Below, in pieces: positions 1 to 34,287 of a stretch of 34,287 nt of DNA (the stretch's first letter is position 1; every line of letters starts with the position of its first letter). The notes beneath the pieces are model-generated. The model ran no database searches. It had not been told where the DNA came from and saw only the letters and a program-made list of their open reading frames with translations. The position numbers were made by a program, and so were the translations under genes. Origin of the DNA: Methanobrevibacter sp. (lineage in GTDB: Archaea > Methanobacteriota > Methanobacteria > Methanobacteriales > Methanobacteriaceae). The stretch is taken from assembly GCF_017447225.1 (NCBI RefSeq), contig NZ_JAFSNZ010000042.1, positions 1-34,287 on the forward strand, given 5' to 3'.

Positions 1-1
1 C

Positions 2-304
2 TTGAGTAGGAAAATACAATTAAACTCACCCAGAAAATTCATGGACAAAATCCAATACAAAGCACAATGGAACAACATAGACTTCGAAAAAATACCCGCC
101 AATATTCCCACAACACAAAAATGCAGCAAATGCGGATACAAAAACACAAAACTAAAAGGCCCACAAAACTTAAACAAAAGAAACTGGAAATGTCCCGAAT
201 GCGGAACATACCATGATCGTGATGTCAATGCAGCAATCAACATCTTTAACGAAGGATTAAAAAGATTTAGCCGTCGGTGCGCCGGTGCAGTAAAATTATC
301 CTAA
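2..304 (+). CDS. tnpB: TnpB (IS200/IS605 OrfB) C-terminal part, truncated by window start
   Basis: RNA-guided nuclease/transposase-associated protein of IS200/IS605-type elements; only the last ~100 residues lie in the window and the frame runs off its left edge. Seen: a zinc ribbon with two CxxC pairs (CSKCG at about residues 41-45 and CPECG at 64-68) followed by DRDVNAAINI, the typical final RuvC segment carrying the last catalytic Asp. This order (lysine/tyrosine-rich segment, CxxC, CxxC, D-x-D-x-NAA-x-N) is diagnostic for TnpB/Fanzor/Cas12-like proteins. The stop codon at 302-304 is followed at once by the element's right-end sequence. Whether the 5' part is intact, and whether a TnpA partner exists, cannot be seen. 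Confidence 0.9.
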   Translation: MSRKIQLNSPRKFMDKIQYKAQWNNIDFEKIPANIPTTQKCSKCGYKNTKLKGPQNLNKRNWKCPECGTYHDRDVNAAINIFNEGLKRFSRRCAGAVKLS

Positions 305-368
305 AAAATAATACAAAATATTTTTTTTAGGTATGCGAATCCCCGTGTCATGAGCGGAGAGGTTCAAG
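225..368 (+). ncRNA. Probable omegaRNA (reRNA) scaffold and IS605-type right end
   Basis: TnpB proteins use an RNA made from the 3' end of tnpB through the element's right end, with the guide taken from flanking DNA. Seen here: GC-richer, structure-prone DNA at 270-290 inside the tnpB end, a hairpin formed by CCTAAAAAATA (300-310) and TATTTTTTTTAGG (319-331), a short CCG/CGG hairpin at 343-356, and then GGTTCAAG at 361-368, which resembles known element ends. Composition changes to plain AT-rich DNA after 368. The 5' boundary is a guess. If the end is at 368, the guide would begin at about 369. Confidence 0.4.
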
Positions 369-388
369 TTTCTTATGTTTTGAATGTT

Positions 389-765
389 TTAAAAAAACCA
401 TCATAAATAAATACTTATTTTTTACTAGTGATAAGCATTGCAGGTTCAGTATTAAGATTTGACTTTATTAGCATCACTACATTCGATTAAAAAAGATAGA
501 TGATATAAATCACTTAAACTTAACTTGTTTAATAATTATCATTAAATACTACTAAAATATAATAATAAACATTTGTATCGCGAAACTCATATAAAACAGT
601 TAGAATCAAATAGATTTTAACTTATTTTAAGATTGAATCTTCTTTTTTAGTATAAAAATTGTTCTTCTTTATAAATTGTTGAATAAAAATAATTAGAATA
701 ATATTAAATATTATTAATACCTTATAATAAAATAAGTTCTATCACAGAATTATTTATATAATAAT
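389..765. other. AT-rich intergenic DNA with a partial copy of the terminator hairpin
   Basis: No ORF with a plausible ribosome binding site was seen. The stretch contains an imperfect hairpin at 598-622 (AGTTAGAATC paired with GATTTTAACT, one mismatch) whose left arm is identical to that of the perfect hairpin at 766-794. A short AAGATT-g-AATCTT palindrome at about 629-641 is followed by a T run. These may be 3' ends of converging transcripts or relics of an inserted element. Confidence 0.35.
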
Positions 766-794
766 ATAGTTAGAATCTCTCTGATTCTAACTAT
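766..794 (-). terminator. Perfect 12-bp hairpin after the flavin oxidoreductase gene
   Basis: Arms at 766-777 and 783-794 (core TAGTTAGAATC / GATTCTAACTA) with a 5-nt loop, 25 bp beyond the stop codon of the minus-strand gene at 820. On the minus strand the following bases are AT-rich but not a clean T tract, so it may be an RNA-stabilising 3' hairpin rather than a classical terminator. Confidence 0.4.
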
Positions 795-819
795 TATGAT
801 TTACTCTCTTTTTGTTAAA

Positions 820-1809
820 TTATTCTTCATCATGGACAATATGGCACGTGCTTGTCTTTTTCCAGTAGCAGTTGTTGCATGTCCTGCATAATGATTCGAC
901 TTCACGACCATCAGCCCATTCGCTTAAAAAGGTCGGATTATATACAAACGGACGCTGCATGGATACAAAATCAATATTGGTGCTGTTTATCAATTCATTG
1001 ATTGAGGCCATATCAGATAATCCTCCTCCAAGAATGACCGGAATATTAACTTTGGATGCAATCTCATCGGCAATGTCAAAGAGGATATTTTTGTTTTCAG
1101 AATCCTTTGTGAAGTACTGAGGGGATGACGGCTTTGTAATCTGAATGCTGTCTGCACCTACCTTTTCAAGAAGTTCTGCAATCTTTAACGTCTCCTCGCC
1201 GTTTGCATTTATTCTGCAGCTGATATGCAAATCACCATTATCTTTAAGGACTTTAATTAATTCAAGAATCATTTTCGCCCTTTTGAATGTGTCTCCACCA
1301 TAGTCGTCCTTTCTTTTGTTTTCACTTGGATCAATTACTTTAGCGAAAAAGTAGTTGTTTCCCATATTGATCTGGATTCCGTCAAAACCTGCAAGTGATG
1401 CCTTTTTGGCCGCAACGATATAGTCTGACTGGATTTGTCTTATGTCTTCGATTGTCAGGTCATTAACGCTGATGTTGTGGCGTCCGTTTACGTTGCAGTT
1501 GACAAAGCCCAGCTGGGCAAGAATAGGAACGTCGTACTGGTGCACAATGCCGGTTAGGTAGTTGAATTCCTTAATGAATGCAGTGCTGTTTATGGAATGT
1601 GAATAGTCGCTGAAGCGGTCATGAGGATAGATTGAAATAAGCTCTGTTGTGATTAATCCCACATGGTTCTGGGCAAGCCTTTCATACCTTAAAAATATTT
1701 CCGGTGAGAGGTTTCCCATTTCCTTTTGTGATTCCCACAGGCCTGTTCTTACAATGCGGCTTTTAAGCTTCAAGTTGCCGAATTCACACTCATCGAATAT
1801 GTCTTTCAT
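820..1809 (-). CDS. NADH:flavin oxidoreductase, Old Yellow Enzyme family
   Basis: FMN-dependent (beta/alpha)8-barrel oxidoreductase that reduces activated double bonds or related substrates; cytoplasmic. Seen: N-terminal FGNLKLKSRIVRTGLWE, the usual start of the family (substrate-side loop after strand 1), a central GFDGIQINMGNNYF segment in place of the usual GFDGVEIHxAHGYL, then PSENKRKDDYGG (family S-x-N-x-R-x-D-x-YGG), an RINANGE-like segment, and a late VILGGGLSD phosphate-binding loop. The C-terminus has CRTCNNC and a further Cys seven residues later, recalling the Fe-S Cys motif of larger enoate/dienoyl-CoA reductases. At 329 aa it fits the short single-domain class. I start at ATG 1807-1809 because GGGAG lies just upstream; a longer in-frame start at 1893 would read through the operator repeats. 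The usual HGYL box is altered, so the substrate is uncertain. Confidence 0.85.
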   Translation of the reverse strand: MKDIFDECEFGNLKLKSRIVRTGLWESQKEMGNLSPEIFLRYERLAQNHVGLITTELISIYPHDRFSDYSHSINSTAFIKEFNYLTGIVHQYDVPILAQLGFVNCNVNGRHNISVNDLTIEDIRQIQSDYIVAAKKASLAGFDGIQINMGNNYFFAKVIDPSENKRKDDYGGDTFKRAKMILELIKVLKDNGDLHISCRINANGEETLKIAELLEKVGADSIQITKPSSPQYFTKDSENKNILFDIADEIASKVNIPVILGGGLSDMASINELINSTNIDFVSMQRPFVYNPTFLSEWADGREVESLCRTCNNCYWKKTSTCHIVHDEE

Positions 1810-1859
1810 AATAATCTCCCTAATGATATTTTTGATTTTTGACCTATTAATATGATGCT

Positions 1860-1920
1860 GTAACTTACAGGTTACAACCTTAGCGATTTTCAATAAAAAG
1901 TGAACTTACAAGTTACAACC
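1860..1920 (-). promoter_or_regulatory. Two operator-like repeats upstream of the flavin oxidoreductase
   Basis: GTAACTTACAGGTTAC (1860-1875) is an inverted repeat (GTAAC...GTTAC). AACTTACAAGTT (1903-1914) is a perfect inverted repeat (AACTT-AC-AAGTT). Both continue with the same downstream ACAACC, and the two copies are 40 bp apart, about four helical turns. The form resembles operators of HxlR/YodB-type redox- or electrophile-responsive repressors (family knowledge). No hxlR gene is in the window. Confidence 0.5.
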
Positions 1921-1933
1921 ATCGACTTAATAT

Positions 1934-2314
1934 TCAATGGACAACAGTCAGGTTATACTCATAAATGCATCCTCTGTATTCTCCATATCCCTCAAACATG
2001 ATGTCTCCGTAATAGTTTTTGCTGCCGCTTTCGGGAAGGTATTTCATGTCAGTAATCTTAAATATGCCTTCGCTGTCTGTTGTGACATTAACCATAACTC
2101 CCTCATCGTCTCCTGCCTGATGGTAGAAAACAGTCTGGTTGGCAACTCCCCTTCCATAGGAATCCATCAGAAAACCTACTGCAGTTCCGTTTTCGGGAAT
2201 TTCAGTTTCATTGAACACTATTGTTGTAGTTATGTCATGGCCCATCTGGAAAAAGAATATCCCAAAGCATATCACTGCAAGAACAGCCAGAATGATTAAA
2301 ATTTTATTATCCAT
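1934..2314 (-). CDS. Small membrane-anchored surface protein with beta-sandwich-like domain
   Basis: A 126-aa protein with one N-terminal hydrophobic segment (about residues 4-23) that looks like an uncleaved signal anchor, then an outside domain rich in Thr, Asn and Gly. The domain has the pattern 'GTAVGFLMDSYGRGVANQTV ... TTDSEGIFKITD' typical of carboxypeptidase-regulatory/Ig-like folds, in which a component is followed by 'T-D-x-x-G'. Several N-x-S/T sites fit an exported archaeal protein. A TATA-like box (about 2334-2344) lies close to the start and no ribosome binding site is visible, so the mRNA may be leaderless. The exact function is unknown; it may be monocistronic. Confidence 0.65.
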   Translation of the reverse strand: MDNKILIILAVLAVICFGIFFFQMGHDITTTIVFNETEIPENGTAVGFLMDSYGRGVANQTVFYHQAGDDEGVMVNVTTDSEGIFKITDMKYLPESGSKNYYGDIMFEGYGEYRGCIYEYNLTVVH

Positions 2315-2740
2315 ATTTTATTATTTATCAAATCAGATATAAATAGAAATATGATGAGGGCAATATTGTCCTAAATGAGTATTTTTTAAAATCCGGGTTT
2401 TTGCTTATATTTTTAGACGGGAATTTCACACCACACAATTTAAAAAAATAAATCCGTAATTTTTGTATCATTTTTGAAGATAATGGGAAATATATGCCAT
2501 ATATCATTTTAACATTTTCTACAGATATTTTCAGGGATTCACAATCATATATGATGAAATAATGATTATTGTAAAAATCTCAGGTAAATTACTTTTTGAT
2601 TATAATATTGCTTTAAAGAGGTTATTTTTTAATTTAAAGGTTATATTGTATGAAAAAATACTAATTAACTTATATATGACTTTGTATATAAGAAAAACTG
2701 GTATACACTAAAAAAATTTTTTCCGGAAAAGGAGAAAAAA
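2315..2740. other. Intergenic region with promoter for the nuclease-like gene
   Basis: Very AT-rich, with no ORF supported on either strand. Near the right end two TATA-like elements (2671-2677 and 2684-2691) precede a clear ribosome binding site, GGAG at 2731-2734, six bases before the TTG at 2741. The left end holds the promoter of the minus-strand gene at 2314. Confidence 0.5.
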
Positions 2741-3670
2741 TTGGCAAGTAAAAAACGTATGAAAAATCCCATGGATATTTTCATCAAAAGAAATTTTGCA
2801 TATCTGGGCAAAATCAGTCATGAATTCTACCAGTTACCTGGAGAATTCATTAATTGTGAACCTAACGAATATCCTGATGTCGATGGAACAAAATCCATAG
2901 CCGACGTTGTTATTCGTGTGAAAATGGAAGATGGAACAATACAAATTATTGATCTTGAAGATGAATCTTCGAAAGTGAATGACAATACACTCAGAAAAAT
3001 TCACAGATACAAAATCAATATATCCTATGCTACAAAAAAAACCTGTGATTAGTGTTATTGTAACTCCTATCCATTAGAAAAATGCAGTAGGCAGTTACAC
3101 TTTTCACAAACGGATATTACAAGACAGATAATCATATCCTTAGCTTCCGCAGATTCATGGAAACGATTAAATAGGATTCTTGATAAAGCTAGAAAACAAG
3201 AAACATTCACCAATATTGAAGGTCTTGAGTTAATTAATTTGCCAAGATGTTTTTCAGACAGCCAAGACATCATTGTAGAAAAAATCTGTGAAATTTTAAC
3301 ATATATAAAAATGGAAGATTTTTCAGTTAAAAAAGAATTAATATACTCGATGCAGTGCATGATACACAAATATGCAAAATCAATTGATGATATAAACAGA
3401 TTAGAGGGGATGATTGGATTGAATCAAATATCAGGAGAAAGAAATTTGGTCTATGATAATATGAGAATTGAACTAACAAGAGAAATAACAAGAGAACTAA
3501 CAAAAGAGATAACCGAAAGAGTTACGAATGAAGTGATGAAAGAAGGAATAGAAGAAGGAAAATTAATAATTTTGAATGGTTTAGCCAATGATTCGGATAA
3601 TAACTATACTGCAGAAGAATTATCTGAAAAATTTGGAATAAGTGTTGAAAAAATATTGAATGGAAAATAG
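2741..3670 (+). pseudogene. Rpn-like PD-(D/E)XK nuclease, broken by two compensating frameshifts
   Basis: Read as one 309-codon gene it matches the Rpn/PDDEXK-type 'putative transposase nuclease' family that is abundant in gut methanogens. The nuclease core is near the N-terminus (SIADVVIRVK ... IQIIDLEDES, a D...(D/E)x(E/D) arrangement). The C-terminus is a charged heptad-like segment (ELTREITRELTKEITERV) followed by a small helical domain. Start: TTG with GGAG six bases upstream. The frame breaks at an A8 run (3034-3041): with one A fewer it reads YATKKPVISVIVTPI. It returns to the original frame at about 3070, where one base seems to be missing, and continues PLEKCSRQLHF...LPRCFSDSQD to the stop at 3670. 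As given, the product would be two pieces (2741-3052 and a 3' piece with possible restart at 3239). Either a real pseudogene or two homopolymer sequencing errors. Confidence 0.6.
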
Positions 3671-3697
3671 ATTAATCTTAATCTTTTTTTCATTTTT

Positions 3698-4414
3698 TTA
3701 AATTTTAAAATCAAATTCTGATGTTTCAACTATTTTTGGCAATCTGCCTACAGTACCAACATTATCCGCAGATATTATCAGCACTCCGTCAAAATATTGC
3801 CTGTAGTTTTCCGCAGTTTCAAGGCCGTTGGATACCCTGTCCTGCGAGGACTTGCCATATACATCATTGGCTATTCTTGTGGCAAGACCGTCAGCAACAG
3901 AAGGGCTTTTTGATATTACTGTGACGCTTTCTGCCTCACCGAAGCTTATTGAATGACCTATTTTTCCTGATGATGTGCATATTCCAAGGGGCTTTTTGCG
4001 GGCTTTTATACGGAAAGCTATTTCATTTTTAAGAATCTCATTGTTTGAGTATATTCCGCACAATACTTTTCTGTCATTAATCATGGCAATATCACCGCCA
4101 TTTTCCACAATGGAATAAACAGTTCCATTTTCAATGAGGTAATTCAGGCACAATTCAGATATTGTTCCTGCTACCGTGGCCATCGGCCCCACATCGGCGC
4201 AAAGTGATGATTCACACATTCTTTTAATAATTAGCGGCAAGTCATCATCTGCTGTTTTTATAGGCTCCAGAGATATCTTGAAATCCGGATTTTTCACAAT
4301 GTATCTTTTCAAATCGGACCTTATCCTATAGATATATCTTTTAAGGTCATGATTGTTCAGATCGCTCGTTAATCTGATGTGAGTTTCTTCGAGATTTATT
4401 TCTTCACGATACAT
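3698..4414 (-). CDS. UPF0280 family protein (ApbE-like)
   Basis: A 238-aa protein recognisable as UPF0280/COG2122, a methanogen-enriched family related in fold to ApbE flavin transferases; the biochemical role is not established. Seen: [19 protein letters not shown] (the conserved GPMA-x-VAG stretch), VENGGDIAM (ENGGD) and a [14 protein letters not shown] segment, followed by [14 protein letters not shown], all in the order expected for the family. Length is normal. The start is assigned at 4414: a TATA-like box at about 4438-4450 and no ribosome binding site suggest a leaderless or very short-leader mRNA. It stands alone, facing the nuclease pseudogene and following the adhesin terminator. 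Confidence 0.85.
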
Positions 4415-4587
4415 TTCATGTTATATTATCTAAATCCTGCTATATATAATTCATCATTTAGCTATTATATTTTATTAGGTTATTATGAAAACTATTAATA
4501 TAATCAATCAGTAATCTATTTAAAATGATATGTATTTAAAAAAAGTGTTTTTAAATGAATGGCATGTAATGTATAAAAGTAAAAAAA

Positions 4588-4603
4588 TCCCCGGTTAAGG
4601 GGA
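4588..4603 (-). terminator. Intrinsic-type terminator of the first adhesin gene
   Basis: On the minus strand a TCCCC...GGGGA hairpin with a 6-nt loop is followed directly by a T7 run and further T-rich DNA, 7 bp after the stop codon at 4611. The hairpin plus U-tract is an unusually bacterial-looking arrangement for an archaeon. Confidence 0.65.
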
Positions 4604-4610
4604 ATTGAAA

Positions 4611-7415
4611 TTATCTGAATGAACCGGCAACACGCTTTGCAATGTTTAAATCATCAGAGATTATCTCATAAATATATCCATCCTGATATAACAATACATA
4701 AACCGGGTCTTCATGCATAGTCAGCTGAATGCATGACCATTGCCCATAGGAGTCCAGATACATATAGTTGAAGTCATATCTCATCACAAGGTAATCTGAC
4801 AAATCCAAACCGGAATAATCCCCGAAAGACAGTGATGCATTTCCGTCCCTGTATGCAATATCATATCTGTTCTGTGAGCTTTTAACATTCGCTGATTTTG
4901 AAAGTTCAAGTGTGTGGCCATTTCCGCAGTCATAGAATTTAGGCATAGAGATTACGATGCTGTTTGCAATGCTTTGTCCGTTATATGATGCAGTGATAAT
5001 ATAACTTCCGCCCATAAGGTTTATGTTCAGCCCGGCTACACCTTCACTGTCCGTTGCCCTTGTGTAGAATACTCCATTGATGTTTAAGGTCACGTTTTTG
5101 CCTGGATTAGGATTTCCCATACCGTCAAGAAGTTTTACTTCATATCTTGTTCCGTCACGATAATCCATATTCACATCATGCCCCTCAAGAATGGATAATA
5201 CATTAATGTTGTTTGATGCCATCAGGCCATTATAATTGGCAGTTATTATGTATTGTCCCGGTGCAAGGTTGATGTTCAGCTTAACGTGTCCGGATTCATT
5301 GGATGATCTTGTGTAGAATACTCCGTTGATGTTGAAGGTTACGTCAACTCCTTTTGCGACAGGGTTTCCCTGAGCGTCAAGTATTCTGATAGAGTACTGT
5401 GAATCGTTTTTGTAATATTTTGTCAAATCATTGTTTTCCACAATTGTGGTCAGGACTTTAATCGTGTTTGAATGCTGTTCATTGTTAATGAGATTTCTTG
5501 CTGTGATAATGTATTCTCCAGGTGCAAGGTTGATGTTCATTCGTGCAACACCGTTGGTGATTGCTCTTGTATAGAATACTCCGTTTATATTGAATTCTAT
5601 GTTACCGCTTGCAATCTTATTTCCGTTGGTATCTAAACAGTCAATATAGTACTGGCTTGAATTTCTAAAGTATTTAGTTAAATCATCACCCAGTAATGTG
5701 GTTAAAACAGTGATTTTAGCATTACACTCGGCATTGCCGTATGAACATTTGGCCGTATAATTACCTTTAGCCAGATTGATGTTCATTGAAGCAACACCAT
5801 TTTTGTCTGTTGTCCTGTAGTATTTCTGGCCGTTTATTTCAATTTCAACTGATGCACCAGGAATCAGCCTGTTGTTTCCGTTGATTAATGTTACTGCAAA
5901 TTTATCCGGACTTCTGTAGTACTTGGTCAGGTTCTGTGCTGTTAAAGTGAAATCAGTGTTTGCGTCAACTGTAAGAACCCCATCATTGATTTTGACCCTG
6001 TTCAGATTTTCATTGCATGTAACGTCATATACTCCTTCACCCAGACTGCAATTGTAATAGAAACCTTTTGAATTGTCATCACACCATACATTTTCTGTTG
6101 TGATTTGTCTGGTATCCCTGTTTGTGAATTTTACATTAATTGAATTGAACCATTTGAAAAATACAGTGTGTCCTTCACCGTCAATGAACTGGCATAGCTC
6201 TATTTTTGTGTTCGGCACAACAACACTGTTGGCAAATACCAGATTTAAATCGAATTTAACCTCTGAAGGACTACCTAAAATTTCGATATCATATCTGTTG
6301 TTTGCATTCATCACATTATTTTTCATGATTGTTTCAGGCGCCACACTAACAAAAAAGCCATCATTATTGGAGTTGAAATTACAGTTTGTAATGCTTTTCG
6401 CATCAGCTATGGCAGCGTTATTTCCGACTATGTTGTTTGTGAAATCACAATGGTCAATGTCCAAATGCATATATCCGTAGATTGCAGCACCCATACCCTC
6501 ATTCAAATCAGTGAGGGAGTTTTCAACGAAATTACAATTTTTTATCTCAAATTTCATATCTGATTCATCTTCAAATCCTCCGAAATATACAGCACCGCCC
6601 TGTGAAGCCCTATTCTTTTCAAAATAATTATTGGAGATGACTGGTGAAGTATAAGGATAACCTGTTGCAGTCAGTGCAAATATCGCTCCGCCCCGATCAG
6701 CAGAATTGCCTATGAATCTTGATTGGGAGATAGTACATGCATACATGTTTTCAATAGAAATTGCACCGCCTGATGAATCTACACCAGTAGCATGATTGTT
6801 TTCAAAAACGCAATTGTTTACATTTCCTCCACTAAGCGATACAGCTCCTCCTTCAATTGATGCATGGTTATTCTGGAAAATGCAGTAGTTCAAGTTTGCA
6901 ACCTCACCGAAAATCGCACCGCCTTCACAGTCAGGAGCAATATTGTTAATGAAGTTGCAGTAGTTGAAGTTATATGTGGATTCAATTGCATGACAGGAGA
7001 CTGCTGCGCCTCCAGGAACCAAATATCCATTTATATAACCTGTAGTGTATCCGTTGATGAAATTGATGTTGTTGAAATTGTATGTCTTATACATATTTGT
7101 ATCTATAATGAGTATTGGGGACTTTCCGATTCCGTCCAGAGTGTGTCCGTTCCCGTTAATTGTAATTGATTTTGTGATTGTTACTCCCAAAGTCGATGAT
7201 TCGGAATAGGAGTAATCCTTATCCAGAGTTATTGTTGAGCCTTCTCTTGCCTGATTAATTTTACTTTGAAGTTCCGTGAACGTTCCGGGACTTGCGCTTA
7301 AATTTGTATCATCAGTAATTTCCAGGGTTTCATTTACATCTTCACCTGCAGATACCGCTGTAAGTGAAATCATGAAAATGACCATGGAAATTAAAATTAT
7401 CAGTTTTCTGTTCAT
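4611..7415 (-). CDS. Adhesin-like protein: signal peptide, beta-helix, Ig-like repeats, conserved C-terminal domain
   Basis: Secreted 934-aa surface protein. Residues 1-24 form a signal peptide ending near SAGED. About 45-370 is a right-handed parallel beta-helix of the polymorphic-outer-membrane-protein type, with repeated GGA(I/V) and NNY/NCNF turns. About 380-485 is a linker domain. About 486-830 contains four ~85-aa Ig-like repeats with the pattern 'DLTKYYKN...GNPV...FNINGVFYTR...G...NINLAPG.YIITA'. The last ~100 residues (from YDCGNGHTLEL) form a separate domain also present at the end of the neighbouring paralogue. No C-terminal membrane anchor is seen, so the protein is probably held non-covalently or via the terminal domain. 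A TAGGTTA motif precedes the ATG. Such proteins are thought to mediate attachment to the host or to partner microbes. Confidence 0.85.
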   Translation of the reverse strand: MNRKLIILISMVIFMISLTAVSAGEDVNETLEITDDTNLSASPGTFTELQSKINQAREGSTITLDKDYSYSESSTLGVTITKSITINGNGHTLDGIGKSPILIIDTNMYKTYNFNNINFINGYTTGYINGYLVPGGAAVSCHAIESTYNFNYCNFINNIAPDCEGGAIFGEVANLNYCIFQNNHASIEGGAVSLSGGNVNNCVFENNHATGVDSSGGAISIENMYACTISQSRFIGNSADRGGAIFALTATGYPYTSPVISNNYFEKNRASQGGAVYFGGFEDESDMKFEIKNCNFVENSLTDLNEGMGAAIYGYMHLDIDHCDFTNNIVGNNAAIADAKSITNCNFNSNNDGFFVSVAPETIMKNNVMNANNRYDIEILGSPSEVKFDLNLVFANSVVVPNTKIELCQFIDGEGHTVFFKWFNSINVKFTNRDTRQITTENVWCDDNSKGFYYNCSLGEGVYDVTCNENLNRVKINDGVLTVDANTDFTLTAQNLTKYYRSPDKFAVTLINGNNRLIPGASVEIEINGQKYYRTTDKNGVASMNINLAKGNYTAKCSYGNAECNAKITVLTTLLGDDLTKYFRNSSQYYIDCLDTNGNKIASGNIEFNINGVFYTRAITNGVARMNINLAPGEYIITARNLINNEQHSNTIKVLTTIVENNDLTKYYKNDSQYSIRILDAQGNPVAKGVDVTFNINGVFYTRSSNESGHVKLNINLAPGQYIITANYNGLMASNNINVLSILEGHDVNMDYRDGTRYEVKLLDGMGNPNPGKNVTLNINGVFYTRATDSEGVAGLNINLMGGSYIITASYNGQSIANSIVISMPKFYDCGNGHTLELSKSANVKSSQNRYDIAYRDGNASLSFGDYSGLDLSDYLVMRYDFNYMYLDSYGQWSCIQLTMHEDPVYVLLYQDGYIYEIISDDLNIAKRVAGSFR

Positions 7416-7490
7416 AATTTTAACCTACTGTTATTAGATGATTTTAAGTTTGTTAAAAGAAGTATTTATTTTATATTAAAAAAATGAATA

Positions 7491-7511
7491 AAATCCCCAT
7501 GAGGGGGATTT
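7491..7511 (-). terminator. Terminator hairpin of the second adhesin gene
   Basis: A perfect 8-bp stem, AAATCCCC (7491-7498) with GGGGATTT (7504-7511) and a 5-nt loop, lies six bases past the stop codon of the gene at 7517. It is followed on the minus strand by a T-rich stretch including T7. Confidence 0.65.
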
Positions 7512-7516
7512 AATAA

Positions 7517-10081
7517 CTAGCTGAAGCTTTCAACTACACGTTTACCTAAGTTTAAGTCATCACAGTAGATGCTGTAGAGGTATCCGTCAGCGTACCATAA
7601 GGTATACTGTGGGAATCCGTCTGAAGTCAGGCTGCCCATGTTGAGTATTGCCCATCCACGGTATGATCCCTGGCTTCTTGCACCGTAGCTTATGTAGTAG
7701 TTCAGGGCTTCGTTTACTGCACTTGAATCATAGTTTGAATAGTCATACTGTACGTCAAGCTCTGCTTGTCCATCAGAATATGTGATGAAAAATCCTCTTA
7801 ATGCTAGATCCTGATTTTGGCCTTCCTCTACATTCACATCACTAGGAACTGAGAGTTTATGGCCGTTTCCACAGTCATATGTGTTGATTAAAGCTTTGAT
7901 GTTTATTGTATTTGCACGGCCCAATCCGTTGTACATTGCGGTTATGATATATGTTCCCGGACGCAGATTAATGTTTAATCTTGCAATACCCTGAGAATCA
8001 GTTGTCCTTTGATAGAGCACTCCGTTGATGTTTAGGGAAACGTTCTGGTTAGGATAAGGGTTTCCTTGTCCGTCAAGCAGTTTCACTTCATATTTGGATC
8101 CGTCCTGATAATCCATGTTGACATCTTCTCCGAAGAGGATGTTAAGCACATGAATATTGTTTGAGGTTAAAAATCCGTTGTAGTTTGCAGTTATGATATA
8201 GTCTCCCGGAGCGAGATTGATGTTCATTTTCACATAACCTGATGCATCTGAAAATCTTGTGTAGAATACTCCGTTGATGTTGAATTCAACTGAAACGTTA
8301 GCACCCACAGGATTTCCCTGAGCATCCAATAGTCTTACGTAGTATTGGGAAGCGTTTTTGAAGTATTTAGTCAGGTCGTGGTTTTCCACAACAGTAGGCA
8401 GTACCTTAATTGTGTTTGAGCTTTGCTGGTTGGTCTGAGGGTTTCTGCCTGTTATGATATATTCGCCAGGACTGAGATTGATGTTCATTCTTGTCATACC
8501 GTTGTCGTCGCTGTATCTTGTGTAGAAGACCCCGTTGATGTTGAACTCGATTGCAGCGTTTTTCATCAGTACTCCGTTGGAATCACGGCATTCGACGTAG
8601 TATTGAGTTGCGTTTCTAAACATTTTTGTTACGTCACTGCCTTTGATTGTGGAAAGTATTGTGATTTTTGATATGGTTTTTTCGCCGTCATATTCGATTA
8701 CCGCATCGTATTCGCCGGCACCGAGGTTGATGTTCATTGTTGCAGTTCCGCTGCTGTCGGTTGTTCTTTTATATGGCCTTCCGTTAAGGGTGATTGATAC
8801 TTCAGCATCTTTGACTGGGTTTCCGTTGCCGTCAGTTACTGTAATTGTAAGAGGCTGTGAGTTTCCAAAGTATTTTGTCAAATCAGGTGCGTTTATGCGG
8901 TCGCTTTTTGTTTTTCCAACAGTCAGTTTTCCGGAAAGTACTCTGCAGTCACCTGCAATTTCAGCAGATGGGCTTCCTGTGATGGTGTATGTTCCGTTTG
9001 CAAGAGCCACATCATAAATGTATCCGTACTTTTCAGAATTGTAATAGAGTTCTCCGCTTGCGGCTAAAGTGTTTGCGCTGTCATATATTTCATAATTAAT
9101 GTCATCTGCTCTGATGGTGTTACCTGAATCATCTGCAAAGGCAGCTATTGTAACTGAATCACCATTTTCTGCAGTTGCATTTACAAATACCAAAATAACA
9201 GTGGATGATATTGGAGTGTCGCCTTCAAACCAGATTTTCCATGGATATGAAGATGTCATGGTATTGTTTTCAAGATATAGTGTTCCGTCAGTCTCATCAT
9301 TATCATCATAATAGTCGATGAATTCCATATTGGCATTGGCTGATGTATAAATGTTGTTTATTGATTTGAAATCGTTTGTTGCAAATATTGCGCCACCGTA
9401 TTCTTCAGCGGAATTGTCTGTAAATTTTGAGTTTGCAACGTTAAGCACAGCTCCACGGGATGAAACTATTGCTCCACCGTAATTGGCGGTGTTTTCGCTG
9501 AATTCACACTGATATAATATTGTGGTATTTTCTTCAGCATATATCGCTCCGCCCCCATCTGTTGCTTCATTTTCTGTGAAATTCGTATAATATATGATCA
9601 GTTCCTTATTTGCATATATCGCTCCACCGTATTCTGCCTTGTTGTTTATGAATTCACAGTTTATGATTCCAAGTGCTCCGCTGGCATATATTGCTCCGCC
9701 GACAGTATCATCATCTAAATTTACAACATTTCCGTTTTTGAATGTTAGTCCGGCCAGGATTACGTCGTCTTCACGTACCCAGAATATTCTGGACATGTCT
9801 GATGCATCGATATAATGGCCGTTACCGTAAATGGTGAGAGCCTTATCTATCTGCATTTCGCCGCTTCCCACATAGTTTTTGGTTAATGTGATGTTGTCTC
9901 CGGGACTTGCATCATCAATTAGTTCCTGCAGTTCTATAAAGTCTCCTGTTAAATCATATCCTACAGTATCATCATTGGCAACTGCAACGGAATCTGTAGC
10001 GTTGATATCATCGCTTGCAGATACACATCCCATTGAAATGATGAATATCACGAGAATTGTGAAAATTAGTTTTTTATTCAT
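7517..10081 (-). CDS. Adhesin-like protein, tandem paralogue
   Basis: An 854-aa secreted protein with the same plan as its downstream neighbour: signal peptide 1-22 (cleavage near VSASD), beta-helix about 35-260 with repeated 'GGAIYA' rungs, an intermediate Ig-like domain (about 280-390), then Ig-like repeats ('DLTKYFKNASQYYVRLLDAQ'-type) and the conserved C-terminal YDCGNGHKLSVP domain ending DDLNLGKRVVESFS. Start ATG at 10081 has AGGAGA upstream. Short stretches are identical in DNA to the other gene (for example 8254-8284 and 5306-5336), so the pair can recombine or convert. Probably transcribed separately, since each gene has its own terminator. Confidence 0.85.
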   Translation of the reverse strand: MNKKLIFTILVIFIISMGCVSASDDINATDSVAVANDDTVGYDLTGDFIELQELIDDASPGDNITLTKNYVGSGEMQIDKALTIYGNGHYIDASDMSRIFWVREDDVILAGLTFKNGNVVNLDDDTVGGAIYASGALGIINCEFINNKAEYGGAIYANKELIIYYTNFTENEATDGGGAIYAEENTTILYQCEFSENTANYGGAIVSSRGAVLNVANSKFTDNSAEEYGGAIFATNDFKSINNIYTSANANMEFIDYYDDNDETDGTLYLENNTMTSSYPWKIWFEGDTPISSTVILVFVNATAENGDSVTIAAFADDSGNTIRADDINYEIYDSANTLAASGELYYNSEKYGYIYDVALANGTYTITGSPSAEIAGDCRVLSGKLTVGKTKSDRINAPDLTKYFGNSQPLTITVTDGNGNPVKDAEVSITLNGRPYKRTTDSSGTATMNINLGAGEYDAVIEYDGEKTISKITILSTIKGSDVTKMFRNATQYYVECRDSNGVLMKNAAIEFNINGVFYTRYSDDNGMTRMNINLSPGEYIITGRNPQTNQQSSNTIKVLPTVVENHDLTKYFKNASQYYVRLLDAQGNPVGANVSVEFNINGVFYTRFSDASGYVKMNINLAPGDYIITANYNGFLTSNNIHVLNILFGEDVNMDYQDGSKYEVKLLDGQGNPYPNQNVSLNINGVLYQRTTDSQGIARLNINLRPGTYIITAMYNGLGRANTINIKALINTYDCGNGHKLSVPSDVNVEEGQNQDLALRGFFITYSDGQAELDVQYDYSNYDSSAVNEALNYYISYGARSQGSYRGWAILNMGSLTSDGFPQYTLWYADGYLYSIYCDDLNLGKRVVESFS

Positions 10082-10129
10082 ATGAATCTCCTGTTTTTTG
10101 AAAGTTTTATTCCCGAATTTTAAAAAAAA

Positions 10130-10156
10130 ATGCTGTTAATGTTTAATTAACAGCAT
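10130..10156 (-). terminator. Strong intrinsic-type terminator
   Basis: Perfect 11-bp inverted repeat ATGCTGTTAAT / ATTAACAGCAT with a 5-nt loop, 14 bp after the stop at 10170, followed on the minus strand by nine T residues (10122-10130). Confidence 0.75.
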
Positions 10157-10169
10157 CATATTGTTTGGC

Positions 10170-10682
10170 TTAAGCAGGTTTATATGTATCTGCTATAGCT
10201 TTAAGTTCCTGTAAGTCTTCACCCTGGAGACTTATGAGTTTAGTTCCGTCATGGTAAGCTAAAATGTAGCCTGTCATGGTTTCATTATCGTCAGTATCTG
10301 ATGTTACAGTGCTTAAATCGATAATGGTCCAGTTACCGTATTCTCCACCTAATGTAGCACCGTCATTGTTAACCCAGTTACGTGCGTATTCTGATGCGCT
10401 GTCAACAAGCTGGGAACCGGTTGAAATGTCTACAAAGAAACTCATGGCATCGGTACTTACGATGTATGAGTTCATGCTGTATCCGTCTTCGCTTGTTGTG
10501 AAGTTTACGACTGATGCGTTTGCAGGAAAATCAAGTGTAAATCCGTCAAATGTGTATGTTTCATTAACCACTTCAGGTTCTCCTCCTCCTAAAAAGTCGA
10601 AGATACCTGCACTAACTACGTTTAAGCAACTAACTACAGCGATAAGAACTATAAATAGTGCCAATAATTTTTTCATATCCAT
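10170..10682 (-). CDS. Small secreted protein resembling the adhesin C-terminal domain
   Basis: A 170-aa exported protein. The signal peptide is about residues 1-26 (cleavage near VVSAG), then a Gly-rich linker [12 protein letters not shown] and one globular domain. The domain begins '[16 protein letters not shown]' and ends '[20 protein letters not shown]...IADTYKPA'. Its beginning and end align by eye with the C-terminal domain of the two adhesins ('GNGHKLSVPSDVNV ... LWYADGYLYSIYCDDLNLGKRVVESF'). I infer a stand-alone version of the same domain. The ATG at 10680-10682 has GGTGA seven bases upstream, favouring it over the Met two codons later. The start overlaps the end of the ORF at 10673. 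Confidence 0.75.
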
Positions 10683-10909
10683 TTTAAAATCACCATTTGA
10701 ATATTTTTATTTAAAAAAGAGTTTGGTTTTATATGTCTAGTGACAGCAATATGAGGTATACATGCATAGGGTTTGCTTTCATAAAAAATAGTGTAATCAA
10801 GAAATTCCGTCTTTCGTTTCATTTTAGGTAATTTGATTTGCAATGCCTCAAACATTCTCTCAAGAGAATACGATGAAAGCATCCAATTCATGAACAATTT
10901 TTTATACAT
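10673..10909 (-). CDS. Hypothetical 78-aa protein
   Basis: Not recognised. Basic, with no signal peptide or clear membrane segment; contains '[20 protein letters not shown]' and ends in an Ile/Leu-rich tail. The start is well supported: GAGGT seven bases before the ATG and a TATA-like box (about 10955-10966) at a fitting distance. The stop overlaps the next gene's start by about 10 bp, which could couple translation. It may be a small real gene or the N-terminal remnant of a longer one (for example a transposase) cut by the insertion of the secreted-protein gene. Confidence 0.4.
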
Positions 10910-11068
10910 TTAACAAACCTCACAAACACATAATATTATTTTTATGAACATTTACATATATAATTTACTAAATGATTTGTTCATATTTAGACATTGATAA
11001 ATTATTAAATGTTTATAATAGTATTTTAGAAATTATGTGAATAATGTTAAGTTAATGCTTGAAAACTT

Positions 11069-11540
11069 TTAAATGATTAGTTTTCTAATCTCTTCGCTGA
11101 GTCTGTCGCTGAACTGCTTTTCGCAGGGTGCGATGTTTTTGTAGAACTCTTGTTCTATTGAAATAATTTTAGGCTCTATTTTTATGTAAAGTCCGTCGCC
11201 TAAAATCTCATTTATGACAAAAAGAGCCTTTCTGATATAGTGTCGGTATGTTTTTGTTAAATTTTCATCACTTAACAGGTAATCCAATATGATGCATATA
11301 GATATGATGTCTGCCAGCTCAACAGCAGGATAGCCATAACATTTAAGTTCTTTGATTAACTTGTCAAGCAGTACTTTGAAGTATGGTGACGGTTTGAGTA
11401 TTAATAATTTACTCAGGTAGAGATCAATTATCCTAACACAACCTTTCAAACAAAAGCGCTGTTACTATGCAGTCCGGGTCTGTTAAGGGTATTATAATTT
11501 CCTGTTTTTCTCTGAATTCTTCAATAATCTCATCGAACAT
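11069..11540 (-). pseudogene. Hypothetical helical protein, apparently frameshifted near codon 30
   Basis: The signals point to a start at ATG 11538-11540: GAGGT seven bases upstream and a TATA-like box at about 11568-11582. That frame gives MFDEIIEEFREKQEIIIP... and stops after 35 codons at 11433. A second frame, open from TTG 11449 with no ribosome binding site, encodes 126 further residues ('CVRIIDLYLSKLLILKP...EEIRKLII'), helical and without recognisable motifs. Removing one T from the TTT run at about 11449-11453 joins the frames into a ~157-aa protein (...IVTALLLKGCVRIID...). I therefore see one disrupted gene or a sequencing error; two overlapping genes or a programmed frameshift are alternatives. 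Family unknown. Confidence 0.45.
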
Positions 11541-11586
11541 TTTGAAAACCTCAAGTGATATTTTGAAGTTATAAATATAAATAAAA

Positions 11587-11609
11587 TGTCCGAGAGCATT
11601 TGAACAGTA
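11587..11609 (-). promoter_or_regulatory. Copy 1 of a 23-nt motif shared by two promoters
   Basis: On the minus strand the core is TACTGTTCAAATGCTCTCG followed by GACA; the copy at 18613-18635 differs at two positions. It lies about 50 nt before the ATG at 11540 and directly after the stop codon of the gene at 11610. Confidence 0.4.
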
Positions 11610-12185
11610 TTAGAGCCAGAAGAAGAAATATCTGTGTGTCGGTCTGGATGATTTTTGATACTCCTCATATTCTATTTGGGCTTCCTCCTGGGCAAGCTGA
11701 TCCTTATAGTCATTCAAAGCTTCGTTAAGTTTTGATGAAAACTCATCTGTTGACATTGTCTGTGCCGGAGTGCCTGCAATGAGATTTGTGATATCATCAT
11801 TGACGTAGGTGTCATTAAAACAGATTAGAAATATTGTGTTTCCTGTTGCAAAATAGACTGTAGTGTAGTCTTTTGACTCATAGGTCTTATAAATTACCAC
11901 TGCATCATGGCCGGCGATGTTTGCATATTCTGCGGAATTTGCATTGATGATATCGTCACCATAGTTGATTTTGAGGTTTTTGTCATAATCCAGAGACAAT
12001 ATTCTGAATGTAAGTCCGCTTTGATATACATATGATGACTCCTTAAGGGTGCCGTGCTCATACTGTGAGGGTATTTCAAAGTCCACTCCCTTGATTGTAA
12101 CATTTTCCGCTGAAGCCATTGGAATAATCAAAAGAAAAATCAATAATATTGGAAGAATTCGTTTAGCTATTGTCAGTTTAATCAC
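11610..12185 (-). CDS. Secreted or membrane-anchored small protein
   Basis: A 191-aa protein with an N-terminal hydrophobic segment (about 10-26, ending MASAEN, a plausible signal peptide). A single domain follows, starting 'VTIKGVDFEIPSQYEHG', with a later 'GHDAVVIYKTYES...YFATGNTIFLICFND'. A Glu/Gln-rich helical tail ends with an aromatic FFFWL terminus. The opening pattern (hydrophobic strand, F-x-I/F-P) recalls the secreted protein at 10170. The start is unusual: the frame opens at GTG 12183-12185, which sits inside an AGGTGA motif. The mRNA may be nearly leaderless (TATA-like box about 12203-12213), or a CTG at about 12176 may be used. Confidence 0.65.
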   Translation of the reverse strand: MIKLTIAKRILPILLIFLLIIPMASAENVTIKGVDFEIPSQYEHGTLKESSYVYQSGLTFRILSLDYDKNLKINYGDDIINANSAEYANIAGHDAVVIYKTYESKDYTTVYFATGNTIFLICFNDTYVNDDITNLIAGTPAQTMSTDEFSSKLNEALNDYKDQLAQEEAQIEYEEYQKSSRPTHRYFFFWL

Positions 12186-12251
12186 CTTGTGTATATTATG
12201 GGAAAAGCAGGTATATAAATATTCTATACAAAAGGTTTAAAGGATGGTGAG

Positions 12252-13001
12252 CTATTCACCATCATCTTCAAAAAAAGAATTTTCAATTTCTGCTTCATCA
12301 CAGTGCTTTTTGACCTTAGCCAATATATCAACAACGTCATCTTCAGCCAGGTCTTTAGCAAAGTAGTATACTACCGGTATGATATCGTTTGAAGCAGTAA
12401 TTAGCATGTAATTTGCTTCAGGCATTACAACGCTTTTGGTGCTGTAAAGCTCGATATCAGCTATGATTTCATCTGCACCACCAGCCACCTTGATTTGGGC
12501 GTTAGCATATTTCTCTTCCAGGGATGAAATGATTTCATCATCTGTCTTTTCGATAGGTTCAAGATCCAGGTCATTGAGTTTTTCCTTGAATAATTTTGCA
12601 TTGTGCAGTTTTTCCTGGATTTCTGCCAGTTGCTGTTCCAACTGCTTTTCATCTTCCAGAAGAGAATTGATGAAGGCTTCACTTCCATTGTTGAAGTTTT
12701 CATATAACTCCAAAACCTCACGTGCACTTAAGATGGAATTGTTTTTGAAAAATTCCTTGGTATGTGCTTTTACACGGATGCTTAGAGGTTTGAGTTTTTC
12801 TTTTTTTGTTTTGACTTCTTCTTCGAAGGGCATGAACTCACGTCCTAACTTGTGAAGTGATTCGATTCTTTCACGAAACATTTCTTCAAATTCTTCACGG
12901 GTAAGTTCATCGGGGAATTTAAATTCAAATTCGCCCGGCCTGTATGATCCTCCGAATTTGTCATTTCCAAATCTGAATTCTTTCGGGTCTTTATCATTCA
13001 T
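12252..13001 (-). CDS. Hypothetical coiled-coil protein
   Basis: A 249-aa acidic protein, predicted cytoplasmic, family not recognised. Seen: a Gly/Phe-rich N-terminus (FRFGNDKFGGSYRPGEFEF), a 'REEFEEMFRERIESLHKLG' helix, a long coiled coil at roughly 95-150 (EDEKQLEQQLAEIQEKLHNA), and a C-terminal globular part with the hydrophobic strand MLITASNDIIPVVYYFAKD. The start at 13001 has AAGGAG eight bases upstream. The leader lies within a nested dyad (13003-13067), so expression may be regulated. It stands alone between the hairpin region 13144-13194 and the secreted-protein gene. Confidence 0.6.
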   Translation of the reverse strand: MNDKDPKEFRFGNDKFGGSYRPGEFEFKFPDELTREEFEEMFRERIESLHKLGREFMPFEEEVKTKKEKLKPLSIRVKAHTKEFFKNNSILSAREVLELYENFNNGSEAFINSLLEDEKQLEQQLAEIQEKLHNAKLFKEKLNDLDLEPIEKTDDEIISSLEEKYANAQIKVAGGADEIIADIELYSTKSVVMPEANYMLITASNDIIPVVYYFAKDLAEDDVVDILAKVKKHCDEAEIENSFFEDDGE

Positions 13002-13002
13002 A

Positions 13003-13067
13003 TATAAAACTCCTTTAAGTTTACATTTTTCAAATTTGTGTACACAATTAAATGTAGGAGTTTATAG
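13003..13067 (-). promoter_or_regulatory. Nested inverted repeat in the upstream region of the coiled-coil gene
   Basis: Centred on the perfect palindrome TTGTGTACACAA (13036-13047), flanked by ACATTT/AAATGT-type arms and an outer pair AAACTCCT (13007-13014) / AGGAGTTT (13056-13063). The outer pair includes the ribosome binding site. A TATA-like TTTATATA lies at about 13070-13077. If transcription starts upstream of the outer arm, the leader would mask the ribosome binding site; if it starts nearer 13047, the palindrome is more likely a protein-binding site. Confidence 0.45.
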
Positions 13068-13143
13068 TATATAAATGTTTGTATTCATTTTTAAAAAAAG
13101 TATACTTTAAATCATTCAGTAAAATTTTGAAAAAAATAGTTAA

Positions 13144-13194
13144 AATCAATGTCTACAACATGATTGAACATGTTGGGACAATTAGACATTGATT
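13144..13194. repeat. Two-tier inverted repeat (12-bp outer, 7-bp inner arms)
   Basis: Outer arms AATCAATGTCTA (13144-13155) and TAGACATTGATT (13183-13194) are perfect; inner arms CAACATG (13156-13162) and CATGTTG (13169-13175) are perfect; 7 unpaired bases lie on the right only. It sits between two minus-strand genes. The right arm TTAGACATTGAT recurs at 10987-10998. It could be a 3' RNA structure, a small RNA or a miniature inverted-repeat element. Confidence 0.5.
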
Positions 13195-13259
13195 AAATTT
13201 CATTAATTCTATTAAATAATTATACAATATTAATTATTTAAAAATTACGATAAAATGAG

Positions 13260-13913
13260 TCAGTACAGCTGCAACTCATTTTCCAAAGCCTTGGCTTCCT
13301 GACGGTTTTTCTCCTGTTCTTCGGCAGGAGACAAATCATAAGGCCTTGTAAAGAACAAATCAATGTCATTAATCACTTCACAGATTGCCATGTGAACAAG
13401 CTCCTTTAAGGCCAGAGACTTCTGGATATCAGTCATGTCATCCTGTGAATAAATCCTTTCATAATCATTATTATAATCATCAGTGATTTTTTTCTCGTTT
13501 AACTGTGCTTCAAGAGTGTCCCTGTCATACTTTTCATCACTTAATATTAAGAAATTAATCAAGGATTCCTTCTCCTCAGCGTAATCCTTTCCAGGATTTG
13601 CTATGACGTTTCTGAAATACATGTTGACTGACTGGAAAATGTCTCTTGCCTCACGCCCATCCATCAAATCGCCTGAAATGATATCAAAAGCTGAAGAAAT
13701 ATAATAAGTACCGTCTTTGAATCTGGTTTCAAAGGCCAGATTTATCTCTTCATCCCCCACATACTGTATCAGTTCAATATTTTCCTCGTTTTCGAATGTC
13801 TCTTTTGTCAGTTCATCATTTTTCAGCTTGTAATTTGAACCCGGACTTTTCAAGGTAGTGTTAATCTCTTCAATAAAGTCCAGTGTAATCGGTGTAAAAT
13901 TAGTCTCACTCAT
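13260..13913 (-). CDS. Hypothetical acidic protein
   Basis: A 217-aa strongly acidic protein, not recognised. It begins MSETNFTPITLDFIEEI, has a middle alpha/beta-looking part (GDEEINLAFETRFKDGTYY) and ends in charged helices (AEEQEKNRQEAKALENELQ). No signal peptide or membrane segment, so probably cytoplasmic. GGGGAGA precedes the ATG by seven bases. It is the last gene of a three-gene run (14820 to 13260), 31 bp after its neighbour, and is probably co-transcribed with it and the zinc-ribbon membrane protein. Confidence 0.6.
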   Translation of the reverse strand: MSETNFTPITLDFIEEINTTLKSPGSNYKLKNDELTKETFENEENIELIQYVGDEEINLAFETRFKDGTYYISSAFDIISGDLMDGREARDIFQSVNMYFRNVIANPGKDYAEEKESLINFLILSDEKYDRDTLEAQLNEKKITDDYNNDYERIYSQDDMTDIQKSLALKELVHMAICEVINDIDLFFTRPYDLSPAEEQEKNRQEAKALENELQLY

Positions 13914-13944
13914 TTTATAATCTCCCCTGATATTAATTATATAA

Positions 13945-14361
13945 TCATCTGGTTATGAACTTTTTCCTTTGGGTTTCGATGAAATTGTCAACTTCCAGTT
14001 TGATGTCAGCCAATGCAATTGCGGGTTTAAGCTCAATGAGGGCGTTCAGGGCTATCAAAACGCCTATGGCCTCCGCCATAAATATGTTTTTAAAGCTTAC
14101 TGACTGGTATGAAATCATGAAATTGCCGTTCAGATGCTGTGCGATTCTGAAGTTGGGATTGATGAAGTTAACCTTAAGCTCGTTTATTAACTTAGCGCCT
14201 TCAGTCAAATCCTCAAAGCTCAGCTCCTTTTTATAATCATCAAGAAAATCAAAATGAACATCATATTTGGAGCTTTCGAAATACTTGTCAACAAGCAGAT
14301 AGGCCACAAAAACCTCCATATCCGAAATCTGATACTTGATATTGTTTAATACAAACTCCAT
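13945..14361 (-). CDS. Hypothetical protein
   Basis: A 138-aa protein, not recognised. Starts MEFVLNNIKYQISDMEV; a C-terminal half rich in Ala, Leu and Ile (EAIGVLIALNALIELKPAIA) may be an amphipathic or buried helix rather than a membrane span. Its ATG follows directly on the stop codon of the upstream gene (TAA then ATG, no gap), with GGTG at the end of that gene acting as ribosome binding site, so translational coupling is likely. Confidence 0.6.
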   Translation of the reverse strand: MEFVLNNIKYQISDMEVFVAYLLVDKYFESSKYDVHFDFLDDYKKELSFEDLTEGAKLINELKVNFINPNFRIAQHLNGNFMISYQSVSFKNIFMAEAIGVLIALNALIELKPAIALADIKLEVDNFIETQRKKFITR

Positions 14362-14820
14362 TTACACCACTACAACATCTGATGAATGTGACTCGCCATA
14401 TACATCATCACCCCCGAAATCGGAGTTTACGGTATATGATCCGTCAGCTAAAGTTAAATTGATGCTTGCGGTTCCGTTGCTGTCAGTCTTTAATGTATAT
14501 GTATTGTCGTTGATGGCGACAGTTATGAACTTGTCAGATAAATTGTTTCCGGCTTCATCTGTCAGCTGTACGCTGAAAGTGTCTGAATATTCAAACTGTG
14601 AAGAGGAAATCATGACAAGTGAAGTTGCAGTCTTGGTGTCATTGGCTGAAAGCATAAAACCTGCCAAGACAATAAGAAATATGCATAAGACCGCCACAGC
14701 AATCCATTTGACAGGATAGGACTTTTCAACCCTTGATCTTTTGATATAACTTCCGCATTTGGAGCAGAAAAGCGAATCGTCACTTATGATTTCACCGCAA
14801 TTTTTACATTTTCGAGCCAT
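14362..14820 (-). CDS. Zinc-ribbon, membrane-spanning protein with outside Ig-like domain
   Basis: A 152-aa protein with three parts. Residues 5-22 are a zinc ribbon (CKNCGEII...FCSKCG) that should lie in the cytoplasm. About 38-57 is one membrane helix (WIAVAVLCIFLIVLAGFML). The rest is an Ig-like domain with 'LTDEAGNNLSDKFITVAIND..YTLKTDSNGTASINLTLADGSYTV', the same strand pattern as in the adhesin repeats. This links a cytoplasmic metal-binding or protein-binding knob to a surface domain. First gene of the run with 13945 and 13260. TATA-like CATTATATAATT at about 14864-14875; no clear ribosome binding site. Confidence 0.75.
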   Translation of the reverse strand: MARKCKNCGEIISDDSLFCSKCGSYIKRSRVEKSYPVKWIAVAVLCIFLIVLAGFMLSANDTKTATSLVMISSSQFEYSDTFSVQLTDEAGNNLSDKFITVAINDNTYTLKTDSNGTASINLTLADGSYTVNSDFGGDDVYGESHSSDVVVV

Positions 14821-14900
14821 ATTGATAATATTGGTTTTACATTGTTAAAAAGCTATTGCACAATTATATAATGTTAACAAATACCAATAATTGATGCACA

Positions 14901-16340
14901 CTACATTAACGAAAAAGTAGTTAATGGTAAAAATATAACATCGCCATCCTTTTTTATAAGATTTGTTGTTGATGAAATGACGATTCCATAATCACAGCCG
15001 TATTTGTTCATTGATTTTTTCACCTGACTTTTGTCCTTGTTGCCAATGCCTACCTCAACAGCCACTCTGTTTCCTTCAAAGGTAGTTAGGATAAAGTCTG
15101 CCATTCCTTTTCCTGTCGGTGCAAAGATGCCATGCGGCTTTGAGATAGTGTTTTTCAATCTGAAAAATGTGGATGCTACATAGGTTTCAGCTAAAACTCC
15201 AAGATAATCTCTATTGTTCGGATTATGCTTTCCTAGAGTGAAATTGATGCTTGCATTGAGTGTAGGTGATAAGAAATAATACTTGCTTGGGCTTCTTATC
15301 ATTTTAGATGCTCCTCCGTAAGGCTTTATATGGAAAATCAGATGAGTCTTTTCCAGAATATTCAGCAGTTCTGTTATGTTAGATCTTGAAGAGCCTATAT
15401 CCTTTGACAGATTGTTAACGGATAAGCCTCCGGGCTTTTGGGTTGCCATAAATGACAATATGTTGAATATAATCTGTTTTGTATTCCCGTTGTATGCCTT
15501 GTAATGCCTTACGTCATTTTCAACTACCCTTTCAATGAGTTCATAAATCTTTCTATGGGTATTAATCTCACTCAGGTTCAAAGATAATGGAAATCCTCCG
15601 TATAAGAGGAAGTATTCAAATTCTTTCATCAAAGGCTTTTTTAAAACAGAAGCTGATGTAATTAGATTTGTTTCTTTTTTTGATGCATTTTCAATATTTC
15701 CGGTTAAGAACAAATCAATCAAATCAGATGAAATATTGATATCGGCAATCCCATATTTCAGGTAAAGATATTCCTGAAAGTTCATTGGATATATTCTCTC
15801 AAACATTGTTCTTCTGACTGAATTAAGATTAATCTCTAAATCCAATGCGTTTGATCCTGTAAAAATCATGAAAACTTTCTTTGACTGGTCATATATTGCC
15901 TTTACTGTCTTTGACCAGTATTTATCTTCCTGAGCCTCATCAACTAAAAGGAAAATCTCCTCATCCAATGTTGCAAGATACCTGTGGTGTATATCTTCAA
16001 CAAAGATATCAACCAGATTCGAAATGTCTGATTTTTTGAATGATTTCAGCTGGTCCAAAGAAAGGTAGAGGATTCTGTTTTTGTCAATTCCCTTTTCAAT
16101 CAGATATTCATATGCCTGAAAGAGCAGTGTGCTTTTTCCTGTTCCTCTCAGTCCGGGCATTATCATGAGTCTGTTTTCTCTATATCCTCCTAAAAAATCA
16201 TCCAGATTGTTTTTTATGTTAGTGAATGCATTGCGGTATAGAAACTTTTCATTGTCATTTTTTAGAAAGTCATCGGCGATGTATGGGGTCGTGTTAATCT
16301 GTTTTATGATATAAGTTAAATAATCTTCTCTAGTGTTCAT
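14901..16340 (-). CDS. AAA ATPase with DUF4143-type C-terminus
   Basis: A 479-aa ATP-binding protein of the archaeal/bacterial AAA_14-DUF4143 family, whose members are numerous in gut methanogens and of uncertain role. Seen: Walker A GLRGTGKST (about 63-71), Walker B IFLLVDEAQE (about 129-138), a sensor-like MIFTGSNAL, an ERIYPMNFQEYL segment typical of the family, then a winged-helix-like part (GGLSVNNLSKDIGSSRSNIT) and the C-terminal restriction-endonuclease-like portion (GMADFILTTFEGNRVAVEVGIGNKDK). I start at ATG 16338-16340 because AGGTGA precedes it; an upstream in-frame start at 16361 lacks one. Its promoter region carries several ACAAG/CTTGT boxes. Confidence 0.8.
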   Translation of the reverse strand: MNTREDYLTYIIKQINTTPYIADDFLKNDNEKFLYRNAFTNIKNNLDDFLGGYRENRLMIMPGLRGTGKSTLLFQAYEYLIEKGIDKNRILYLSLDQLKSFKKSDISNLVDIFVEDIHHRYLATLDEEIFLLVDEAQEDKYWSKTVKAIYDQSKKVFMIFTGSNALDLEINLNSVRRTMFERIYPMNFQEYLYLKYGIADINISSDLIDLFLTGNIENASKKETNLITSASVLKKPLMKEFEYFLLYGGFPLSLNLSEINTHRKIYELIERVVENDVRHYKAYNGNTKQIIFNILSFMATQKPGGLSVNNLSKDIGSSRSNITELLNILEKTHLIFHIKPYGGASKMIRSPSKYYFLSPTLNASINFTLGKHNPNNRDYLGVLAETYVASTFFRLKNTISKPHGIFAPTGKGMADFILTTFEGNRVAVEVGIGNKDKSQVKKSMNKYGCDYGIVISSTTNLIKKDGDVIFLPLTTFSLM

Positions 16341-16372
16341 GTTTTTCACCTTTCTTCTCATGTATTAATATG

Positions 16373-16450
16373 ACTACAAGTAATATATAAATACTTGTAC
16401 TGAAAATAGTACAAGCAATATATAAAACCTTGTATTCTCAACACTACAAG
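16373..16450 (-). promoter_or_regulatory. Cluster of ACTACAAGTA / TACTTGTACT boxes at the ATPase promoter
   Basis: ACAAG or CTTGT occurs at 16376-16380, 16394-16398, 16411-16415, 16429-16433 and 16446-16450. The inner pair forms a perfect 8-bp inverted repeat (16394-16401 with 16408-16415). Boxes alternate with TATA-like TATATAA stretches. CAACACTACAAG (16439-16450) is repeated exactly at 18294-18305, upstream of the antitoxin-like gene. Probably regulator binding sites. Confidence 0.5.
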
Positions 16451-16558
16451 TAAATTCCAGATTTGTAAAATCGTAATAATAATTTTTGAAAATAAATTAT
16501 AAAATGCAACTGTGTGAAAATATTAAAAAGACATATTTAATTACTAATATAAAAAAAG

Positions 16559-16577
16559 AGGAGTTTAAAAAACTCCT
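16559..16577 (-). terminator. Intrinsic-type terminator of the adhesin fragment
   Basis: AGGAGTTT / AAACTCCT, a perfect 8-bp stem with an AAA loop, followed on the minus strand by a T7 run, 16 bp after the stop at 16593. Confidence 0.65.
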
Positions 16578-16592
16578 AAAAGTGTTTAAATT

Positions 16593-17930
16593 TTATTTTC
16601 TTCTTCTAATGTTTATACCTAAAAGTGCTAAAACTGCAAGAAGTACCAATATCGGATTACCGGTAGTCTTATCATCACTTGCAATGTCAACAGGTTTTTG
16701 GACTGTTTTGTTTTCATCCGCAACAGGAGGCACTATATCAGGAATAACTGTAATAATGCCTGTTCCGTTAGATGGATAATAACGATTGGTTCCGTTGAAT
16801 GAGACTTTAACATCATAGTTGCCGTCATAATCCATAGGAATTGTCCAGTCAACACTGCCTTCACCGTTGATGATTTCAACAGTCTTTTTAGTTCCGTCAG
16901 GCAATTCGACAGTAACGTTTCCGTTAAATACAGATCCGTCACGAGGAACAACCTTAATTGGAATAGTTACATTGTCATCAGGCTTAGCAGTAACATTACC
17001 AACAGTAATATCTACAGGAATCTTAATAACAGTAACAGTGCCGACGCCTTCGGAAGGCAAGTATTTATCATTACCTGCAAATCTTACGGCGTCATTGTAG
17101 ACATCAGGTGTGTAATCAGCAGGAACATGCCATGAAACATTACCAGAACCGTTAATGATTTCAACAGTCTGATTGGAACCATCAGGTAAAGTAATAGTCA
17201 CATTACCATTAAACGGTTTGTTATCATCTGCAGTCACATTAATCGGAATAGTAATATCCGTATCCGGATAGGTTGTAATGTTTCCAACACTGATATGGGT
17301 TGGAATCTGCAATACAGTAATTGTACCTGTTCCATTGGAAGGCAAGTACATATCATCACCGATAACATTGATTGTGTCATTGTACTCATCTGGAGTGTAA
17401 TCCTCTGGAATTGTCCAGGTGATATTTCCCGTTCCGTTAATGATTTCAACAGTCTGATTGGAACCATCAGGTAAAGTAATAGTCACATTACCATTAAACG
17501 GTTTATTGTCATCAGCTGTTACATTAACAGGAATAGTAACATTTTCTCCAGGATAAGTTGTAACGTTTTCAATGCTTACATGTGTAGGAATTGGAATTAC
17601 AATAATAATACCTGTACCATTGGAAGGCAAGTAAGTCTCATTTCCAGGGAAGGTAACTGTATCGTTATATTGTGGAACGTAATCTTCTGGAACTAGCCAA
17701 GTAGCATTTCCAGTACCGTTAACGATTTCAACAGTCTGATTAGAACCATCAGGCAATGTAATAGTCACATTACCGTTAACTGGTTTGTTATCATCTGCAG
17801 TCACATTAATCGGAATAGTTACGTTTTCACCCCTTACACCAGTCACATTAGCCACTGAAGTGTGAGTAGGAATCGGCAGTACAGTAATAGTTCCGTTTCC
17901 GCTGGATGGGAAGTATGAAGCGAAAAGACT
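16593..17930 (-). pseudogene. C-terminal fragment of an Ig-repeat surface protein
   Basis: About 440 codons of a surface protein that has lost its start. Five ~75-95-aa repeats share the pattern 'PDDNVTIPI.V....FNGNVTITLPDG...VEIINGTG...W.IP.DY....YND...F.GN..YLPSNGTGTITV'. The end is a typical archaeal cell-surface tail: a linker rich in Pro/Asp/Lys, one hydrophobic helix (ILVLLAVLALLGINI) and basic RRRK, so the protein was membrane-anchored. The frame stays open upstream of GTG 17855; recognisable repeat sequence begins at about 17918-17930 (YFPSSGNGTITV) and the frame meets a stop at about 17985, with no start codon, signal peptide or ribosome binding site. The 5' part was replaced by the VapC-like remnant. 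Confidence 0.75.
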
Positions 17931-17933
17931 CGG

Positions 17934-17951
17934 CTTTTTGAACTTTTTGAA
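17934..17951. repeat. 9-bp tandem duplication at the adhesin/VapC junction
   Basis: CTTTTTGAA occurs twice in a row exactly where VapC-like and adhesin-like coding sequence meet. It could be a scar of the rearrangement (a duplicated target or a slippage product), or chance in AT-rich DNA. Confidence 0.3.
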
Positions 17952-18070
17952 GGAAAATTCTGTGCTGTATATAATGATTTTAATTTATCCAATAATTTTA
18001 CTGCATTATCATGCCATTAATCTTTCTCAACTATTAATGCAATAATATATGATGCATCTGCAAAAATCAA
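17952..18070 (-). pseudogene. VapC-like PIN-domain toxin, nonsense-mutated and truncated
   Basis: The frame from TTG 18068-18070 reads IFADASYIIALIVEKD, then TAA (18017-18019), then WHDNAVKLLDKLKSLYTAQ. This is the standard opening of PIN-domain ribonucleases: first catalytic Asp in 'hhhhDxS', a hydrophobic helix, then 'EKD-x-WH..A'. The stop stands where family members commonly have a Gln, so one C-to-T change (CAA to TAA) explains it. The remaining three-quarters of a PIN domain, with its other acidic residues, is missing: the sequence joins adhesin DNA. GGTGA at the end of the antitoxin gene serves as ribosome binding site four bases upstream. The product cannot be active. Confidence 0.65.
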
Positions 18071-18074
18071 GTTA

Positions 18075-18203
18075 TCACCATTTCAATCCTTTTGATCCTC
18101 TTTTTTTAATCTCAACGCTGTCATATGGGAGTTTTACTTTTATTAATGAAATGATATCTTTTTCTTCAATCTTTTTGGATGATGGCTTTTTTTCAATAAT
18201 CAT
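18075..18203 (-). CDS. Short antitoxin-like protein of the broken VapBC pair
   Basis: A 42-aa ORF beginning MIIEKKPSSKKIEEKDIISL and ending IKKRGSKGLKW. ATG 18201-18203 is preceded by AAGGAAG, and further up by a TATA-like box with a purine-rich element (about 18272-18286). It ends 4 bp before the VapC-like start. Size, charge and position are those of a small VapB-type antitoxin; the sequence itself is not recognised as a known family, so the name rests on the neighbour. With the toxin dead it may be a relic that is still expressed. Confidence 0.5.
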   Translation of the reverse strand: MIIEKKPSSKKIEEKDIISLIKVKLPYDSVEIKKRGSKGLKW

Positions 18204-18330
18204 TTAAATCTTCCTTCAATTATCAAATATGAGAATTTTAGTTATTTTTCTGATTTGTATTACAGATTAAATATATCTTTCGCAATTAACTCACAACACT
18301 ACAAGCATTTAAAAAAAATAAGAAAAAATG

Positions 18331-18567
18331 TCAGATTATGCAGTCGTCCATAAGCGAGAACCCTTCATCATGAGCCAAATCATTAGAAATGTTTGACTCA
18401 TACAACGAATCCTTAAGGATAACCCATGGAAGATTCAGCTCTTTGACCTTTTTTTCCAAAGAAAAAAGTTCTGAATCTGTTATTTCTGTTTCCTCAAATT
18501 TGTAAAGCCAATATGACTTTTTCGAATATGTTTTTCTATGATAAACATTTAAAACGCCACTTCTCAT
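18331..18567 (-). CDS. Single copy of an unnamed W-rich repeat domain
   Basis: A 78-aa protein consisting of little more than one copy of the domain repeated four times in the protein at 23258-24475. Shared pattern: 'SGVLNV..........YWLY.FE...I....L.SLEKKV..LNLPWVILKDSLYE'. Elsewhere such 'TGF-x-V ... W-x-Y ... L-x-x-L-x-x-x-V-x-x-x-x-L-x-W' units look like small DNA-binding modules of the AP2/NUMOD kind, but I cannot assign a family. Start at ATG 18565-18567 because AGGTGA precedes it; GTG 18576 is inside that signal. The leader can form a hairpin that hides the ribosome binding site. Confidence 0.6.
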   Translation of the reverse strand: MRSGVLNVYHRKTYSKKSYWLYKFEETEITDSELFSLEKKVKELNLPWVILKDSLYESNISNDLAHDEGFSLMDDCII

Positions 18568-18568
18568 G

Positions 18569-18615
18569 ACAATCACCTAATTATAATTTTGAACTTTGAT
18601 ATTTAAGGTGATTGT
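18569..18615 (-). promoter_or_regulatory. Leader hairpin that would mask the ribosome binding site
   Basis: Perfect 10-bp inverted repeat ACAATCACCT (18569-18578) / AGGTGATTGT (18606-18615) with a 27-nt AT-rich loop. In the minus-strand mRNA the second arm is AGGUGAUUGU, the ribosome binding site directly before the AUG at 18567. A TATA-like element at about 18636-18646 would place the transcript start close to 18615, so the whole hairpin could be at the 5' end of the mRNA. Confidence 0.5.
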
Positions 18616-18635
18616 GCGAGAGCATGTGAACAGTA
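18613..18635 (-). promoter_or_regulatory. Copy 2 of the 23-nt motif shared by two promoters
   Basis: Minus strand TACTGTTCACATGCTCTCG followed by CACA, matching 21 of 23 positions with the copy at 11587-11609. It too lies about 50 nt before a start codon (18567). Confidence 0.4.
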
Positions 18636-18660
18636 ATATTTTTAAAAAAAATTTCGAATT

Positions 18661-18836
18661 TGTTAAGATTATGTTAAGAATATGCTATGAGTATGTTAAG
18701 ACTATGTTAATGGTATGTTAAGGGTATGTTAAGAGTATGCTACGAATTTGTTACGAGTGTGTTACGAGTTTGTTAAGGGTATGCTACGAGTGTGTTACGA
18801 GTATGTTACGAGTGTGTTACGAATGTATTAAGTCTG
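18661..18836. repeat. 11-bp tandem repeat array, about 16 units
   Basis: Consensus on the plus strand TGTTAMGAGTA. Units start at 18661, 18672, 18683, 18694, 18705, 18716, 18727, 18738, 18749, 18760, 18771, 18782, 18793, 18804 and 18815, with a degenerate last unit at 18826. The spacing is exactly 11 bp throughout. Units in the left half mostly read TTAAG, those in the right half mostly TTACG. There are no spacers, so it is not a CRISPR, and the non-triplet unit plus TAA codons exclude coding. One unit per helical turn suggests a protein-binding array or intrinsically shaped DNA. Confidence 0.85.
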
Positions 18837-18958
18837 CTTTTCTTATTGAAATGTTGTGTTAAAAAATTCATCAAAAATAACAGAAATTGGTCCAATAATT
18901 ATGTAGACACTTAAAAACAGTTTAAAAAATAAAAAAAGAAGTGAAAAATATCTTGAAC
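18837..18958. other. Intergenic DNA after the tandem array
   Basis: AT-rich; no ORF, hairpin or promoter that I can support. Together with the array it separates the surface-protein cluster from the small repeat-domain gene. Confidence 0.4.
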
Positions 18959-19552
18959 CTATTTGAATCCAAGACTGTGTATTTCACCGGTTCTTATATC
19001 AACAGTCCTCATGTAGCCGTCCTCATATTCCTGTTTGACCGTATACTGGTCAAGGTAATATCTGTTCGTTTCAGGATATGGATCATTGGACGGAGGCAGA
19101 TTGTTGATGTCATACATTGTAGATGAAGACTGGGAAGTGTCTGATGATACTGTTGCGACAACTTCCTGATTGATGGTCAGTTTCTGCTGCGCGTGACTTT
19201 CACCGTATTTCTCACTTCCGCTGTAAACAACACTGACATTATACTCGCCGGGGCTTAAATCCAAACCGATAGTGGATTCGCCGTTTGAATTTGTCCGGGC
19301 AATTTTTTCCATGACCACTTTGCCGGCGGAATCTGTAACAGTAATATTTACCGCCTCGTTTGACAATGCTGTATTATTCAAATCGGTTAAAAGGAGAGAT
19401 AACTTTCCACCCTCATTCTGTTCACTTTCACTTGTAATTATAACTTTAACGGGATCTTTTGTATCTGCAGGGTTTAATAATGTAACTCCAATTGCAGCTG
19501 CAAGAATAATGATTATTACAAGCAGTATTATGATTATCTTATTATATTCCAT
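18959..19552 (-). CDS. Membrane-anchored surface protein with Ig-like domain
   Basis: A 197-aa protein: an N-terminal signal anchor (about residues 6-27, IIIILLVIIIILAAAIGVTL), an Ig-like domain (SEQNEGGKLSLLLTDLNNTA ... TNSNGESTIGLDLSPGEYNVSVVYSG), a Ser/Thr linker and a C-terminal segment rich in Tyr and Pro ending 'YMRTVDIRTGEIHSLGFK'. Same plan as the protein at 22525-23103. The tail recalls the C-terminal 'YKRMYNPDTGEIYWGSLG' of the protein at 21354. Start at ATG 19550-19552 with AGGAG upstream; a longer frame exists but would remove the signal from the N-terminus. It lies 16 bp after the metallopeptidase gene, so is probably last in that operon. Confidence 0.75.
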   Translation of the reverse strand: MEYNKIIIILLVIIIILAAAIGVTLLNPADTKDPVKVIITSESEQNEGGKLSLLLTDLNNTALSNEAVNITVTDSAGKVVMEKIARTNSNGESTIGLDLSPGEYNVSVVYSGSEKYGESHAQQKLTINQEVVATVSSDTSQSSSTMYDINNLPPSNDPYPETNRYYLDQYTVKQEYEDGYMRTVDIRTGEIHSLGFK

Positions 19553-19568
19553 TTTTAATCGCTCCTGA

Positions 19569-21077
19569 TTAATTTTTTCGTGAAAACTTAGCCATATACC
19601 TTTCAAGCTTTTGAGGGTTGCTTAAGGTTTCACCAATGCCTGATGTCAGAACAATTCCAAAGGCTTCAATGAGATTATCATCATCAAGCCTAGAATCGAT
19701 TTCAAGGTCTAACTGCTCATAGTTCGGTGCCATATTCAGTGAAAGGAACTCATCCTTGATATCTTCCCTTAAGTCCTCGTCGATGAACTTCTCAAAAATA
19801 TCATTGATGTCATAGGCAAGGGTATTAGCTATGAGCAGGCAATAGTCAATATCCTCTTTTGAATATAAGTGTGATATCTCATCAAGCTTGTAGTTGAATG
19901 ATGAGTAGTCCTGAAAACCGAAAAGGGCAAATCTTCCCTCGACAGTATGGGCGCAGAACTCATCCATAAGATAGTTCAAATCATCCTCCAGAAGCATCTT
20001 TATATAACTTGAAATGAGCGGAGTGTCATCTGTGTCAAGGATTTTCATAAGGATTTCCTTTAAGATTTTCTCGACAATGAAATGTGTCAGCTCATGGATG
20101 ATTGAGGTGATGATAAGAGGACTCGCCAGCCGGTCATCAATCTTGATTTTGTTGAATGCATATGATCCAAGAAGCCTTCCCCTTGATTTATATGTGATAT
20201 CTGCAAATGACTTTGCGAAAAGCAGAACCTTATCCTTTGTCTTTATCTGGTTTAGATTTATTGAATTAATCTTAATCGCATTGATTAAAAGCAGCTGGCT
20301 TGACTGAGTGATGTTATCAAGGATATTTTTATAATCTGTGATTGTGATATCGCATCTTATGATTTTTTCAATGTTTTCATCCGTGAAAAGCTCCTCTGCG
20401 GAATTGATGCTGTTTTCATGAGTGTTTTCTATTGGATATGAAAATTCAATGTCTTTAACATTAAATGATGATTCAATGCCCCTGCTGTAAAATGCCCGTT
20501 CATGACGATATTCCATGTCCATTAAAGGCCTTTGGGCAAAAATTACGGCTTCACCCTTTTGAATTTTAATGAAACGTGTGAATTCTTTTTGAAGTCTGGC
20601 ATATATTGAAACCAGAAAGTCCAAATCGGTTGTGAGTTTAGTGTCATCTAATTCGTCATAGCTATATTTTTTATCAATTATTGAATATGAATCATCATAA
20701 TAATTAAGCGTAAAATCATTTAAATCAATGGTCTTTAGAATACTTATCAGTTCCAATTCGAATGATGTATACTCAGAGTAAATTTCAAGCCTTGGAACAA
20801 GAGAAAGGTGAACTTCACAATTTTCACAGTCAAAGCTGTACTCAATTTGAAGTGATTCCTGGGAGGAATCAAAGGAATCATGAGTTATGCTGATCCAGGG
20901 ATTTAAAGCCCAATTATTTTTACCGCAGGATGCCTTAACGGAAAAATCCTTTAAACTCGGGAATTCTTTTGGCGTATTTTTGCTGAATTTCTGGGCAAAA
21001 TCGCTTCTTTTGAATTCTTTTGTCCTTTCTAAAGGATAAGTGTCTAAAATCTCTCTAAAGTAATTGGCCAACGTCAT
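19569..21077 (-). CDS. MrcB-N-like domain fused to an HExxH metallopeptidase-like domain
   Basis: A 502-aa protein with an unusual architecture. Residues 1 to about 100 fit the N-terminal domain of MrcB-type restriction proteins: 'LANYFREILDTYP', then a GKNNWALNPWISI block corresponding to the family's GkGNWAxxPWIaI, then 'YSFDCENCEVHLSL'. About 150-240 is unassigned. About 320-400 is a zinc-peptidase-like helix pair: IIHELTHFIVEKIL (HExxH at about 328-332) and some 40 residues later YLMDEFCAHTVEGRF, whose Glu could be the third ligand. No signal peptide or membrane segment, so cytoplasmic. Start at ATG 21075-21077 (GAGTGA upstream) rather than GTG 21086. It follows the small TPR ORF by five bases. 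Possibly a nucleic-acid-sensing protease, by analogy with ImmA/IrrE-type proteins; unproven. Confidence 0.6.
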   Translation of the reverse strand: MTLANYFREILDTYPLERTKEFKRSDFAQKFSKNTPKEFPSLKDFSVKASCGKNNWALNPWISITHDSFDSSQESLQIEYSFDCENCEVHLSLVPRLEIYSEYTSFELELISILKTIDLNDFTLNYYDDSYSIIDKKYSYDELDDTKLTTDLDFLVSIYARLQKEFTRFIKIQKGEAVIFAQRPLMDMEYRHERAFYSRGIESSFNVKDIEFSYPIENTHENSINSAEELFTDENIEKIIRCDITITDYKNILDNITQSSQLLLINAIKINSINLNQIKTKDKVLLFAKSFADITYKSRGRLLGSYAFNKIKIDDRLASPLIITSIIHELTHFIVEKILKEILMKILDTDDTPLISSYIKMLLEDDLNYLMDEFCAHTVEGRFALFGFQDYSSFNYKLDEISHLYSKEDIDYCLLIANTLAYDINDIFEKFIDEDLREDIKDEFLSLNMAPNYEQLDLEIDSRLDDDNLIEAFGIVLTSGIGETLSNPQKLERYMAKFSRKN

Positions 21078-21082
21078 TAAAA

Positions 21083-21259
21083 TCACTCACTTTCCAATGC
21101 ATCTAAGCATAACTGGATATTATTTTTGATTGTCGGATCATCGGGAACTAAATTATGTGCTTGGCTAAAGCATTCCAGTGCTTCCTTGAAGTTTCCAATT
21201 TGGGAAAGCTCAACTCCACGGTTGTTTAAATTAATTGCTTCTTGTTCAATCTGTGCCAT
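21083..21259 (-). CDS. Small TPR-like protein, unusual or internal start
   Basis: A 58-aa ORF from ATG 21257-21259: a single TPR-like helix pair, 'EAINLNNRGVELSQIGNFKEALECFSQAHNLVPDDP' in pattern (A, G, A, F, A, P at the TPR positions), ending ALESE. AGGA lies about nine bases before the ATG. The frame stays open further upstream to a hydrophobic IISFLPFIAAGIAG, right behind GAGGTG and a TATA-like box (about 21328-21340), but there only ATT/ATC codons could start. A 72-aa form from ATT 21299-21301 with a hydrophobic N-terminus is therefore possible. The stop is five bases before the metallopeptidase ATG, which suggests coupling. Confidence 0.6.
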   Translation of the reverse strand: MAQIEQEAINLNNRGVELSQIGNFKEALECFSQAHNLVPDDPTIKNNIQLCLDALESE

Positions 21260-21353
21260 GCCTGCAATTCCTGCAGCTATAAAAGGTAAAAAGCTGATAA
21301 TTACACCTCTTTTAATTATTATCTTATTTATTATAAATTATTTTTCCATCATA

Positions 21354-21725
21354 TTAACCCAAAGACCCCCAATAGATTTCACCAGTATCCGGGTTGTACA
21401 TTCTTTTGTAGCTGTGGCCATCATCATCAGTCATGGTAGGCTGTGAATGAGTGTATGCCCAACTGTCACCACCCTGCTGTGACTCATCCCACCTTTGGAT
21501 ATATTCATCAGAGTTGTATTCAGGATCTTCATTTACACTTTGGGAGCTTTGCTGGGACTGTGTAGGTTCATCACTTTCATCTAGAGTCCAGTTGGTAATG
21601 TTAACACTTGAATTAGTCGTATTGTTAACAATATCTGTTTCACTTTGAAAGTTTATGTCAAAGACAAAAATGCCTAAAACAATGACTGCAATACAAATAA
21701 CTGCAAAAATAAGTTTTCTGCTCAT
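21354..21725 (-). CDS. Small anchored surface protein
   Basis: A 123-aa protein with an N-terminal signal anchor (about 5-23, LIFAVICIAVIVLGIFVF), a Ser/Asn/Gln/Asp-rich low-complexity middle (about 30-80), and a C-terminal SWAYTHSQPTMTDDDGHSY... tail ending in DPxTGEIYWG-like residues. No catalytic motif. It starts one base after the stop of the zinc-ribbon protein upstream, so the two are almost certainly one transcript. Confidence 0.65.
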   Translation of the reverse strand: MSRKLIFAVICIAVIVLGIFVFDINFQSETDIVNNTTNSSVNITNWTLDESDEPTQSQQSSQSVNEDPEYNSDEYIQRWDESQQGGDSWAYTHSQPTMTDDDGHSYKRMYNPDTGEIYWGSLG

Positions 21726-21726
21726 A

Positions 21727-22404
21727 TTAATCGATGACCTTTATCTTATGTGCTGAAAACCATCCACCAACAACATCACCGATTTGTGTCGGCTCAGTTG
21801 ATTTTTCTGTGTTTGCAAATTCACCTTCCAGATATACGGTATGGCCTTCATAACCAGCTAAATCATGAGAAGATGGATTTCCCTGTAAGAAGAGATACTG
21901 ATCACCAACACGGATAACATCATAATCATATGATGAATAATAAAAAAAATAGGGTAAATTCCAGTCAGTTGTACCAATATATTCACCTGTGAACTTTACC
22001 TTCTCATGGGCAACAGGGTTTGCAATATAACTGCTGTCAACTTCCTTATAAGGAGTTATAAATTTGATGATGCTTGGTGAAGCTACAATCAGGCAAAGAA
22101 GGACAAAAGCCAAAACCAAAATTATAAAGTTTTTTGAATGAATAAATCTGTTTAATCCATCAAAAAAGCTACTGACTTCAACTTTACCCCTATCTAACAC
22201 ATCTGAAGCTGTGTTAATGAGAGGATTCTCCAGTCTTACCCCACATTTTGGACATATTTCTGCATTTGCATCAATCTTTTTGCCACAGTTATGACAGAAT
22301 TTTGTTTCATTTTCATTTTCACTTACTTTAAATCCACATGAAGTGCAGAAATTGGAATTATTTTCTAATTTTTCACCGCACTGTGAACAGTATCTTGCAT
22401 CCAT
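21727..22404 (-). CDS. Double zinc-ribbon membrane protein
   Basis: A 225-aa protein with two zinc ribbons in tandem (CSQCGEKL...FCTSCG at 6-24 and FCHNCGKKI...ICPKCG at about 36-54), a helical linker, one membrane span (about 92-115, FIILVLAFVLLCLIVAS) and an outside beta-rich domain ('VKFTGEYIGTTDW ... VIRVGDQYLFLQG ... GHTVYLEGEF') that resembles a small OB-like barrel. Zinc-ribbon/TM/surface-domain proteins are a recurrent type in methanogens, with unknown roles. AGGTG precedes the ATG. It heads the tight pair with 21354. Confidence 0.7.
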   Translation of the reverse strand: MDARYCSQCGEKLENNSNFCTSCGFKVSENENETKFCHNCGKKIDANAEICPKCGVRLENPLINTASDVLDRGKVEVSSFFDGLNRFIHSKNFIILVLAFVLLCLIVASPSIIKFITPYKEVDSSYIANPVAHEKVKFTGEYIGTTDWNLPYFFYYSSYDYDVIRVGDQYLFLQGNPSSHDLAGYEGHTVYLEGEFANTEKSTEPTQIGDVVGGWFSAHKIKVID

Positions 22405-22524
22405 TAAATCACACCTAAAGATTTTATATTAAATAAAATCCCAACAGTTATATTTCAAACCTCATTTTTCATTAGAGACTAAATTCTTCAATGATATATT
22501 GTGATTAAAACTATATTAAATTTG

Positions 22525-23103
22525 TTAATCATGATAAACTCCAGCTTCCTCATCCCAAGCATCATGAGAGCCAATATAATGACCGCCATGCTCTGGCGTG
22601 TATGTCCAACCATAATATTCTGCCTGCTCTCTGGTAATACCTCCGGAATCAACTTCCGGACCTATGGAATCGCTTGAAGATGAAGTTGAAGTTGATACTG
22701 ATTTTTGAACTTCGACAACTTTCTGTTTGATTTCCAAATTGGTTAACAAAGATGAATTTTTTAATTTATCATTACCATCAAAAATTACAGTTACTGTGTA
22801 ATTTCCAGGAGTTAATCCATTTAATGATATATCACATAATCCATTGTTATCCGTCTGTCCGGATTTATTAATTACATCACCGTTTTGATCTTTAAACATT
22901 ACAACTATTGAAGAATTAGAAACAGGATTTTCATTCAAATCTGTTAATTTAATAGACATTGATTCATTTTCTGATAAGGAAGTGCTACTTTCCATTACCA
23001 GTTTAGTTTCTTGTTTTTGCATATTTGGGATTGCAGACATAATACCAATGATTAAAACAATTAGTATAGCCAGTAATATTCCTATTGTTAATTTATAATT
23101 CAT
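22525..23103 (-). CDS. Membrane-anchored surface protein with Ig-like domain
   Basis: A 192-aa protein: signal anchor (about 5-26), an Ig-like domain with 'LTDLNENPVSNSSIVVMFKD ... TDNNGLCDISLNGLTPGNYTVTVIFDGN', a Ser-rich linker and a C-terminal 'ITREQAEYYGWTYTPEHGG' tail with His, Trp and acidic residues. Paralogue of the protein at 18959-19552 and of the Ig-like part at 14362-14820. GGTGA sits just before the ATG. A degraded zinc-ribbon-like reading frame lies immediately upstream (23131-23220), so an ancestor may have had a longer N-terminus. Confidence 0.7.
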   Translation of the reverse strand: MNYKLTIGILLAILIVLIIGIMSAIPNMQKQETKLVMESSTSLSENESMSIKLTDLNENPVSNSSIVVMFKDQNGDVINKSGQTDNNGLCDISLNGLTPGNYTVTVIFDGNDKLKNSSLLTNLEIKQKVVEVQKSVSTSTSSSSDSIGPEVDSGGITREQAEYYGWTYTPEHGGHYIGSHDAWDEEAGVYHD

Positions 23104-23257
23104 TTAATTCACCATAATTAATTTTTTAAAACCACATTCATCGAATAAATTTCAACGAGTAAAATTATCATCCTTACAGTTTCCTTTTACTAAATTTACT
23201 CCACAACTTTGACAATAGATGAATAATTACTTCGTATTAATAACAAAAAGACAGGAA

Positions 23258-24475
23258 TTACCTAAACATTTTATCTAGTTTTTTTGGTTTAATCTCATAT
23301 TTTTCATTAATAACTTCATTTATTTTATCAAGTTTTTCTATTCTTTCAAGTTTTTCTTGTTTTTCCATTAGTTTCTTTCTTTCATCATATTTTATTGCTA
23401 ATTCTTTATCTTTCATTTCAGTTTTGTTAAACAAATCTTGATTTAAAATAATCCATGGTAAATTCAAGTTCAAAACTTCTTTTTTTAATAGAGGGATTGA
23501 TCTTCTTTTAATGGTAAAATTATTTTCAGAGCCTTTGGAATAATTATATTCCCATTCATTATTTAATGATACCCTAAATAATCCAGTTTGAGTAATCTTT
23601 TTTTGAATATCAATTTCCTGGATTAATTTTTTAGTTAATTCTTTATCTATCTTCAATGATTTTTTATATAATTGATTATCAATAATCTTCCAAATCAAAT
23701 TATTATCTTTAATTGTTTCTTCCAAATCTGATAATGATGATGAATATATCCATGAATCATCTTCAAAATTTTTATATCTCCAATTATTACCTGTTTCATT
23801 TATTATTGGTGTTACAAAAAGTATGCCTGTACCTTTGTTTTGAATTTCATATTTCTCAATTATTAAATTTAATTTATGGGATTTTAAAATTGATTCATAA
23901 TTATCTTTTAAAAACTTGTAAAAACGAGGTAAAGAAAATGAAAGTATTAATTCACATTCTTTATGTTTAAACTCTTGGGAAACTTTTTTATCAGTGATAA
24001 TCCATTCTAAATTTTGATTTAAAACAGTATCTTCCAATTTCCATAAATATTTATGAGAAATTTTTTTATTTCCATCATCATAAATCCATACATTACCCAA
24101 TTTATCAAATTTAACATTTTTAAAACCAGTATTGTAAACAAAATCTGTTTTAGGAGCACTGACTATTCGAGTTCTTAATATTCTTCTATGTGAATTATTT
24201 TTTTGTAAGGGAGGATTATTTTTAATTTTCTTGGGAATAATGTTTTTCTCATGAATAATAATTTCATCAAATTTAACTGATTCAGGTTTATCTATCTTGC
24301 TTGATTTATCTGCAAGGTCTTTATCAGTAATTTTCCATTCATACCCTAAAATAGTAATTTTACTTTTCAAATCTTTTAAAGATCTGCCAGTAATTTTTCT
24401 ATCATCTTCTAAATGATACTCCCATTTAAGGAAGGCTGATTCATTATAAATTACATTTTTAATACCTGTATCCAT
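23258..24475 (-). CDS. Protein of four copies of an unnamed W-rich domain
   Basis: A 405-aa basic protein, very AT-rich in codon use. Four imperfect repeats of about 60-75 residues begin near residues 3, 112, 208 and 284 with 'TGIKNV', 'TGFKNV', 'TGILFV' and 'TGLFRV'. Each continues to a 'W-x-Y' (or W-I-Y) strand pair, a charged turn, a helix 'L..LK..(I/V)', and 'L-x-W-x-I-x-(D/N)..L'. The last 50 residues are a charged coiled coil (EKQEKLERIEKLDKINEVI). The same domain occurs once at 18331-18567. I suspect a DNA- or protein-binding module, but no known family is certain. Start at ATG 24473-24475 with GGAGGT seven bases upstream; it follows the 895-aa gene by 15 bp, so they form one operon. 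Confidence 0.65.
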   Translation of the reverse strand: MDTGIKNVIYNESAFLKWEYHLEDDRKITGRSLKDLKSKITILGYEWKITDKDLADKSSKIDKPESVKFDEIIIHEKNIIPKKIKNNPPLQKNNSHRRILRTRIVSAPKTDFVYNTGFKNVKFDKLGNVWIYDDGNKKISHKYLWKLEDTVLNQNLEWIITDKKVSQEFKHKECELILSFSLPRFYKFLKDNYESILKSHKLNLIIEKYEIQNKGTGILFVTPIINETGNNWRYKNFEDDSWIYSSSLSDLEETIKDNNLIWKIIDNQLYKKSLKIDKELTKKLIQEIDIQKKITQTGLFRVSLNNEWEYNYSKGSENNFTIKRRSIPLLKKEVLNLNLPWIILNQDLFNKTEMKDKELAIKYDERKKLMEKQEKLERIEKLDKINEVINEKYEIKPKKLDKMFR

Positions 24476-24490
24476 AATAAATACCTCCAA

Positions 24491-27178
24491 TTAATCTTTT
24501 TTATGTCCCATCATTTCTTTTTTGAGCTTCTCGATTTCCTTTCCATCCTTTTTCAAAATGGTTGAAGTTTTTGAAGGATTTTTCATATTGAAGAAGAAAT
24601 CCGTTTTATCATCACCCTTTTGCATAGCTTCATATAAATCTGAATTTTTATCATCAGACAGTAAAGTATTGTCATCATTTTCATTTGCATATAATTTATC
24701 ACCATGAGCGTCTAAAACTGACATTCCTTCATTATCATTATCTTTATCCGTGAGATCTATTACAATATTTTCCTGAGTAATCAGTCCGTCGTCCTGCCAT
24801 ACTTTAAGGTCATCTTCGGTGAAATTAATGTCGAATATTCTTAAAATCTTTTCTATGGACTGATTTTTTCTTAACAGTTTGTTTACCCATAATATATTAG
24901 GCTCCATATAGTGTGAGTAGAAAAATTCTGAAAATTCCCTGAATTTCTCATCACTTTTGCCTTTATAGTACCAGTCGTATACATCATCAAATGTTACACC
25001 GGCACGTTTTGCAGCAACATCCGTTTTGCTGTCATTTCGGATTTCTCTTTTGACTATTTCCATCCTTTCATGCAATAATATTTCATCGATTCTTTCTTTT
25101 AACTGAAGATATTCATCATCGGATAAATTTGATCTTTTAAGTGAAGTGTCATGACCTCTTCCGCTGAGGATTTCTTCAACATACTTGTCCTTTTTAAACT
25201 CCATGTACTCGTCATGGAAATCTGCGTTACTTTCATAGCATAGATTGAGCTCGTCTTTTGTTAAGTCAATGCTGTCAAGAGCCTTGTTGAAGGGCTTTCT
25301 TTTAATCTCCTCCATGAACCTTGAAAGCTGTTCCGGAACAACTTCGCCTTCATAGTATTGATAAAGCTCACAGTATACTTTTGAGCCTCTTTTTCCAAGA
25401 AAAAGGAAAGTGTTTATCTCATGGACTGACACCTCAACGCTATCTGAAATCTGTTTTTTGGTCATGCCTTTTTTAAATCCTTTTAAAATAAGTTCAGCAA
25501 TTACCTTTACGTTATCGTCCTTGAATTTATCAAAGAGTTTGTTTTTCCTCTTAAGCCATTTGTCGACGATTGCTTCATCCATATAAATTGCTTTGCAGGC
25601 TTCGGATTTTGTTTTTCCGGTTTTTCTCTCACTTAAATATTTATCCATCAGAATCCGGTTTGATTTTATGTAGAAATCCGAATCGATTTTTGCTTCATCA
25701 AACCATCTGTAAAAGTCATCAACGGTGATTTTTGTGAGTTTGCATGAATTTTTCAAGTCATTGTTTGTAAGGTAGCTTAAAAGCTGTTCCTTTCTTTTTT
25801 TGATGATTTTTTCATATTCCTGGCCGAATTCGTTTTTCTTGAATTTTGAGTATTTGACCAAATCGTCATATTCCTTTCTGGTGATTCCGGCCTCTTTTAT
25901 GACCTGCTCTTTTGAATAGTTTTTGCTTAAAAGATTTAAAATCAGATCCTTTTTGATTTGGGAGAGCTCCTCTTCAAAATCCGGATCGAATTTAGGGAAA
26001 AACTCAAGCATCTCATCTGAAATGTTCAGTTTTCTTTTGATTTCTGAGTTTTTGATACCCTGCCTTTTAAGGGAGAGATAATCATCAATGAGAAGCCTGT
26101 TGAATATCTCAAATGATTCGTTGAAATCATTTTTCCGGTACCTGTTGAGATTGATCTTATACCATCTTTTCAAGTCCTTTTCGGGGATGGTGGTATATTC
26201 AATGCTTGCCCAGATGTTTTCAGTGGTTAATAAATCCTTTTCGAACTTGCTTATGATTTCATCATTGATTACCTTATAGAACTGATAATAAGGGTCCTGT
26301 CTGAAGCTTCCCTGACGGTATTGCTTTGTATCCTTGATTTCTTTTGGCGTGATTTTATCTTCCCTGAACTTGGTAATCAATTCGCCGATTTTAATGTATG
26401 AATCAATTCTTGACATGTAGGAGTCGATGTTCATATTGTTGAATTCAATGAATCTTCCCTTTACTTTGAACAAGTTACTTTTAACTAGTGAATTGATTAA
26501 CGGAGCAACATAGCCCTCATGGATTCCGTATTCGATTAAATCTTCCTTGGTGAATCTGGCGTCCTTTCCGAAGCTGTTTCTGATGCTTATGAAATTGTTT
26601 GCATTTTCTATATCTCTGTTACATTTTTCACAGAAAATGGAGTAATTTGAATGGTTAGGCTCACCGCACACAACACAGTAGTCATAGCTGAACTCAACGA
26701 TTTCAGTAAAATCCGGAATCTCCATAAGCTCAATTTCATCATCTGTGAAATCCAATTTTAAAGGCCTGTATTCGGGAACACCCCTGTACTGGTCATACTC
26801 ATCGCTGTCACGGTAGAACTTCTTGGCGATGTAAAAGAGCCTTTCGTGAAGCTGCAGGGCAACGACATACTCGTTTTTCTCAATCTCTTCAAAATTGTCA
26901 TGAATATGGCTTCTCATGTTATAGGCTGTTTTGATTTTTTCCTTAAAGCCGTAGGCAATTCCGTCAAGCCTGTAGACCGCATCGATTTGGTCTGAGAAGT
27001 TCTTTCGTGAATTGTATGGGATGTTAACTGAATTTAAGTATTGCTTCAGGATGTGTTCAAGAAAAGTCGTGGCGTCGGCCTTCACCCCGGACGGGGAAAT
27101 GCTGACCTGCTTTTCAATTCTCATTCCCAGCTTCCACAAAGTGGTATCGAAATCCTTTAAAAAATCAAAATTGGACAA
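24491..27178 (-). CDS. Large HEPN/DUF4145-like, zinc-finger, HTH-array protein
   Basis: An 895-aa cytoplasmic protein. About 1-125 is an all-helical domain resembling DUF4145/HEPN-type domains of defence and restriction proteins ('ATTFLEHILKQYL ... YNMRSHIHD', with R89 and H93 in an R-x3-H spacing). C168-C171 and C183-C186 form a zinc finger (CVVCG...CEKC). From about 300 to 800 there are about nine HTH-like units in the style of phage terminase small subunits, such as 'AAKRAGVTFDDVYDWYYKGKS' (722-741) and 'SCKLTKITVDDFYRWFDEAK'. The tail is acidic and disordered. TTG 27176-27178 is the start, with AGGTGA six bases upstream. It is divergent from the DUF1232 gene across 72 bp and is followed by the four-repeat protein. 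I cannot name the family; DNA binding is likely. Confidence 0.55.
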   Translation of the reverse strand: MSNFDFLKDFDTTLWKLGMRIEKQVSISPSGVKADATTFLEHILKQYLNSVNIPYNSRKNFSDQIDAVYRLDGIAYGFKEKIKTAYNMRSHIHDNFEEIEKNEYVVALQLHERLFYIAKKFYRDSDEYDQYRGVPEYRPLKLDFTDDEIELMEIPDFTEIVEFSYDYCVVCGEPNHSNYSIFCEKCNRDIENANNFISIRNSFGKDARFTKEDLIEYGIHEGYVAPLINSLVKSNLFKVKGRFIEFNNMNIDSYMSRIDSYIKIGELITKFREDKITPKEIKDTKQYRQGSFRQDPYYQFYKVINDEIISKFEKDLLTTENIWASIEYTTIPEKDLKRWYKINLNRYRKNDFNESFEIFNRLLIDDYLSLKRQGIKNSEIKRKLNISDEMLEFFPKFDPDFEEELSQIKKDLILNLLSKNYSKEQVIKEAGITRKEYDDLVKYSKFKKNEFGQEYEKIIKKRKEQLLSYLTNNDLKNSCKLTKITVDDFYRWFDEAKIDSDFYIKSNRILMDKYLSERKTGKTKSEACKAIYMDEAIVDKWLKRKNKLFDKFKDDNVKVIAELILKGFKKGMTKKQISDSVEVSVHEINTFLFLGKRGSKVYCELYQYYEGEVVPEQLSRFMEEIKRKPFNKALDSIDLTKDELNLCYESNADFHDEYMEFKKDKYVEEILSGRGHDTSLKRSNLSDDEYLQLKERIDEILLHERMEIVKREIRNDSKTDVAAKRAGVTFDDVYDWYYKGKSDEKFREFSEFFYSHYMEPNILWVNKLLRKNQSIEKILRIFDINFTEDDLKVWQDDGLITQENIVIDLTDKDNDNEGMSVLDAHGDKLYANENDDNTLLSDDKNSDLYEAMQKGDDKTDFFFNMKNPSKTSTILKKDGKEIEKLKKEMMGHKKD

Positions 27179-27250
27179 TTTTATTCACCTGTTATATATA
27201 ATATTAGAACAATATAATATTTAAATATTATAATTTTAATACTATTAAAT
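27179..27250. promoter_or_regulatory. Divergent promoter region
   Basis: 72 bp of almost pure A+T between divergent genes. For the plus-strand gene a TATA-like TTTAAATATTATAA (about 27220-27233) lies about one promoter distance from the ATG at 27251 and there is no ribosome binding site, which fits a leaderless mRNA. For the minus-strand gene, AT-rich TATA-like sequence precedes AGGTGA at about 27186. Confidence 0.5.
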
Positions 27251-27664
27251 ATGAATAAGGAATTTAAGGATTTTTATGACACTCTCACAGAAAATCTGGA
27301 AAATTATAAAGGAGAATACGAATCCTTCATTAACTACGGACCAAATCTGTTTAAACTTTTATGTGATTTATTGAATGCTGAAATTGACTCTTCACTACGA
27401 TTGCCAATATGTGGCGCCATAGCATACTACGTCACACCAGATGATATTATTTCTGAACAGGTCTACGGTCCCTACGGATACATTGATGATATATATTTAG
27501 CCAGCTATGTTTTAAAATTAGTGGCTGACGAGCACGGATACGATTTTTTACAGGAAAATGCAAGCTTTGAAGTGGAATCTATTGTTAATGAATGTGAAAG
27601 CAAATCTTTAGAGATATTAAATAAGGATGAAGTTGAAAGCATTATTGCTTATATTGGATTATAA
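27251..27664 (+). CDS. DUF1232 (YkvA-like) protein
   Basis: A 137-aa protein whose middle carries the DUF1232 signature: 'PICGAIAYYVTPDDIISEQV ... GYIDDIYLASYVLKLV', matching the family pattern Y-x-(I/V)-(S/T)-P-x-D-(L/I)-I ... G-(Y/L)-x-D-D. DUF1232 proteins are usually small and often membrane-associated; this one lacks a clear membrane span, and its N- and C-terminal parts are charged helices. Role unknown. Apparently leaderless. The TPR gene starts 30 bp downstream in the same direction, so a two-gene operon is likely. Confidence 0.7.
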   Translation: MNKEFKDFYDTLTENLENYKGEYESFINYGPNLFKLLCDLLNAEIDSSLRLPICGAIAYYVTPDDIISEQVYGPYGYIDDIYLASYVLKLVADEHGYDFLQENASFEVESIVNECESKSLEILNKDEVESIIAYIGL

Positions 27665-27693
27665 CTTCAAAAAACACATATAAAGTGATAAAA

Positions 27694-30600
27694 ATGTATG
27701 ATAAATCTTTAAATTCATTAGTAAAAGAATCTTTTGAATTATTAACTTCAAAGAAATTTAATGAAGTGATTTCAAATATCACCTCCTTTTTAAAAGATAA
27801 TTCAGCTAATATTGACAGTGAAAGAATTTCATTCATAAATCTTGTAGAAAAAGAACTTTATGAGAAATATTATGGTCCGATTGACTGTGAAATCAGTCCT
27901 ATAAGCCATTTATATTTAGTTCTTGCAATTGCATATAGCCATGTTTTAGATTTTGATGAAGCACAAAAGAATTTAAAAATTGCTAAAAAAATCAATCCGA
28001 TTTCACCAGAAATTCAACTAGCATTATGTAACTGTTATAAAAGATATGATAATTTTGATAAAATTAAAGAAATTTTATATAATATTTTTAAATTCAACTA
28101 TAAAAGCCAGCATTTTTATGAAACTTATTTAGTACTTTCAATTTATCAATATGAAAAGGGAGATTTTCTATTATACCATCATTTAACTAATTTTGTTAAA
28201 AGAGATAATAATCATGACATTACCGAAGACATTCATTATATAAATGACAAGGATGTTCCGATTACATTTGACAATGAAATGATTGCTATTTTAAAAGATA
28301 ATGATTATGAATTATACAAAAAAGCAATAAATTATAATGCATATATTAAAAGCTTTTTTTATGGTGTTGATTTAGAAAGAATTACAGAAAATATCAAAAT
28401 TTTAATCGCAAACAACCAGTATGAAGATGCTGTTAAAAAATTAGAAACTTTTTTCAATGATAATCCACTGGATGGATCCGAAAATTATTTCATGTTCCAT
28501 AATCATATTGAAATGGAATTATATTATGAAAGCTCAGATTTTGATGAAAATCATATTTTATTTTCAAAAGAAAAGAATTATCCTTACTTATATTATTTAT
28601 ACGGCTTTTGTCATGAAAGTCTGAATAATTATAAAGAAGCTATTACCTTTTATAAAAAAGCTCTGGAATTTAACCCATATTCATTTAATATTCATATGAG
28701 AATCATAAATATTTATTTGGAGCATAATTTCACTGTTGATTATAAATTATTAGTATTTCTGGAAAGCATTTCATATGATATTAAAGATTTGTTAAATGTA
28801 TATCGTGCATTTCAAATGAATCTGGAACTTGAAAATAAGGAGGATGAATCTGATATAATACTTGCATTTACTGCAGATGTTACATTTGAATCATTTGACA
28901 GAATCAATCTAAAAGCTTTTGATATCTTTAAAAATTATAATTTCCAGGTTTCATTTAACAAAAAAATCATTTCAATAATTGATGATGCCAAAAATCAGCT
29001 GGATAATGATAGTGATGATTACAAATATTATGAAAATCTTGAAGATAATATCTGTGAGTTTAACTTAAAAATGGATGAATTAAAAGGAAATGATGTTGAA
29101 ATCAAATCAAAATATAAATTAATAAAAGAATATAGTGAAGAAGAGTTATTGGGTTCATATGTTTTAATAAAAGATTTTGAAGATAGAAATATTGTTACCT
29201 ATTGCTACAGGCAGGTTACGGGATCCGTCTTTTTTGTCTTTCTCACAACAGCCGAAATCGATGATGAAATTAAAATTAATCCCCGTGGGGAAATTTTCAA
29301 CGACATAATTTATCCGAAAGAAGTATTTGATGACAGTGCGGCAATTATTCTTGATGAACTCACACAATTCAATGATTATTTGGATATTGATAATGATTAT
29401 TCAAGATTTATAAAATTTAACATAAGCGGTGATGATGAAAAGGATAAGAAGTTCCTGATTAATGAACTTCTAAACATCAGGGATGATACATTTGGATTGA
29501 AAAGGGATTCCATAGGAGTAGAGCTTAGAAAACTGATTAACATTAATGAAATAATGTCAAAAGATATCCCATCCAATGAACTTATTGAAAAAGTCAATGA
29601 ATGTGAAGATTATGTAAAATCACTTGAATTAATCAATGAGTTTCTTGAAAAATATCCTCCATTATACTTCAATTCACCTGTGAAATCATATTATTACTTC
29701 AATGATAATGAACATGAATTATATGCGAAATATAATAATAGCTCTGAATTAATTGAATTAATACCTCAAAATCACAATTACTGCGAAATATTTAATTTAA
29801 AAGCAGAATGTCTTATAAAATTAGATTTATATGAGGATGCAAAAGAGTGCATTTTAAATTCATTATCCCTAAATCCGATGAATGTGAAATCCCATATCAT
29901 ATTATCTGATTTAAATGTGAGAGAGAAAAATATTGATTTGGCAATTTCACTTTTAAAGGAAGCTCTGCTTTATAATACAGATATTGTCATACATTGTGAA
30001 ATTTATAACAGATTAAGTGAACTTACAAATGATGAAAAACTATCAAAAGATTTAAAATCACTGATTGGATTGATGAACCAGTATGATGAGAATATCATTC
30101 TGGAAATTAAGGACAATATAATAAATAACAATATCCTCTTAGGTTTTAATAAGGAATTAATTGAAAATGACGAATTTTATTTGGGAAATAACGTATCAAA
30201 AATACTTCAGGAGATAAATCCGATAATGGAAAAATATCCTTTATATGCCGCAAAAAAATTAGAAAAATATTTGCGTGAAATTTCCAATTCAAATGAATAC
30301 GGATTTGAAATTCCATTTAAAAAAATTGATGCACCATTATTATATTCTTCACAAGAAACATCCGCAGACATATTCTACAACTTCAGAAATGAAATTGAAC
30401 AGAAAGTATTCAATACACTCTACACCAGCCAAAACAAAAAGATAATACCACCACAGGACGATTATGCACAATTATTAAGCAATTACGGATACTGCCTGAT
30501 TTCTTTTGAAAGAGGAAAAAGCAGAGCAATATTAAAAGAAGCATTGAAATTGAATCCTGTAAATGCCCAGACATTACTTAATATGGCCAGATTAAGTAAA

Positions 30601-30951
30601 TATGACTACAATATGGAAGAATATAAGAAATACCTTGATCAAGTATTTGAAGTGTGCTATGAAAAAGATACATTAATTGAAGCATATGAAGAATTAAAAG
30701 AATATTATAAAATTCAAAGACAAACAGAAATTGTAGACTTATTAAATCAGTTTATTGAAAAGTTAAAAGCTAATGAATTTGAAAAACACGACAATTATGA
30801 CTATGAATTAATGTTTGATAAATATGAAATTCAAATGGGATTCAGCAAACAGATAGAAGATATAGTAAAAGATACAGATATGGACTGTTATGAAAAAATC
30901 AGGAAAGTAAATGTAATTTTCGATGATAAATTATCTACTATCTTCAAATAA
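27694..30951 (+). CDS. Giant TPR protein built from four related modules
   Basis: A 1085-aa protein, very AT-rich, no signal peptide. TPR-like helix pairs are clear at about 70-105, 300-335, 697-730, 735-765 and near 930-1000, each ending in 'A-L-x-x-N-P' or similar. Around them a larger module of about 90-130 residues recurs four times: 'fL...P...........E.ELY.......(I/L).......Y..L.....C......y.eA.....KAL.LNP' (starts near 28, 249, 645 and 865). A different domain at about 480-570 ('ELLGSYVLIKDFEDRNIVTY ... VFFVFLTTAE') is not TPR. Start at ATG 27694 (AAGTGAT upstream) rather than GTG 27685. Its last 21 bp overlap the convergent SWIM gene. Probably a scaffold or sensor; function unknown. 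Confidence 0.65.
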   Translation: MYDKSLNSLVKESFELLTSKKFNEVISNITSFLKDNSANIDSERISFINLVEKELYEKYYGPIDCEISPISHLYLVLAIAYSHVLDFDEAQKNLKIAKKINPISPEIQLALCNCYKRYDNFDKIKEILYNIFKFNYKSQHFYETYLVLSIYQYEKGDFLLYHHLTNFVKRDNNHDITEDIHYINDKDVPITFDNEMIAILKDNDYELYKKAINYNAYIKSFFYGVDLERITENIKILIANNQYEDAVKKLETFFNDNPLDGSENYFMFHNHIEMELYYESSDFDENHILFSKEKNYPYLYYLYGFCHESLNNYKEAITFYKKALEFNPYSFNIHMRIINIYLEHNFTVDYKLLVFLESISYDIKDLLNVYRAFQMNLELENKEDESDIILAFTADVTFESFDRINLKAFDIFKNYNFQVSFNKKIISIIDDAKNQLDNDSDDYKYYENLEDNICEFNLKMDELKGNDVEIKSKYKLIKEYSEEELLGSYVLIKDFEDRNIVTYCYRQVTGSVFFVFLTTAEIDDEIKINPRGEIFNDIIYPKEVFDDSAAIILDELTQFNDYLDIDNDYSRFIKFNISGDDEKDKKFLINELLNIRDDTFGLKRDSIGVELRKLININEIMSKDIPSNELIEKVNECEDYVKSLELINEFLEKYPPLYFNSPVKSYYYFNDNEHELYAKYNNSSELIELIPQNHNYCEIFNLKAECLIKLDLYEDAKECILNSLSLNPMNVKSHIILSDLNVREKNIDLAISLLKEALLYNTDIVIHCEIYNRLSELTNDEKLSKDLKSLIGLMNQYDENIILEIKDNIINNNILLGFNKELIENDEFYLGNNVSKILQEINPIMEKYPLYAAKKLEKYLREISNSNEYGFEIPFKKIDAPLLYSSQETSADIFYNFRNEIEQKVFNTLYTSQNKKIIPPQDDYAQLLSNYGYCLISFERGKSRAILKEALKLNPVNAQTLLNMARLSKYDYNMEEYKKYLDQVFEVCYEKDTLIEAYEELKEYYKIQRQTEIVDLLNQFIEKLKANEFEKHDNYDYELMFDKYEIQMGFSKQIEDIVKDTDMDCYEKIRKVNVIFDDKLSTIFK

Positions 30952-31689
30952 CTTTTCAACATCACCTATTCTAGAGTAAATATCAGTAAACCTCTCCAAA
31001 ATATCAAGATTATGATTATTCAGAATAATGTTGGCCAGAAACTCCAAAGTTTTATTTTCCTGACCTGAATTGAATAATTCCATCATAATATCATCCAATT
31101 TGTATAAAATATTGTCAAAAGCATTCCAGTTATGCTCATCATATAACTCTTCAAGATAGGCGACAAGCAAATCACATAAAGTGAAAACCAAATTATACTG
31201 TTCGTGTTCAATTAATGAATCCAAATCCTCATCAATGAATTTTATTACATTGACTGAATTGGAAAAGGACTTTTTAAGCTTATTGATATAAAAGTCATCA
31301 TCAATTTTAGAATCTGTGAACACCTTAAATCTGTTGAAGAGATTATCATCATTTAGAAATTCCTGAAGCACGAATTTTCTTAAATCCTCTTCACTAACGC
31401 TATTGAGGATTTTTTCCACATCATGATTATGATTGAAAAGCTCGGGATGATTATCTGCGTAATATAAGGTTGTAGCCAAATGCTTGCAGTTGCCTTCATA
31501 TGGACAGCTGCAATACATTGAGGCTATCTGATTATCCTTAAATGTAATTCGCAGATTATAAAAATCATAACCCCTCACATTGGCATCAATATGGTCATTG
31601 GTTGCGTTTATTATTTCAACCGCATCCAATTCGTAATAGTTTTGACCTCGCTCAAGAATCTGTTGTGAGAAATGTTTCTTCCAGTTCAT
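30931..31689 (-). CDS. SWIM zinc-finger protein
   Basis: A 252-aa cytoplasmic protein. The N-terminal 75 residues fit the SWIM domain: a 'F..QILERGQNYYE...V' start, beta strands ('YNLRITFKDNQIASMYC') and the metal site C60-x-C62-x5-C68-x-H70 (CSCPYEGNCKH). SWIM fingers bind DNA or proteins and often sit next to helicases or transposases. The rest (about 90-252) is helical and acidic, without recognised motifs. Its ATG overlaps the stop of the SAP-domain gene by 4 bp (ATGA), so the two are translationally coupled; its 3' end overlaps the TPR gene. Confidence 0.8.
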   Translation of the reverse strand: MNWKKHFSQQILERGQNYYELDAVEIINATNDHIDANVRGYDFYNLRITFKDNQIASMYCSCPYEGNCKHLATTLYYADNHPELFNHNHDVEKILNSVSEEDLRKFVLQEFLNDDNLFNRFKVFTDSKIDDDFYINKLKKSFSNSVNVIKFIDEDLDSLIEHEQYNLVFTLCDLLVAYLEELYDEHNWNAFDNILYKLDDIMMELFNSGQENKTLEFLANIILNNHNLDILERFTDIYSRIGDVEKLFEDSR

Positions 31690-32786
31690 ACTATCAAAGT
31701 AATTTTATCATTTAACTCATCAATATCCTCATTTAAAGCCTGATTAAGATAATTATAAGAATCTTCTTTTGATGTTAATTTTTTATCAAATTTAATATCA
31801 TCCCAGGCATCATTGAAAATTGCTTTTAAATCATCAATTTCAGCCAAAGCAGATAATGCATCGATATTGTTAATGTTTGAATGATGAATCGGAATATAAT
31901 CCTTTAATTCTTCATTATCCAAAAATACTGGATTTAATTTTAAAATGAAAACTTTCAGTTCATTAAATAAAGCATTTTCATAATCTTCCTCATTAATATT
32001 AATTAATGCCAAAGATGAAAAGGCATCATGCAAACGGTTGAAATCCTCCTCATCATATCCTTTTTTAATGTTTTCATCAAGATAGTTCAGTGAGTTTTCA
32101 AGCACACTACCAGTATCATACTCAGTCATGTAATATTCATAATCATCAAAATCAAAATAAGCCAATAGGGCATTGTAAAATGCAACCCAATTAACACCCA
32201 TAAATCTGTGAATACCATAATCGGTAACCACATAGCTATTTTCACTTTCATAATTGACTAATCTGTTAACCAATGCATTTTTATTCCCGTCAGTGCTTAA
32301 AGATCGAAGAGCAAGTTCATCCTTAAGTTCATTTAAATCATACTTTTTAAATGTTTTCCTTAATTTCCTGTTATTCGAACCGCCTTTTTCAACCAATCCG
32401 TTTGAAATTAGAAAATCCTTAGCCATGTCTTTAGGCATATTCAAATCAAGCATATCCAATACTAAATCCAAATTGGAAGTAACCTGTAAACCCAGAATAA
32501 CATTAAAAATTACAAGAGAATAAGATCTGACATGAATATCCATCAAATCAAGAGAATGCAAATGCTTCTCATAATCAGCCAAATCAATAATTGAACGGGA
32601 ATAAGTATAGTTTTTAACATATGAATAATCATCATCCAAATCTAATACTTCCCTATCTTCAATATCAGCAATTTCTTCAATTGAATCCAATTCCAGCATA
32701 TGTTCTTCATTCAATTTATTGAATAAATCAATGTCATTATTATTATAAACTTCTACAAGCTGATTAAATACTTCTTCATTATCCAT
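31686..32786 (-). CDS. SAP-domain protein
   Basis: A 366-aa acidic, mostly helical protein. Residues about 149-178 (YDLNELKDELALRSL then GNKNALVNRLVNYE) match the SAP motif, a two-helix DNA-binding unit with conserved 'L..lL..r.l...G.K..Lv.Rl'. No enzyme motif is visible; Tyr- and Asp-rich regions surround the motif. GAGGTG is seven bases before the ATG. It starts 37 bp after brxL and overlaps the SWIM gene by 4 bp, so brxL, SAP and SWIM genes look like one operon. By position it could be a DNA-targeting partner of BrxL; that is inference. Confidence 0.7.
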   Translation of the reverse strand: MDNEEVFNQLVEVYNNNDIDLFNKLNEEHMLELDSIEEIADIEDREVLDLDDDYSYVKNYTYSRSIIDLADYEKHLHSLDLMDIHVRSYSLVIFNVILGLQVTSNLDLVLDMLDLNMPKDMAKDFLISNGLVEKGGSNNRKLRKTFKKYDLNELKDELALRSLSTDGNKNALVNRLVNYESENSYVVTDYGIHRFMGVNWVAFYNALLAYFDFDDYEYYMTEYDTGSVLENSLNYLDENIKKGYDEEDFNRLHDAFSSLALININEEDYENALFNELKVFILKLNPVFLDNEELKDYIPIHHSNINNIDALSALAEIDDLKAIFNDAWDDIKFDKKLTSKEDSYNYLNQALNEDIDELNDKITLIV

Positions 32787-32823
32787 AATTACACCTCATT
32801 TAAAATTTTTTAAGATTTTTTAG

Positions 32824-34287
32824 TTATTCTACACCCAATGCTTTCATAACTGCTTCTTCAGGAGTATTATAAGGAATTGTCGTGAATTTAGAGAATAATT
32901 CTGGTGGCACTAATGCAATATCGGCATATGAACTCATTGGAATTAATACTTTTTTAGCACCGCTGTCAAGACAAACTTGAAGAGCATCAGCAAGATTTGG
33001 AACTTTTTCAATGGTTCCTCCCAAAGAGAAGTTACCTAATATAGCTGTGGACGGTATAATTTGGCGATTTATTGCAACACTACATAATGCTACAAATGTC
33101 GCTAAAGTTAATTGATTTGTCATGCCAACACCATGTAAATCTTTAACCTGCATTACATAATCCTTATCTTTGTATGAAATCTGTCCGCTGACTGAACTTC
33201 CATTTGACTTAAAGTATTCATACGCTATCTTTACAGATTCAGTAACATCTTTTTTAGAACCAATTCCATTTGGTGTGAACTTACCATTACCAGCCATCAT
33301 CTTAGTTTCAAACTTGTAAACACCATACTTTCCATTTTCAGACGTTCCAACAGAGTATAAATGTCCTGGTTTTAAATCTCCTTCTGGAATTAATGTTGAA
33401 CTGGCCTGTTCTGATACACCAACATAGTTTTCAATATTTTCATCCATATCAATATATGAGAAGTTTACATCGTAAAATTCCATTCCACCAATCTTTTTGA
33501 GTTGTTCTTTTACTCTTCTTCTAGATTCTAATGCAAGTTCCAAGATTTCACGAACATCTTCCTTGTCAAATTCTCCATCAGGATATACTAGTTTTACAAG
33601 ACCTGACACCATTCTATTAACGGCTATTGTGTCTCTTTGATTTAAGTCATGACCTAATTTGAAGTAGTCATGATATGCATCGGAAAATGATCTTTTTCTC
33701 ATCTCACGGAAGAACTCTGATAAATAATCTGTTATGAATCCGAAGTCGTCTGTGAAAAATTCCGGTCGGTATTTTGGTATTTCCCAACCTGGAATATAAC
33801 AGTGCATCCTATCAAAGAATGCTGTGTCTGTTCCCATTTCTGGAGGGAATGGATCAAATAAGCTGGATGTTTTTAATAATGATTCAACACTTTGGTTGAT
33901 ATTTCCAACAAATACCATGGATGCATTTGCATTTTTTGCCTCTTTTCCTCTTGAAAATGAACCTGATGCCATGAAATCTTTCATTATAGCGACACCGTCC
34001 TGGTCCTTAAATTTTATTCCAGCAACTTCATCAAAGGCAACGCAGTCCCACATTCCAACAAGACCAATTTGACGGGTATTCATATTATAAAATAGGTTAG
34101 CAACAGTGGTTTGACCTCCTGAGACTAAAATAGAATTCGGTGAAATTTCCTTATAAATATGTGATTTACCGGTTCCTCTAGGACCTAATTCACATAAATT
34201 AAAGTTATTTTCAACCAGTGGAATAAGTCTTGCAAGCAATAACCATCTTACACGTTCATCAAACTGTGTTGGTTCCATTCCGCAAGA
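32824..34287 (-). CDS. brxL: BrxL-like AAA+ / Lon-related protein, N-terminus outside the window
   Basis: The last 487 residues of a BrxL-type protein, the DNA-binding AAA+ factor of BREX phage-defence systems (formerly 'Lon-like'); the full family length is about 680, so roughly the first third is beyond the right edge. Seen: the hallmark 'RWLLLARLIPLVENNFNLCE', Walker A GPRGTGKSH, 'SGGQTTVANLFYNM', Walker B CVAFDEVAG, 'FVGNINQSV', then a Lon-type C-terminal domain ('TNQLTLATFVALCS ... AILGNFSLGGTIEKVPNLADAL ... GAKKVLIPMSS'). The Ser-Lys pair of true Lon proteases is not recognisable (no G-P-S-A-G, and Ala or Asp where Lys is expected), consistent with a non-proteolytic role. An in-frame ATG at 34276-34278 is internal, since the SCG codons before it continue the family sequence. 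Confidence 0.9.
   Translation of the reverse strand, partial: SCGMEPTQFDERVRWLLLARLIPLVENNFNLCELGPRGTGKSHIYKEISPNSILVSGGQTTVANLFYNMNTRQIGLVGMWDCVAFDEVAGIKFKDQDGVAIMKDFMASGSFSRGKEAKNANASMVFVGNINQSVESLLKTSSLFDPFPPEMGTDTAFFDRMHCYIPGWEIPKYRPEFFTDDFGFITDYLSEFFREMRKRSFSDAYHDYFKLGHDLNQRDTIAVNRMVSGLVKLVYPDGEFDKEDVREILELALESRRRVKEQLKKIGGMEFYDVNFSYIDMDENIENYVGVSEQASSTLIPEGDLKPGHLYSVGTSENGKYGVYKFETKMMAGNGKFTPNGIGSKKDVTESVKIAYEYFKSNGSSVSGQISYKDKDYVMQVKDLHGVGMTNQLTLATFVALCSVAINRQIIPSTAILGNFSLGGTIEKVPNLADALQVCLDSGAKKVLIPMSSYADIALVPPELFSKFTTIPYNTPEEAVMKALGVE

Follow-up and report, generated by a model that had tools for sequence, protein, structure and literature searches.

What might a methanogenic archaeon use a protein for in which a HEPN-like head is followed by a long chain of helix-turn-helix (HTH) units? 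The question is raised by one ORF in the window analysed here, the whole of contig G000:C31 (34,287 bp) from a Methanobacteriaceae genome. Little is known of how the dominant gut and rumen methanogens defend themselves against viruses, and the gene is probably a member of a hitherto undescribed family of antiviral defence genes. A literature search found no description of this family, here termed HEPN-HTH, and none of the known anti-phage system models of PADLOC 2.0 matches the 895-aa protein at E 0.01. The gene and its parts are the following.

24491-27178, minus strand: HEPN-HTH gene, 895 aa, consisting of a HEPN/DUF4145-like head, a zinc site, a winged helix, 11 trihelical HTH units and a disordered acidic tail (ORF list, AlphaFold2 [AF2], relatives, alignment).
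26804-27178, minus strand: HEPN/DUF4145-like head, residues 1-125 (alignment, Pfam, AF2, Foldseek).
26900-26914, minus strand: R89-S-H-I-H93, HEPN R..H motif, placed where its helix ends (both residues invariant in 32/32).
26609-26683, minus strand: four-Cys zinc site (C168, C171, C183, C186), residues 166-190 (Cys invariant in the alignment).
26429-26629, minus strand: winged-helix domain, residues 184-250 (AF2, Foldseek, module matches in giant relatives).
24788-26428, minus strand: array of 11 trihelical HTH units, residues 251-797 (AF2, unit-unit hhalign).
24494-24781, minus strand: disordered acidic tail, residues 800-895 (pLDDT 30-40 over 803-878; pI 4.7).

The ORF, called exactly in the preliminary description, starts at a TTG with an AGGTGA ribosome-binding site upstream. 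It is a real, maintained gene, as is indicated by omega against the 75%-identical relative of genome G039: 0.03 in the head, 0.08 in the zinc/winged-helix part, 0.11 in the array, 0.18 in the tail and 0.11 overall, at dS values (1.1-2.2) near saturation. Change is slowest in the head, which is 94% identical to that relative, and faster in the array (73%). Relatives with 25-75% identity are found in 31 of the 139 genomes of the same family, all but one of these genomes being from the same genus. The named ones are all Methanobrevibacter, and because M. smithii PS is among them the family is present in a cultivated strain. When 152 genomes of the phylum were searched by profile, no further full-length relatives turned up outside the groups already found.

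The AF2 model of the 895-aa protein, made with 30 relatives as input (mean pLDDT 82), contains both a HEPN fold and repeated HTH units. The HEPN/DUF4145-like head proposed in the preliminary description is confirmed by five predicted helices (12-25, 29-50, 61-70, 76-91, 101-123), by Foldseek matches to solved HEPN domains (2hsb, probability 0.99; sacsin 3o10, 0.91; MntA-HepT 6m6u, 0.57), and by Pfam DUF4145 matches in 4 of 30 relatives (best 1.3e-4), the 895-aa protein itself giving none. The Foldseek E-values are 0.4 and above, with none <0.001 and a best HEPN value of 0.69, because the query is long and repetitive. The HEPN-HTH family model also matches the N-terminal domain of DptF (5e-9 in L106, 3e-7 in L112), and that of L106 scores above the DUF4145 cut-off. 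HEPN is included among the N-terminal domains of DndF (PMC10853773). The likeness to DptF/DndF of Dnd restriction thus consists of a homologous N-terminal head, together with the occurrence of giant relatives and of a DUF1232-like partner in dnd/dpt loci (see following), whereas the 895-aa protein lacks the DptF ATPase and its genome has no dndD-like match. The archaeal DptF genes with an N-terminal DUF4145/HEPN-like head lie at L106:7308-9797 and L112:11609-14035, with dptG/dptH adjoining.

Within the head, E22, T37, R89 and H93 are invariant and E41 is nearly so. The R and H are kept in all 32 aligned relatives, spaced as R-x3-H in 30 and as R-x4-H in two, the M. smithii member (RNAITH) and L061 (RNSSIH). 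The R-x3-H spacing of R89 and H93 had been read correctly in the preliminary description, where it led to doubt about ribonuclease activity; spacing alone gives no ground for that doubt, given the invariance of the pair and the two R-x4-H members. According to the sections of Anantharaman et al. 2013 (PMC3710099) drawn on here, HEPN RNases have an extra acidic residue in helix 2 in addition to the R..H at the helix end. E41 lies in helix 2, in an E-x3-K with K45 in the 895-aa protein and several relatives, and E41/K45 would fit this acidic residue. The HEPN DUF4145-like families (PF13643) resemble the head, in the same sections, in predicted fold, in the R..H at the helix end, in the acidic residue of helix 2 and in being often fused to a zinc ribbon, an HTH or components of restriction systems. 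They differ in that the R-x3-H of most HEPN-HTH members is shorter than the spacing of characterised HEPN RNases, and a fusion to an 11-unit HTH array is not described in those sections. The loop around residues 91-100 has a mean pLDDT of 59, which makes the R..H geometry uncertain. An RNase-type HEPN effector or regulator is the most likely identity of the head, and RNase activity, as predicted from the conserved residues, is plausible. Homologues of the head are also found as tandem single-domain ORFs of about 123-136 aa that have lost the motif His (L104:9032-10241, L105:6493-7430).

Downstream of the head, the four invariant Cys bear out the zinc finger noted in the preliminary description. 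The winged helix (about 184-246 in the AF2 model) resembles MotA and CRP/FNR-type domains in Foldseek, and the Zn-winged-helix unit occurs as repeated modules in giant relatives. The remainder had been described as about nine terminase-type HTH units; the chain stands, the count becomes eleven plus the winged helix, and the terminase type is abandoned. Among units 2-10, unit-unit hhalign gives probabilities of up to 98%, whereas HEPN segments score near 0 and shuffled controls mostly 0-5 (highest 22); sequence gives little support to units 1 and 11, which rest mainly on the AF2 model. The number of units varies, with an extra ~50 aa in L040/L042 and an extra ~190 aa in the 1,030-aa forms, and such changes between relatives also indicate a repeat array. 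HTH_28 matches 13 of 30 members (best 1.1e-5) and HTH_23 matches 8 of 30. A PDB sequence search with the 895-aa protein gave nothing meaningful, the 'CAP repeat' match 8vd6 (5.8e-4) being five ~5-bit matches to one HTH turn.

Small subunits of phage terminases share with the array a generic trihelical HTH followed by an aromatic/Gly pattern, but the best match to them, PHROG phrog_7067, has E 0.3, the relationship is rejected, and the general families HTH_28/HTH_23 fit better. Pfam recognises no phage genes in the window. A viral origin is not supported, a pattern scan of viral_contigs having found no HEPN-HTH relatives, and the DNA-packaging sensor advanced in the preliminary description is likewise unsupported, since neither a terminase-family match nor relatives in that scan were found.

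The near-invariant positions of the array are mostly hydrophobic or glycine. Its charge gives no support to a DNA-binding array: the pI is 6.7, the recognition helix has a net charge of -2 to -3 in units 5 and 8-11, and recognition helices across the family (motif-matched, n=25) average -2.4 per nine residues. Such neutral-to-acidic helices weaken the case for simple DNA binding; since the local protein background is also acidic (-3.5 per 100 aa), helix charge leaves nucleic-acid binding possible, though weakened. DNA binding by the HTH units, as judged from these charges, is therefore doubtful. The family also poses the question of whether a sensing array can be built from consecutive HTH folds in the way that it can from TPR or LRR repeats.

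A second gene accompanies the first across a common intergenic region.

27251-27664, plus strand: acidic DUF1232-like partner, 137 aa, divergent, 72 bp from the HEPN-HTH gene (Pfam DUF1232 5.1e-7).
27179-27250, unstranded: intergenic promoter region with TATTTAAATATTAT, common to both genes (similar in related loci).

The partner has a pI of 4.1 and is strongly conserved across copies. In 12 of 13 short-form loci, a DUF1232-like gene of 137-149 aa stands head to head with the HEPN-HTH gene, usually at 45-99 bp, and the pairs span a similar TATTTAAATATTAT promoter block; the partner is absent from the long (1,030-aa) and M. smithii forms. One fragment aside, it has 26 copies in the 139 genomes. 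Of these, 12 adjoin HEPN-HTH genes and 9 adjoin larger relatives (matched by profile at L098, L099, L100, L101, L103, L112 and L139, recognised by eye at L136 and L138); 3 lie in dnd loci, which are assigned by full-length dndD-like matches below the model's curated cut-off, and 2, those at L137 (at a contig end) and L140, are assigned to no class. In 21 of the 26 copies the partner adjoins an array-type protein, for which chance is negligible by calculation, but the copies are related by descent. The acidic protein may act as a toxin keeper or as a common subunit of a recognition complex.

The HEPN-HTH family is most likely defence-related, and the reading that we tentatively prefer, with a probability a little short of even, is that of an antiviral module: invasion would be sensed by the wHTH/HTH array, and the HEPN RNase would shut the cell down. 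Its two core genes would be those of the 895-aa protein and the divergent 137-aa DUF1232-like protein. The winged-helix/HTH array would be the sensor or docking part, meeting an infection-specific nucleic acid or nucleoprotein; this contact would activate the HEPN domain, probably as a dimer, and the activated HEPN would cut RNA, so that growth stops. If this is true, a conserved RNase-type head joined to an array, with a partner common to Dnd/BREX-type loci, would be a new handle on methanogen defence.

The larger relatives, of 1,000-1,700 aa, combine HTH units of the HEPN-HTH family with repeated Zn-winged-helix modules. Most have a common, different head, and many carry C-terminal arrays of a small beta-alpha unit. 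The replacement of the HEPN head by another head on the same modules fits interchangeable heads on a common recognition body. The N-termini of L097, L100, L101, L102, L103 and L113 have in common a head of ~165 aa with the pattern W-F/A..FG..IIDF, for which the searches run found no family. Larger relatives adjoin a BrxD-type ATPase (PF10923, E<1e-92) and a Lhr/BrxHI-like helicase, the third gene beside them being of EVE/PUA type by eye; others adjoin dptFGH (L112) or a dndD-like gene (L099). The partner-linked protein at L138:560-3751 has 1,063 aa and two Zn-winged-helix modules, and its C-terminal part looks by eye like TFIIB cyclin repeats.

These relatives bear on a different explanation, in which the protein would have no catalytic role and would serve a restriction-like complex as a recognition or scaffold subunit. 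HEPN would only dimerise or dock, as DUF4145 domains on restriction helicases might, the HTH array would form a solenoid that binds proteins, and the destructive enzyme would be encoded elsewhere, among the BREX, Dnd or CARF neighbours. The neutral array with its acidic recognition helices agrees with this, as do the variation of the adjoining effectors and the larger relatives, which retain the array modules under a different head and are accompanied by an ATPase and a helicase. A docking domain, however, needs no fixed R..H pair, and the pair is invariant here, with E22 and E41 conserved; the standalone L104 and L105 proteins, lacking the His, show that the pair is dispensable for the fold. 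We regard a scaffold as unlikely, though the strongest of the alternatives to the antiviral module.

The antiviral module is further favoured by the neighbourhood, where the window ends in a BREX gene.

32824-34287, minus strand: brxL, cut by the contig end (Pfam BrxL_ATPase 3.2e-127; PADLOC), the only brxL found in the genome.

Three divergent members have brxL within about 6 kb, those of this window, M. smithii and G064. The gene is rare, with 11 copies in the genus, and ~0.1 would be expected near HEPN-HTH members by an estimate made after the fact. Among the neighbours of family genes, PADLOC models match CARF-HEPN proteins in 6 of 113, versus 0 of 113 in a control set drawn from 20 arbitrarily placed regions of five of the same genomes, and TPR-cold-shock proteins also in 6 of 113 versus 0 of 113. 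Each enrichment has p 0.03 and both classes together 0.0004, statistics that ignore kinship; attention was drawn to the brxL and CARF associations in retrospect, and a single inherited locus accounts for several of the CARF cases. In G039 the HEPN-HTH gene is followed by two CARF-HEPN genes on the same strand. Neighbouring genes vary between HEPN-HTH loci. The likeness to BREX lies in brxL near these three members and in the BrxD and BrxHI/Lhr-like helicase found with giant relatives; unlike these, the 895-aa protein is no known BREX component, and the PADLOC BREX models match its neighbours only. The abortive-infection role suggested in the preliminary description, or an antiviral one, is supported by genomic association with brxL, CARF-HEPN, dnd/dpt and BrxD/BrxHI, whether around the gene or around the partner's other copies. 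At 30931-34287, brxL, a SAP-domain protein and a SWIM/PDC-S62-like protein are encoded in one direction, and the defence island may continue past the contig end beyond brxL.

What the antiviral reading chiefly does not account for is the long 1,030-aa subfamily, which lacks the partner and mostly occupies a conserved chromosomal position beside adhesin-like genes. This position would suit a host chromosomal or transcription regulator, for instance of surface genes, with a non-catalytic HEPN fold; zinc-ribbon plus winged-helix modules are characteristic of the transcription proteins of archaea, and the TFIIB-like end of L138 points the same way. Such a regulator is nonetheless rather improbable, given its patchy presence (31/139 genomes), the wealth of defence genes around the partner and the lack of basic recognition helices. 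Least probable by far is a toxin-antitoxin-like pair kept for its own maintenance, with a HEPN toxin and an acidic DUF1232-like antitoxin on a common divergent promoter: the close head-to-head layout, the small acidic partner and the common promoter block would suit it, but no partner accompanies the long form or that of M. smithii, and elsewhere the partner occurs with dnd genes and with proteins without a HEPN head, and is thus not specific to a HEPN toxin.

A wider reading is possible but more speculative than the module itself: an undescribed, one-plan archaeal immune class, made of a DUF1232-like subunit and a long Zn-wH/HTH array protein with a swapped head (HEPN here, a different one in the giants), which would act beside or with BrxD/helicase or DNA phosphorothioation genes. 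The gene next downstream is built from a module of the same giants.

23258-24475, minus strand: co-directional gene, 405 aa (ATG with GGAGGT, 15 nt after the HEPN-HTH stop).

The 405-aa protein consists of about four copies of the small beta-alpha unit of the giants' C-terminal arrays. It entered the first iteration of a unit profile built without it at E<1e-3, a class-wide search with a profile that included the window units finds three units in it, and AF2 gives one unit a small beta-alpha fold. Thus, modules fused in one chain elsewhere stand side by side here. As a conserved partner the gene was rejected as a rule, since it is not seen beside other members. A guess by eye that its units are AP2-like DNA-binding domains was dropped, as Pfam, PDB sequence and Foldseek searches gave nothing. 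Farther along the window, 19569-21086 encodes a 505-aa protein with an MrcB_N domain (1.1e-10). Two divergent members, one of them that of M. smithii, have genes nearby that by eye are DprA-like and phosphoribosyltransferase-like (L045:4869-6867, L061:3021-4869).
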